DNA of 53,528 nucleotides. It comes from Acidobacteriota bacterium (GTDB lineage Bacteria; Acidobacteriota; Terriglobia; Bryobacterales; Bryobacteraceae). Each line of letters begins with the position of its first letter. Position 1 is the stretch's first letter. The notes beneath the pieces were generated by a model. That model made no database searches. It had not been told where the DNA came from and saw only the letters and a list, made by a program, of their open reading frames with translations. Of the stretch, positions 1 through 53,528 are shown one piece after another. A program made the position numbers and the translations under genes. The DNA lies in contig QHXW01000211.1 in NCBI GenBank assembly GCA_003223115.1, positions 1-53,528 on the forward strand, read 5' to 3'.

Positions 1-1
1 C

Positions 2-82
2 GCCGATAATTGCCCGGTTTACCGCAGCCTGTATAAGGCGATCGTGATCACGACCGAACTGGTTTTTGAGCCCTTGTCGTAA
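2..82 (+). CDS. 3' end of an unidentified gene (possibly OsmC-like)
   Basis: An open frame enters from the left edge and ends at TAA 80-82, giving 26 residues containing NCPVYRSL and ending in VFEPLS. The CPV-x-x-SL pattern near a C-terminus resembles OsmC/Ohr-family proteins, which detoxify organic hydroperoxides, but the fragment is too short to be sure. Codon choice looks like the neighbouring genes. The start lies outside the window. The next gene begins 57 bases downstream on the same strand. Confidence 0.3.
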   Translation, partial: ADNCPVYRSLYKAIVITTELVFEPLS

Positions 83-138
83 AATTGGGCGCGGCGGCAG
101 TAGCAATCGTCACCGCCTTCTCATTCGAGGTTCCTCCG

Positions 139-2523
139 ATGATCGCCAGAAATCGTTTCATGGCATTCGTTCTGTTCGCCGCACCACTCCTCGTTTTGGC
201 GCTCAACGGCGCTGATAACGGATTCGACTACGCCATCTTTAAGACTCCCCCAGCCGAATACCGGGGGCGTGCTATGTGGGGATACGATCTTGCCACCGTG
301 ACGGAGTCCCAGATCATCTCCGGTGTTCAAGAGATGGCGAAGCAGCGGTTTGGCGGATTCTTTGTTTCCGTGAACGGCGGGAACGGCCGGAACCTCGATC
401 CAGCCTACGTGCAACAGGCGAATCCCCACTTGCGTTTTACCAACCATGGCATCGAGTACCTCAGCAACGAGTTTTTCAGGCTGTACAGGTTAGCCGTCGA
501 CGAGGCAAATAAGAACGGTCTGTCGTTCGTTCTCTACGACGATTACGAATACCCGACTGGCACCGTGGGCGGGCAGTTGTACATGAAATACCCGCAATAC
601 ATGGCCAAGCGTCTCGACATGGTGGAAACGGACAGGGCTGGACCGGCGAAGGTCTCGCTCGCCATCCCCGATGGGACATATGTTGGGGCAGTCTTGATGA
701 ATCGGGATACGCACGAGCGAACTGATGTCAGCGGACAGAAGACCCGCGACAATCGGATCGAGTGCGAAGTTCGCAAGGGTAACTGGAAGCTCATGGTGTT
801 CTATCTGAACACTCGAGCTGTTCTGAAAATCCGTAACCCCGGCCTGGTGGACTATCTCGATGAGGACGCCATGAACGTCTTCCTGTCGCTCAGCTACGAG
901 AAGTTCTATGCTCACCTCAAGCAGTATTTCGGAAGCGTCATCAAAATGTCTTTCTTTGATGAGCCTACGTTGCACTGGCTCGATGGGCGTACCTGGACTC
1001 CATCCTTCAATAAGAACTTCGAAAAGAAGTACGGCTATTCACCGCTGAAAAACTATCCGGCCCTGTGGTACGACATCGGTCCCGAAACAGCCGCGGCGCG
1101 CAATGCGCTTTTCGGATTTCGGGCTCAACTTTTCGCGGACAACTTCGTGGGGAAGATTGCACGATGGTGCAAAGATCACGGCATCCAGTCCACGGGCCAC
1201 CTGGACCAGGAGGAGGCTGCCAACCCCGTTCCGATTAACGGCGATTTGATGAAGGTGTTCGAGCACCAGGACATCCCCGGCCATGACGACATCTTTTTTC
1301 TGGGAAGGTCAAATCGTGGATACAAAGTGGTCACTTCGGCGGCGTTCAACTATGACAAGCCGGTGGTGATGGCGGAGACTTACGCAGCGTACACCAAGCT
1401 CGATGACCGCACCGCGTTTCAGACGGCAATGGATCAGTACGCCATGGGAATCAATTTGCAGATTCCGTGGGTCGGCATCAACCAGGTGAAGGACGTGGTG
1501 GCGCTGAATGATTACGTGGGCCGGTTGAGTTACCTGCTGCAGCATGGGCGCCATGTTGCCGACGTTGCAGTGCTTTATCCCATCGCGGCGCTTCAGGCCT
1601 GCTATACCTTTGCGGGCGGCCAGGTGCCGGAAAACGCGAAGCCAGAGACCGACAGGTCCGTGACGGACTTGGCCAAAGCCATGGGACCGGCCTGGGAGTA
1701 CGCATATAACGGCGGCATCCCGCCGCCGGAGATCGATTACATGGACGTGGGCGAAATCCTCTATCGCGGCCTTCGCGTGGACTACACCTACCTTCACCCG
1801 GAGGTGCTGGAGAATCGATGTGTCATCGGCGAACGCAAGCTAATCCTGAACAACAGTGAGAATCACGAGGAGTACAGCGCGTTGATTGTTCCGGGCGGAA
1901 ACACGCTGTCCTCGGCTGCCGTCCGTAAGATAGGGGAGTTCTATCAGAAGGGAGGAACGGTCATCGCCACCAGCAAACTTCCTTACTTGTCAGCGGAGTT
2001 CGGTCGTGACCACGAAGTTCAACAGGCGATCAGTGAGATGTTCGGAATCCCGGTGGGTGCAATAAGCAGCGGCGACATCACGATCGAAAACGGCGTTGGT
2101 TATCTGGTCCACCGCAACCCAGCGGGCGGCCGGGCGTTCTTCCTACCGAAGGCAACGCCGGATCTGTTGAAGACCGTCTTGAAGCAAGCTCTTCCGATTC
2201 GGGATGTCGAATTCCGGAAGGAGATCGAGCCGCTGGAGAAAGGCAGGTCATACGCCGGCGCCTCGACATACATCCACAAGGTCAAGAACGGCCGGGACAT
2301 CTACTTCTTCGCGAACTCATCGGAAGAACGGGTTGATACGGATGTGGTCCTGCGAGGCAGGAAGGAACTCACGATATGGAATCCCCACACTGGCGAAAAG
2401 AAGCCGGCCACGCTGACGCACGCTAAAGCGGGTGGGACCGACGTGACAACCGTGCGGCTCGTCCTTCCGCCCGTCGCATCGCGGTTCTACATCCAAGAAG
2501 AAGAGCGCCGCGGCGAACGATGA
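139..2523 (+). CDS. Secreted glycoside hydrolase (GH106-like, TIM barrel plus GATase-like domain)
   Basis: A 794-residue exported protein. ATG 139 is chosen because GAGG lies 8 bases upstream and the product then opens with a signal peptide (MIARNRFMAFVLFAAPLLVL). A frame from TTG 85 adds 18 unlikely residues. The body reads like the large alpha-L-rhamnosidase-like hydrolases: an aromatic-rich barrel with FFDEPTLHW (about residues 274-282), a DHGIQSTGHLDQEE segment and VVMAETYAAY. A glutamine-amidotransferase-like segment (YSALIVPGGNTL), typical of beta-galactosidase/GH106 architectures, follows near residue 600. The substrate is inferred to be a rhamnose-containing or related plant polysaccharide; the exact family needs a profile search. 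It converges with the regulator at 2533, 9 bases away, and lies near receptor Oar1, which supports a role in carbohydrate use. Confidence 0.7.
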   Translation: MIARNRFMAFVLFAAPLLVLALNGADNGFDYAIFKTPPAEYRGRAMWGYDLATVTESQIISGVQEMAKQRFGGFFVSVNGGNGRNLDPAYVQQANPHLRFTNHGIEYLSNEFFRLYRLAVDEANKNGLSFVLYDDYEYPTGTVGGQLYMKYPQYMAKRLDMVETDRAGPAKVSLAIPDGTYVGAVLMNRDTHERTDVSGQKTRDNRIECEVRKGNWKLMVFYLNTRAVLKIRNPGLVDYLDEDAMNVFLSLSYEKFYAHLKQYFGSVIKMSFFDEPTLHWLDGRTWTPSFNKNFEKKYGYSPLKNYPALWYDIGPETAAARNALFGFRAQLFADNFVGKIARWCKDHGIQSTGHLDQEEAANPVPINGDLMKVFEHQDIPGHDDIFFLGRSNRGYKVVTSAAFNYDKPVVMAETYAAYTKLDDRTAFQTAMDQYAMGINLQIPWVGINQVKDVVALNDYVGRLSYLLQHGRHVADVAVLYPIAALQACYTFAGGQVPENAKPETDRSVTDLAKAMGPAWEYAYNGGIPPPEIDYMDVGEILYRGLRVDYTYLHPEVLENRCVIGERKLILNNSENHEEYSALIVPGGNTLSSAAVRKIGEFYQKGGTVIATSKLPYLSAEFGRDHEVQQAISEMFGIPVGAISSGDITIENGVGYLVHRNPAGGRAFFLPKATPDLLKTVLKQALPIRDVEFRKEIEPLEKGRSYAGASTYIHKVKNGRDIYFFANSSEERVDTDVVLRGRKELTIWNPHTGEKKPATLTHAKAGGTDVTTVRLVLPPVASRFYIQEEERRGER

Positions 2524-2532
2524 TTTTCCGGT

Positions 2533-3780
2533 TCAGGAAATCGCGTGCGCAACTCCCATCAGGGTGTCGTTGGGGTACAGGTGATCCACGTTTTCGGGAG
2601 TAACGAACTGATGTTTGATGAATACAGCGGGGGGCGTTGGTTTCCGCGCCAGAATGTCCAACGCCAGGTGGATGAGGCCTTCGCCATATTTCTCCGGGAA
2701 GTAAGCAACGGATCCGATGAGCCGTGTGCGCGGCTGGCGCAATTCGGCGCGAGCCTCGGGCTCTGCATTTTGACCCACCACCGCGCAGTCCGCTCCTCGC
2801 CCGCACTCTTCGAATGCCCGCACGGCGCCCAGCGCGCTCGGGTCGTTCGCCGCTCCCACCAGGATTCGCTTGCCGGTGGAACTGCGCAGATGCTTGCGAA
2901 CACGTTCCAGGGTGATACCGAACTGTCCGTCGCCATCGATTTGAGACACCAGGCACTGATCGGAAAGGCGGAGCGTCTCCTTCAGGCCTGCAAGGATTCC
3001 GCGGATCCGCGCGCGCGGCAGTGAACCAGCCCGCGTCAATTCGACTAGTAGAACCTCATCCACTTCCCCATTCCAGTTCTTTTTAGCCCAGCGCCCAAGA
3101 TGGCGGCCGCCGATCAAGCCGGCCTCGTAGTTGTTAGCGCCGAAATAGGTCGCTCCGGGATGCGGGATGTCGATGGCGATGATGGGGAGGTTGGCCCCCA
3201 GATACTTGGCAGCAATGGCGGCTGCCACTGCCTCGTCAGCTTGGAACTCGATAACCAGTTGCACTTGCTCGCGCACCAGCCGGTCGGCATTGCGCAGCGC
3301 AACCTTGGGATCGTAGCGGTTATCGACAGCTACCACCTCCACATGGGCGTCTTCGGCGGCTCGCAGCAACCCGGCCAGAACTTCGCGAGGGAATGAGCTG
3401 TCCTGTCCATGGCCGGCATAGCCGATGCGGAAGCGGCGATTGGGCTGGATTCCGGAAACCAGCCGGTACCGGTTTCTGTGCGTTTTTTCAACGAATCCGC
3501 AGTGATGTAGCGTATAGAGCAGCCGGAAACACATTCCCTTGTTCAAACCCGTAAGTTCTACTACATCGCGGAGCCGAAGCGTTTCTCCGGTGGACTTGAA
3601 CGATGCCAAGACCTTTGAGGCATGCACGAGACATTGAACGACATAACGGTTGTGAGTGGGGGGTTCGGCTGGTGATGAGCTTCGAAAAGTTCTTTCCTGC
3701 ATAACACGCGGCTCAGATGCCCGCATGGCAGTAGGGCGTAAACCAGCCCACCGTTGAGCAAAGAGCAGGCTTATTATCAA
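2533..3780 (-). CDS. IclR-type HTH regulator fused to a sugar-binding (LacI/RbsB-like) sensor domain
   Basis: A 415-residue transcription factor. Residues about 45-105 form an IclR-like winged helix (VVQCLVHASKVLASF, then LRLRDVVELTGLNKGMCFRL and FVEKTHRNRYRL). Residues about 115-400 are a periplasmic-binding-protein-like sensor with RIGYAGHGQDSSF, LVIEFQADEAVAAAIAAKYL, PIIAIDIPHPGATYFGANN and VGAANDPSALGAVRAFEE, the fold of ribose-binding proteins. A normal IclR protein carries a GAF-like effector domain, so this pairing is uncommon. The start is uncertain: TTG 3780 has AGAGGA upstream, while ATG 3726 and ATG 3702 lack a clear ribosome site. It is divergent from Oar1 (start 3972) and convergent with the hydrolase, so it probably controls one or both in response to a sugar. 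Confidence 0.75.
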   Translation of the reverse strand: MIISLLFAQRWAGLRPTAMRASEPRVMQERTFRSSSPAEPPTHNRYVVQCLVHASKVLASFKSTGETLRLRDVVELTGLNKGMCFRLLYTLHHCGFVEKTHRNRYRLVSGIQPNRRFRIGYAGHGQDSSFPREVLAGLLRAAEDAHVEVVAVDNRYDPKVALRNADRLVREQVQLVIEFQADEAVAAAIAAKYLGANLPIIAIDIPHPGATYFGANNYEAGLIGGRHLGRWAKKNWNGEVDEVLLVELTRAGSLPRARIRGILAGLKETLRLSDQCLVSQIDGDGQFGITLERVRKHLRSSTGKRILVGAANDPSALGAVRAFEECGRGADCAVVGQNAEPEARAELRQPRTRLIGSVAYFPEKYGEGLIHLALDILARKPTPPAVFIKHQFVTPENVDHLYPNDTLMGVAHAIS

Positions 3781-3886
3781 TCACTTCCTCTGACTGGCGC
3801 AAGATCCGAATACGTTTTAGCCCGCAGAACATTCGCGCCCGGCTAGAAATGTGTTGACCGACCAGCAAGCTCGCACGTAATGTGTT

Positions 3887-3917
3887 TGTACTATTACAGA
3901 ACTGTGAACACACAGTT
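3887..3917. promoter_or_regulatory. Candidate operator region between regulator and Oar1
   Basis: The 190-base divergent gap holds TGTACTATTACA (3887-3898) followed by a perfect inverted repeat AACTGTG (3900-3906), spacer AACA, CACAGTT (3911-3917). A possible -35 TTGACC lies at 3854-3859. A regulator gene reads left and a receptor reads right from here, the usual place for an autoregulatory operator. Which protein binds is inferred from position only. Confidence 0.4.
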
Positions 3918-3971
3918 TCAGGGTTTCGGCTGGATTATGCGGTCCGGATGGACAACACGAGGGAGGTTTTC

Positions 3972-6900
3972 GTGCTCAAGAGAATAGTTATTTTGGTCAG
4001 CACCCTGCTCATCTGTTGGGCGGGATTGTACGCGCAGTCAGAACGCGGCAGCATCCGCGGTACGGTTGAAGATCCGAGCGGCGCCGTCGTGGCGGGCGCA
4101 AGAGTGACTGCGCTCAACGTGGGCACCGGGGTGGAAACCGGCACAACCACCACCGATGCCGGCAACTACAACATTCCGCAATTACCCCCCGGAACGTATA
4201 CGGTGTCGGTCGAACAAACGGGCTTCAAGAAACTGGTTCAGGAGAACGTGATGGTTCAGGTCTCGGGCGTAACCTCGCTGGATCTGCGCATGGAAGTCGG
4301 CCAGGTCAGCGAGCAGGTTACTGTAACGACGTCGGCCGCGATGCTCCAGACCGAAACCAGCGAGGTCGCCACAGATGTAAACCCAAAGGCTTACACCGAC
4401 CTGCCGCTTTCTTCCTCCGGCGCGCGGTCGTCGGAAGCCTTCATGTTTCTCTCGCCAGGCATTACTCCCGGGGGGAACACTAACTCCAACACCTTCGATG
4501 CCCACATCAATCGCAGCCAGACGCTGTCTAAGGAAATGCAAATCGACGGCATGAGCTCGCAGATCGCCGAGGTGCAAGGCGACCCGCGCCAGTTGACGTT
4601 TCCGCCCGATGCCGTCCAGGAAATGTCGGTGATGACCAGCAGCTACCCGGCTGAATTCGGCAATACGGGCGGCGGCGTGGAGCGGTTCGTGTTCAAGTCG
4701 GGAACGAACGCATTTCATGGAAGTCTGTACGAGTTCCTGCGCAACACCGACTTTGACGCCCGCGGGTTCTACAATACCAGCGTCGCGGTGCATCACGAGA
4801 ATGAGTTCGGCGGCAGCTTAGGCGGCCCCCTGCTGATCCCAAAGCTTTACAACGGCAAGAACAAGACGTTCTTCTTCGTGAATGTGAACGAGTACAAACT
4901 GCACGGCGGCGCTCAGAATGCGATTGGCTCAGTGCCGGACCAGAAGTTCCGCAACGGTGACCTGTCCGAATTAGTGAACGCGAGTGGCAATCAGATCCAG
5001 ATTTATGATCCGGCGAGCACAACCCAGAACGCTCAAGGCGTTTTTACGCGGACGCCGTTCCCTGGGAACATCATTCCCCCCAGCCAGATCAGCAATGCCT
5101 CGAAGAACTTCATGAGCTATGTTCCGCTGCCCAAGTTACCGGGCGTTTACAACAATTACCCGGCTTCAGGCAATTCCACCACCGACTACAATGACGAAAC
5201 GTTCAAGGGCGATGAGTATTTCACGCCGAATCACCACCTGAGCGGAGCCTGGAATCAGGGCATCAACGATAACAATGGACCTTATTCTATCCTGCCCCAC
5301 CCGGTGGAAAACACTCGCGACGGCCAGGGTAATGCTTACACCGGCCGCGTGAACTATGACTGGACCATCAACCCGAGGCTGCTGAACACATTCCGCGTGG
5401 GCTTCAACCGGCAGTTCCAGTTACTGGCATCGAAGGAAGCCAGCCAGGACTGGTCGTCGAAGCTTGGCATATCCGGAATCGTTCTCGGCCTTCCTTCAGT
5501 TCAATTTGGATCCGGGGGAATTGCAATCAGTGGGAGTGGGTTCACGCCATGGGCCCTAAACCAGGCCATCATCGGACCGATTTCGAATACGTTCCTGTAC
5601 GCCGACGCCGTGTCGTGGACCAGGAACAAGCACAACTTCAAATTCGGAGCGGACCTGCGCAGGTTGCAGCATCAGGGAAGATATCCCAGCCGACCCGGAG
5701 TCTTCGGCTTCAGTCCTCTCGAGACGGCGTATCCGAGCGGCGCCTTGCAGAATACCACTGGAAATGAGTTCGCCAGCTTCCTTCTTGGGCAGGTGGACAA
5801 CGTCGACGAATACATTAATAACGTGGTCGCAGGCGAGCGCGAGTGGTACGTGGGTCTTTACGCGCAGGACGATTGGAAAATAAGCCCGAGGCTTACCCTC
5901 AACCTGGGCCTTCGCTGGGACGTCTTCACGCCTTGGTCGGAGGTCGCTAACCGATATTCGGTCATGGATCCGACCAAGCCGAATCCGGCGGCAGGCGGCA
6001 TCCTAGGGGCTTATGTATTTGCAGGAGGAAGTGCCTCGACTGCCCCGTACACCGGGTCCAAATATCTGACCACGGATAAAAATACTGACTGGCACAACTT
6101 CGCGCCCCGCATTGGCCTGGCTTGGAGGGCGACGAACCGCGTCGTCGTCCGTTCGGCGTACGGAATCAGCTATTACCCGAACGGAGGCCTGGGCGGCGAC
6201 AATGTCACCGCTGTCACTGATGGTTTTTCAACCGACGCCACCTTCATAACGCCGGACAACGGCGTGCATCCAGCATTCAACTGGGACAATGGATTCCCGC
6301 AGAATTACCCCCACCCGCCGTTTATCAGCGCAGGGCTCAACGTCGGTAACGGCGCCAACATGTGGTGGAACAATGCTTCCTTACCCATGTATAAACAGGA
6401 CTGGAATTTCACCACGGAAACTCAGCTCAGCAACTCGATGGTGCTGGATGTTGCTTATGTGGGCTCGCACGCTCTGCGTCTCAATACGGGTATCGTCAAC
6501 GCCGACCAGGTTAACCCGAAATACCTGAGCTTGGGGAGCCTGCTGCAGGATGATATCAACTCTCCGGCTGTTGTGGCGGCCGGCTTCAAGCCGCCTTACA
6601 CCGGCTTCACCGGAACACTGGCCCAGGCCCTGCGGCCCTTCCCGCAGTATATCGGCGTTGGCACGTTGAATTCAGCCGGTCTCGGCAACTCGACGTACAA
6701 TTCCATGCAGATAAAATTGGAAAAGCGGTTGACGAAGGGACTGTTCGCGCTGGCAGCTTACACCTGGTCGAAGACGCTCACGGATTCCAGTTCGAGTCTG
6801 GGCGGTTTCTTTTCGTCGTCATCACGGGACGCCTACCATCTGTCGCTGGAGAAGGCCTTGGCATTCTACGATGTGCCGTCCCGGCTGGTGGTGGCATTCA

Positions 6901-7427
6901 ACTACGAACTGCCGATCGGGCCGGGCAAGCCGCTGCTCAATCACGGAGTGGCCAGCAAGATCCTCGGGGGCTGGCAGGTGAATGGCATTATGAGCTATCA
7001 GTCCGGCACTCCGATCCAGATTTCCGCAAATGATACTTTGCCTCTCTTCAACGGCGCCCAGTCACCCAACTCTGTGATCGGCCAGAAGGCGGGAAACTCG
7101 TGTTCCTCTGGCTTCGATCCGGCAAAGAATGTCCTGCTAAATGCCGCAGCGTTCACGGTTCCTGGACCTGGACAGTTTGGCACGTCTGCTCAGATCTTGC
7201 CGAACGCCCGGAATTGCCCCGTGTACAATGAGGACTTCGGGCTCATGAAGAAGTTCTACATCAAAGAGTCCATGTATTTTGAATTTCGCTTCGAGCTGTT
7301 CAATGCGTTCAACCGGGTGCTCTTCGGCGGTCCCGCAACCAGCATCAACAATTCGAACTTCGGCCAGGTGAACAGCCAGGCTAACGCTCCGAGAAACGGG
7401 CAAATAGCGGCAAAGTTTTACTTCTGA
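3972..7427 (+). CDS. Oar-like TonB-dependent outer-membrane receptor 1
   Basis: Start GTG 3972 is chosen over upstream ATGs because GAGGGAGG ends 5 bases before it and the product then opens with a signal peptide (VLKRIVILVSTLLICWAGLY) cut near AQ-SE. The roughly 1,150-residue protein has an N-terminal carboxypeptidase-regulatory-like beta domain (GTVEDPSGAVVAGARVTALN to about residue 100), a plug-like region and a long beta-barrel ending in aromatic Phe (AAKFYF), as outer-membrane proteins do. These Oar/OmpA-type receptors are expanded in Acidobacteria and are thought to import large oligomers with TonB energy. The divergent sugar-responsive regulator and the upstream hydrolase suggest a carbohydrate ligand. 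A hairpin terminator follows at 7440. Confidence 0.88.
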   Translation: MLKRIVILVSTLLICWAGLYAQSERGSIRGTVEDPSGAVVAGARVTALNVGTGVETGTTTTDAGNYNIPQLPPGTYTVSVEQTGFKKLVQENVMVQVSGVTSLDLRMEVGQVSEQVTVTTSAAMLQTETSEVATDVNPKAYTDLPLSSSGARSSEAFMFLSPGITPGGNTNSNTFDAHINRSQTLSKEMQIDGMSSQIAEVQGDPRQLTFPPDAVQEMSVMTSSYPAEFGNTGGGVERFVFKSGTNAFHGSLYEFLRNTDFDARGFYNTSVAVHHENEFGGSLGGPLLIPKLYNGKNKTFFFVNVNEYKLHGGAQNAIGSVPDQKFRNGDLSELVNASGNQIQIYDPASTTQNAQGVFTRTPFPGNIIPPSQISNASKNFMSYVPLPKLPGVYNNYPASGNSTTDYNDETFKGDEYFTPNHHLSGAWNQGINDNNGPYSILPHPVENTRDGQGNAYTGRVNYDWTINPRLLNTFRVGFNRQFQLLASKEASQDWSSKLGISGIVLGLPSVQFGSGGIAISGSGFTPWALNQAIIGPISNTFLYADAVSWTRNKHNFKFGADLRRLQHQGRYPSRPGVFGFSPLETAYPSGALQNTTGNEFASFLLGQVDNVDEYINNVVAGEREWYVGLYAQDDWKISPRLTLNLGLRWDVFTPWSEVANRYSVMDPTKPNPAAGGILGAYVFAGGSASTAPYTGSKYLTTDKNTDWHNFAPRIGLAWRATNRVVVRSAYGISYYPNGGLGGDNVTAVTDGFSTDATFITPDNGVHPAFNWDNGFPQNYPHPPFISAGLNVGNGANMWWNNASLPMYKQDWNFTTETQLSNSMVLDVAYVGSHALRLNTGIVNADQVNPKYLSLGSLLQDDINSPAVVAAGFKPPYTGFTGTLAQALRPFPQYIGVGTLNSAGLGNSTYNSMQIKLEKRLTKGLFALAAYTWSKTLTDSSSSLGGFFSSSSRDAYHLSLEKALAFYDVPSRLVVAFNYELPIGPGKPLLNHGVASKILGGWQVNGIMSYQSGTPIQISANDTLPLFNGAQSPNSVIGQKAGNSCSSGFDPAKNVLLNAAAFTVPGPGQFGTSAQILPNARNCPVYNEDFGLMKKFYIKESMYFEFRFELFNAFNRVLFGGPATSINNSNFGQVNSQANAPRNGQIAAKFYF

Positions 7428-7439
7428 CGTTTACGACTC

Positions 7440-7468
7440 GGGCGGTCGAGTTCTGCCTTTTACCGCCC
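7440..7468. terminator. Stem-loop between convergent Oar1 and TPR gene
   Basis: GGGCGGT (7440-7446) pairs perfectly with ACCGCCC (7462-7468) across a 15-base loop, followed on the plus strand by TGTGGTTTTT. It lies in the 55-base gap between two convergent genes, so it may serve both strands. The T-tract is better for the plus-strand transcript of Oar1. Confidence 0.55.
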
Positions 7469-7482
7469 TGTGGTTTTTGAGG

Positions 7483-8961
7483 CTACTGGTGTTTGACTGC
7501 GGCCTGCCCCCGATAAAGGGCCAGTTCCCTGTCGGCGTCCTGCTTTCGGCCCAGTTTCCGGTAAACGGCCGCCAACCGGTAATGGGCCGCTGAGTCTGAT
7601 GAATTGACGTCCAAAACCTTGCGCAGATGCTCGATGGATTTTTCGTAAAGGCCGGCTTGGGTGTAAATCTTCTCGATCGCGAGATGCGCTTCAACCATGG
7701 CCGGCTGGAGCTTAAGAGCAGCAAGGAAATGTTTTTCAGCGGTCTGCGCATCCCCGCTGAAAGCGGCAATGTCACCCAGTTCGTAAAGGGCCTGCGGGTG
7801 GTTGGGATTGAGCAGCAATTCCTGCTGCAGTTCGGGTTGGGCCTCGTTGAACCGCTGGTCCTTCCAATAAAGCGTGCCGATGGCGAAGTGGATGTTCTGC
7901 AGGTCCGGTTTCCGTTTCAGCACATTCCGGTATTCCGCGATAGCATCTTCTTCCTTGTTGGATGCCTCCAGCAACTGAGCGCGCAGCTCGTGGGCGCGGT
8001 ATGAATCGGGATCCAATTCAAATACAACCAGCGAAGAAAGGTAAGAGAGCACCTGGTATCCCTCGGCGGCACGATAGACCTGCTTATCGCTTCGGCGCTG
8101 CCCGTCGAGCGCGCGCATCTTGGATTGCCACTGCGTCATTTCCCCTTTTAGCTTGGGCCCGGATACTTGCGAGTCTTTGTAGGCGAGGGATCCATCGATC
8201 AGCTCGTCAGTCGCTCCGGCATCGGACGGTGCGGAAGCATCCGCGACCTTGGCCGCTATCCATTGCGATCGATCCCGGAGCCGGCGGTCATTTGGCATTT
8301 TCTCCAGGGCGAGATTGTACTGTTCGCCGGCGGGTTTCCAGTTCTCTTCGATTTCGTAAGCGTGAGCGCGGGCCAGGTTGGTGTAAACCGAGTTTGGAAA
8401 TTCATTCTGCAACTGGTGAAACGCATCTTTGGCGAGGTGACTATAGGACTTGCTCAGATGATAAAGCACGTCGATGTCTCCGGCGTCGAGAGCCGCGGCT
8501 TTTTCGAGCTCGCCGGCGGCTTCACGGAACGCGAAGCGCGCATACTGTGTGTAACCCAGGTATGAATGGATTAGCTTGTTGGATGGCTCCAGAGCTTCGG
8601 CGCGCTCGAGATAGCGGAGGGCGGGTGAATAGTCGTGTTCTCCGAACGCGATCACGCCCAGAAAGAAATGGGGGCCCGCAAGGTCCGGCTTGATATGGAT
8701 CGCTTTCTCATAGGCCGGTTTTGCGCGATCGGATTGACCTTGCTGGTAATAAAGATTGCCGAGATTAGCATATGCCTCAGCCATTTGAGGCCGTAGCTGG
8801 ACGATGGCTTCATATTTGCGGGTAGCCGTCGCCAGGTCTCCAGTCTTCTGAGCCTGCTGCGCCTGCGAATAGAGCTCGGCCAGCTCGTCTTGAGGTAAAG
8901 CCGGAGAAAGAAAGGCAAGCGCCGTGGCCGCCAGTTTAAATATGGAAAGATATCCGCGCAC
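7483..8961 (-). CDS. Exported tetratricopeptide-repeat protein
   Basis: About 490 residues with an N-terminal signal peptide (RGYLSIFKLAATALAFLSPALP) followed by tandem 34-residue TPR units, for example AEAYANLGNLYYQQGQSDRA, AGPHFFLGVIAFGEHDYSPA and QALYELGDIAAFSGDAQTA. TPRs are protein-binding scaffolds; no catalytic domain is visible. GTG 8961 is preferred because it gives a compact signal peptide behind a purine-rich stretch; GTG 8988 is the longer alternative. It converges with Oar1 and is divergent from Oar2. A similar TPR protein follows Oar3, so these may assist receptor-linked uptake or envelope processes; that link is inference. Confidence 0.8.
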   Translation of the reverse strand: MRGYLSIFKLAATALAFLSPALPQDELAELYSQAQQAQKTGDLATATRKYEAIVQLRPQMAEAYANLGNLYYQQGQSDRAKPAYEKAIHIKPDLAGPHFFLGVIAFGEHDYSPALRYLERAEALEPSNKLIHSYLGYTQYARFAFREAAGELEKAAALDAGDIDVLYHLSKSYSHLAKDAFHQLQNEFPNSVYTNLARAHAYEIEENWKPAGEQYNLALEKMPNDRRLRDRSQWIAAKVADASAPSDAGATDELIDGSLAYKDSQVSGPKLKGEMTQWQSKMRALDGQRRSDKQVYRAAEGYQVLSYLSSLVVFELDPDSYRAHELRAQLLEASNKEEDAIAEYRNVLKRKPDLQNIHFAIGTLYWKDQRFNEAQPELQQELLLNPNHPQALYELGDIAAFSGDAQTAEKHFLAALKLQPAMVEAHLAIEKIYTQAGLYEKSIEHLRKVLDVNSSDSAAHYRLAAVYRKLGRKQDADRELALYRGQAAVKHQ

Positions 8962-9070
8962 TTCCGCTCTTCTAAATAGGTGTACCACTCATGATAACCA
9001 TGTGCGCAAAATGCCGGAATTGCATGCACCAGAATTGCACCGTCCGAATTCCGTGGGATATGATTCTCGC

Positions 9071-9094
9071 ATGCTAACCTGTATGCTAACCTGG
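9071..9094. repeat. Two tandem 12-base units
   Basis: ATGCTAACCTGT is followed directly by ATGCTAACCTGG (11 of 12 identical). It lies in the gap between the TPR gene and Oar2, upstream of the palindrome at 9246. Function unknown; it could be a pair of protein-binding sites. Confidence 0.4.
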
Positions 9095-9245
9095 GTTTTC
9101 CGCTGGTGTGGAACCCCGGCGCTGTTAACTTCACCTCTGCTGGCCGCGTCTAGCGTCCCTCCGAAAGAATTGCCTTTGCGTCAACCGGCTGTGGCAAAGA
9201 AAGTTAGTTTCAGATGCCAACTTCATATCCGACTCGCCGACCCTA

Positions 9246-9265
9246 TGTATGTATTAGTACATACA
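9246..9265. promoter_or_regulatory. Perfect 8-bp inverted repeat upstream of Oar2
   Basis: TGTATGTA (9246-9253), spacer TTAG, TACATACA (9258-9265). Read on the minus strand, its core TGTACTAATACA differs by one base from TGTACTATTACA upstream of Oar1. It lies in the roughly 650-base divergent gap between the TPR gene and Oar2, which otherwise shows no gene. It may be an operator. Confidence 0.45.
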
Positions 9266-9508
9266 ATGCCCACACAGCGCACCCCGTTTGCATTTTTTGA
9301 TTTATTCTACTGGGCGGAAGTTGACTGTCACGGCCGAGACGGTACAGCTTTGCAGAGCGAATCGGCAGCGTCGCTGCACGCAACTTAGCAAGAGTGCGCG
9401 TCGCACCCTACACTGCCTGTGCCGTCGACCAACTCCGATCACTGCCTTGCGGAAGCAGGCAAGCTCGGCAAGTCAGTTATCCACTACACATTGGCAATTT
9501 CCTTTTTC

Positions 9509-9538
9509 TTGACACATATTCAGTTGCATGACTATATA
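9509..9538 (+). promoter_or_regulatory. Sigma-70-like promoter for Oar2
   Basis: TTGACA at 9509-9514 and TATATA at 9533-9538 with an 18-base spacer. The predicted transcription start near 9545 leaves a leader of about 60 bases before GTG 9608. Confidence 0.6.
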
Positions 9539-9607
9539 TGAGCTAACTACGAGTTGGGTTAAAAAAGACCCTAAAAGTCGATGTCGCTGAGATCAGGAGG
9601 GAAAACC

Positions 9608-12600
9608 GTGAAAAGAATAAGTGTCGCTTACTGTCTGGGAGTGCTTTTCTGCTTCGCCATGATGCAGTTCCTGGCGGGGATCGGCACAGCCCAGGACTAC
9701 CGCGCTCGCCTGCAAGGCCGCGTCACCGATCCAAGTCAAGCGGCCATCGTCGGAGCGGTAGTTACTCTCACTAACGTCCAGACTGGCGTTTCGGCCACCA
9801 AGTCAACCGGAGAGATCGGGCAATATCTCTTCGACTTCGTACTCCCTGGTCGCTACCGCCTGGTCGTGGAGGCGGCCGGCTTCGAAAACTTTGTCCAGGA
9901 CAATATCACGGTCGTGACTCGCGGAGACGTGACCTTGAACGCGGTCATGGCGGTGGGGGCCGTAAGCGCAACCGTAAACGTCTCGGCAACCGCTTTGGCC
10001 ATGGAATTCAATACCAGCACGATGTCGCAAACCGTGGATGGAAGAATGTTGAAGGATCTGCCCGTGCTGGCGCGCAACCCATTTACTCTGGCCCTTTTGG
10101 ATCCGGCGGTGGTGAACGGATATTGGGACACTGCCCATCGCAATCCATTTTTCTCCATGTCTTCAAACGGCGTGGACATCGGGAACACGTTGGGGCGGAA
10201 TGATGTGCTGGTGGATGGCGTCACTATCGTGATGGGCTCGCGCGTGGGTTACGTGCCGCCCATGGATGCTGTCCATGAAGTGTCGGTACAGCAGAATGCG
10301 GTGGATGCGGAGTTCGGGGAGAGCGCCGGCGGCGTGCTTTCGCTCTCCATGAAATCCGGCACCAACCAGTTCCATGGCGAGACTTATTACTTCGGGCGCA
10401 ACCCCGCGTTGAACGCCGTGGCCAATTCGATCACACACTCGCCGAACCAGGACCGCTATAACATCGGCGGTGGTAACGCCGGGTTTCCAATCATAAAAAA
10501 CAAACTGTTTGCGTTTGCTTCCTATGAGCAGTGGCGTTCCCAGTTCCCCTCGACCTACTTTGCCACGCTTCCCACCGACCCGGAACGCACCGGTGATTTC
10601 TCGCAATCGCTGAACGCGAATGGCGGTTTGCGGACAATTTTTGATCCGTGGTCGACGAAACTGGACCCCGCCACGGGGGCGGTCACGCGCACGCCATTCG
10701 CAGGCAATATCATCCCGCAAACCCGCATGGATCCGAGCTCCCAGATCTTCATGAAGGATGTCTGGAAGCCGAACAATGCGGGCGATAATCCCTTCACGCA
10801 CGTCAACAATTACAAGCTTACCTTTCCCTGGTGGTCGGATTACAAAAACTGGTCCGGCCGCACGGATTGGAATCCGAGTGATAAATGGAAAATCTACGGC
10901 CGTTACAGCCAGTTTCGGGAATGGGAAAGCAACAACAACTTCGCCAATTCCCCCGCCTTCACCGACCAGGACGGCGGCTTGACGGCGACCATCAACATGG
11001 CTGCCGACGCCGTCTACACGATCAGTCCTTCCACCGTCCTGGATCTGCGTTGGGGCATCACGTTGTTCGGTATCGACTACGATTCCCCTTGGGCCCGCCT
11101 GTCCGGAGGAGAAGCCGGGTTTGCGAATTTCTGGCCCAATAACCCCTGGTACACGCCTTACATCAAGGACTTGACCAAGTTCTTCTACCCCCGGCTGAAC
11201 GTAGGCAGTTGGTATTCGGGCATGACCGGCCTCTGGTACCATAAGCCACGCAAACTGAGCTATCAGCCGAGCCTGATAAAACACAAGGGGCGGCACAATC
11301 TGAAGTTTGGCGGTTCGCTCCGGCATGAGTGGGAACGTACCAATTCGGCGGATCCCATGAACTTCTCCTTCGATTCCGCCATGACCGCCAATACCTTCCT
11401 GTCGCCCAACACGGCTTTGAGCGGCGACCCCTGGGCCACTTTTTTGTTGGGCGCGGTGAGTGGGCATGCCAGCTATTCGCCCTTGACTTTCACCCGTGAC
11501 AACCAGTGGGCGGGTTACGTCCAGGACGACATCAACGTCAACCGCTCGCTGACCCTGAATGTGGGCCTGCGATTCGAGCACGAGTCCGCGATCTACGAGG
11601 ACCAGAACCCTATGTCCCGCTATCTGGACCTTGGCAACCCCATCCCGGAGATGCAGAGCAATCCGCCGCAGATGCCCGCCCAGGTGCTCCAATACAAAAT
11701 CCCCTACCAATACAACGGCGCTTGGGTTTTCGCAGACAGCAGCCATCGCGGCGCTTACAATGTGCCTGCCGGCTTGTGGCTGCCCAGGATCGGCGCGGCG
11801 ATCCGGATCAACGACCAAACGGCGATTCGGGTCGGCTGGGCGCGTTATGCGACCAACCTGCTGGCCGTGATCGGACCGAGTTGGAACATTCCGCAATACG
11901 GCTACTCGGCGACCACTTCCGTACAATCCCCTCTCCAAGGTGTCCCGCAAGCCACGCTGAGCAACCCGTTTCCCGCCGCCAACCCATTGCTCCTGCCGCT
12001 GGGTAACAGCCTGGGCCGGTACACCAATCTCGGGAATAGCGCCGCCTGGATCAATCAGGGCTTGAATACGCCGGTGAACGACCGCTTCAACGTGAGCTTA
12101 CAGCGAGCCCTGCCGGGCGGATTGCGCCTCGATGCCACGTACTTCGCGAACCTCGGGCACAATGTCCAGCCGCCCAGCAATGGCGGAGGGAGCTTCGCTG
12201 CCCGCAACGTGAACATGGCCGATCCGAAACTGGGCTATACGTACAAGAGCGCGCTGGACCAGAAGGTCGCGAATCCCTTCTATCACTACATGACGCCGCA
12301 GACCTTCCCCGGACAACTCTGGAATCAGGCTCAAGTGCCCGTGAGCAGCCTGTTGGAACCCTACCCGCAATACGGAAGCCTGACGGAAGACTTCCTCTCA
12401 GGTTTTTCCGAGCACTACCAAGCCTTGCAGCTCAAGGCCGAACGGGCCTTCAGCCGAGGTTACAGCCTCATGGTCGCATACAACTATAATCGCGAAGCGT
12501 CCGACGTCTACTTCAATGATCCGGCCCAGTACGCAAACCTACTGACCATGATGCCCAGCGCCAATCCCCGGCACCGCATCAGCGGCGCCGCGGCATACGA

Positions 12601-13069
12601 CCTGCCTCTTGGAAACGGAAGGAAGTACTTGACCAACCTGCGTCCGGTTCTGAACGCGGTGCTGGGAGGCTGGACGACGAGCCACATCTTTACCTGGAAC
12701 TCCGGCGGCTTCCTGCGCTTCGGGCAAATGATTGTCAACGGAGATCCGGTACTCGGCAGTCCGACCCAGGCCCACTGGTTCAATACCTCGGTGTTCCAGG
12801 CTCCTCAACCTTACACGCCGCGCACCAACCCATGGCAGTATCCCGGGCTCACCGGACCCCGCTTCTGGCAACTGGATAGTACCCTTTCGAAGAACTTCCA
12901 GATCAGTGAACGCTTCCGGATCGAGTTCCGGATGGAGGCGTACAACCTGTTCAACAAGTTCATTCCGAGCAACCCGGACACAAATGTTTACAGTTCGACG
13001 TTCGGCATGTCGACGAATCAGGCTAACCTCGGACGCGAAATGCAGTACGCTTTGAAGTTGTACTTCTAA
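9608..13069 (+). CDS. Oar-like TonB-dependent outer-membrane receptor 2
   Basis: GTG 9608 follows a strong ribosome site (AGGAGGG ending 6 bases upstream). The product starts with a signal peptide (VKRISVAYCLGVLFCFAMMQ) and a carboxypeptidase-regulatory-like domain (LQGRVTDPSQAAIVGAVVTL). A plug region and a beta-barrel of about 1,000 residues follow, ending ALKLYF with the C-terminal Phe of outer-membrane proteins. It resembles Oar1 in architecture but is diverged, so the two probably bind different ligands. The preceding gap has its own promoter and palindrome. A broken Tat-exported aminotransferase gene follows, 50 bases downstream. Confidence 0.87.
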   Translation: MKRISVAYCLGVLFCFAMMQFLAGIGTAQDYRARLQGRVTDPSQAAIVGAVVTLTNVQTGVSATKSTGEIGQYLFDFVLPGRYRLVVEAAGFENFVQDNITVVTRGDVTLNAVMAVGAVSATVNVSATALAMEFNTSTMSQTVDGRMLKDLPVLARNPFTLALLDPAVVNGYWDTAHRNPFFSMSSNGVDIGNTLGRNDVLVDGVTIVMGSRVGYVPPMDAVHEVSVQQNAVDAEFGESAGGVLSLSMKSGTNQFHGETYYFGRNPALNAVANSITHSPNQDRYNIGGGNAGFPIIKNKLFAFASYEQWRSQFPSTYFATLPTDPERTGDFSQSLNANGGLRTIFDPWSTKLDPATGAVTRTPFAGNIIPQTRMDPSSQIFMKDVWKPNNAGDNPFTHVNNYKLTFPWWSDYKNWSGRTDWNPSDKWKIYGRYSQFREWESNNNFANSPAFTDQDGGLTATINMAADAVYTISPSTVLDLRWGITLFGIDYDSPWARLSGGEAGFANFWPNNPWYTPYIKDLTKFFYPRLNVGSWYSGMTGLWYHKPRKLSYQPSLIKHKGRHNLKFGGSLRHEWERTNSADPMNFSFDSAMTANTFLSPNTALSGDPWATFLLGAVSGHASYSPLTFTRDNQWAGYVQDDINVNRSLTLNVGLRFEHESAIYEDQNPMSRYLDLGNPIPEMQSNPPQMPAQVLQYKIPYQYNGAWVFADSSHRGAYNVPAGLWLPRIGAAIRINDQTAIRVGWARYATNLLAVIGPSWNIPQYGYSATTSVQSPLQGVPQATLSNPFPAANPLLLPLGNSLGRYTNLGNSAAWINQGLNTPVNDRFNVSLQRALPGGLRLDATYFANLGHNVQPPSNGGGSFAARNVNMADPKLGYTYKSALDQKVANPFYHYMTPQTFPGQLWNQAQVPVSSLLEPYPQYGSLTEDFLSGFSEHYQALQLKAERAFSRGYSLMVAYNYNREASDVYFNDPAQYANLLTMMPSANPRHRISGAAAYDLPLGNGRKYLTNLRPVLNAVLGGWTTSHIFTWNSGGFLRFGQMIVNGDPVLGSPTQAHWFNTSVFQAPQPYTPRTNPWQYPGLTGPRFWQLDSTLSKNFQISERFRIEFRMEAYNLFNKFIPSNPDTNVYSSTFGMSTNQANLGREMQYALKLYF

Positions 13070-13117
13070 TCGTCCCGTGCTCACCCGTCCGCAGGCTCGC
13101 CAATGGGGCTACAACCC

Positions 13118-14385
13118 GTGGAAATACAGCGACGAACATTTCTGAGAGCCGCCGGCTTGGCCTGGCTGCGGCCCGGGAGGAGACGAGCGTGTGTACTCTG
13201 CCACCAAGTCTACGGTCGGGCGCAGCGCCGGGGAAATCGCGCGAGACGAAAGTTTCTGGCGTGAAATCCAGCAGGCGTTCACGGTAGACCGCAATATCAT
13301 CAATCTGAACAACGGCGGCGTTTCGCCTTCTCCCCGAGTGGTGCAGGAGGCCATGCGACGATATCTCGAAATCAGCAACATGGCTCCCAGTTACAATCTG
13401 TGGGACTTGCTGGAGCCCGAGGTGGAGTCGGTGCGCCGGGGGCTCGCGGCCACGTTCGGCTGCCGAACCCGAGGAACTGGCCATCACGCGGAACGCCTCG
13501 GAATCGCTCGAAATCTGCCAGATGGTGCTGGACTTGAAGCGCGGCGACGAGGTGCTCACCACCGATCAGGACTATCCGCGCGTGCTCAGCACCTGGGACC
13601 AGCGTGCGCGGCGCGATGGCATCGTAGTGAAGAAGATCTCGTTTCCCGTGCCGCCGCCCTCCATGGACGATCTTTACCACCGCATAGAAGAGGGCATTAC
13701 GTCTCGAACACGCGCCATCCTCATTTGTCATATCACGAATCTGACCGACCAGATCTTTCCTGTCACGCGCATTTGCCGGATGGCTGGCAGCCGGGGCATT
13801 GATACCATCATCGACGGCGCCCACGCCATCGCGCATTTCCCGTTCCGTCTTTCCGAGCTCGACTGTGACTACTACGGCGCAAGCCTGCACAAATGGCTGC
13901 TGGCGCCTCACGGCACCGGCCTGCTGTATGTGCGCCGGGACAAGATCCGCAATCTGTGGCCGCTGATGGCCGCACCGGAATCGATGGATGATAACATCCG
14001 CAAATTCGAAGAGATCGGGACGCGCCCGGCCGCGAACGATAACGCTATCGCTGACGCGCTCGTTTTTTAGGACGCGATTGGCATAGAGCGCAAGGCCGCG
14101 CGCCTGCGCCGCCTCCGGGACCTGTGGATGGACCGGCTAGCGCGTATACCCGACATGCAAATCTTCACCAGCCGCGATCCGGAGCAGAGTTGCGGGATCG
14201 GCACCTTCGGGATCCGCAACCAGAATATGGCTTCATTGTCCACTCAGCTCTGGGAGAGATACCGCATTTTGACCAGTCCGATCTTGCGCAAGGATTATCA
14301 GGGCATTCGCGTCACGCCGAACGTGTACACGACGCTGAAGGAAATCGACGCGTTCTGCGGCGCGGTGGAAAAGCTGGTAGCCTAA
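13118..14385 (+). pseudogene. Broken class V aminotransferase (isopenicillin-N-epimerase-like) with Tat signal
   Basis: The pieces together make a full PLP-dependent class V aminotransferase. A Tat-like leader (QRRTFLRAAGLAWL) starts at GTG 13118 or ATG 13103. It is followed in another frame by YSATKSTVGRS, NLNNGGVSPSPRVVQEAMRR and RRGLAATFGC, and in a third frame by AITRNASESLEICQMVLDL, TTDQDYPRVLSTWDQRARRD, the PLP-site region DGAHAIAHFPF and YYGASLHKWLLAPHGTGLL. Three lesions are visible: a frameshift near 13160-13190, one extra C at 13463-13464, and an in-frame TAG at 14068-14070. Coding then resumes in the same frame to GIRVTPNVYTTLKEIDAFCG and stops at 14385. Such many-lesion genes are not expressed as one enzyme unless the sequence is in error. 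Confidence 0.8.
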
Positions 14386-14735
14386 CGAGCGCGCCACCAG
14401 CGGCTCAAATTCCGGGTGTCCTCACCGAAAACTGTTTCGGGTCATCCAGTGACTTTCAAATCATCGTGGTAGTCGTTCTATACTGGTGTCGTATTAACAA
14501 ACGAGGCTGCCAAATCCGCTGACCATTGACATCATCGCGGAGACCATAGAAAGTACCATTCCCTGGGCCTGTGCGGGTTGAGCGGCGGCCATGGTGTGGC
14601 TGCAACAGGTCCATCTACTCTGTTGAACCACGTGCGGCGGCTCAGTCTGACGAACTGCACGCTCGGCTTACACAATGCCGCGGCGTGGCCGGATTTTGAG
14701 CAATCGTCGCACGGTTAGACGACATTTTGGCTACG
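14386..14735. other. Non-coding gap before IS copy 1
   Basis: No frame here resembles a known protein, and no clear promoter, RNA or repeat was seen. It separates the broken aminotransferase from the first IS copy. Confidence 0.5.
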
Positions 14736-15665
14736 GTGTGTCTCGTAAATTCCAGCTGGCGGAGATGGCTATGCCGAAATCCGATCATCCTGGAATTTGA
14801 CTACGAGATCGGCGCGCGACCACGCGCCGTCGCGCCGAGGATGTCGATCGGCTCTTAGAAGATCAATTCGATTTCACACGTGTTCCCGTTGCGCACGGGA
14901 ATGGGCCCCAGAAGTTTCAAGCTGAGCGCCGTTCATACCGGTGATGGAGACCGCCGACTTGCGGGAGGGCTACGATCCGTCCAAGCTCTGGCGGCTGCAC
15001 AGCCCGCGATTCCGGCGAGTCCATGCCCAATGAGAGGTGCCTTCTGGATTCGTGATAATACGTCACGAACGACTTCACCTGGCGGTACAGCGAGGCTTCG
15101 TTGAGAACGATCACGTGGTCCAGACACTCACGCCGGATCGTTCCGATCACGCGTTCAATGTAGGCTCGTTGCCAGGGTGACCGTGGCGCCGACAGCAGTT
15201 CCTGGAGGGCCATATCCTGAACCTGCTTGCTGAAGGCCTGGCCGAAGATGCGGTCGCTATCCCGTAGAAGATAGCGTGGCCGCGGTGTCCCAAGGAAAGG
15301 CTTCGCGGAGTTGTTGGACGGTCCATTCTGCGGTGGGATGGGCGGTGACGCCGCAGTGAAGGATCCGGCGTCGCTCATGAGCCCACGCCAAGAATACGTA
15401 GAGGACTTGGAAGCGCAGAGTCGGAACCGTGAAGAAGTCCACCGCTACCAGATTCTTGACGTGATTCTCCAAGAAAGTCCGCCAAGTCTGCGATGGCGGC
15501 TTCCGGTGACGGATCAGGGTACTTGCTCACGCTGGTCTCGCCGATGTCAATACCGAGTTTGAGCAGTTCGCCGTGAATCCTGGGGGCCCCCCAGGTTGGG
15601 TTCGCTCGGCTCATCACACGGATCAGATCGCGTACGTCTTTCGGAACCGACGGACGCCGGGTGCT
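14736..15665 (-). mobile_element. Degenerate, truncated DDE-transposase IS, copy 1
   Basis: Minus-strand fragments in shifting frames encode an integrase-core (rve) transposase: VRDLIRVMSRANPTWGAPRI, VDFFTVPTLRFQVLYVFLAW, RYLLRDSDRIFG, RSPWQRAYIERVIGTIRREC and YYHESRRHLSLG. The catalytic D-D-E pattern is recognisable, but at least two frameshifts break it and the N-terminal third is absent beyond about 15665. It is a direct repeat of the copy at 18817 and shares its outer end (TAAATTCCA region at about 14745), which marks one IS end. IS family is probably IS3/IS481-like; not resolved by eye. Confidence 0.75.
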
Positions 15666-16035
15666 GGCCATGCTGGAACTTCCCGGTGGCCATAAGTTAT
15701 TGAGAACAAGTAGCAGAAGACGGTGCTCGAACCCGCGCGAGTCGCTTGGGGAAGCTGACAAACAGTCAGCAGGTCGGATACTCTTCACCCTTCATCAAGA
15801 GGCAACTTCACTCATTGCCTTCAACGCGATACGTGGGTTCTAGCTGCCGCCTTAGCTCGTGACATCGTCCGCATGAAGGAGTCGGCGAAGTATCCGCTCG
15901 CTACCTTATATACCATTCATTTTGAGGCTGTTTGAGCAAATCGAGGTTTTGGCACAGGTCGCAGCGAAAACGGCTGCTGTGTCAAAACTGTGCCAGAATT
16001 CCGGAGAGGGATGCGTCAGTAAGTGATTGAAAACA
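15666..16035. other. Gap between IS copy 1 and the tRNA fragment
   Basis: No convincing gene. The only structure is the 20-base segment 15976-15995, which is exactly inverted at 16199-16218 and so flanks the tRNA fragment. Confidence 0.45.
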
Positions 16036-16218
16036 TGGAGCCACCCGCCGGGATCGAACCGGCGACCTGCTGATTACGAAGAATATTCGCTGGCTCCAAA
16101 CGCTCCAATAGCTCTATACGGAAGTGCCTGATATCAACACTTGGGGAAGCTGCTTTCGCTCAAATAGCAACTTCCGACGCCTCAAACAGATGGGGTTTTG
16201 GCACAGTTTTGACACAGC
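15976..16218. repeat. 20-nt perfect inverted repeat flanking the tRNA fragment
   Basis: 15976-15995 is the exact reverse complement of 16199-16218 (TGGCACAGTTTTGACACAGC on the plus strand at the right arm). The arms are about 200 bases apart and enclose the tRNA-Thr half at 16036-16080. It could be recombinase arm-type sites or remnants of two opposed integrase gene tails; neither is proven. Confidence 0.55.
16036..16080 (-). other. 3' half of a tRNA-Thr(CGU) gene, candidate att site
   Basis: On the minus strand this reads anticodon loop TTCGTAA, stem TCAGC, variable AGGTC, a T-arm (GCCGG-TTCGATC-CCGGC) and an acceptor end finishing CCA. The anticodon is CGU (Thr). The 5' half is missing: the upstream bases cannot pair with TCAGC. 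A tRNA 3' half ending exactly in the anticodon loop is the usual footprint of a site-specific tyrosine recombinase. Its inner 21 bases (16060-16080) recur at 20349-20369 beside a tyrosine recombinase relic. Confidence 0.75.
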
Positions 16219-16427
16219 TAACGGTGCCGACGGTGCTTGATCGAATCCAAGACTTCTTGGATCGTGAGGTCTTTCTGCCATTGCATGCGATCCTTTGTGT
16301 AATCGCCTGGTCCGGAACGGTGCAAACGCAGAAAACGTGCCAAGCCATCGGCGCCTAGTTCACGCCCGAGAACTTCCAGCGCATGGCGTTCAAACTGCTC
16401 GTCACTCATGGTCTCGATACTGCTCAT
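16218..16427 (-). CDS. Small partner protein of PIN-domain toxin
   Basis: A 69-residue protein (MSSIETMSDEQFERHALEVL onward) whose ATG overlaps the stop of the PIN gene in an ATGA junction, so the two are translationally coupled. It contains no recognisable DNA-binding motif. The usual order in VapBC is antitoxin first; here the PIN gene is first, which is seen in some PIN pairs. The C-terminus ends KHRRHR and the stop touches the inverted repeat at 16199-16218. Assignment as antitoxin is from context. Confidence 0.55.
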   Translation of the reverse strand: MSSIETMSDEQFERHALEVLGRELGADGLARFLRLHRSGPGDYTKDRMQWQKDLTIQEVLDSIKHRRHR

Positions 16428-16867
16428 GGCGAGTTTTCCTGACTCCAGAATAGCGGATTTCGCACGGCGACACGCGGCCTACCGTCTCCTCGTGAGGCCT
16501 TTCGAACAAATCTGTCATCGGTCGTCAACATCACATCAACACGCGCTGCTTCTGCGCAAGCCAAGTGCAATGCATCGAAGACGCCGTAACCTGCCTTGTG
16601 AAGCGCCTTGGCTCGGTGGGCGATCTGGTCGTTCTCCTCAATGATTTCGGATGCGAGTGCCAACAGCGCTACGTTCCCCGATTTCCTTTCCAAATCCGGA
16701 TTTCTATCGATCTCGTCGGCCAGGGCATCGCTGGAAATCCATTGAACGGTCCCGTCGCGAACCAATTTGAAGACTCGCTCAACAGCCGCAGCTTCTTCGC
16801 GAATCCGAGGTTGGTTCTGATCGTCCGTGAGGCGATTCAAACAGCAGGCGTCGAGATATATATTCAT
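16424..16867 (-). CDS. PIN-domain ribonuclease (VapC-like toxin)
   Basis: A 147-residue protein beginning MNIYLDACCLNRLTDDQNQP, where YLDAC places the first catalytic acidic residue. Downstream are a conserved acidic segment (ALADEIDRNP) and GVFDALHLACAE with the second and third acids, then MLTTDDRFVRKA with the final aspartate. This spacing is that of PIN-domain Mg-dependent RNases, the toxins of VapBC-like systems that cut tRNA or rRNA. It is the first gene of a two-gene unit with the 69-residue partner. A perfect palindrome with a -10-like TAATAT lies immediately upstream. Confidence 0.75.
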   Translation of the reverse strand: MNIYLDACCLNRLTDDQNQPRIREEAAAVERVFKLVRDGTVQWISSDALADEIDRNPDLERKSGNVALLALASEIIEENDQIAHRAKALHKAGYGVFDALHLACAEAARVDVMLTTDDRFVRKASRGDGRPRVAVRNPLFWSQENSP

Positions 16868-16873
16868 GCTTCT

Positions 16874-16886
16874 CAGATATTATCTG
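16874..16886 (-). promoter_or_regulatory. Palindrome over the -10 of the PIN operon
   Basis: CAGATATTATCTG is a perfect 13-base palindrome around a central base. On the minus strand it contains TAATAT, a good -10, whose predicted start lies about 3 bases before ATG 16867. This suggests autoregulation by the toxin-partner complex and a very short leader. Confidence 0.5.
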
Positions 16887-17010
16887 CGATGTGTTTTGAC
16901 AGGTTATATCAGAATCATAGTAGCTTCCGTGATCGGATCAACGCCAGGACTTTTCGAACGCACCCCGCGCGGCTTATTCGGCCCTCTCTGGGCGATCTGT
17001 ATGCCGAACT

Positions 17011-17235
17011 TTACTGGGAACTTCTTTCTACGCTGTACACGTGCGAGTTCGAGCGCGAGCCGCCAGTAAGGAACGTGATATCGACAACCAGCCTCCGGCC
17101 GCCGAGCGTGGATGAGGCAGTTCGCCAGTCCTGATCCAGCCGGCACTCGCCTTGGCAATCCAGTTCTCCCGACAGCTCAAACCGGAAAGCGCTTGGTCGA
17201 TCATGCATGTAGTACTGCAGCGGCCGAGTTTTCAT
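17011..17235 (-). pseudogene. Relic of a STAS-like small protein
   Basis: The first 55 residues (FRFELSGELDCQGECRLDQD, then WRTASSTLGGRRLVVDITFL) look like an anti-sigma-antagonist/STAS-like fold found in short Acidobacterial proteins. After TFLTGGS the frame drifts and stops at residue 74, with later matching-looking fragments in another frame. It probably is a truncated gene. It lies 43 bases downstream of the small membrane protein on the same strand. Confidence 0.4.
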
Positions 17236-17278
17236 GGCGGTCTCACTGGTCCTGGGTATGGTTAATGCCGTTCTTCAA

Positions 17279-17494
17279 TCATGCCGCATGCAGCGGTTCA
17301 GCGTGGAACTTCATGGCGGCCCGGATGCCAATCAGCGCGAATATCAAAAGAGCGCCGAGTTGCGCGAATTGGAAGGGCGGCTCAGACTGGGTCGGCGCAA
17401 TCGCTTTCAGAGCTTTCATAAAAAGCTGCACGATTAACACAAACACATTTAAGTACAGTGCGATCACAGCCGTGATCACGTAAGTGCGTGCCAT
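17279..17494 (-). CDS. Small two-helix membrane protein
   Basis: A 71-residue protein with two hydrophobic segments: VITAVIALYLNVFVLIVQLF near residues 6-25 and LGALLIFALIGIRAAMKF near 46-63. They are joined by a polar linker containing APTQSEPPF, a motif I recognise from conserved hypothetical proteins. No enzymatic function is visible. GAGGGG lies 9 bases before the ATG. It is divergent from the toxin gene at 17540; the 45-base gap carries the toxin promoter. Confidence 0.65.
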   Translation of the reverse strand: MARTYVITAVIALYLNVFVLIVQLFMKALKAIAPTQSEPPFQFAQLGALLIFALIGIRAAMKFHAEPLHAA

Positions 17495-17506
17495 CCAAAT
17501 CCCCTC

Positions 17507-17534
17507 TTGACAATAGTAACGTATGTGTTACTAT
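17507..17534 (+). promoter_or_regulatory. Toxin-antitoxin promoter with perfect 8-bp operator
   Basis: TTGACA at 17507-17512 and TACTAT at 17529-17534 form a promoter with a 16-base spacer. Exactly between and over the -10 lies ATAGTAAC (17513-17520), GTATGT, GTTACTAT (17527-17534), a perfect 8-bp inverted repeat. Such placement is typical of autorepression by an HTH antitoxin. The predicted start coincides with GTG 17540. Confidence 0.7.
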
Positions 17535-17539
17535 AACGG

Positions 17540-17791
17540 GTGATTGACGTTCGGGAATACAACAACAGGGGCGGCCAAAGCCCGTACGCAGTTTGGTTTG
17601 ATCGGCTGAACGCACAGGCAGCTGCCAAGGTGACGACGGCCATCACCAGACTCGCGGGCGGCAATTTCTCGAACGTCAAGGGCGTCGGTTCTGACGTGTT
17701 CGAGTGCAGGATCGACTTTGGCCCCGGTTATCGAGTCTATTTCGGAAAGGACGGAGAACGTCTGGTGATTTTTACTCGGTGGCGGGATTAA
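17540..17791 (+). CDS. RelE/HigB-family toxin, C-terminus frameshifted
   Basis: 83 residues starting at GTG 17540 ([20 protein letters not shown]), with the family core [20 protein letters not shown] and [14 protein letters not shown]. This is the Gp49/HigB-like group of ribosome-dependent or free mRNA-cleaving toxins. After LVIF the frame is lost: removing A17774 restores [20 protein letters not shown], the usual C-terminal helix. The toxin is therefore truncated by one inserted base and may be inactive or weakened, unless this is a sequence error. The antitoxin gene begins at 17869 on the same strand. The predicted transcript is leaderless. Confidence 0.7.
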
Positions 17792-17868
17792 GAAGCGACA
17801 ACAGCATGATATCAACGCCGCTATTGCCAACTGGCAGGATTACAAACAGCGAAAGCAGGAAAACAGCT

Positions 17869-18189
17869 ATGGCCCTAACCCGCGATTTCAAAGAGACGAT
17901 CCGCGCCCGCGTCGCGCGCGATCCTAAGTTCCGTAAGGAGCTCCTACGCGAAGGCGTTGAATCCCTGGTCACTGGCGATATCGCTACGGCCAAGACCATT
18001 CTGCGCGACTACATCAATGCGACCGTCGGTTTCACGGAGCTTGCCGAGGCCACGCACATCCCGTCGAAGAGCCTCATGCGGATGCTCGGGCCAACGGGAA
18101 ACCCGCGGGCAGAGAATCTCTTCGAAGTTGTCAGTTTTCTGCAGCATCGCGAAGGAGTGCGTTTCCAAGTTAAGGCTGCCCCCGCGTAA
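17869..18189 (+). CDS. HigA-like antitoxin with HTH domain
   Basis: ATG 17869 is preceded by AGGA at a spacing of 8; longer frames overlap the toxin and are unlikely. The 106-residue product contains [20 protein letters not shown] followed by [20 protein letters not shown], the helix-turn-helix of addiction-module antidote proteins. It ends QVKAAPA. It should bind the toxin and the palindrome at 17513-17534. The order toxin then antitoxin is that of higBA. Confidence 0.75.
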
Positions 18190-18368
18190 AACATACAGAG
18201 AATTCCTCGCCGACAAAATAACCATAGGGTGGCTTGGGGCGTGTGCCTGTCGTTGCCGAGAACTTCGTCCAGGTTGAAAATATAGACGTTAGGTCGATCG
18301 TGAGATCATCGTCGTTTTCACAATGAGTCACGCTTCCACGTATAGGAATGAAACAATAGGAGACCGCT

Positions 18369-18827
18369 ATGAACAAGCGACGAAGTTTCATGAAGTCCGC
18401 AATGAGTCTCGGGGCCGGAGCCACGATGGGTGCGATGGCCGCGGCCGCTGCTCCGGGAGACCGAACCGCGGGGCTGGGCGGAATTCGTTTGGGCAACCTC
18501 TACTTCAGCTCAGGACTCACCGGTGTGCGGCCCGAAGCGCGCAAGGATCCCCTGGCTTTCGGCGGCGACATTAAGGAACAGACCCATACGATCCTCAAGG
18601 CGCATAATAGAGCAAACCTGGAATCGATGGGTTCGTCGCTGGAGAAAGTGTTGAAAGTGACTGTATTCCTGGCGGACGTCAAAACCGAAAAGGCCGCCAT
18701 GAACGAGGTCTATGCGCAGTATTTTCCGAAGGAGGCGCCAGCACGGTCGTACGGTGGGAGTGCAGTTCCCGGATACGGCCACCCGCCTCGAAATCGAGCT
18801 GGTGGCGTGGGATTTGTGGGTCTCATA
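18369..18827 (+). pseudogene. RidA/YjgF-family protein with Tat leader, frameshifted and clipped by IS
   Basis: ATG 18369 has AGGAG upstream. The leader MNKRRSFMKSAMSLGAG is Tat-like. The body (LGNLYFSSGLTGV, LESMGSSLEKVLKVTVFLAD, MNEVYAQYFPKEAPARS) is RidA-like, a family that hydrolyses reactive enamine/imine intermediates. One extra T near 18748 shifts the frame; removing it gives VGVQFPDTATRLEIELVAW, the family C-terminus. The last codons run into the end of IS copy 2, so the native stop is lost. The gene sits inside the candidate integrated element. Confidence 0.75.
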
Positions 18828-19840
18828 AATTCCAACTGGAGAAGATGGCTACGCCGAATCCGATCTACCCTGGAATTCGACTACGAGAGCGGCACGCCTC
18901 CACGCATGGGTCGAGGACGTGGATCGGCTCTTAGATCACTTCGATTTCACACTTGTCATCGTTGCGCACGGGAATGGTCTCCACAGATTTCAGGCTGCGC
19001 GCCGTTCGTACCGGTGATGGAGACCGCCGACTTGCGGGAGAGCTACGATCCGTCCAAGTTCTGGCGGCTGCACAGCCCGCGATTCCGGCGAGTCCTTGCC
19101 CAATGCGAGTGCGTTCTGGATTCGTGATAATACGTCACGAACGACTTCACATGGCGGTACAGCGAGGCTTCGTTGAAAACGATCACGTGGTCCAGACACT
19201 CACGCCGGATCGTTCCGATCACGCGTTCAATGTAGGCTCGCTGCCAGGGTGACCGTGGCGCCGACAGCACTTCCTGGATGGCCATATCCTGGACCTGCTT
19301 GCTGAAGTCGTCACCGAAGATGCGGTCGCGATCCCGTAGAAGATAGCGTGGCGAGGTGTCCCAAGGGAAGGCGTCGCGGAGTTGTTGGACGGTCCATTCT
19401 GCGGTGGGGTGGGCCGTGACGCCGAAGTGGAGGATCCGGCGTCGGTCATGAGCCAACACCAAGAATACGTAGAGGACTTGGAAGCGGAGGGGGTCGGAAC
19501 AGTGAAGAAGTCCACCGATACCAGGTTCTTCCCGTGATTCTCCAAGAAAGTCCGCCAGGTCTGCGATGGCGGCTTCCGGTGACGGACCAGGTACTTGCTC
19601 ACGCTGGTCTCGCCGATGTTCATACCGAGTTTGAGCAGTTCGCCGTGAATCCTTGGGGCTCCCCAGGTTGGGTTCGCTCGGCTCATCAGACGGATCAGAT
19701 CGCGTACGTCTTTCGGAACCGACGGACGCCCGGGCTGGCCATGTCGGACCTTCCAGGTCCAAAAAAGACGAAAGCCCTTTCGGTGCCAAGTGATCACGGT
19801 TTCGGGCTTGCAGTACAGCGCGGTCAGCAGCCAAGGAGTC
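18817..19840 (-). mobile_element. Degenerate, truncated DDE-transposase IS, copy 2
   Basis: Same IS as copy 1, same orientation, somewhat longer. In minus-strand order it encodes CKPETVITWHRKGFRLFWTW, VRDLIRLMSRANPTWGAPRI, LVSVDFFTVPT, then after a frameshift (near 19497) LRFQVLYVFLVLAHDRRRIL, RYLLRDRDRIFGDDF, RSPWQRAYIERVIGTIRREC. A second frameshift lies near 19115. The D-D-E residues are present. The N-terminus stops at about 19840 where tyrosine recombinase sequence begins on the other strand. The distal end abuts the RidA relic, so the element landed in or next to that gene. Confidence 0.78.
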
Positions 19841-19842
19841 CC

Positions 19843-20362
19843 GATTCGTATCTGCTCCGCGATGTCGCAACCATCCTCATCGACTGCGCCCTTCGACCCG
19901 AAGAGTGTTTTCGGCTCAAATCGGAGAACTTCCGTGACGGCCTGATCGACATTCATAAGGGCAAGGGAAAAGGTTCGCGGCGCCGCATCCCCGCGAGCCA
20001 GCGCGTCCAGGGAATCCTGGAGATGCAGAAAGGCCAATCAGCTTCGGATTGGATCTTTCCCGCTCCCACGCGCAGCGGTCACATCGAGGCGTCTAGCTAG
20101 CGTCAAGAAGCAGCACGCTGCTGCGATCGAGGTCTCCGCAGTTCAGCCGTTCGTCCTCTACACGCTACGCCACACATGCCTGACCCGCTGGGCGAAGTAT
20201 ATGGACCCGTTCACCCTCCACGTCCTCGCTGGGCACACCGACATGAACACGACCAAGCGCTACATCCATCCGAACGAATCGCATATCCGCGAAGCGATGG
20301 CCAAGGTTTGGGGTGGTCATAGTTTTGGTCATAGTGACAAAAACGGCGCGGCGACCTGCTGA
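19843..20362 (+). pseudogene. C-terminal part of a tyrosine recombinase (integrase)
   Basis: The catalytic domain is readable in two frames. The first has ATILIDCALRPEECFRLKSE (first catalytic Arg) and HKGKGKGSRRRIPASQRVQ. A single inserted T near 20097 creates a TAG, after which the second frame has TLRHTCLTRW (His-x-x-Arg), VLAGHTDMNTTKRYIHP (His and the nucleophile Tyr) and SHIREAMAKVW. The N-terminal half is missing and replaced by IS copy 2. The stop TGA 20360-20362 falls inside the 21-nt candidate att repeat, so gene and site are adjacent as in integrative elements. Confidence 0.85.
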
Positions 20363-20369
20363 TTACGAA
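20349..20369. repeat. Second copy of the 21-nt att-like core
   Basis: Identical over 21 bases to 16060-16080, the anticodon-loop to T-stem segment of the tRNA-Thr fragment; matching ends exactly at both sides. It overlaps the end of the tyrosine recombinase relic. No tRNA half is recognisable on the far side. The 255 bases from here to 20623 hold no gene I recognise. Confidence 0.7.
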
Positions 20370-20623
20370 CCAAGAGTCTATGAAAAATCAACAACTTAGC
20401 AGCGGGCGTAGTGGTTGCGACGATTTGAAGATTCGAGATCTGAGTGACAGGAACATCGAATTCCGTCTTAGTCCAATGTAGATGTTACTGACTATATGAT
20501 TCGCCGAAACTCATGCAGTATACAAAAAGTGTGTCCCATTGCAGGCCACTGGATGATCCTCGGCTTCTGGTCGCGTCTTCTGTTGTGTGCACGCTCGTTG
20601 CCGCTGGTTCGAAGAAGCGATAC

Positions 20624-22108
20624 TCACCTTTCGTCTGAAGAAACAAGAACAGATTGCCTCGGTTCGAATAACCCGTATCGGCGGTAGCGTGCTTCCTCGT
20701 TTGCAGCATGCTCGCGCACTGCGGCTAATCGTTTCAGTAATGGTGGAATCTGGTCGCCCTTTTCGCTTCGGCGTAACGCTAAAATCAAATGATATAGAGC
20801 CGTCTGGTCAGAGGGATCAGCGCGCAGTGCCAAACGGCTTTGCTCAATCGCCAAGCTCACGTTGCCGGAGTTCAGGTACAAACGGGCGAGAACATTGTGT
20901 GCGATCGAGAGGTCCGGATTCAATTGCACTGCATGGAGCGCAGCCTTAATGGCTTGCTGGACTTCGGATGTTCCACTCAACGCTCCGTGGCGTGCGAGGA
21001 TTTCGGCTAGCAGGTAATACAGAAAAGCGTCGTTTGGTTTCTGACGCAATTGCACCTTCACGGTTTGCAGGGCCTGGTCAAGATTATTCTGTTGAATCTC
21101 AGCTAGGCCCTTTGCTGCGGAGCCCAATGCCTGATTTGGATCGACGCGTTGCGCGGTTTCAAAATCAGCCTCTGCTTGGTCGTACTTCGCCATTTGAATC
21201 AATAAAACTCCTCGCGCCACATAGAGGGGCGCGGAATTAGGCAGCAAACTCAGTCCGGTGTTCATCATGTCGATGCCGTTTTGAAAAAAGCTATGTGCAA
21301 AGCTGAGGTCCGCAAAGTCCAAATAGTAATCCACATTGCGCGGTGCCGATACGATTGCCCTGCGAAGCGTTTCCAGCGCTTGGGGCGTGTCTCCAGTAAC
21401 CTCATAAGCAGCCGACACCAAGTCGAGCGCATCAGGATCTGGAGTCTCATTTTCCACCAGTGGACGCAACGTCTGGATCACGTCCTTAGCTCGCTGGCCC
21501 ATGAACTCCATTGCTGCAAGCTTCATGCGCGCCCGGGGATCAGCAGGCTTTAGAGCTACAAGCTTCTGGAGAACAGATATGGCCTCGTCCCGCCGTTTCA
21601 GCATGGCGAGGCATGCGGCATATTCGTCGAGTGCTGACGCCTGAGAAGAGATCACTGCTCCAGCGTGACTGAAATGCTCCGTAGCCGACTGACAATCGCG
21701 GTGCTTATACGCCATCGCGGCTCGCATCGCGTGAGCGGTCTGATCGTCGGGACGTACCAAGAGGAGGCGCTCCAACAAAGGAATGGCGCGGTTGCTTCCC
21801 GCCAAATACTCGATCTGCGCAGCACCCTCTAACGCCGGAAGATAGTCCCGCTTGAGCTTGAGGGCGTGATCGAAGGAAATAATTGCCTCGCTGTCATTGC
21901 TCAGTCTAGAGCGCGCAATTCCTTGCAAGGTCCAGAGCCGGACATCGTTTGGTGAATGCCGCAACTCGCCCTGTATCAGCTGGAGCGCGTGCTCATACTG
22001 CTGCTCTTGCAATACCGCGGTGATGGAGTGTATTACATCTGTACCCGCCTGGGCACGGACCGGAACTGCCGCCGCCAGGGCCAGCAAGGCAAGGGCACTT
22101 AGATGCAT
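20624..22108 (-). CDS. Exported TPR protein downstream of Oar3
   Basis: ATG 22108 is chosen: GGGAAGG lies 6 bases upstream, and the GTG 15 bases earlier would overlap that site. A signal peptide (MHLSALALLALAAAVPVRAQ) precedes about 12 TPR-like units such as VRLWTLQGIARSRLSNDSEA, ALEGAAQIEYLAGSNRAIP and SIAHNVLARLYLNSGNVSLA. Length is 494 residues. It follows Oar3 by 25 bases on the same strand and is surely co-transcribed, suggesting a role alongside that receptor in the periplasm. No catalytic motif is seen. Confidence 0.82.
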   Translation of the reverse strand: MHLSALALLALAAAVPVRAQAGTDVIHSITAVLQEQQYEHALQLIQGELRHSPNDVRLWTLQGIARSRLSNDSEAIISFDHALKLKRDYLPALEGAAQIEYLAGSNRAIPLLERLLLVRPDDQTAHAMRAAMAYKHRDCQSATEHFSHAGAVISSQASALDEYAACLAMLKRRDEAISVLQKLVALKPADPRARMKLAAMEFMGQRAKDVIQTLRPLVENETPDPDALDLVSAAYEVTGDTPQALETLRRAIVSAPRNVDYYLDFADLSFAHSFFQNGIDMMNTGLSLLPNSAPLYVARGVLLIQMAKYDQAEADFETAQRVDPNQALGSAAKGLAEIQQNNLDQALQTVKVQLRQKPNDAFLYYLLAEILARHGALSGTSEVQQAIKAALHAVQLNPDLSIAHNVLARLYLNSGNVSLAIEQSRLALRADPSDQTALYHLILALRRSEKGDQIPPLLKRLAAVREHAANEEARYRRYGLFEPRQSVLVSSDER

Positions 22109-22133
22109 TGCGAACCTTCCCACCAGATCTTGC

Positions 22134-25100
22134 CTAAAATGTTATGCGGGCGCCAAGCTGGATCCACCGCGGATTGAACTGCGACGTAGAGCGGCCAAAT
22201 GTGGTATCGGTAAGGTTCGAGTCGACAAAACCCAGGTTGACCCGATTGAAGATGTTGTAGAATTCGAAGCGAAGTTGTAGCTTTATTCGCTCACTGATGG
22301 CAGTGTCCTTCGAAAGAGCGGCATTTGTCCCAGCAAACCCAGGATTGCGGAATGCATTAATTTTTTCGTTGCCTTGCGAGCCCAAAGCCGGGTTAGGGAA
22401 GTTATCTGCGGCGAAGATGCCGTTCAAGTAACCTTGTCGATTAGTCGCTTGGCGGTAGCTAGTAACATTGGGATATGCGAAATTATCTCCGGTTGCCGAA
22501 AAATCCCCGCTGCCAGGAGCGAAGCCGATAATCTGTCCGCTCGAATTCCGGAGGGGAAGAAAGGGCGCGTAGGTGACAACCGTAAAGGGTCCACCCGACT
22601 GGAGAATGGTGGTGCCGCTAATGGTCCAACCCGTCGTAATGCGTCCAACAAGACCGTGGCCGCTGTTCAGGCCTGGTAACTCGTAGTCCCAAGAGAGGGA
22701 AAAGCGATTTGGGATGTCAATGGCTGACGGCCCCCAGTATTGATGGAGATGGATTGCCGTGGGGTAATAGCCCGCATCATCATACGTGCGAGAGTGCGTG
22801 TAAGAGGCATTGAGGCCGCCACGTGCACCGAAACGTCCTCGCACCGCGACAATAACGGCATTATATGCGCTCTCCGCGGCATTGCGGGCATAAATAATCT
22901 GGCCAAAACTAGAATTTAAGCGCTGCGGAACACTACAGTTGCATTGGATTAAATCTCCAGGAAACTGATTAATATCAAGGGCAGCGAAATAGCCGGTGCT
23001 GTAATTATTATTACGACTGGCCGGGACCAAGTTGCTCCCGCGCTGACCGACATAACCGATGCTTGCCACCCAGTCCTTTCTAAGGCTACGTTCAGCCGTT
23101 GTCGTAAAGATATAAACAGTAGGTGCAGTGAGATTCTGGTCAATGCCTTGAACGTACGGATGCGCACCAAGTAGACCGCCATGCGAATCCAGGCCGGTTG
23201 CAGGTAGCCCTGGATAGGGGAATCCAAAGGGAAACTTATTGCTGGTACCTAACGCGAATATGGGTGGGTTTGCCGTTCCACCGAAAAACGTCGGGACAAT
23301 AAAGCCTGGCGGATTACCACTCATGGCGTTGGCGGTATTGCCGAGATTGGGCCATTCGTGATATATCCCGAATCCGCCTCGCACGACCCATGTGCCGTGA
23401 CCCGTCGGATCCCACGCCATTCCGAAGCGCGGACTGAAAATGTTCGCAAGGGCATGGTTGTACAGGTGATGTTGCTGTTGGAAGAATCCGTTCGCAATCT
23501 GCTGATCCAGGCTCTGACCAGCTCCGAAATGGAAGTCTGCCAGCACCGTCTTCATCACTGGATATGGATTCCCAAAATCGTCCCAGCGCAGTCCATAGTT
23601 GATCGTCATATTCTTCGAGATCTTCCATGTGTCCTGTGCGAAAACGCCAACCGTAGTGGCAGCATAACCATAATTCGTGTTTAGAGCTGGTTGGCCCGTC
23701 AGAGGTTCATAAGCCAAGTTAGATTCGGTGTACGGTTGGTCTTTTACCAGATTAAGCATGTCTGTGAAACTGAAGCTTGGTTGAGCCCTGGTAGGGCCGT
23801 CGAGCGACAAGGCTTGTCCATGCCAACTTTCAATACCAAACCTCAGACTGTGCGATCCACGACTGAGATTGAGGACGTCCCTCCAGTGGTAGTTGGGCTG
23901 GGCGAAGGCACCCATGGCATATCCATCCCCAAAAGCCGCACCGAGGCCCTGCACGTAGACTTGAGGGACAGTAAAATCGCCAGTGCTCGTAGCATTACCG
24001 CGCACTCGGACGAAACCAAACATCGCCTCATTCAGCGCACTAGGCGAGAACGTATGGATTTCATTGACTTGTAGCGTTTTTGTTTGGTTGTCGTTTGTGG
24101 TATTGAACTTTGGACGCACGTTTGGCCCATTTGTATTTAGCGTCGTCCGAAAGAAATTTCCATAAATTCGATCATTCTTAAAGTATTGGTCAACGCGCAG
24201 GTTATATTGCATACCATTTCGATAATTCGTCGCGCTGAAGATGCCAGTGTCGAACACAGGCAAGTTGCAGGGTGGTGCGAGTCCCGTGCCACAACTTCCG
24301 GGAAGTGCTTCTGCTGCCGTCTGAGCGACGCCGGTGGTAGCGGCATTCGAAGGACCATAGCCAGTCAGCAACTTGGTTCCCACTGTGTTTGGAAAATTCT
24401 TCTGGGCCCAAGCCGTAAATTCGGGGGCTTCGTACGTGACTGTGCTAGCGCCAGTGGAATTCGATGACCAAAGCGGCTCAATCGCGAAAAAGAAGAAAGA
24501 ACCATGATGGGGAATAATCGGCCCCCCGAGCGTAGCGGACACGTTGTTGCTGTGAAAGGGTGCGTAATTGTGGGCGAACTCAGTTCCCGCCCAGAGCTGT
24601 TGACTGTTGAAGTAATCGCTCGCGGTCCCGTGAAAAGTATCCGTACCGGATCTGGTGGTCATCACCATTTGAATCGAACTGGCGCGACCGTAATCTACGG
24701 CAAACGTATTCGTCTGAACGGATGCTTCCTGAATTGCATCGGGGTTCGGAATGAGATTGAGGGTGCCTTGCTCGTAGTTGCTCGTTACGTCTAGGCCGTC
24801 CACAATATACATGTTGCCGCGGAGGTTAATTCCGTTCGCGCTGGCGTCTACGCGTGCTTCCGTGCTGTAGTTGTCGGCGGCGGATCCCGGACTGTCAAAG
24901 CCTACAGTTCCTAATCCGGTCACTCCAGGAGCCAGGGTCACCAAACTGAGCAAACTCCGGCCTGCTAGTGGTAGCGATTGAAGTTCCTGCGTTGCGAGCG
25001 TTTGCTGGTTACGGCTTTCGGCCACATTGAGAACCGGCGCCCGTTCTGTAACCTCCACCGACTGCTCCGCAGTAGTCAGCTTAAGCGAAAGCGCAAGAGC

Positions 25101-25427
25101 GAGTGTTTGGCTTGTTCGCAGGGAGACATCCACTTTATTTTCGGAGAAGCCCCGCGCATTAGCAGTGATCTGATACTCATCTGGGGCTAGGCTCACAAAG
25201 CGGTAGTTCCCGGAAGCATCCGATGTTGTCAATTTTGTCAGGTGCGTAGTCTTGCTCAACAAAGTAACGGTCGCGCTCGGAATGCTGCCGCCCGACGGAT
25301 CCTGCACAATCCCCTCGATGCTGCCGCTGAACTGGGCGTAGGCGCTACTCGCCCAAAGCAAAAGAAATATCAGACTATCACGCCTGAACAGGTACGCCTG
25401 AATAAGTTGCCCCCTCTTCGTTGGCAT
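22134..25427 (-). CDS. Oar-like TonB-dependent outer-membrane receptor 3
   Basis: A 1,097-residue receptor: an N-terminal signal region ending LLLWASSAYAQ, a carboxypeptidase-regulatory-like domain (GIVQDPSGGSIPSATVTLLS), a plug with ELQSLPLAGRSLLSLVTLAP and a barrel ending LGARITF. GAGG lies 6 bases before the ATG. Base composition at third positions seems lower in GC than in Oar1 and Oar2, judged by eye, so it may have a different history. It heads an operon with a TPR gene. A promoter is seen about 165 bases upstream. Its ligand is unknown. Confidence 0.88.
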   Translation of the reverse strand: MPTKRGQLIQAYLFRRDSLIFLLLWASSAYAQFSGSIEGIVQDPSGGSIPSATVTLLSKTTHLTKLTTSDASGNYRFVSLAPDEYQITANARGFSENKVDVSLRTSQTLALALSLKLTTAEQSVEVTERAPVLNVAESRNQQTLATQELQSLPLAGRSLLSLVTLAPGVTGLGTVGFDSPGSAADNYSTEARVDASANGINLRGNMYIVDGLDVTSNYEQGTLNLIPNPDAIQEASVQTNTFAVDYGRASSIQMVMTTRSGTDTFHGTASDYFNSQQLWAGTEFAHNYAPFHSNNVSATLGGPIIPHHGSFFFFAIEPLWSSNSTGASTVTYEAPEFTAWAQKNFPNTVGTKLLTGYGPSNAATTGVAQTAAEALPGSCGTGLAPPCNLPVFDTGIFSATNYRNGMQYNLRVDQYFKNDRIYGNFFRTTLNTNGPNVRPKFNTTNDNQTKTLQVNEIHTFSPSALNEAMFGFVRVRGNATSTGDFTVPQVYVQGLGAAFGDGYAMGAFAQPNYHWRDVLNLSRGSHSLRFGIESWHGQALSLDGPTRAQPSFSFTDMLNLVKDQPYTESNLAYEPLTGQPALNTNYGYAATTVGVFAQDTWKISKNMTINYGLRWDDFGNPYPVMKTVLADFHFGAGQSLDQQIANGFFQQQHHLYNHALANIFSPRFGMAWDPTGHGTWVVRGGFGIYHEWPNLGNTANAMSGNPPGFIVPTFFGGTANPPIFALGTSNKFPFGFPYPGLPATGLDSHGGLLGAHPYVQGIDQNLTAPTVYIFTTTAERSLRKDWVASIGYVGQRGSNLVPASRNNNYSTGYFAALDINQFPGDLIQCNCSVPQRLNSSFGQIIYARNAAESAYNAVIVAVRGRFGARGGLNASYTHSRTYDDAGYYPTAIHLHQYWGPSAIDIPNRFSLSWDYELPGLNSGHGLVGRITTGWTISGTTILQSGGPFTVVTYAPFLPLRNSSGQIIGFAPGSGDFSATGDNFAYPNVTSYRQATNRQGYLNGIFAADNFPNPALGSQGNEKINAFRNPGFAGTNAALSKDTAISERIKLQLRFEFYNIFNRVNLGFVDSNLTDTTFGRSTSQFNPRWIQLGARITF

Positions 25428-25589
25428 GAAAACCTCACAACATGACTGATGCCCCCACTCTCACACCCGACACAGTGAAAAGTAGGCCGTTTGTTCTTTA
25501 AACGGACATTAGCCTAGAGCCCCGCTATCCTGCCGTTCGGCAAGTCCGAACGAACCCGAAAGCGGGAAGCCCGGCACTTGGACCGTAGC

Positions 25590-25619
25590 AGTGTAATCTC
25601 AAGAAAGGGCTGGTGTCAA
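25590..25619 (-). promoter_or_regulatory. Promoter of the Oar3 operon
   Basis: On the minus strand TTGACA (25614-25619) and TACACT (25590-25595) are separated by 18 bases. The predicted start near 25583 gives a leader of about 155 bases. That leader contains a small inverted repeat CCGTTT/AAACGG around 25482-25505. Confidence 0.5.
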
Positions 25620-25643
25620 GGGCGAGTCTTGTCTAATGTCAAG

Positions 25644-25687
25644 CCTCGATAGAAATGTCCCCCTTCTTTCCTCGATAGAAGTGTCCC
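25644..25687. repeat. Two 18-nt direct repeats, probable IS end
   Basis: CCTCGATAGAAATGTCCC (25644-25661) recurs with one mismatch at 25670-25687, a 26-base period. The pair sits just outside the transposase relic at 25695, the expected place for a transposase-binding IS terminus. Confidence 0.55.
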
Positions 25688-25694
25688 TATTATA

Positions 25695-25892
25695 TTATTG
25701 ATAGTCTCTGCACGCTCGCGTGAGCGGGGATGGGGTGCAGGGGAAGGGGTGGCGGTTGAGCCCCTTGGCTTCTGCCAGGAATGTGTTCGCCTTGGCGTAT
25801 GTGGCGATCTTCTTCAATCGCATTTTCTTAATCAAGCGATCCTGATGCGTGCGGTGGCCGCGCTCCACTCGTCCCTTGGCTTGAGTCGTCAA
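25695..25892 (-). pseudogene. Transposase remnant (ISNCY-like)
   Basis: About 40 residues (QAKGRVERGHRTHQDRLIKK, MRLKKIATYAKANTFL) match the conserved C-terminal part of ISNCY-type transposases, where QAKGRVER contains the last acidic residue of the active site. The remainder of the frame does not fit and the rest of the gene is absent. It is a small leftover between the Oar3 promoter and the defence cluster. Confidence 0.6.
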
Positions 25893-26010
25893 CTGAGGCT
25901 AATGCGAACAAGCTTAGCCGATGTTCCAGGATCACTCATCCCTTTCACCCGTGGTCGGGCCAATAGTAAACGGCTTTTTCAATAACACGTGGCGCAGAAG
26001 CACTCACATT

Positions 26011-26244
26011 ATTTCAATTCAACAGCACGGACAAGACATCGCGGCCGTCGTGCTCGACGTGACGATGCCGGGGATGAGCGGGGAAGAAACACTTCGCCAC
26101 CTCAAATCCATTCAGTCTGGTGTGAAAGTGATCCTCTCAAGTGGTTACAACGAGGTAGAGATCACAAACCGATTTGTGGGAAAGGGGCTCGCGGCGTTTA
26201 TTCAGAAACCATATTCGGCAGCGGCGCTGGTCCAAACAGTTTAA
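26011..26244 (+). pseudogene. Response-regulator receiver-domain fragment
   Basis: The frame encodes QDIAAVVLDVTMPGMSGEET with the phospho-acceptor Asp, then VKVILSSGYNE and AAFIQKPYSAAALVQTV with the conserved Lys-Pro. This is the C-terminal two thirds of a receiver domain, as found at the end of hybrid histidine kinases. The N-terminal strand and any kinase part are missing, so it is a relic. Bases 26245-26382 show no gene. Confidence 0.6.
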
Positions 26245-26382
26245 AGCGTGATCTTGGGTTCCGATCGGAAATCGCTTGAAAGCACTGATGCACCAAACTA
26301 AGTCGGAGTCAAACAATCAGCTGGACAATTGTTTGAGGCGAGCGTATTTTAGAGCTTGTCCCCTATTTTTGTGGGTCAAGGC

Positions 26383-27501
26383 TCATCGGATGAGCAGGCT
26401 TGCGATACCCAAAACATAAATAGACGATTTTGTTTGATTGTGGGAAAGAAGGCATTTATAATTTGGCATGCGTAAGTTGAATGAGTTGTTTACCATGTGC
26501 CTCGAATGCGTTCGGCCAGTCCAGGCGTCAGTGTCAAGCTCCACCACGTTGTAGCCGCGGGGTACCCCCGGCTTCAGATTTCGAGGCTCGGCGCACAACG
26601 TGCTGGCGCTGACGATGGTCATCTTGCGTTTGCCGGGACCGAGCCGGTAGCGTTCATCGACGCAATCGTGCTGGTGGCCGTGAAATCCCAACGAGACGCC
26701 CGAGTCGATAAGCAGTTGGAGAAACTCACTGTCCAAGTAGTCGTTGTGGAACGGCCCACCACCCACGCTGTGATGCCAGCTCGCGGCCAGAAGCCAGCCG
26801 GCGCGGTTCGGACTGCGCATCTCGCGGCACGCCGCCGACAGGGCAGTCGGGTGGAATCCGCCGGCTCTCTGCAGAGGATCATTGCGGTAGCAGCTATTCA
26901 AGGCGACAACGGAGAGACCGAGAGTCGGATAGTCGAAAATCTCAAACTGATCTTTAGGCGTCATGCTGAAGAACCGGGCGCCCTGGTAGAAAAGGTCATA
27001 CGCCCACGCAAAGCCGCTCAGCCGTTGTTCATATTGTTCATGGTCGGTAATTCGATAGAAACAGATCTCGCGCCAGGACCAGCGCAAGCGCGACATCGGA
27101 GCGAACAGCTCATCCGTAAGCAGTCTTCGCTCGGCTGCCGAGGCTGGAATGTCGATTCGCGTACTACTCGCGATCACGGCCGGATAGAAAACATCGTGAT
27201 TTCCCGGAAGGAGCACCAACCGTCCGCGATCTCCATCGAAAAGTTTGTCCGCCAGGCCGATCAGGAAATCCACGGCCTGGTTGTATTGACGGTCTAATTC
27301 GGGGCCGGGATCGGGTAAATCCGGCTTCACGCCATAGATAAGATCACCGCTTACGACGCATACGGAAGGCCGGAGGATCGGCGGATTTTGATTGTCGTAA
27401 TGCTCAATGTCGCGGAGAAGCGAATCCAGAAGTGGTCCATTAGCCACTTCATCGCGCAGGTCGCGATGGAGATCCGAAATATGAAGCACGGAAAAGCGCA
27501 T
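26383..27501 (-). CDS. Calcineurin-like metallophosphoesterase
   Basis: A 372-residue cytosolic hydrolase with all metal-binding blocks: HISDLH (residues 7-12), SGDL (51-54), GNHD (100-103), WHHS (242-245) and GHQHD (275-279). These bind two metals and cleave phosphomono- or diesters; nucleotide, nucleic acid or second-messenger substrates are all possible. The last 40 residues are basic and hydrophobic and do not belong to the core domain. The stop codon lies in a short palindrome (26381-26395). It lies beside a toxin-antitoxin pair and a SPARSA operon, so a defence or nucleic-acid role is plausible but unproven. Confidence 0.8.
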   Translation of the reverse strand: MRFSVLHISDLHRDLRDEVANGPLLDSLLRDIEHYDNQNPPILRPSVCVVSGDLIYGVKPDLPDPGPELDRQYNQAVDFLIGLADKLFDGDRGRLVLLPGNHDVFYPAVIASSTRIDIPASAAERRLLTDELFAPMSRLRWSWREICFYRITDHEQYEQRLSGFAWAYDLFYQGARFFSMTPKDQFEIFDYPTLGLSVVALNSCYRNDPLQRAGGFHPTALSAACREMRSPNRAGWLLAASWHHSVGGGPFHNDYLDSEFLQLLIDSGVSLGFHGHQHDCVDERYRLGPGKRKMTIVSASTLCAEPRNLKPGVPRGYNVVELDTDAWTGRTHSRHMVNNSFNLRMPNYKCLLSHNQTKSSIYVLGIASLLIR

Positions 27502-27673
27502 ACCGGGCGGCCATGGTGCTGAACCACACTATCGAAGCTGTTTGTGATCTTTTAGCCTACCGTATCTCTGGCGCATAGCCATTGCGGCATAAATGGTCGG
27601 TATCCGAAGCCGGACGTGACAAACACCCGCCGGGGCTATACTTTGGAAGAACATTTTCACCCGTGCCCGTTTC

Positions 27674-27702
27674 TTGACAGCGCGTACCAAAATTGATACA
27701 CT
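27674..27702 (+). promoter_or_regulatory. Promoter and operator of second toxin-antitoxin pair
   Basis: TTGACA (27674-27679) and TACACT (27697-27702) with a 17-base spacer. Over the spacer and -10 lies GTACCAA (27684-27690), AA, TTGATAC (27693-27699), an inverted repeat with one mismatch. The likely transcription start coincides with ATG 27707, giving a leaderless message. Confidence 0.6.
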
Positions 27703-27706
27703 CTCA

Positions 27707-28066
27707 ATGAGGCCGGATCTCAAACGCCTGCCAGCCCGATTCTATCGCTCGGATAGCGGGCGCGAGCCCGTGCGGGAATGGTTGAAGAGCCTCGACGCGG
27801 CGGATCGCCGGATCATCGGCGAAGATATCAAGGATGTGGAGTTTTCATGGCCAATGGGCATGCCGCTAGTGCGGTCCCTCGGCCGGGACCTATGGGAGGT
27901 CCGCAGCAGGCTGCCGCATGGCCGCGTCGCGCGCGTGCTCTTCTGCGTTGAACGCGACTGCATGGTGCTCCTGCACGGTTTCATGAAGAAGACGCAGAAG
28001 ACGCAGAAGACGCGCAAACAGGATATTGATCTCGCGATCAAGCGGAAAAAAGGGCCAGGGGCATGA
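27707..28066 (+). CDS. HigB/Gp49-family toxin
   Basis: ATG 27707 is used; the upstream TTG at 27674 overlaps the promoter -35. The 119-residue product has the family pattern RFYRSDSGREPVREWLKSLD, IIGEDIKDVEFSWPMGMPLV, GRDLWEVRSRLPHGRVARVL and VLLHGFMKKTQK. These proteins cleave mRNA on the ribosome. Near the C-terminus a 9-base unit is repeated three times (27989-28015), giving KTQKTQKTRK where relatives usually have one unit. Its stop overlaps the antitoxin start (ATGA). Confidence 0.8.
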   Translation: MRPDLKRLPARFYRSDSGREPVREWLKSLDAADRRIIGEDIKDVEFSWPMGMPLVRSLGRDLWEVRSRLPHGRVARVLFCVERDCMVLLHGFMKKTQKTQKTRKQDIDLAIKRKKGPGA

Positions 28067-28344
28067 AAAAGAAAAACATCGGCTCAACCTTCGACAGCTG
28101 GCTGCGCGAGGAAGGCCTGTACGAAGAGGTCAACGCGAACGCCATCAAGCGGGTCGTGGCGCGCCAGGTGGAGGACGCCATGAAGCAAAAACGCCTTACC
28201 AAGGCAGAGATGGCCCGGCGCATGCACACCAGCCGCGCCGCTCTCGACCGGCTCCTCGATCCCAAAAATGACGCTGTGACGCTCGTCACCCTTCGGAAAG
28301 CCGCCGCTGTGGTCGGTCGTGAACTTCGTCTCGAACTCGTGTAA
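28063..28344 (+). CDS. XRE-family HTH antitoxin
   Basis: 93 residues with a clear helix-turn-helix (LTKAEMARRMHTSRAALDRL, then LDPKNDAVTLVTLRKAAAVV) and a C-terminal GRELRLELV. It is the HigA-like partner of the preceding toxin, coupled through a 4-base overlap, and likely binds the inverted repeat at 27684-27699. It converges with the SPARSA operon, with 135 bases between. Confidence 0.8.
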   Translation: MKKKNIGSTFDSWLREEGLYEEVNANAIKRVVARQVEDAMKQKRLTKAEMARRMHTSRAALDRLLDPKNDAVTLVTLRKAAAVVGRELRLELV

Positions 28345-28360
28345 GGTAGCTTGACATCCC

Positions 28361-28396
28361 GCAGCCCGACCTCTCCGTCCGGCGGCGCTGCCTTTT
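28361..28396 (+). terminator. Possible terminator after the antitoxin
   Basis: GCAGC (28361-28365) can pair with GCTGC (28387-28391), followed at once by CTTTTT. The stem is short and the loop long, so this is a weak call. Confidence 0.35.
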
Positions 28397-28479
28397 TCCG
28401 GGAAAGAAAATTCGAAAGGTGACCGAAGGCTAAATAGTGGGATGCCCGAAGTCAGTAGAACACGCTGCAGACCGTAGCC

Positions 28480-29898
28480 CTACATGAAGAACCGAAACTG
28501 ATAGGGAGCGCTTCCAAGCACATTCATGCGCTTGACGACGCGGGCGAGGACCTTCGCGTATTCGAGGGTGACGGGTAGGGCGTCATAAAGGGCATCGTTG
28601 TTCCAGTCCATCTTCGACAGGGCGAGGATAGCAAACGCGACGTCATCCCATGGACCATGGCCGGCATGGCGAATGAGCCGCACGGGACGCGGCGTACTCC
28701 GGGCGCCCTGAAAATAATGGCGCTGCCCAATGCCGCGCACGCTGCCGTGAGTCCACAAGAGCGCCTCCGCGGGCGCAATGCCCAGCAAGGTGCCGCGTGA
28801 TACCGGGAAGGCGGTCGGCTCGCCCTTCTTGGCCTCCGCGGTACTTTGGATCTGCACGCCTCGCCAGCCCACATCCTCGACAACCTGCACCAGATCGACC
28901 GCCTCGCACAGGTGAAACGCTTCCATGCAGCCGTCAGTCTCTTCCGCCTTAAACTCGGTGGTCTTGTGCACCATCACCCGGCGCGGCGAACGGCCGGCGT
29001 GCCGCCGGCGATAAAGGTCCAGCGAACGCGTCATCACACGGAACATCTCCGCGCGGGAAAGAAACGGGTTATCGCGCTGAATTTCCACTTCATGGGCATC
29101 GTACGCAACAAACTCCAAGCCGGCACCCTCAGCATCGAACACTTGGCTGCAGCAAGTGACAAACCGGGGGCGGTTGGATTCGAGCGGGCGCACGGCGTAA
29201 GAGAGACCAACATACGCCGTTTCTGGATCAGTCTCGGCAAGCTTCCAGGGCACGCCGCCGGCCTTCACATAGAGGGCAAGCCCAATGCGCCAGATGACAC
29301 TCGCACGATCCGGATAGGCGAGGGCTTTGTCCTCACGTACGAGTTGAACGGGCATGCGACGCGCGGCGGTCATCGCCTTGATGTGGTCGTGAAGATCGAA
29401 ATCCTCGTCGGGTCCTCCCTTATAGCCGCGCTCCCAACGCTTGGGTATGTAGATGAACAACACATCAAATTCCGCGCGGCGAGCATCGAGGCTTTGAACC
29501 GCGCGCACGAGCCGGTCGGCCAAAACGACGTGAGGGGAAGCGGAAGCCTGAAACTCGTCTTCAAGTCCGGCGTCAAGCTCGATATGGCAGGTTCGGGACG
29601 CGCCGCGCATATGCAGCCCAAAGACGCTATGAAAACCGGGCCAGTTGGGCAGATAATCGATCCGTTCTGTCGCCCGCGCTGTCGAGTTGAGCTGTTTCAT
29701 GAAATCGAACAGCCGGGCACCCTCCGTTGCGGGCGCGATCGTGGCGACACGGATCGGATCGGGTACGAGGCCACTGGAATATGGCCCAAAGCGGATGAGC
29801 CCCTTGAGCGGATGGATGTCGCGATCCGAAATCCGGTCGGGATGAAAGGCCAGTTTGGGTTCGGCGAGGCAGACATGCGGGAAGATCTCACTGCTCAT
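28480..29898 (-). CDS. Short prokaryotic Argonaute (MID-PIWI) of a SPARSA system
   Basis: A 472-residue protein of the length of short pAgos. A MID-like region includes FDVLFIYIPKRWERGYKG and WRIGLALYVKAGGVPWKL (the guide 5'-end pocket neighbourhood; residues about 144-220). A PIWI region follows with AYVGLSYAV, VTCCSQVFDAEG, RRVMVHKTTEFKAEE and ALLWTHGSVRG, and the chain ends FRFFM. At the first catalytic position (VGLSYAV, where active Argonautes have Asp) the acid is missing, so PIWI is expected to be nuclease-dead, as usual in short pAgos. It should use a guide to sense invader nucleic acid and activate the SIR2-APAZ partner. Its ATG overlaps that gene's stop by 4 bases. Confidence 0.88.
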   Translation of the reverse strand: MSSEIFPHVCLAEPKLAFHPDRISDRDIHPLKGLIRFGPYSSGLVPDPIRVATIAPATEGARLFDFMKQLNSTARATERIDYLPNWPGFHSVFGLHMRGASRTCHIELDAGLEDEFQASASPHVVLADRLVRAVQSLDARRAEFDVLFIYIPKRWERGYKGGPDEDFDLHDHIKAMTAARRMPVQLVREDKALAYPDRASVIWRIGLALYVKAGGVPWKLAETDPETAYVGLSYAVRPLESNRPRFVTCCSQVFDAEGAGLEFVAYDAHEVEIQRDNPFLSRAEMFRVMTRSLDLYRRRHAGRSPRRVMVHKTTEFKAEETDGCMEAFHLCEAVDLVQVVEDVGWRGVQIQSTAEAKKGEPTAFPVSRGTLLGIAPAEALLWTHGSVRGIGQRHYFQGARSTPRPVRLIRHAGHGPWDDVAFAILALSKMDWNNDALYDALPVTLEYAKVLARVVKRMNVLGSAPYQFRFFM

Positions 29899-31634
29899 AC
29901 GCCAGCCCTCCTCGAAAAAGCCGTATCAGCCGACAATCGAAACACCGCATCAACTCCGTCTGCGATGCCGAAGGCGCGCATTTCGCGGCCGTCCGCGGCG
30001 ACGCGGTTCGCCCAGAAGCTGACCAGCGCATTAAGCGGGCGGTTATAGCGCTTCACGGATCTCTCGCGCGCAAAGTCGGCGGCATCGCCCCGATTCTCAT
30101 CGCTGATGCCTTCGAATATCGTGCGCGGCTCGATCAAGACCCATAACCGCTCGTCGGCCCAGTCAAGGCGGACGCCAACACCTTCGTGCCAATGCAACTC
30201 GGGATGACCGGTCACCGTTCCCGTCAGCGTTCCAACCTGCCGTTTCAGCTCCGCCCAGATGCCCTTGTGCGGATCGGCGGGGATCAGAAGATCCGTATTC
30301 CCGTGGCGGATCGATGTCAGCCCCTGGTGCCGGGTAATTGAACGGGTGAGCGCCGATCGCAACAAGCCGCGTTCGCCGGAGTCGTGGCGCAGCCGTTTGC
30401 TCTCGATCGTGTGCAGATCAAAGTCGGTAATGCCGTAGGCATCGAAAGCCAAACGCATATCGGCGTCGGTCCCGAAACCCAGGACACCCGCCTTGGTTCG
30501 AGTCGCCAGCACATCCACTCCCGCTGCCTCGATCGCGCTTCGGACCTCGGCATGGCCGGCGACAGAGCAGACAATACGCCGACACACGCTCGGCGTCTGA
30601 ATGACAGGAAGAGCATTGAGACGGACCACCGGCCATCCGCGGTGTCCAGCGGGCTGGGGCGCGGCGCTCCACCGACGACGCTGAAGCGCAAAACCCTCAA
30701 GAACGCGCGTGTCGATATCCGGCTTCAAACGTATGAGATCGCGCATGATCTCGTCAAAATTGTCGACCCGGACAAGCGCCGCATCGACGCCGGCGGCGAC
30801 AGCCTTGACAAGCAGCTCATGGACTCCCGGCAAAGGCGCGTCTTCGCCCCGGTGCAACCAGAACAATCCCGCCGGAAAGGCGCCGGCCTGCATGGCTTCG
30901 TCGACGGCGTCCATGACGGACGAATCCCGGCCGCTGTACCCTACGACGACGAGGCCAAGGCGCCGACATGAGTCAACCAGAACTTTTCTCAAACGCTCGT
31001 CCTGGAGACGAAGCTCATCGGTCGTATTCTTGAGACGACGGGACCTGAAGTCGCCGTGCAGTTTGACTTCGACTGGCCATCTTCCCTCATCAATGCATTG
31101 CTTGGCGAGGTCGGGTCCGTCGAGCGCGACGGTCGTCAAATATCCGGTTCCGTCATAGACCCTTGCGCATGCGTCCGCAACGAGCGGATCGAAATTCGTC
31201 GTCCACAAAAGGCGGCACAGCTGCGCCCGCATGAGGGTGGCCAGGGCGATATGACCATAGGACGGTTTGGCGCCCGACATCTTTGAGTCCAGATAGACCC
31301 GCCGATCGGCTTCCGCGGCGTATACCGCCTCGAAGAGGGCGGCGTATTCATCCGGGGAGCCGGCAGGAGGCAACTTCCCGGACGAATCGATATGCGCCTG
31401 CAACCGGGCACGGATGGCGGCGCTGGACAGATCGGCAACCATCTTTGGAGAGACTCGCCGTTGGGTGACGAAGAGCGTTTGCTTGAATTCCCAGATCATG
31501 TCACCGGCTGTTGGAATTCCGGCGGATGCCGACGTGCCGGCGCCAAGTAGCCACATCAGGTTGATTGAGCGCATGAAAAAGCGGCGCGCGAAATCATCGG
31601 CGCCGATTTCCGGTATTCCTGTTCCGACGTCCAT
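29895..31634 (-). CDS. SIR2-APAZ effector of a SPARSA system
   Basis: A 579-residue protein. Residues about 25-300 are a SIR2 NADase domain: LLGAGTSASAGIPTAGDMIW (NAD loop, 29-48), WTTNFDPLVADA (Asn-Asp, 144-155), VKLHGDFRS (catalytic His 193) and VVGYSGRDSSV (230-240). Residues about 330-579 form an APAZ region (PVVRLNALPVIQTPSVCRRI, LRSALTRSITRHQGLTSIRH, ERLWVLIEPRTIFEG), which takes the place of the Argonaute N-PAZ part. Known SPARSA complexes degrade NAD(P)+ when guide RNA finds target DNA, killing or arresting the cell. ATG 31634 or ATG 31574 may be the start; neither has a strong ribosome site. Confidence 0.88.
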   Translation of the reverse strand: MDVGTGIPEIGADDFARRFFMRSINLMWLLGAGTSASAGIPTAGDMIWEFKQTLFVTQRRVSPKMVADLSSAAIRARLQAHIDSSGKLPPAGSPDEYAALFEAVYAAEADRRVYLDSKMSGAKPSYGHIALATLMRAQLCRLLWTTNFDPLVADACARVYDGTGYLTTVALDGPDLAKQCIDEGRWPVEVKLHGDFRSRRLKNTTDELRLQDERLRKVLVDSCRRLGLVVVGYSGRDSSVMDAVDEAMQAGAFPAGLFWLHRGEDAPLPGVHELLVKAVAAGVDAALVRVDNFDEIMRDLIRLKPDIDTRVLEGFALQRRRWSAAPQPAGHRGWPVVRLNALPVIQTPSVCRRIVCSVAGHAEVRSAIEAAGVDVLATRTKAGVLGFGTDADMRLAFDAYGITDFDLHTIESKRLRHDSGERGLLRSALTRSITRHQGLTSIRHGNTDLLIPADPHKGIWAELKRQVGTLTGTVTGHPELHWHEGVGVRLDWADERLWVLIEPRTIFEGISDENRGDAADFARERSVKRYNRPLNALVSFWANRVAADGREMRAFGIADGVDAVFRLSADTAFSRRAGV

Positions 31635-32296
31635 CTAAGAACCCGATCGCCGGATTCGGTGCGTCACTCTACGCTCCGCGCCCAACAAAAAAACAAAACT
31701 CCGCGCTCGAGAAGCGCAAAACCATTTTCCCACCGTTTTGTTCCACGCCTGGTGGGAGAGACCTATTCATCAGTGGGTAGCAGGAAATAGTTGTGATTGA
31801 CTTCAGACCGTGTCAGATCTTATGCGGAGATGAACATCCGCTGCAACACTGCTGCTATGGCGTGGGCCGGCACGACCAAAAAGCACCATCGGCAGAAGTG
31901 GCCTGAGGCGTAGAAAAAAGCATTGAAGTTGCTTTGTTAAAACTTAGAATTGTTCGAGCACTCGTCCGAAGCAGACTTCGCCGAACGTCACCAGAGGTCG
32001 AGATCTCATTAAGGGCTGCGCACCTGCTTGCCAGGCACGGGGACGTTCTCTATCGGTTCCAACAGGTCCGCGTCGAGTTCGGCGAAGCTCCCTCAACCCC
32101 GCGCTCCTCACGATTACCTGCGTCAGCGGGTGACCGGCTCGTCATTCGACGCCAATGCCGACAAACCTGCCAAATGGATTGATGGAGCGAACGGCATGTG
32201 AGGACGAATCGGTTGTGGACGGTAGTGTTATCGTTCCCGAACATCCTGTTGGGAAAACCGTGCGCTCCCGACGCGTTACACTACCTCTCAGGAACT
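31635..32296. other. Gap upstream of SPARSA and PSD1 operons
   Basis: No convincing gene. It should hold the divergent promoters of both operons. The only structure seen is the hairpin with T-tract at 31685-31717. Confidence 0.5.
31685..31717 (-). terminator. Terminator-like hairpin upstream of SIR2-APAZ
   Basis: On the minus strand GCGCT (31717-31713), loop TCTCG, AGCGC (31707-31703) is followed within a few bases by TTTTGTTTTTTT. This is a small intrinsic-terminator shape, but no minus-strand gene ends here; it lies about 50 bases before the SIR2-APAZ start. It may be an attenuator or the end of a small RNA. Confidence 0.4.
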
Positions 32297-34975
32297 GTGC
32301 GGTTAAGACTTATCTTCGTTCTTTGGTTCGGCTCGTTTGGCTCGACGGCGGCCGATGCTCCCGAGTTTTTCGAGATGCGCGTCCGGCCGCTGCTGGCCAA
32401 GAACTGTTATCCCTGTCATTCCACCGCTCACCTGGGTGGTCTCGATCTGACCTCTCGCGAAAACATTCTCAAAGGTGGCAATTCGGGTCCGGCAGTCGTA
32501 CCCACCAAGCCCGCCGACAGTCTTCTGATTCAGACCATTTCCCACACCCACGCGCGGCTCAAGATGCCGCCGTCGGGGAAGTTGAAAGACGAGGAGATAG
32601 AAGTTCTGCGAGAGTGGGTGGGTGGAGGCGCGATCTGGCCGGAGAACAAGGCCACCGTTGAGCCCGCCAAAAGCGGATCGGGGTATGTGATCGCTCCCGA
32701 GCAGAGGGCCTACTGGGCGTTCCAGCCGTTGCGCAAGTCGCCTGTGCCGGAAATAAAGAACAACGCCTGGGTGCAGTCTCCGATCGACGCGTTCGTGCTG
32801 GCGCGTCTCGAAAGCAAAGGGCTCGCGCCGGCGCCGGCAGCCGACCGGCGCACATGGATCCGGCGCGCCACGTTTGATCTGACCGGTCTGCCCCCCGATC
32901 CCGAAGATGTAGACGCCTTTGTGCGCGATCGCTCGCCCGATGCCTCCCGAAAGGTTGTCGACCGGCTGCTCGCTTCGCCTCGTTATGGCGAGCGGTGGGG
33001 CCGTTTCTGGCTGGACGTCGCCCGCTATTCCGACGACCGGCTGAATTCGACCAAGGATGATCCTTACCCGAACAGCTTCCGCTATCGGGATTGGGTGATC
33101 GCCGCATTCAATGACGACATGCCGTACGATTTGTTCGTCAAGGCTCAGATCGCGGGCGATCTTTTCGCCTCCCCGCAGCGCAAAAAGCTGGTGGCGGGCC
33201 TCGGTTTTTATGGCCTCAGCCCGGAGTTTCAGGATGATCGAGTGGACGCCACAACGCGGGCTTTTCTCGGCTTGACGGCCGGCTGCGCCCAGTGCCACGA
33301 CCACAAGTTCGATCCCATTCCGGCCAAGGATTACTACTCTTTGCTAGGAGTCTTCGAAAGCACCAAGCTGTACCAATATCCACTCGCGCCGGATGACGTC
33401 GTCAAGAACTACGATACTCGCAACAAGAAAATTGCAGATCAGCAAACCGCCATTCAGGAGTTTCTCAGCACGCAAAGCCTGCAGCTCGCCGAGATTTTCG
33501 CCTCGCAGACGGCGAAGTATCTGATGGCGGCACGGCAGGTAATTCATGGCGAGGATCCGTTCGAAGCCGCCCGGGAAGGCCGGCTCGATCCCGAAACCCT
33601 GGGCCGCATGGCTCGTTACTTGCAGGTGAAGAGCAAGGAGCATCCCTACTTGAAATCCTGGGATGCGTTGGTGGCAGCGGAAGCGCCGGATGACCAGTTA
33701 GGAAAAGCCGCGCAGGAATTCCGCGAGCTTCTCGTCGCCCTCAATGTGGAGAAGAAGTCGATTGACGAGAAGAACCTGATCCGGCTGGGAGGCTCCCAGG
33801 ACCGCGAGGTGCTGAGCGCCGCCAATTTGCTTTCGCTATCACGAGACAAATACATCTTATGGCGCGATTTCTTCTCCGACCAGCGCATCGGCGACCCTTA
33901 CAAATTCGACAGCGGCGTTTTTCGTTATGACGAAAAGAAGATCGAGCGCTTTCTGGCTGGCGAGTGGAAGGTGCACCTCCAGAGCTTGCGTGACGATCTG
34001 GACAAGTTCAAGCGTGAACTGCCGCCTCCTTATCCCTACATTCACACCATCCGCGATAACGAGAAGCCAGCCAACGCGCGGGTACACATCCGCGGCAACG
34101 CCGATAATCTCGGTGATGAAGTGCCACGGCACTTCCTGTCGATTCTGTGTGACGGCCCACCGCCGGAATTCCATCAGGGAAGCGGCCGTATGGAACTGGC
34201 CGCGGCCATCGCCAACCCGGGCAATCCATTGACCGCGCGCGTGATGGTGAACCGTATCTGGCAGCACCATTTCGGCTGGGGCATTGTGCGCACGCCAAGC
34301 AACTTCGGGCGCATGGGGGAGCCGCCCACTCATCCGGAGCTGCTGGATTATTTGGCCGCTCGTTTCGTGGAGAACGGCTGGTCGATCAAAGCCCTGCACC
34401 GCGAAATCATGCTGTCCGCCACCTATGCCCTGAGCGCCGCCAAGCTAGAGAAGAATTTCGCCGCAGATCCGGATAACCGGCTACTCTGGCGGGCTAATCG
34501 CCGCCGGCTCGATATCGAGGCATTGCGCGACTCGCTGCTTTACGTCTCGGGAAAGCTGGATGGAAAGGTGGGTGGCGAGGCCCAGCCGATTGCGGAGGAA
34601 AAAAACGATCGCCGCACCGTCTACGCCTTCGTGAGCCGCCGCCGGTTGGATCCAACGCTGGCCCTGTTCGATTTCCCCAATCCGAATAGCACGAGCGATG
34701 AGCGCATGGCGACCAATACGCCGCTGCAGCGGCTGTTTTTCCTGAACAGCGGGTTTGTGATGCGGCAGGCGGAAGCCCTGTCGGCGCGTGTGGCAAAGGA
34801 AGCCGGCGCGGAGAATGCCGCACGCATTCGACGCTGCTATCGGCTGCTCTTGAACCGCGATCCGAGTCCCAAGGAGCTGCAACTCGGGCTGGAGTTTCTC
34901 CGTGGCGGCGGCAAGTCGTGGTCGGAGTACGCACAGGTGCTGCTGAGCGCCAATGAGTTTTACTTTTTGAATTGA
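32297..34975 (+). CDS. PSD1 protein: cytochrome c-like plus DUF1549/DUF1553
   Basis: GTG 32297 is preferred because it yields a signal peptide (VRLRLIFVLWFGSFGSTAAD) behind AGGA; the frame is open back to 32198 without protein-like sequence. The mature protein has a planctomycete-type cytochrome c motif CYPCH near residue 37, with AHLGGLDLTSRENILKGGNS. DUF1549 (SPIDAFVLARLESKGLAPAP, RYGERWGRFWLDVARYSDD) and DUF1553 (NPLTARVMVNRIWQHHFGWG, PTHPELLDYLAARFVENGWS) follow. Length about 892 residues. The family is periplasmic, function not established, and nearly always paired with a DUF1501 protein, as here 13 bases downstream. Confidence 0.88.
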   Translation: MRLRLIFVLWFGSFGSTAADAPEFFEMRVRPLLAKNCYPCHSTAHLGGLDLTSRENILKGGNSGPAVVPTKPADSLLIQTISHTHARLKMPPSGKLKDEEIEVLREWVGGGAIWPENKATVEPAKSGSGYVIAPEQRAYWAFQPLRKSPVPEIKNNAWVQSPIDAFVLARLESKGLAPAPAADRRTWIRRATFDLTGLPPDPEDVDAFVRDRSPDASRKVVDRLLASPRYGERWGRFWLDVARYSDDRLNSTKDDPYPNSFRYRDWVIAAFNDDMPYDLFVKAQIAGDLFASPQRKKLVAGLGFYGLSPEFQDDRVDATTRAFLGLTAGCAQCHDHKFDPIPAKDYYSLLGVFESTKLYQYPLAPDDVVKNYDTRNKKIADQQTAIQEFLSTQSLQLAEIFASQTAKYLMAARQVIHGEDPFEAAREGRLDPETLGRMARYLQVKSKEHPYLKSWDALVAAEAPDDQLGKAAQEFRELLVALNVEKKSIDEKNLIRLGGSQDREVLSAANLLSLSRDKYILWRDFFSDQRIGDPYKFDSGVFRYDEKKIERFLAGEWKVHLQSLRDDLDKFKRELPPPYPYIHTIRDNEKPANARVHIRGNADNLGDEVPRHFLSILCDGPPPEFHQGSGRMELAAAIANPGNPLTARVMVNRIWQHHFGWGIVRTPSNFGRMGEPPTHPELLDYLAARFVENGWSIKALHREIMLSATYALSAAKLEKNFAADPDNRLLWRANRRRLDIEALRDSLLYVSGKLDGKVGGEAQPIAEEKNDRRTVYAFVSRRRLDPTLALFDFPNPNSTSDERMATNTPLQRLFFLNSGFVMRQAEALSARVAKEAGAENAARIRRCYRLLLNRDPSPKELQLGLEFLRGGGKSWSEYAQVLLSANEFYFLN

Positions 34976-34988
34976 AAGGAGCGCCGGA

Positions 34989-36365
34989 ATGACACGCCGT
35001 GACGCGCTGCGCACCATGGGATCGGGCTTTGGGATGGTGGGTCTGGCCCACCTGCTGGCGGACAACGCCCGGGCCACCGGATCTCTCAGCCCCAAGGCTC
35101 CGCACTTCCCGGCCCGCGCCAAGCACATCATTCACCTGTTTCTGAACGGGGGCGTGTCGCAGGTGGACACGTGGGATCCCAAGCCCATGCTGACCAAATA
35201 TGCCGGCCAGCCGGCACCCTCAGGTAATCTGCAAACGGAGCGCAAGACCGGCAACCTGCTGAAATCCCCTTTCAGCTTCACGCGTTACGGGAAGAGCGGC
35301 ATCGAGATGAGCGAGATCTTTCCCCAGCTCAACGCGCGCGTCGATGACATCTGCGTAGTCCGTTCACTGCACACCGACCGGCCGAATCACGAGCCGTCGC
35401 TTTTCCGCATGAACTGCGGCAGTCCGCTGCCCGGCCATCCGTCTATGGGATCCTGGGTGACTTACGGGCTCGGAACCGAAAATCAGAATCTGCCAGGTTT
35501 CGTGGTGCTCTGTCCGGGGCTGCCGGTAATTGGTCCTCAGCTCTGGACCTCCAGCTTTTTGCCCGCGGTCTATCAGGGAACCTATCTGGCCAATAGCGAC
35601 ACCGATCCCGAAAAGCTGATTCGCCATCTTCGCAATCACGAGATCGGTTTAGAGGAACAGCGGAGGCAGCTCGATCTGCTCGGGAAGCTCAACAGCATGG
35701 GCCTGGAGCGCGAAGGATCGGATCCAGAGCTGGAGGGCAGCATCGAATCCATGGAAATCGCCTACCGGATGCAGAGCCAGGCGATGGACGCCTTCGACGT
35801 TCGCAAGGAGAGCGCTGCCACCCAAGCGCGCTACGGCTCGGGAGATTTCGCACGGGGCTGCCTCATGGCCAGGCGGCTGGTGGAGCGCGGCGTCCGAATG
35901 GTGGAGGTGTATTTCGGCAACAGCCAGCCCTGGGACAATCATGACGACATCATGATCCACCAGAAGCTCGCGTCTCAGGCCGACCCAGCGATCGCCGCAT
36001 TGATGGACGACCTCAAGACAAGCGGGCTGTTCAACGAGACGGTGCTCATGATTGGGGGAGAGTTTGGGCGTACTCCGTCGGTGGAGGTCAGTGGTCTCGT
36101 GAAAGTGCAGAATGGCCGCGATCACAACAATCAAGGCTTCAGCATGCTTCTGGCGGGCGGCGGCATTCGGGGCGGCATGACCTATGGGTCGACCGATGAT
36201 TTCGGTTTCCGCGCCGTCGAGAACCCAGTCGATCCGAACGACATCCAGGCGACCGTGCTCAATCAGCTCGGCCTCGATCACACACGCCTTACCTACCGAT
36301 ACAGTGGCCGCGACTTCCGGCTGACGGACGTCAACGGCAGGGTGATCAAAGAGATTCTAGCGTGA
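34989..36365 (+). CDS. DUF1501 Tat-exported protein
   Basis: 458 residues, ATG with AAGGAG upstream. The N-terminus MTRRDALRTMGSGFGMVGLA is a Tat signal. Sulfatase-like features include HIIHLFLNGGVSQVDTWDPK, DDICVVRSLHTDRPNHEP, PWDNHDDIMIHQKLASQADP, MIGGEFGRTP and NGRDHNNQGFSMLLAGGGIR. It folds like alkaline phosphatase/sulfatase enzymes but its substrate is unknown. It forms an operon with the PSD1 gene, and the pair is common in Planctomycetes and Acidobacteria, where it is suspected to act on complex polysaccharide. Confidence 0.88.
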   Translation: MTRRDALRTMGSGFGMVGLAHLLADNARATGSLSPKAPHFPARAKHIIHLFLNGGVSQVDTWDPKPMLTKYAGQPAPSGNLQTERKTGNLLKSPFSFTRYGKSGIEMSEIFPQLNARVDDICVVRSLHTDRPNHEPSLFRMNCGSPLPGHPSMGSWVTYGLGTENQNLPGFVVLCPGLPVIGPQLWTSSFLPAVYQGTYLANSDTDPEKLIRHLRNHEIGLEEQRRQLDLLGKLNSMGLEREGSDPELEGSIESMEIAYRMQSQAMDAFDVRKESAATQARYGSGDFARGCLMARRLVERGVRMVEVYFGNSQPWDNHDDIMIHQKLASQADPAIAALMDDLKTSGLFNETVLMIGGEFGRTPSVEVSGLVKVQNGRDHNNQGFSMLLAGGGIRGGMTYGSTDDFGFRAVENPVDPNDIQATVLNQLGLDHTRLTYRYSGRDFRLTDVNGRVIKEILA

Positions 36366-36386
36366 GGCCGGCACTCTGCCTCTGAC

Positions 36387-36400
36387 GGTTAGCGCTAACC
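36387..36400. promoter_or_regulatory. 14-bp perfect palindrome
   Basis: GGTTAGCGCTAACC lies 22 bases after the DUF1501 stop. The core GTTAGCGCTAAC has the shape of LacI-family operators, but no promoter is near and it lies between convergent genes, so a terminator or chance palindrome are alternatives. Confidence 0.3.
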
Positions 36401-36561
36401 CCAATGGAGCTGGTCAGGTCAACTCGGCATCGCGACTATGATGGATGGCCCAGTGTCGGCCGCCGGATAGGCTGTGCTATGGGCGTTTCTCGGGAGTGAT
36501 CCGCGAGTTCTTTCGTGGAGTCGTCCACGTCGAACGGGACGCTCAGACCGACTGCTACTTT

Positions 36562-36774
36562 TCAGACGGCAACTTTCGCAGGGGTTGCCGAGAAGGACAA
36601 AGAGCGACTCAGGTCCTGCCCCTTCGTGAGACGCCGCATCAACTCCTGGAAGCGAGGGTGATCCCGAAGGGCATCAAAACGCGGGTCTACACTCAGTAAA
36701 GCCATCCATTCCGCCCGTTGCTCGAAACCGATCTCCAACCAGCGGAAAGCTTCTTCGCGAATGCCAAGGGCCGA
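36562..36774 (-). pseudogene. C-terminal extension of the winged-helix/TPR regulator behind a TAG
   Basis: Reading on in frame past the TAG at 36775-36777 gives 70 more residues (SALGIREEAFRWLEIGFEQR, AEWMALLSVDPRFDALRDHP, RFQELMRRLTKGQ) before TGA at 36562-36564. This is the usual end of TPR regulators of this class (a working-unit followed by VDPRFD-x-LR-x-x-PRFQ). The amber codon therefore splits one gene. Confidence 0.75.
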
Positions 36775-38319
36775 CTAGACCCGGCTTACGAAATAAGCTG
36801 TCACGTGCTGCTGTCCGGTGAGTTCTTCGAGGATTCTCCGCGCCTGCACTTCATCTCCGACGGCAGCGTAGGCCTCACCGAGACAGGCAACGGCGACCGG
36901 AGCACGCCCTGATAGATTTGCTGCCTTTTGCAAGGCATCAAGCGCTGGTTCGAACATTGACTTGGCAACGTAGGTGAGACCCAGCCAAACGTAAGCCTGC
37001 GCAGCATAGGGATCCAGTTCGAGAGCCTCGCGGGCCGCGTCGATCGCCTGATCGTACCGGCGTCCGCACCAGGAAATGAACGCCATTCCGAAGTGCATGA
37101 GGCTGCGGTGAGGGTCTAGGCGAATTGCCCTCCGGATCTCCGTGTAGGCCTCCTCATAACGGCCCATCATTCCGAGAGCCATGCCGAACCAATGGTGGCC
37201 CGCCCCAGAACGCGGGTCGAGTTCAAGAGCACGCTCGAACTCGCTCTCGGAATCAGCGAATGCCCAATCGTAGTGAAATGTCGCCCAGGCGAGAGAAGTG
37301 TGGGCCTCCGCGAGACTGACATCGATTTCGAGCGCTGTGCGGGCCAGTTCTTTGGCTTTGCCGCAGGCTTCTTGGGGCGTTAGCAGCCCCCATAAACCCA
37401 TGATTGAAACCGCATCTGCAAGGCCCGAATAAGCAGCCGCATATTCCGGGTCGATAAGAATCGCCTGCTCAAAGTACTGCACAGCCCTCTCGTGCCCCTC
37501 ACGGCTCCGCCTGATCCAGTGGTACCTTCCTTTCAGATAAGCCTCATAGGCCGCCGGTTCGACGGTGTGCGAGTGATACAGGCGAGCGGTTTCCTGAGGC
37601 GTCAGCTTGACGTGGACTTCGCGCGCGATAGCGCTCGCCACATCCGCCTGGAGAGCAAGCACATCCCCCAAACCGCGCTCGTAATTCTCCGCCCAGACGA
37701 GCTTTTCTTCATTCCGGACGTCTATAAGCTGCGCTGTAATACGAACCCTTGGTCCCGCACGCAACATCGTTCCCTCGATAAAGGCGTCTACGGCAAGCTC
37801 CCGCGCAATCTCCCGCAAAGGCTTGTTGCGCGACTTATAGAGCATCGATGAGGTACGGGAGACGACGCGTAGTTGCCCGATTTTAGCCAGCGTCGTGATG
37901 AGCGCGTCGGTCAATCCTTCGGCGAAGTACTCCTGTTCCGCATCGGGCGACAGATTGACGAGCGGAAGAACTGCGAGCGCCCGCATTCTCGGCGTTTCAC
38001 GCTCGATTTTTCCGACAAAGCGGTAACCCCGCCGCGGGAGCGTCTCGATATAGCGCGGAGCCGCGGCCGTGTCCTCAAGGGCTTCACGCAGACGTTTGAT
38101 GGCATTGTTGATCCCGTGATCGAAGTCGACGAATGTATTGGCCGGCCAGATCTTCTGTCGAAGCTCCTCGCGAGTGACTATTCTGCCGGGCTCCTCGATC
38201 AGCGCACGCAGCACCTGGAGAGGCTGCTCTTGCAGGTTAACGGATGCTCCATCCCGGCGTAATTCGCCGGTCGGTTGCGCCAACTCGAAGACCCCAAAAC
38301 GCACCAGCTGGCTTGACAA
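36775..38319 (-). CDS. OmpR-type winged-helix/TPR transcriptional regulator, cut by an amber codon
   Basis: 514 residues to the TAG. Residues 1-110 form a DNA-binding winged helix (FGVFELAQPTGELRRDG, LQVLRALIEEPGRIVTREEL, IETLPRRGYRFVGKI). Next comes a TolB-amino/FlgO-like segment (RALAVLPLVNLSPDAEQEYF, LARELAVDAFIEGTML-type), then TPRs (AYEAYLKGRYHWIRRSREGH, AAAYSGLADAVSIMGLWG, SGAGHHWFGMALGMMGRYEE). Such CadC-like soluble regulators are numerous in Acidobacteria. The last 70 residues of the normal protein lie behind the stop at 36775. The shortened protein keeps the DNA-binding part. Confidence 0.82.
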   Translation of the reverse strand: MSSQLVRFGVFELAQPTGELRRDGASVNLQEQPLQVLRALIEEPGRIVTREELRQKIWPANTFVDFDHGINNAIKRLREALEDTAAAPRYIETLPRRGYRFVGKIERETPRMRALAVLPLVNLSPDAEQEYFAEGLTDALITTLAKIGQLRVVSRTSSMLYKSRNKPLREIARELAVDAFIEGTMLRAGPRVRITAQLIDVRNEEKLVWAENYERGLGDVLALQADVASAIAREVHVKLTPQETARLYHSHTVEPAAYEAYLKGRYHWIRRSREGHERAVQYFEQAILIDPEYAAAYSGLADAVSIMGLWGLLTPQEACGKAKELARTALEIDVSLAEAHTSLAWATFHYDWAFADSESEFERALELDPRSGAGHHWFGMALGMMGRYEEAYTEIRRAIRLDPHRSLMHFGMAFISWCGRRYDQAIDAAREALELDPYAAQAYVWLGLTYVAKSMFEPALDALQKAANLSGRAPVAVACLGEAYAAVGDEVQARRILEELTGQQHVTAYFVSRV

Positions 38320-38525
38320 TGGGAAGCCGATATCTCAACGACCCTAGAGAGTTTACCACTCGACCGTCGTGGCAAAGACCGGCACCTCTCGCCGGAGGAG
38401 AGTTACGGGAGCACTACAGGAGAGATTCCGCGTATTTACAGTCTCCCAAGGATCTGCGAAGTTATGGCATGGGCAGCAGCTCAGAACCTGGGGAAAACAG
38501 ATCAGCGGCCTTGGAGCGAAAGAAC

Positions 38526-39449
38526 ATGGCGGAGAACAAACTAGCGCAGAAACAGACGGGACTTGTCGCAGTTACTGAAGAGGGACTTTGCACCCGCCCG
38601 GTCGAACGGCCGGCGATCACAGAGCACGAGGTTGAACAATTGCAGCGTGCGAACGCATCGAATTTGCAACCCATCGTGTTCGTTCACGGCCTTTGGCTGT
38701 TACCGAGCAGTTGGGATCGCTGGGCGACGCTGTTCGAGGAGGCTGGCTATACGGCGCTGTCGCCCGGCTGGCCGGACGACCCAGAGACCGTGGAAGAGGC
38801 GAATGCGAATCCGGAGATCCTCGCGCACAAGACCATTGGGCAGGTCGCGGAACACTGCGAACAGATCATCTGCCGGCTGAATAGGAAACCGGCCATCATC
38901 GGACATTCGTTTCGTGGCCTGCTGGTTCAGATCCTGGCTGGACGAGGTCTGTCCGCCGCAACCGTGGCGATCGATCCGGCGCCTTTTCGGGGCGTGCTGC
39001 CGCTGCCGCTGTCGTCATTGAAGTCCGCGTGGCCGGTTTTGGGCAACCCAGCTAACCGTAATCGTGCGATCCCACTAACGTTCGATCAGTTCCGGTTCGG
39101 ATTCGCGAACGCCGTGAGCGAGGAGGAGGCCAGGACACTCTACGACTCGTACGCTGTCCCCGCGTCAGGCGCGCCTCTCTTCCAGGCGGCGACGGCCAAC
39201 CTCAATCCATGGACGGAGGCGAAGGTTGACACCGACAACCCCCAACGCGGGCCCCTGCTCATCATCTCGGGCGAGAAGGACAACACAGTTCCTTGGGCCA
39301 TTGCCAATGCGTCGTTCCAGCGTGAAGAGCGGAACGCGGACGTAACCGAGATTATGGAAATTCCGAATCGCGGGCATTCTCTGACGATCGATAGCGGGTG
39401 GCGAGAAGTCGCCGAAACAGCGTTGCGCTTTGTCCGGCGCTTCGTCTAG
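38526..39449 (+). CDS. Alpha/beta hydrolase
   Basis: 307 residues; ATG 38526 has GGAG 9 bases upstream, whereas the longer frame overlaps the divergent regulator. Core motifs are PIVFVHGLWLLPSSWDRWAT (oxyanion hole HG), AIIGHSFRGLLVQ (nucleophile Ser in G-H-S-F-R, with Arg instead of the usual Gly), LLIISGEKDNTVPW (acid Asp) and PNRGHSLTID (catalytic His). The family includes esterases and lactonases; substrate unknown. No signal peptide is seen. Confidence 0.8.
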   Translation: MAENKLAQKQTGLVAVTEEGLCTRPVERPAITEHEVEQLQRANASNLQPIVFVHGLWLLPSSWDRWATLFEEAGYTALSPGWPDDPETVEEANANPEILAHKTIGQVAEHCEQIICRLNRKPAIIGHSFRGLLVQILAGRGLSAATVAIDPAPFRGVLPLPLSSLKSAWPVLGNPANRNRAIPLTFDQFRFGFANAVSEEEARTLYDSYAVPASGAPLFQAATANLNPWTEAKVDTDNPQRGPLLIISGEKDNTVPWAIANASFQREERNADVTEIMEIPNRGHSLTIDSGWREVAETALRFVRRFV

Positions 39450-39478
39450 CTAGGTCAGAATCGCGGCCGGCCGGCGGC

Positions 39479-39716
39479 AACGCATCGCTTCCGCTGCTGG
39501 CCGACGTCTTCACACTCTACGTCAACCGAACTAGCACGGAAGATCGGCGGAACCACACTCCATTCCATTAGCGACATCTCGAAACGTCAACGACTCCAGG
39601 ACAACAATCAGGAATCGATCGGTGCACCGAGCCGGGAACTTGCGACCATGCAGAGTGAGGATTATGATTTCCTTCTCGGGAAATCGCTTGCGGTCGCGGC
39701 TCAGAATCGATACTGA
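39479..39716 (+). pseudogene. Relic of a Dps-like ferritin
   Basis: NASLPLLADVFTLYVN (from 39479) matches the start of the Dps core helix. Then, in another frame from 39534, ARKIGGTTLHSISDISKRQR and LQDNNQESIG match the segment after the dimetal site. The roughly 40 residues between, which carry the ferroxidase His, Asp and Glu, are deleted, and a TGA ends the frame at 39714-39716. Dps proteins bind DNA and store iron under starvation; this copy cannot work. It sits between two hydrolase genes. Confidence 0.6.
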
Positions 39717-39832
39717 GCCGCGCGCGCAAGCAAGCGGTTTACGGCTTCGACTAATGCACGGGAATTCGGACGCAGACCACTGGCAGAAATAACGAACGAC
39801 CTGATTTTGAACGCAACAAAGGAGCTTAATTT

Positions 39833-40675
39833 ATGGCAACGATAACGGTGAAGGATGGAACCCGGATTTACTACAAGGACTGGGGTGCAGGACAGCCGAT
39901 TGTCTTTTCTCACGGTTGGCCGCTGAGCGGAGACGATTGGGACGCACAGATGCTATTTTTTGGCCAGCATGGCTATCGCGTGATCGCTCATGATCGGCGG
40001 GGCCACGGCCGGTCCAGCCAGACGTGGGATGGCAACGAGATGGACACCTACTCCGACGATCTTGCGGCGCTATTCGAGGCGCTTGACGTCAACAACGCCA
40101 TCCTGGTTGGGCATTCCACCGGCGGCGGTGAAGTCGCGCGATATCTAGGCCGCCACGGCACTAACCGCGTCGCTAAAGCAGTCTTGATGGGCGCCGTGCC
40201 GCCGCTGATGCTGAAGACTGAAAAGAACCCGGGCGGCTTGCCGGTCACGGTGTTCGACAGCATCCGAGCCGGAGTGGCGAGTGATCGATCTCAGTTTTAC
40301 AAGGATATTACGCTCCCGTTTTACGGCTACAACAGGCCAGGGGCGAAAATCTCAGAGGGAGTCCGCGAACACTGGTGGTTGCAGGGCATGTTGGGAGGAA
40401 TCAAGGCCCACTACGATTGCATTAAGGCATTCTCGGAGACCGATTTCACCGAAGACTTGAAAAAGATCGATATACCCGTGCTGGTAATGCATGGCGATGA
40501 TGATCAAATCGTACCGATAGGCGCGGCAGGTCTCATGTCCGCGAAAATCTTGAAGAAGGCGACGCTGAAGGTGTATCCGGGCTTTCCGCATGGCATGGCC
40601 ACGACCAACCCGGACCAGATCAACGCCGACCTCCTTGCGTTCGTCACGGGCACCGCAATGGGCGCGTCATCGTGA
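39833..40675 (+). CDS. Cofactor-free haloperoxidase-type alpha/beta hydrolase
   Basis: 280 residues; AAGGAG 9 bases before [62 protein letters not shown] (nucleophile Ser), [14 protein letters not shown] (Asp) and [17 protein letters not shown] (His) are the signature of non-heme chloroperoxidases/aryl esterases. In vivo these mostly act as esterases or perhydrolases. Cytosolic, complete, no operon partner. The 297 bases after it show no gene. Confidence 0.88.
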
Positions 40676-40972
40676 TGATACTCGGCTTCGACCCGCTCGC
40701 GCTTGTCTCGTAGAGCTCGAAAAACGTAGCCCGTCTGAAGCCACATGCGTGGGAAGTCGGCAAACGCTGAAGTGCCCATCCTGCGAGATTGCTCCCGATA
40801 AGTCGGCATCGCGCCTTTCAGGTCTCGAATCGGCCGTGATCCGCCGACATCGGCGGTAAGCGCCGGATACCCTCTCGGCTTTCCCGCACTCGAGTGGGGT
40901 CGTCATGGAGACTCCGCTGGGCTGAGAACCCGCTATACTGCCCATCAGTCGGCTGATCGGGACGCAAATGGA

Positions 40973-41644
40973 ATGGATCCGCGCAAAATGAAGCTCGTCT
41001 CACTGAACGTTGGACTACCCCGCGAAGTGACCTGGCGCGGAGCAAAAACGACTACCGCGATTTACAAGCAACCCGTCGGCGGCCGCGTCGCTTTGCGAAA
41101 GCTTAATCTGGACGGCGACCGGCAGGCGGATCTCACCGTCCATGGGGGCGAGTATAAGGCCGTCTACTGCTACCCACTCGTACACTACGATTATTGGAAG
41201 AAAGAGCTACTCGGCAAGAAATTGCCGATGGGCGTATTTGGCGAAAACTTCACTACTGACGGTTTGCTGGAAGACTCAGTCCATCTTGGCGACCAGTTCT
41301 CTGTTGGGTCCGCGGAAGTATTCGTGACGCAGCCTCGCCTCCCTTGCTACAAACTTGCTGTGCGATTTCAATCCGACGAGATGGTGAAGCGATTCTTCAC
41401 AAGCCGCCGGACGGGATTCTACCTGGCCGTCGCTCGCGAGGGAGAAGTCGCCAGTGGCGATGAGATCAAGGCAATTGCTCAGGACCCAAACGGCGTGCCG
41501 GTCTCGGAAATAGCTCGTCTGTACGCTGAGAAAAGGTATGGCGACTCCGACGTGACCTCGGTGCGGCGAGCGCTGCGAGTTGGGGCATTGCCTGAGACTT
41601 GGAAGGAATACTTCCGAGAGCGTCTGGAGAGGATGCATGCCTGA
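40973..41644 (+). CDS. MOSC-domain protein (YiiM-like)
   Basis: 223 residues. GGRVALRKLNLDGDRQADLT, VHGGEYKAVYCYPLVHYDYW, GVFGENFTTDGLLEDSVHLG and VTQPRLPCYKLAVRF (with the conserved Cys that handles sulfur or molybdenum cofactor) define the MOSC family; the C-terminal PVSEIARLYAEKRYG helix is YiiM-like. YiiM reduces N-hydroxylated compounds with molybdenum cofactor. ATG 40973 or ATG 40988 may be the start. A perfect hairpin follows the stop. Confidence 0.85.
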   Translation: MDPRKMKLVSLNVGLPREVTWRGAKTTTAIYKQPVGGRVALRKLNLDGDRQADLTVHGGEYKAVYCYPLVHYDYWKKELLGKKLPMGVFGENFTTDGLLEDSVHLGDQFSVGSAEVFVTQPRLPCYKLAVRFQSDEMVKRFFTSRRTGFYLAVAREGEVASGDEIKAIAQDPNGVPVSEIARLYAEKRYGDSDVTSVRRALRVGALPETWKEYFRERLERMHA

Positions 41645-41650
41645 ATGCAG

Positions 41651-41668
41651 GAGAGCACCAGTGCTCTC
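41651..41668. terminator. Perfect 8-bp hairpin between convergent genes
   Basis: GAGAGCAC (41651-41658), CA, GTGCTCTC (41661-41668), 6 bases after the MOSC stop and before the convergent TIR-like gene. No T-tract follows on either strand, so it may slow polymerase or be a structural end. Confidence 0.4.
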
Positions 41669-41849
41669 AGCCGTGGGCCAACGGTTGGCGGCCGGATTAG
41701 ATTAGGAACGGGAAGTCGGCTTCGCATCGCTTAACTTCCGGAGGCGTGATCCAGGAGCAAGCCGACGACCGCAGGTCCGTCTTAACACAACGCGACCCTA
41801 ATGCAACCAATTGAGCCGTGTGCCTCAACTCCGCACTGTATTCGGCCCA

Positions 41850-42731
41850 TCATGAAAGCGTGTATTCGCCGTTCCGGCGGCATATTCTAAACCGGATCCG
41901 CCTATGCGCTCTAGCATCAAGACGAAATTCCATCTCATGGATGCCTTGATTCGAGAAAAGCGGGGGCAGTGGTGATAGATCCAATGCGGACGTCAGGAAC
42001 GCGCCCTCCGTCGTCTCTCCTGAAGCCGTTCGCCTTCCATCGATAAGGATGTTGAACACCGCAGATGATTCTGGAGGAATTGCGGCATCGTAGCGGCGTT
42101 GTGCGGAGACTTTCAAAGGGCTGCGAAAGAGATGGTCTGGCTCCTGCCCATCTAGCGTATCTAGAGAAATCATGACATTTTCCTTCAGATCGCCGCTTTG
42201 GTTGAGAATGACAACGGAGATCGGGGTCCCATCTAAGATGTTGCCAGCCCCATCCCCAAAGCGAATTGATTTCTCTCGCCTTAGCATCGTGGGTCGGAGA
42301 AACCGGCTGTAGTTGGGACGCCACTGTTCCCTTTCGACATCGGCCTTGATAATCTTCAGTAGCTCCTCATCGGTGGTGAACTTTGGCCGGTTCTGAACCA
42401 TGAATTGAATGACGCCGAGGTTGGGGGCGTCTCTTTCGGAGAAGTCCAACAGCTGCCGGTGGCCGAGCGCCAGAGCCATTGCCAATTCCTGATGACTGTA
42501 GAGTGAGCCGGGAAACCCATCAACCTTGCGGTGAAAATTGACAAAGAGAAAATAGTCTGCGTATGCCAGCCGTGTAAGCACCTCCTCGTTAAGGCTATAC
42601 AGATTGTTAGTGGTGCGCGCAACAAACACGGTCAAGCCGAAAGGTGGCCCTTCGAGAAGCCGACGAACCTTGTCGGCGATCTCCAACTCTCTATCATCCT
42701 GTCCGCAACTCAAGAAGACGCTTCCTGGCAT
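41850..42731 (-). CDS. TIR-like domain protein with C-terminal beta-rich region
   Basis: 293 residues. The first 120 resemble a bacterial TIR-like domain: SVFLSCGQDDRELEIADKVR (strand A and helix A), PFGLTVFVARTTNNLYSLNE, LAYADYFLFVNFHRK and SLYSHQELAMALALGHRQLL, in which Glu82 sits where the TIR catalytic glutamate lies. The remaining 170 residues are beta-rich (TPISVVILNQSGDLKENVMI, EMEFRLDARAHRRIRFRICR) and could be a sensor or carrier domain. TIR proteins often cleave NAD+ or make cyclic-ADP-ribose signals in phage defence. No partner gene is adjacent: upstream is a 1-kb non-coding stretch. Confidence 0.6.
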   Translation of the reverse strand: MPGSVFLSCGQDDRELEIADKVRRLLEGPPFGLTVFVARTTNNLYSLNEEVLTRLAYADYFLFVNFHRKVDGFPGSLYSHQELAMALALGHRQLLDFSERDAPNLGVIQFMVQNRPKFTTDEELLKIIKADVEREQWRPNYSRFLRPTMLRREKSIRFGDGAGNILDGTPISVVILNQSGDLKENVMISLDTLDGQEPDHLFRSPLKVSAQRRYDAAIPPESSAVFNILIDGRRTASGETTEGAFLTSALDLSPLPPLFSNQGIHEMEFRLDARAHRRIRFRICRRNGEYTLS

Positions 42732-43803
42732 ATGGCGCAGCGTACCAGATCACGAATGAACGCGGGAGATCTCGCTCCGGATGTTCCGCACGCGCAGGCC
42801 GTGACCATGGCCTCGGAAGTGTGCCGGAAGTGGGCAACTATATGTCAAGGAATGTGTCGCCCATGATCTCCCAATAAAGTCGCCGGTAAACAGGAAGTTG
42901 GCCCGGTTTAGTTAGTCCCGACAAGTCGGCTTGTCGCTGGTAACTCGGCACACTATCACGTGGCCGTGAAACGTCCATTCCGGCGGATTGACGCCGCCGC
43001 AGAACAATCGTTGGAGCATCCTCTGATCTTCTAGATTTCGCCGAGCAACAGTCTGCGACGTCTGACAACCCACGGTTCTGCTGCCTGGGCCAGGGTGGTC
43101 ACTTGGATACAATGCCAACGCATCTGCCGGGTAGGCAGCAGAATGCTCTTCATCTATTCCCAGGAGTCGACTATGGCGATGCTGGGGTTCTTCCCGTGCG
43201 GGGGTGAGGGACTCCGCTGTGTCATAGACTGTGGCGCAATGCGGTATTTGACGGGGTGCAACTTGTCTTGATGTTGCTGTCGGGGCTCGGTGTTAGCCCG
43301 GTGTTAGCCCTGCATCCGCTATGACGCCGACTGTGTCAGAACGCTCACCGACGCCGTCCAATCGGCAAGTCGGTTTAGTACCAAGACGTTCGCCTTCGCT
43401 TCTTTTGGCGGACCAATCTCCTCCATCGGCCGTTTCGGCGTCGCCGACGATAGTTATCTCGCCGAGGCACTGCCGTATATTGTGAGAATCGTGCCCGGTA
43501 CAACCATCCTTGCAGGTCGGGTGCCACGGGCCACACCGCCAGCCGTGAACTCCGACGAAGAATCAGCAGCTACAGGGCCGATACCGAGAATCAGGAGTAG
43601 CCCAACACCACGAGATCATATCGTCTGATCTGATTAGACGCCGCGTGCGCCCGAAAAAAGGAACGACATCGCCGGTGACTAACCGCACTGAATCGTGACA
43701 AGGCGGTGCGGAACGAAGCCCACTCATTCCTAATCGGGCCTGCGACCGGCCTTCCGGCGCCCGGCAGTCTACGCGAACACCCACACCCGGAGCCTCGCGA
43801 CCG
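42732..43803. other. 1.07-kb stretch without a recognisable gene
   Basis: Several short open frames exist, none with recognisable motifs. One plus-strand patch at about 43381-43500 (FAFASFGGPISSIGRFGVAD, then EALPYIVRIVPGTT) reads like protein and may be gene debris. Two close copies of GTGTTAGCCC lie near 43290-43311. Confidence 0.4.
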
Positions 43804-44819
43804 CTATGTCTGCCGCCTCAGCCGGAGTACCCGGTGATTGTAGCTGTCGCTGATGATGAGGTCACCGCCGGGACCCATGCGGACGCCGTGGGGACGGAAG
43901 ACTTCGGTGGCGAGCGGATCGGTTGGAACGAGTCTGTCACCCTTTTGGCCGGTGCCCACGATGGTGGAGAGGGTGGAGGCTTTGAGGTCGAAGCGGCGAA
44001 CAAGGTTGTTTTCGGCGTCGGCGATTACGATGGTGCCATCACGGTCCACGCAGAGATCCTTCGGACCGTTTAACGGCGCCGTGACGGTGTTGGGACCGAT
44101 CAGCGTTTTGATTTTGCCGTCGCGGCCCACGACGCGCAGTGCGTTGCCGCCTCGCTCCAGAATGTACACGTTTTCCCGATCGTCGACGGCGCCGGCGCGG
44201 GGATCGATAAGCGGGCTTTGCGTGGCCACGGCTCCATCTTCGGGAACGCCTCTTGTTCCGTTGCCGGCGACGGTTGTAATGATACCGGTCGTCAGGTTGA
44301 TGCGGCGGATGCGGCGGTTTTCGAGGTCGGCCACATAGACGGCGGTTTCGTCCGAGTTGACGGCGATAGAGTAGACGCCATGAAATTGCGCCTGCAGCGC
44401 CGGGCCGCCATCGCCGCTAAAGCCCTCAGTGCCGTTACCCGCGATTGTAGTAATAACGCCGGTGGCCCAGCCCACTTTGCGGACGCGGTGGTTCATGGTG
44501 TCCGCGATATACATCCCAGTTCTGGCAGTGAAGATGCTATGGGGTCATTCAGCTGCGCGGAGCCGGCGGGGCCACCGTCGCCACTGAAGCCCTTGATCCC
44601 GGTGCCAGCGAAGCGCTGTTCGACGCCATCGCGACCCGCGCGGGTGATCCTCTGGCCCTGATACTCGCAGATGTAGAGGTTGCCCGAAGGATCGAAGCCC
44701 GCGCTGAAGGGTTCCACGAGCTTGCCCTTCAGTGGAGCGCCGGCGATCTGCTCGATCCTGGCGCCTGGCTGGAGTGCCACAGCAACAATACAGACAAGGA
44801 AAAGTCCGAACGTTTGCAT
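43804..44819 (-). pseudogene. NHL-repeat beta-propeller protein with one frameshift
   Basis: ATG 44819 begins a signal peptide (MQTFGLFLVCIVAVALQPGA), followed by NHL units (GNLYICEYQGQRITRAGRDG, RFAGTGIKGFSGDGGPAGS). The frame breaks after QLNDP in a run of four G/C bases (44541-44544). One base added there restores HSIFTARTG and joins to MYIADTMNHRVRKVGWATGV and four more blades (VYVADLENRRIRRINLTTG, VIADAENNLVRRFDL, LIISDSYNHRVLRLRRQT). The joined protein would be 338 residues, a six-bladed propeller exported to the periplasm. A one-base homopolymer loss can be true decay, phase variation or sequence error. Confidence 0.8.
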
Positions 44820-45313
44820 GACCGCAACAGTATATCCTCACTTGTGTGTTCGTTGACCCCACGGTTGCCCTACCTCACGACTAAGCTATGCAATGATCAA
44901 GTGGGACGCCAGACTGAATTCGTGCCCAGTTTGGGCTCCGGCTGACCGCCAACGTCAACTGAGGAAAGGCCGATCGTGTTCTCGCGTGTCCAGCAGCTAC
45001 GTTGTATTCAAGCGACACGGTGAACTGGCCGGCCGAGCGTCACCCCCCGAAACGGGGTTCGAGGCCCCGCGATCCACCCTTCCTCGAACCGGGGAGTCAG
45101 GGGTAGCAGTTCTGCGAATAGCGGTGTGACTAGATGACGCGCAGACACCACAGAGCCATTCACCCCAGTCTTGCGATTCCGCAAAACTGACGGAAATGCT
45201 CCAGCCGTTATGGGCGTAAATCACCGTTCCGTTTCCACTAGTCCTAGGGCGCGTGGGAGCGAACACTGCTCATCTGCATGGTGCCCACCGCGGCGTGCTC
45301 TCGGGGCCAGTCC
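44820..45313. other. Gap upstream of the GntR/ABC operon
   Basis: About 500 bases with only short frames and no recognised motif. It separates the start of the NHL gene from the GntR promoter and should contain the NHL promoter. Confidence 0.45.
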
Positions 45314-45346
45314 TTGAACGCTTCTGTACTATCTGTTATAGTACAG
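45314..45346 (+). promoter_or_regulatory. GntR operon promoter with perfect 9-bp operator
   Basis: TTGAAC (45314-45319) and TATAGT (45337-45342) are spaced by 17 bases. CTGTACTAT (45324-45332), CTGTT, ATAGTACAG (45338-45346) is a perfect inverted repeat covering spacer and -10, ideal for repression by the GntR product. The predicted start lies at about 45349-45350, on the GTG start codon. Confidence 0.75.
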
Positions 45347-45349
45347 GCG

Positions 45350-45757
45350 GTGACACCGTTTCGCGTTTCGTTTGAGCCTGGCGTGGCCCTTTACGAGCAG
45401 GTGGTCTATGCCGCCAAAAAGGCTGTCATCTCCGGCCAAATGCGCCCGGGCGAGACCTTTCCCTCCGTCCGCACTCTCAGCAAAGCCCTCAAAATCAACC
45501 CCAATACGGCACATAAAGTGATCACGCAACTCGTCTCCGAAGGATTGATCGAGGTGCATCCGGGACTGGGTACCATCGTCGCCGGGCGTCGGTCATCTAC
45601 CCCAGCCGAGCGGGGCAATTTGCTTAAGAAGGAACTCGAGCAACTTGTGGTGGAGGCCAAGAAACTCGGCTTGGATCTCTACCAGGTCACCAATGCGGTC
45701 ACACAGCACTGGGGCCGGCTTGACGGAAAGGACAAAGCAGCGAGGAGGAAAGAATGA
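45350..45757 (+). CDS. YtrA-subfamily GntR repressor
   Basis: GTG 45350 starts a 135-residue protein that aligns from its first residues to YtrA-type regulators: FRVSFEPGVALYEQVVYAAK, VISGQMRPGETFPSVRTLSK, INPNTAHKVITQLVSEGLIE and HPGLGTIVAGRR form the winged helix; the C-terminus is a short helical dimer arm (LEQLVVEAKKLGLDLYQVTN). A longer frame from 45278 would cross the promoter. These repressors control ABC transporter operons and respond to envelope stress or antibiotics. Stop overlaps the next ATG (ATGA). Confidence 0.85.
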   Translation: MTPFRVSFEPGVALYEQVVYAAKKAVISGQMRPGETFPSVRTLSKALKINPNTAHKVITQLVSEGLIEVHPGLGTIVAGRRSSTPAERGNLLKKELEQLVVEAKKLGLDLYQVTNAVTQHWGRLDGKDKAARRKE

Positions 45758-46659
45758 GCAGCGCCCTCTGTGCACAAGATCTCTTAAAACGCTTTCGCAA
45801 CGCGCCGGTACTTGACGGCCTGAATCTCGATGTCCCCGAGGCGAGCGTCTTTGGTCTCATCGGACCGAACGGCGCCGGAAAAACCACCACAATCAAGATC
45901 CTCATGAACATCATCAAAGCGACCTCTGGACGCGCCGAGGTGCTCGGCGTCGACTCGCGCCACCTCGGTCCGTCGGACCTCGAGCACATTGGGTACGTGT
46001 CTGAAAACCAGGAGATGCCCGAGTGGACGACAGTAGAGTACTTTCTCGCTTACCTGAAACCCTTCTACCCCACCTGGGACGAAACACGCGCCGAGGAACT
46101 CGTCCGTCAATTCAACCTTCCGCGTGGGCGGAAGCTGCGGCATCTTTCACGTGGCATGTGGATGAAGACGGCGCTGGCCTCCTCGCTGGCCTACCGTCCG
46201 AGCCTGCTGGTGTTGGACGAGCCCTTCGGCGGCCTCGATCCTTTGGTTCGCGAGGACCTGATTGAAGGCCTTTTGGAAAGCGCTGGCGAGACCACCATCC
46301 TCATCTCCTCGCATGACTTGGCCGACATCGAAAGCTTCGCCAGCCACATCGGCTATCTTGACCGTGGACGTTTGCAATTCTCCGAGGAGATGACATCGCT
46401 CACCGCGCGGTTTCGCGAAGTCGAAGTCACCGTCGAGCCGCCCGCGACCCTTCCCGCCGATCGCCAATGGCCTGCCAACTGGCTTCGCCCTGAAGCAACG
46501 CAGGCCTTGGTCCGCTTCGTCGAAACGCGCTTCGATCCGGAGCACACCACCGGCGAGATCCGCCGGCTATTCGGCAGAGTACAGCAAATTTCGGTGAATC
46601 CGATGCCGCTGCGGGCCATCTTCGTAGCGCTCGCGCGGAGCGCATCAAGGGCGGTGTGA
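45754..46659 (+). CDS. ABC transporter ATP-binding protein
   Basis: 301 residues with Walker A GPNGAGKTT (37-45), Q-loop region YVSENQEMPE, signature LSRGM (131-135, replacing LSGGQ), Walker B LLVLDEPFGGLD (151-162) and switch His in ISSHDLADIE. It belongs to the drug/lipid-exporter type of ATPases, with a regulatory C-terminal stretch. Translation is coupled to the GntR gene by a 4-base overlap; the permease starts 7 bases after it. Confidence 0.9.
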   Translation: MSSALCAQDLLKRFRNAPVLDGLNLDVPEASVFGLIGPNGAGKTTTIKILMNIIKATSGRAEVLGVDSRHLGPSDLEHIGYVSENQEMPEWTTVEYFLAYLKPFYPTWDETRAEELVRQFNLPRGRKLRHLSRGMWMKTALASSLAYRPSLLVLDEPFGGLDPLVREDLIEGLLESAGETTILISSHDLADIESFASHIGYLDRGRLQFSEEMTSLTARFREVEVTVEPPATLPADRQWPANWLRPEATQALVRFVETRFDPEHTTGEIRRLFGRVQQISVNPMPLRAIFVALARSASRAV

Positions 46660-46665
46660 AGGAGG

Positions 46666-48102
46666 ATGAACATGCGACAAACTTTGCATATTTTTGGGAA
46701 AGACGTCCGGTATCTCTGGCGCGAAATCTGCCTGGTACTGGCGCTTGATGCGATGTTCGCCTGGATCGAGACGCACTCACCCGACCCATGGTGGGCGGAA
46801 ATGCTTCTGACCGCCGCGGCAGGTTACCTGGTCGCTCGCCTAATCCACGCTGAAGCAATACCTGGCGACCGCCAGTTCTGGATTACGCGGCCATATCGCT
46901 GGAAGAGCCTACTCGGAGCCAAGCTCCTCTTCGTTCTCGTGTTCGTGAATCTGCCTATATTGATTGCTCAGTTGCTCATCCTGATGGTCAACGGATTTTC
47001 TCCCGTGTCTAACTTGCCCGGCCTTCTCTGGTCCCAAGTTCTGATGATAATCGTTGTATCCATTCCCATCGCCGCGCTTGCCGCCGTGACGTCTGGGATC
47101 GTTGCCTTTATCTTTCCGGCGCTGATCCTACTAGCGATCGGGTTTGGCAGTCTGGAAATGATATGGTTCCTGCACCTTCGGCAAGTGCTCGAGTGGCCAG
47201 TCCAGGTCGGATGGGTGCGGGATTCAGTTGCAGTTGTCCTCCTAGTCGCTACCGCGCTTTCCGTGCTCTATATACAGTACAGAAAACGCGGGACGCTCCT
47301 CAGTCGATCGTTAGCGCTTGGAGGAGCCGCACTCGGTGTGGCGGTGTACGTTTATATGCCGTGGTCGTTAGCATTCGCTGTGCAATCGCGGCTGTCGAAG
47401 CAGTCGTTCGATGGCTCATCGCTGCAGATCGGGCTCGATCCGAACGTGATGAAATTCCTCCCGCGGCCCATGCTGAAGCATGTCGAAGTGGATCTTTCCA
47501 TAGCAGTCAGCCGCGTTCCGGACGGCGTCGACCTTGAAGCCGATGCTCTCGCTGTCAGCTTCCAAGGGGCTAATGGCAGGACTTGGAAGTCGGGGGGCTA
47601 TGATCTCTCGACGCCGAACACAAACTCGCGTGGTCGCGGCGTGATCATTGTCCACGGGGCTGGTCTGATGGACTTGTCTTTTTTTAATGAAGAGCGCGCG
47701 AAACCGTTAAACGTTCAGGGCTCACTTTACCTCACTGTGTTCGGCAATCCGCGATCCCGAACCGTTTTGCTGCGAGAAACACCGACGAACGTGATGGACG
47801 GCTTGCAATGTTATACAGATATTTTCGGTGAGGTCCTCTGCCGCTCGGCGCTTCGTTGGCCCGGCCTGGTGGTGGACGTCAAAGTCGGAGGAACGGACAC
47901 CAAGTCCTTCACTCGGTTCATCTCTTATTCCCCATTTCCTGCCGACATGCATTTTAATCCCATTGAAACTGGCCGTGCCCTAGTTTCCACGCAATCCTCC
48001 CGCGAAGTGACATTCATTGCTAAAGAGCCGCTCGCGCATTTCCGTTTGGACTTCCAAGTCCGTGGCGTTAAGCTAGCCGAGTTCGCCGCCGCGGCGAAGT
48101 AA
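46666..48102 (+). CDS. ABC transporter membrane permease
   Basis: 478 residues. Six or so hydrophobic segments occupy residues 15-245 (LLTAAAGYLVARLI, LLFVLVFVNLPILIAQLLIL, VLMIIVVSIPIAALAAV, AFIFPALILLAIGFGSLEMI, VAVVLLVATALSVLYI, ALGVAVYVYMPW). A long soluble C-terminal domain of about 230 residues follows (VEVDLSIAVSRVPDGVDLEA, GSLYLTVFGNPRSRTVLLRE), probably outside the membrane. This shape is found in permeases of GntR-controlled ABC operons. What is moved is unknown. Confidence 0.8.
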   Translation: MNMRQTLHIFGKDVRYLWREICLVLALDAMFAWIETHSPDPWWAEMLLTAAAGYLVARLIHAEAIPGDRQFWITRPYRWKSLLGAKLLFVLVFVNLPILIAQLLILMVNGFSPVSNLPGLLWSQVLMIIVVSIPIAALAAVTSGIVAFIFPALILLAIGFGSLEMIWFLHLRQVLEWPVQVGWVRDSVAVVLLVATALSVLYIQYRKRGTLLSRSLALGGAALGVAVYVYMPWSLAFAVQSRLSKQSFDGSSLQIGLDPNVMKFLPRPMLKHVEVDLSIAVSRVPDGVDLEADALAVSFQGANGRTWKSGGYDLSTPNTNSRGRGVIIVHGAGLMDLSFFNEERAKPLNVQGSLYLTVFGNPRSRTVLLRETPTNVMDGLQCYTDIFGEVLCRSALRWPGLVVDVKVGGTDTKSFTRFISYSPFPADMHFNPIETGRALVSTQSSREVTFIAKEPLAHFRLDFQVRGVKLAEFAAAAK

Positions 48103-48899
48103 CGCGTGACGGAAAACGTCGTTGGAACTCGACCACTAACCGCGCGGGCTGACTCCGGCCGATGGATCCACTCTCAACGAGGCGGGTGAAGTCCAGAGAT
48201 TCGACGTTTCGAGGAGATAAGCTCCTCCTCTCTGTTCCATAGCATTAAGCCGCCCTTGGTGATTATCGTTGTCCCGAAACGGCGTTCGCGGAGAATGAGA
48301 ACGTACGGCCCTGCCTAAGGCTTGATGGACCACAACCGGACTTCCGGCCCGGCGCTCGCAGGCGGTCTGGCAAATCGAGTTCAAATCTTGTTCGGCAGAC
48401 ACGAATTCGGCCGTTTTCGTGTGCCCGCCAGTTCCCCATGCGGAGTCGGCATCCAGGATTCTAGTCGATTGATTCGATTGCGTCGACTCCGTCATGATCT
48501 CCGTCATGATCTCGCGTTGTAGGCCTAATCAGCGTAGACTGACATCAGCCGTGAAGGCTTCCTCTCAATGTCGGAATCTGCTCTCGTTTCTTGCGATCAC
48601 GGTTCTCCTTGCAGGGATAATAATCTGTCCCCCCCATTGGAGGCCACCACGGGTTAGACTTTTGTCTTTCACCTGTTTGGTCGTTTTCTTTTTTCCTACT
48701 CAACGTGAGCTGTCGCGCGTATTCTACGCGAGATGTTTCAGTTCACCTTTTGGATTGTTACCTTCTAACCGCTCCTGATCGTGCGCCGCCTCTAAACCAA
48801 ACCATCGTCTTAGTCTGACTCGGGCAAGCGCGGGCGAATTCGCGCGTGCTTTTGACGCATTTCCTTAACATTCAGAACTAGTCATTAGGAGGCCTTCAT
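48103..48899. other. 800-base gap after the ABC operon
   Basis: No frame with recognisable protein features. A 12-base unit CGTCATGATCTC is repeated twice in tandem near 48491-48514. The strong ribosome site AGGAGG at the right end belongs to the next gene. Confidence 0.45.
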
Positions 48900-49982
48900 A
48901 TGTCACACCGTGAGTTGTCCGATAGCAAGCGTGAATCACAGTTTCCAGAACCTCGCAGGCACAACATAACCGAGAGCGCGCAGAGAGTTGGAAGTGCTTT
49001 GCTGGTGCTCGCCGCATTACCTGTCGTTTCGCTCTTACCGTCCCTCTTGGCGCAACAATCGGCTGCTCCGCACGATCTATCCCCGCACACCGTACGATTT
49101 ATCAACGTAGACAAGAACGTCAATCTGGAGGTGCTCGATTGGGGCGGCTCCGGAAGGCCCTTGGTCTTGTTGGCAGGTCTCGGAGACACCGCTCACGTAT
49201 ATGACAAGTTCGCGCCTAAACTTACTAGCGCGCACCATGTTTACGGCATCACACGCCGCGGATTCGGTGCTTCCAGTGCGCCGGTACCCGGAAACACAAA
49301 CTACACGGCCGACCGACTCGGTGATGACGTGCTGGCGGTATTTGGATCTCTTAAGCTTGACCGCCCGGTGCTGGTGGGGCACTCCATCGCTGGCGAAGAG
49401 TTGAGTTCCGTGGGATCACGGTATCCCGAAAAAATCGCGGGGTTGATCTACCTCGATGCGGGCTATTCGTATGCATACTATGACCGCGTGCGTAGAGATG
49501 GGATGATCGACGCGCCTGAGTTGCGCAAGAAGCTGGAGCAGTTAATACCTGGCACGGGGCCGGAAGATCCCGACCAGGTGGTGGACGACCTGCTGCAGAT
49601 GCTCCCCCAGTTTGAAAAGGCTTTGTGCGAGTTGCAAAAGGACTTGCGAGCGATGCCCGCTCCGCCGACGCCCGTCCTGCCGGTGCTAACTCCCGCTCAG
49701 GCGATCCTCGCCGGACAACAAAAGTACACTGATATTCGTGTCCCTGCGCTTGCCATTTACGCAATTCCCCACGATTTTGGGCAGGCTTTTAGCGACCCAG
49801 CTGCACGAGCAGCCGCTGAAGCCAGAGACTTGGCAAGCTTTGGAGCACAAGCAAAGGCGTTTGAGAGCGGCATGCCGAACGCGCGCGTCGTTCGACTAGC
49901 GCGCGCGAGTCATTTTGTGTTCATATCAAACGAGGCTGATGTGCTACGTGACATACGTGGCTTTCTTGCGAGCCTAAATTAG
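48900..49982 (+). CDS. Membrane-anchored or exported alpha/beta hydrolase
   Basis: 360 residues; AGGAGG lies 8 bases before the ATG. A hydrophobic segment (GSALLVLAALPVVSLLPSLL, residues 31-50) after a polar 30-residue head suggests an uncleaved anchor or long signal. The fold motifs are PLVLLAGLGDTAHVYDKF, HVYGITRRGFGASSAP, PVLVGHSIAGEELSSVG (nucleophile Ser) and RLARASHFVFISNEADVL (His). The middle lid (QLIPGTGPEDPDQVVDDLLQ) is variable. Likely an esterase acting at the envelope; alone, no operon. Confidence 0.82.
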   Translation: MSHRELSDSKRESQFPEPRRHNITESAQRVGSALLVLAALPVVSLLPSLLAQQSAAPHDLSPHTVRFINVDKNVNLEVLDWGGSGRPLVLLAGLGDTAHVYDKFAPKLTSAHHVYGITRRGFGASSAPVPGNTNYTADRLGDDVLAVFGSLKLDRPVLVGHSIAGEELSSVGSRYPEKIAGLIYLDAGYSYAYYDRVRRDGMIDAPELRKKLEQLIPGTGPEDPDQVVDDLLQMLPQFEKALCELQKDLRAMPAPPTPVLPVLTPAQAILAGQQKYTDIRVPALAIYAIPHDFGQAFSDPAARAAAEARDLASFGAQAKAFESGMPNARVVRLARASHFVFISNEADVLRDIRGFLASLN

Positions 49983-51285
49983 TGAGCCTATACACGGCTG
50001 CGGACCGTTATCGACGCGTACTGCGCCCGGAACTCCTGGTCGGGAATGATGCCGCTGCGCCCCGGCGGCGGCATTTTGCTGGCGAAAATTGAAGTCTAGT
50101 TAACGATCAGTCGCCAAGGGTTTACCAATCGCAGTTTCTGGTTGGTTTATGATTGTTGGCGCGCTTGGTCGGGGGTTGGCCGGCCGCAAGCCGACTTATC
50201 GTTCCCTATCCGCAAAGTCCGAAACGCACCTGCCTGGCAAGCATGTTCGCGGTTTCCGAGAATTCCGAACGCGCAGACGTTCGAAACGCGATGAGCCGGA
50301 ACCATTGGCGTTGCCTCAATGGTTGGTCGGAATTGTTAAATGAGTTGATGGACAGGTGGACTTGACCCGCTGTGGTCTTGTGCCCACCGGTTGAAAGACC
50401 CAACGAGGAGGACCTGTGGGATGGCTATGAATGCATATCGACTTGCGCTTCAAGTCCTGTCGGGTTCTGAAGTTGATCCGGTCCACGACGGGATCAGACG
50501 CACACCCACGAGCTCTTTCGTTTGCGGAAGCCGGACGCAACAGGCGAGATCAATCGCCAACGGCGCAGTCATGCGCGTGACTACTACGTCCGTGTCCCAC
50601 GCGCCACGTCATAGAAGCGCTTCGTAGATACTGTGCGACCGTCATGCGTCCATCTATTGATCAGCATCGATCAGCCGCTATTTGAATTCCCGCAGGTAAG
50701 GTAGGGTGGTATTTGCATCCCCTTTCGATCTTGGGGCGAGATGCCATGGGTCGCTTTTATCTTCGGTTCGAACTCGGTCCGGAAGTAGTCTTAATGGTCT
50801 AAGAGCACATGAAAGCACAGCGTGCCCCAGATCAGAATCCGATAACGGACGACATTCGGGTCTTCCACAGCGCGCGTCACCCGGGCATCCGGGGCCGAAA
50901 TCGATCTCTCTGCGGTGCGACTGGAAGAGAAGGCTGATCTCGTCGGGATTGGCTACGCAAGTCCGAACCCCGTAAGGCGGCCAGACGAACTTCTTTGTCT
51001 TTCAGTCTGTACTCGCACCCCCGCGCGATTTTCTCAGCGATGATCGAAAGACCGGCCCACGGGATAGGAAGGGCGTATCCCGTAGGTCCCCCCAGAGTCA
51101 AGCCCGGTATCGCGCCGCGGATGTCGCTAAAGCGGCCCAAGACTGATGCACATCTCCCCAAAGAAATTCGTTATAACGTTTCCCGTAATAAGAGTGGGGG
51201 CGGGAACCTACAGAAGGAGCCATTGTTCCGATTCGTAACCGTTTGTCTGTTGAATCGGTCCTATTATTGGATAAGGAGGATTTCG
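49983..51285. other. 1.3-kb stretch without a recognisable gene
   Basis: Short frames only, on both strands. One minus-strand patch at about 50920-51040 (IAEKIARGCEYRLKDKEVRL) looks protein-like but is not recognised. No tRNA, hairpin terminator or long repeat was seen. Confidence 0.4.
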
Positions 51286-52260
51286 ATGACTCAAACACTC
51301 AGTAAGACAATGAAGGCTGTGGCGATTGATCGGTTTGGTGGAATTGAAACCTTAGAAACTCAGGAGCTTCCCATCCCGGCCGTTGGCGCCGATGAAGTGT
51401 TGGTTCATGTGGAAGCCGCTGGCGTCGGTGTTTGGGATCCCTTTGAACGGGAAGGCGGATTTGCGAAAGAGTTCAATATCAAGCCCGTGTTTCCACTTGT
51501 ATTGGGATCCGATGGCGCCGGCACTGTTGAAGCCGTGGGACCCCAAGTGAAGCGGCTTAAAAAAGGGGACCGCGTTTACGGAATTTCCTTTCTGAATCCG
51601 AAGGGCGGATTTTATGCGCAGTATGCTGTTGTGAAAGAAACCAGTTTAGCGCTCATCCCGGGAAAACTCACCATGCCACAAGCCGCTGCCATGGCCGTTG
51701 ATGCTGTCACGGCTCTTGCAGGTCTTGATACAACGCTGAGCTTAAAAAATGGGGAGTCCCTATTGATCTTTGGCGCCAGCGGCGGCATTGGTCACTTGGC
51801 CGTGCAATTCGCCAAACGCATGGGCGCGCGCGTACTGGCCGTGGCCTCGGGCGATGATGGTGTTGCCTTTGTGCGCGGTCTTGGCGCGGACAAGGTTGTG
51901 GATGGATATAAGGAAGACGTGCTCGCTGCCGCGCGCCAGTTCGCACCCAACGGTCTTGATGCCGTGCTCCTAACGACGGGTGGTGAAGCAGCTGAAAAAT
52001 CTTTAGCCGCTCTACGAACGGGTGGACGCGTCGCCTATCCTAACGGTGTCCAACCCGTTCCCAAAGAACGCGCTGGCATTAAACTCCAAAGCTACGACGG
52101 CGAATATAACCCGCCACCCTTAGACAAGGTCAACCGCCTCATCGACGCCGGTCCGTTCGAAGTCAAAGTCGCCCGAACATTCACTCTAGATCAAGCCGCC
52201 GACGCTCAACGCGCGCTCAATGATCACTACCTAGGCAAGCTCGCATTGATCACGAAGTAA
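51286..52260 (+). CDS. Zinc-independent MDR oxidoreductase (quinone-reductase-like)
   Basis: ATG 51286 follows AAGGAGG at 6 bases; the longer frame to 50995 is non-coding in look. The 324-residue enzyme shows the MDR family: KAVAIDRFGGIETLETQELP, VHVEAAGVGVWDPFEREG, LVLGSDGAGTVEAVGPQVKR, and the NADPH-binding LLIFGASGGIGHLAVQFAKR followed by GADKVVDGYKED. The zinc-binding cysteines of alcohol dehydrogenases are missing, as in quinone oxidoreductases. Codons are richer in A/T at third positions than neighbouring genes, hinting at transfer. Confidence 0.88.
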   Translation: MTQTLSKTMKAVAIDRFGGIETLETQELPIPAVGADEVLVHVEAAGVGVWDPFEREGGFAKEFNIKPVFPLVLGSDGAGTVEAVGPQVKRLKKGDRVYGISFLNPKGGFYAQYAVVKETSLALIPGKLTMPQAAAMAVDAVTALAGLDTTLSLKNGESLLIFGASGGIGHLAVQFAKRMGARVLAVASGDDGVAFVRGLGADKVVDGYKEDVLAAARQFAPNGLDAVLLTTGGEAAEKSLAALRTGGRVAYPNGVQPVPKERAGIKLQSYDGEYNPPPLDKVNRLIDAGPFEVKVARTFTLDQAADAQRALNDHYLGKLALITK

Positions 52261-53528
52261 TCGATAGAAAAATAGAGCAAATCCTGCGGTTTTCGTCGCG
52301 ACGGCCTCCATCCTCGTCGGTCGCCTGCCGATATATCTTGCGGCGCATCGGGCGACGTGCGGCTATTCAGAACTGCTAATTTCGCCTGGCCAGCCGGTAA
52401 CCACTACACCGCCTCCGGCGTTTTGGCGGGCCCTGTGACGATTGGTTTTTGCCATCCCTTGCGCCCCACCGTTCAGCACATCGATCGTGTCCAACCTGAG
52501 AGGGCGAATGGAGAGACCGTGTCCATCCCTAGGTACTGTGCTCCTCGACTGATGCTAGTGGCAGAAAGACCTCCGGACCGAGCTGCGTCACGTCTCGTCC
52601 GTCGGATAGCGTTCGAATGATCGCCAGCCTGAATCGGAAACGACTTAAAACGCCGAACGAGGGATCGAAACCGGAATTCCATTTGAAGTGGATTCGCGAA
52701 TTAGTAACGGGAAACGCATTTGGCTTCGGGAATCGACACGGACGCGTAGTCGCCTGATGGTAGAAGTACCCGCCGCAATGGGTGATCTGGGCTTGCCCAG
52801 GCAAAGGCCGAACAGTTTGTGGATAGCGGTTACAGCCCCGTCCAACAATCCGGATCTGAACGCCCATCTGTTGATTTGATAATTGCACGGGACGAATTGC
52901 CCCCAGCGGTTGCAGAAACCTCGTGCGATCGCTTTTGGCACATCGTCAAGTCCAACAAAGCCCAGTCCAATCTAATGTCAACTCAGCAGCGGGTCGAAAA
53001 GCAATCCTTTCGGCACAGTTGCCAGGCTGTGAGCGGCCAAACTTCCTAGTGACTTCCAGTCAAGTCGTTTATTTCCAACATCGGCTGTCTCCCCAAAAAC
53101 TGCGGCGCGGAAAGCCGGTAGTCGGCTGCGGTCGAAGTCACAGGCTGTTCAATCCGGCACCGCCGGAGGCATGGCTCCAACTCGACATTCTGGACCAACA
53201 GTCCTGGAACTGGCTTCGATGCTTCTCGTTGACGGCGCTCTTTTTCTATGCCACACTTCCATCGATATTCGATGGGAATGGCACGGCAACCTGATCCGGC
53301 TCCCGATTTCCTTCCAGCGTCTGCACCCGCGATGTCCTACCCCGCTTGACACGCGACACCGCTGGATACATACTTCCATAGACATCTAGGAATCATGGGC
53401 GAAGCCAATCCTGACGTGCTGCAGGGCCATCCGAAGTTTAGTTTAGTTAGAGCCGTATGGCCCGACATGGTTCCTGCGATTCGTGTTTGGAAAGACCGGA
53501 ACTAAGGTCCTCTCGCTGCGGGCGGCCC
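52261..53528. other. Right-end stretch without a recognisable gene
   Basis: The longest frames are under 125 residues and show no family motif. A minus-strand frame at 52645-52941 and a plus-strand frame at 52923-53294 are open but unremarkable. The last 130 bases may enter a gene that continues outside the window (plus-strand ANPDVLQGHPKFSLVRAVWP), not identified. Confidence 0.4.

Follow-up and report, generated by a model that had tools for sequence, protein, structure and literature searches.

The small gntR-type gene which begins at GTG 45350 in the DNA analysed here (53,528 nucleotides from an Acidobacteriota bacterium, hereafter referred to as the window) is preceded by a perfect palindrome ending only a few bases before its start codon. 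This raises the question of whether transcription and translation of the gene start at the same position and whether the encoded protein represses its own operon from this site. The features concerned are compiled in Table 1. The 23-base palindrome CTGTACTAT-CTGTT-ATAGTACAG at 45324-45346 is exact, so that the perfect 9-bp operator of the original prediction is found as described, and it covers the extended -10 region of the promoter TTGAAC-17-TATAGT. Within the window it is the sole match to the 23-base site at up to three mismatches, with 0.01 matches expected from shuffled sequences, and its inner 21 bases yield a single zero-mismatch match in the whole 9.14-Mb genome. The promoter, which had been termed near-consensus, is indeed present and overlapped by the operator, agreeing with 9 of 12 consensus bases and showing a TG in front of the -10 hexamer. 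Taken alone, however, this match does not exceed chance level, as two such sites are found in 4 kb compared to 1.2 expected. Hence, it is the comparative evidence described below rather than its own score which renders the promoter of the window convincing. Seven bases (45343-45349) separate the -10 hexamer from GTG 45350, and the first T of TATAGT is located at position -13 with respect to the start codon, in keeping with the TANNNT motif about 12 bases upstream by which leaderless genes are recognised.

Table 1. Features of the putative repressor-transporter operon and its promoter (window coordinates; the loci counted are described in the text)
Feature	Position	Strand	Basis or remark
-35 element TTGAAC	45314..45319	+	hexamer 15-19 bases 5' of the -10 matches TTGACA at at least 4 positions in 53/80 loci
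Candidate operator of the YtrA-type repressor, CTGTACTAT-CTGTT-ATAGTACAG	45324..45346	+	TGTACTA-N7-TAGTACA in 80/80 loci, 0-4 mismatches
Extended -10 TGTTATAGT, within the operator	45334..45342	+	TG in 59/80 loci; bases asymmetric to the palindrome
-10 hexamer TATAGT	45337-45342	+	17 bases after TTGAAC, TG in front
Predicted transcription start	45349..45350 (45350 or one base earlier)	+	inferred from the distance to the -10; canonical +1 is the first base of the start codon in 62/80 loci
YtrA-type GntR repressor gene	45350..45757	+	135 aa, GTG start, no leader predicted
ABC transporter ATP-binding protein gene	45754..46659	+	ATG overlaps the repressor stop (ATGA); strong SD AGGAGG
ABC permease gene	46666..48102	+	478 aa, no Pfam match; membrane part loosely NosDFY-chain-like, C-terminal beta domain

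Relatives of the repressor were gathered by a protein scan of named genome contigs and, since this search used the protein only, the DNA upstream of the genes was not selected. From 116 relatives 80 were taken; L048, located at a contig end, was left out, and the 80 loci counted in the following consist of the window and 79 relatives. The 80 repressor-locus sequences form 79 clusters at 90% identity, but due to the kinship among the relatives the locus counts do not represent independent events. Most of the relatives belong to the Acidobacteriota, while eight records are labelled otherwise, namely FCPU426 (L064, L075), Opitutaceae (L074, L079), Longimicrobiaceae (L065), Acidimicrobiia (L078), Deltaproteobacteria (L082) and Gemmatimonas (L084); in the order given, the distances between operator and start codon in these loci amount to 3, 3, 2, 2, 2, 1, 3 and 4 bases. 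As L082 is identical over the compared 120 bases to L126, a genome assigned to the phylum of the window by a phylum search, the record labels have to be taken with care.

In every one of the 80 loci the operator pattern TGTACTA-N7-TAGTACA is present in the 60 nt preceding the homologous start, the best match containing no mismatch in 27, one in 34, two in 15, three in three and four in a single locus. A long palindrome with outlying GT/AC, which is a trait of the YtrA subfamily, thus accompanies the gene throughout, at 0-4 mismatches. In 62 of the 80 loci the operator is separated from the start codon by three bases, in six, including the window, by four, in five by one or two and in four (L038, L041, L066 and L072, which may carry short leaders) by five or six. 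Altogether, 77 loci show a gap of one to six bases, and gaps of 10, 14 and 19 bases are found in one locus each. Inspection of the sequence with the 19-base gap (L070) reveals a second TATAGT six bases 5' of the GTG, which indicates that the promoter register is preserved there as well. Overlapping double operator-like sites, the nearer TATAGT being placed six bases before the GTG, are seen at L070:2961-3000 and, on the reverse complement, in L109 from 1440. A further set of 45 near loci included 20 identical to the 80 named ones, which were not recounted; L101 (contig end) was omitted. Among the 25 further near relatives not identical to the 80, the three-base gap recurs in 17, and four (L111, L113, L114 and L132) match the operator poorly with five to six mismatches, L113 and L114 nevertheless keeping the three-base gap.

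At its N-terminus the encoded protein contains a GntR winged helix (PF00392, 47.9 bits at a cut-off of 27). Solved relatives are small GntR proteins, i.e. 3tqn, 4ham, 3by6, 2du9/2ek5 from C. glutamicum and 6sbs, the YtrA of Sulfolobus. In the predicted structure (pLDDT 85.5) the winged helix is followed by C-terminal helices at residues 85-105 and 110-124 as well as by a low-confidence helix at 127-132, and comparison with 4ham gives a TM-score of 0.79, a Z-score of 14.9 and an rmsd of 2.5 with 128 residues aligned. According to the model, the protein would therefore possess a short two-helix C-terminal domain in place of a larger effector domain, as is characteristic of YtrA proteins. The YtrA-type identity originally proposed is supported by these solved relatives, by the two-helix C-terminal model and by an ABC ATPase gene which follows in the same orientation in 75 of the 80 named loci. 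PmtR, the regulator of PSM export (NCBIfam NF047563), was considered as well and rejected, the score of 40.6 bits falling far short of the curated cut-off of 200. More distant YtrA paralogues from the same phylum (about 30-38% identity, 12 loci, L133-L144) have different operators; judged by eye, an SD-like GGAGG can be made out in front of the start in L134, L135 and L138, which sets them apart from the present group, while L136 perhaps lacks it.

No ATPase hit is obtained downstream in the named loci L021, L060, L062, L069 and L070, and some contigs end early. A permease hit is present in 63 of the 80 named loci, that of L083 being located on the other strand. The permease model (pLDDT 87) consists of a membrane part and a beta domain, whose residues C382 and C392 are invariant in 31 aligned sequences including that of the window. 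A Foldseek search with this model returned its best E-values for beta proteins, with TM-scores near 0.1, and chains of NosDFY at a probability of 0.98-1.00 with TM-scores of 0.26-0.46. The membrane part hence appears to resemble, if loosely, a chain of NosDFY, which we take to be NosY.

For the analysis of the promoter register, the 62 loci with the three-base gap were aligned on the start codon. While the operator columns are thereby aligned by construction, this applies neither to the -35 element nor to the random upstream part nor to those promoter bases which reside in the operator spacer. Columns -75 to -47 contain only about 0-0.1 bit, and an A-rich stretch is found near -46 to -41. Conserved, in contrast, are TTG at -35 to -33 (0.81, 0.69, 0.61), TG at -15/-14 (0.79, 0.92), A at -11 (0.90) and T at -7 (0.94). 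Since these columns fit the sigma-70 numbering, the first base of the start codon should correspond to +1. A -10 hexamer occupies positions -12 to -7 in 62 of the 80 loci; its first T is present in just 25 of 80, and in 27 of 80 the -35 element matches TTGACA at three positions or fewer. Within the palindrome the conservation is clearly asymmetric: A-11 occurs in 70 of the 80 loci compared to 38 for the mirror base, the TG of the operator is conserved with no mirrored counterpart, and position -8 drifts towards the -10 consensus (A in 26 loci, versus 8 at the mirror position). Such asymmetric bases inside the operator are predicted by a promoter and not by a repressor bound to a symmetric site. 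In 54 of the 62 loci a pyrimidine occupies -1, whereas the purine at +1 follows from the identity of the start codon. In the window itself the gap between operator and start codon, four bases, deviates from the commonest value of three, and the base at -1 is a G.

That GTG 45350 is the start codon, as claimed from the outset, is corroborated by the near invariance of P3 and F4 in 44 aligned sequences (trimmed to the aligned start, which makes M1 present by construction) and by the finding that in the aligned loci no conserved codons are detected in the DNA upstream of the promoter. The third codon positions are variable from codon 2 onward; hence, coding constraint becomes visible immediately after the start codon. 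The repressor genes of the 80 loci start with GTG in 58, ATG in 20, TTG in one and GCG in one case (L063). For the ATPase, whose start was defined as the in-frame start codon closest to the aligned one, ATG is found in 70, GTG in four and TTG in one of 75 loci; these comprise the window and 74 others, L078 (partial match) and the five loci devoid of an ATPase hit being left out. An SD core, i.e. AGGA, GGAG or GAGG between -20 and -5, is found in front of the repressor gene in a single one of the 80 loci; for the ATPase genes of these operons the figure is 66 of 75, and for 1620 random 16-mers taken from the loci 11.7%. In the window no SD core is found at -20 to -5 of the repressor gene, and the next gene shows AGGAGG in this region. 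The supposed lack of room for a ribosome site is thus borne out for the window as well as, with respect to the SD core, for 79 of the 80 loci. Together with the +1 of the promoter register coinciding with the start codon in 62 of 80 loci, this speaks, at the level of sequence, in favour of the leaderless start that had been postulated. A downstream SD-led start was rejected, since within the first 30 codons none of the 80 loci contains an in-frame start with a strong SD.

Position, spacing and the contrast in SD sequences at the start codon make it very probable, in our judgement, that in the window a YtrA-type repressor and an ABC exporter form a leaderless, self-repressed operon. The comparison of sequences lends good support to the operator, the promoter register, the start codon, the absence of an SD and the operon structure, while the position of the operator suggests autoregulation. 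In this operon, sigma-70 RNA polymerase would bind to TTGAAC-17-TGTTATAGT and start at G45350 or one base earlier, giving rise to an mRNA which presumably begins with the GUG or one base before it and leaves the first gene without a ribosome site. The 135-aa repressor would occupy the 23-base operator over the -10 region as a dimer, and to judge from this position bound repressor and polymerase should be mutually exclusive. A signal would then free the repressor from the operator and allow the operon to be transcribed; for cell-wall antibiotics, the inducers suggested in the original prediction, the family name is the one pointer. As the repressor would probably be made slowly from the leaderless GUG and the ATPase fast from its AGGAGG, one and the same message may yield much transporter and little repressor, an outcome for which acuR-acuI-dddL provides an experimental precedent.

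Were transcription to start further upstream, the operator would be part of a 5' leader and translation would begin either at GTG 45350, from an unstructured or S1-dependent site, or for example at ATG 45278. The frame of the window does stay open upstream, a point missing from the original prediction, with in-frame TTG at -36, GTG at -69 and ATG at -72 (45278), and other in-frame starts upstream of the gene are present in 50 of the 80 loci including the window. Yet the remaining 30 loci contain none, an SD core precedes one in only five of the 50, and none of those in the window is preceded by an SD core. Comparison therefore does not favour an upstream TTG, GTG or ATG as the conserved start; this includes ATG 45278, which would give the longest open reading frame, since the DNA upstream shows no codon conservation and this ATG has no SD core in front of it. 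Furthermore, the 62 loci with the three-base gap are conserved in the register from promoter to start codon but not upstream of -46, so that a leadered gene appears quite improbable. Rather unlikely, in our estimation, is a very short leader of about three to seven bases, originating from a start at a purine just past the -10 hexamer such as A45345 or G45346. The seven bases between -10 hexamer and GTG in the window, one above the commonest case, would accommodate it, as would the gaps of five to six bases in the four loci named above. The canonical start distance and the predominance of pyrimidines at -1 (54 of 62 loci) nonetheless favour the start codon, the G at -1 of the window notwithstanding. 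Messages with very short leaders behave much like leaderless ones, and for this reason such a start overlaps in practice with the leaderless reading.

It is also conceivable, though highly improbable, that the palindrome serves a regulator other than the encoded GntR protein, a reading compatible with a leaderless gene. A scan of 150 genomes of the family allowing one mismatch yields 48 sites in 38 genomes; counted by hand, 19 of them adjoin a repressor match and, in favour of this reading, 29 do not, but a reversed control pattern is at least as frequent, and a regulon can consequently not be drawn from the pattern. A recurrent form in these genomes, TGTACGA...TAGTACA, looks like shared coding sequence. 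Against another regulator stands that the operator accompanies this particular repressor in 80 of 80 loci, and long GT/AC palindromes in front of an ABC operon are described as the rule for the YtrA subfamily in PMC4494728. A match at up to two mismatches is present at the repressor start in 76 of the 80 loci, and the 80 named loci, 472 kb in total, contain only three further sites of this quality away from it. One of these, likewise arguing against a foreign regulator, is a second perfect operator in L083 (2920-2940) which faces a divergent transporter gene. It begins 75 bases upstream of the repressor start in opposite orientation and is accompanied by TTGAAG-17-CATAGT, followed, with the spacing determined by eye, by the ATG of the divergent permease four bases after the operator. 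A gene which does not encode a regulator thus has the same, apparently leaderless cassette. The genome of the window itself harbours a second repressor-like copy (L115:1342-1623, contig C569) with the same GTG and a three-base gap, whose frame is shifted near codon 76; this may reflect either a decaying copy or a sequencing error.

Returning to the leaderless, self-repressed operon, one extension of it seems to us to have a slim chance of being correct, namely that the leaderless GUG itself acts as a sensor by which the ratio of repressor to transporter follows the condition of the ribosomes. Leaderless mRNAs engage intact 70S ribosomes, and their response to stress directed at the ribosome is not that of SD-led mRNAs. 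If this applied, the operon could answer compounds which block translation without a ligand of the repressor, a protein with no obvious effector domain, and the preference for GTG (58 of 80 repressor genes versus 4 of 75 ATPase genes) would represent a tuned set-point. Outside the locus the leaderless signal is faint: in 287 kb of the genome of the window TANNNT at -14 to -12 precedes 8 of 176 starts of longest open reading frames, a weak excess, and most genes look SD-led. Among 287 other genes in the loci of the relatives the excess is weak as well. Leaderless genes are predicted at 9.7-19.4% in all three Acidobacteria genomes covered by PMC3160421.

Compared to known systems, the operon conforms to the YtrA subfamily, including YtrA of Bacillus subtilis, in its small winged helix, two-helix C-terminal domain and long GT/AC palindrome, and in the ABC-transporter genes which share an operon with the regulator; in the subfamily, typically one operator precedes one such operon. 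The survey of Suvorova et al. 2015 (PMC4494728) describes 229 YtrA proteins with regulons consisting mostly of single ABC operons with single sites; its Table 2 has no row for Acidobacteria and its main text does not mention them, while the abstract refers to an analysis of site positions for FadR and HutC only. The sites of B. subtilis YtrA are described in PMC4730234 as inverted repeats 13 bp apart. A literature search, mostly of freely accessible papers, retrieved no account of a bacterial YtrA gene being leaderless; on leaderless YtrA-type GntR genes it yielded PMC9145765 and PMC11998424 alone, in neither of which a leaderless gene of the YtrA subfamily was seen to be reported. These two describe GntR-type repressors of Actinobacteria, AnsR (PMC9145765) and PenR (PMC11998424), which likewise head operons with leaderless mRNA, mapped by RACE in the case of AnsR and predicted, with a palindrome within the -10 region, in that of PenR. 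AnsR differs in belonging to the FadR subfamily and in having its site downstream of the start, where it acts as a roadblock, and both operons are catabolic, unlike the transporter operon studied here. YtrA of Sulfolobus acidocaldarius (PMC6746942), again a YtrA-type protein, represses its own operon and one further target from a site which covers the transcription start; there, however, the promoter is archaeal, the site consists of a 14-bp core with flanking half sites, and a membrane protein gene takes the place of the ABC pair.

The closest parallel in design, not in homology, is offered by acuR-acuI-dddL of Rhodobacter sphaeroides (PMC3017554), a self-repressed operon with the repressor gene in first position and an inverted-repeat operator over the promoter region. 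Its transcript starts exactly at the AUG, SD sequences are present on the downstream genes only, and a fusion to the repressor gene yields about 7.5% of what is obtained for the second gene; the arrangement is reported there to occur in diverse bacteria. All elements of this design, i.e. a first repressor gene devoid of an SD, an SD-led next gene and an operator over the promoter, recur in the operon described here. The two systems differ in that AcuR is a TetR-family repressor with acrylate as inducer and an ATG start, the change of which to GTG much reduced expression (PMC3017554), whereas here a GntR/YtrA protein is combined with an ABC exporter and a GTG start in 58 of 80 loci. As far as the sequence comparison can tell, the arrangement is thus well supported as real and well conserved, and its design is already known from acuR-acuI-dddL. 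What the present family adds is a clear example, drawn from comparison, of promoter, operator and start codon being held in one register while the upstream DNA became random, in a host phylum for which few genetic tools are available. It also provides a start-site rule for the re-annotation of these regulators, i.e. a GTG or ATG three bases after TAGTACA, as observed in 62 of 80 loci. The YtrA subfamily would, in addition, join those repressors which seem to use leaderless starts to stay scarce relative to the genes they control.
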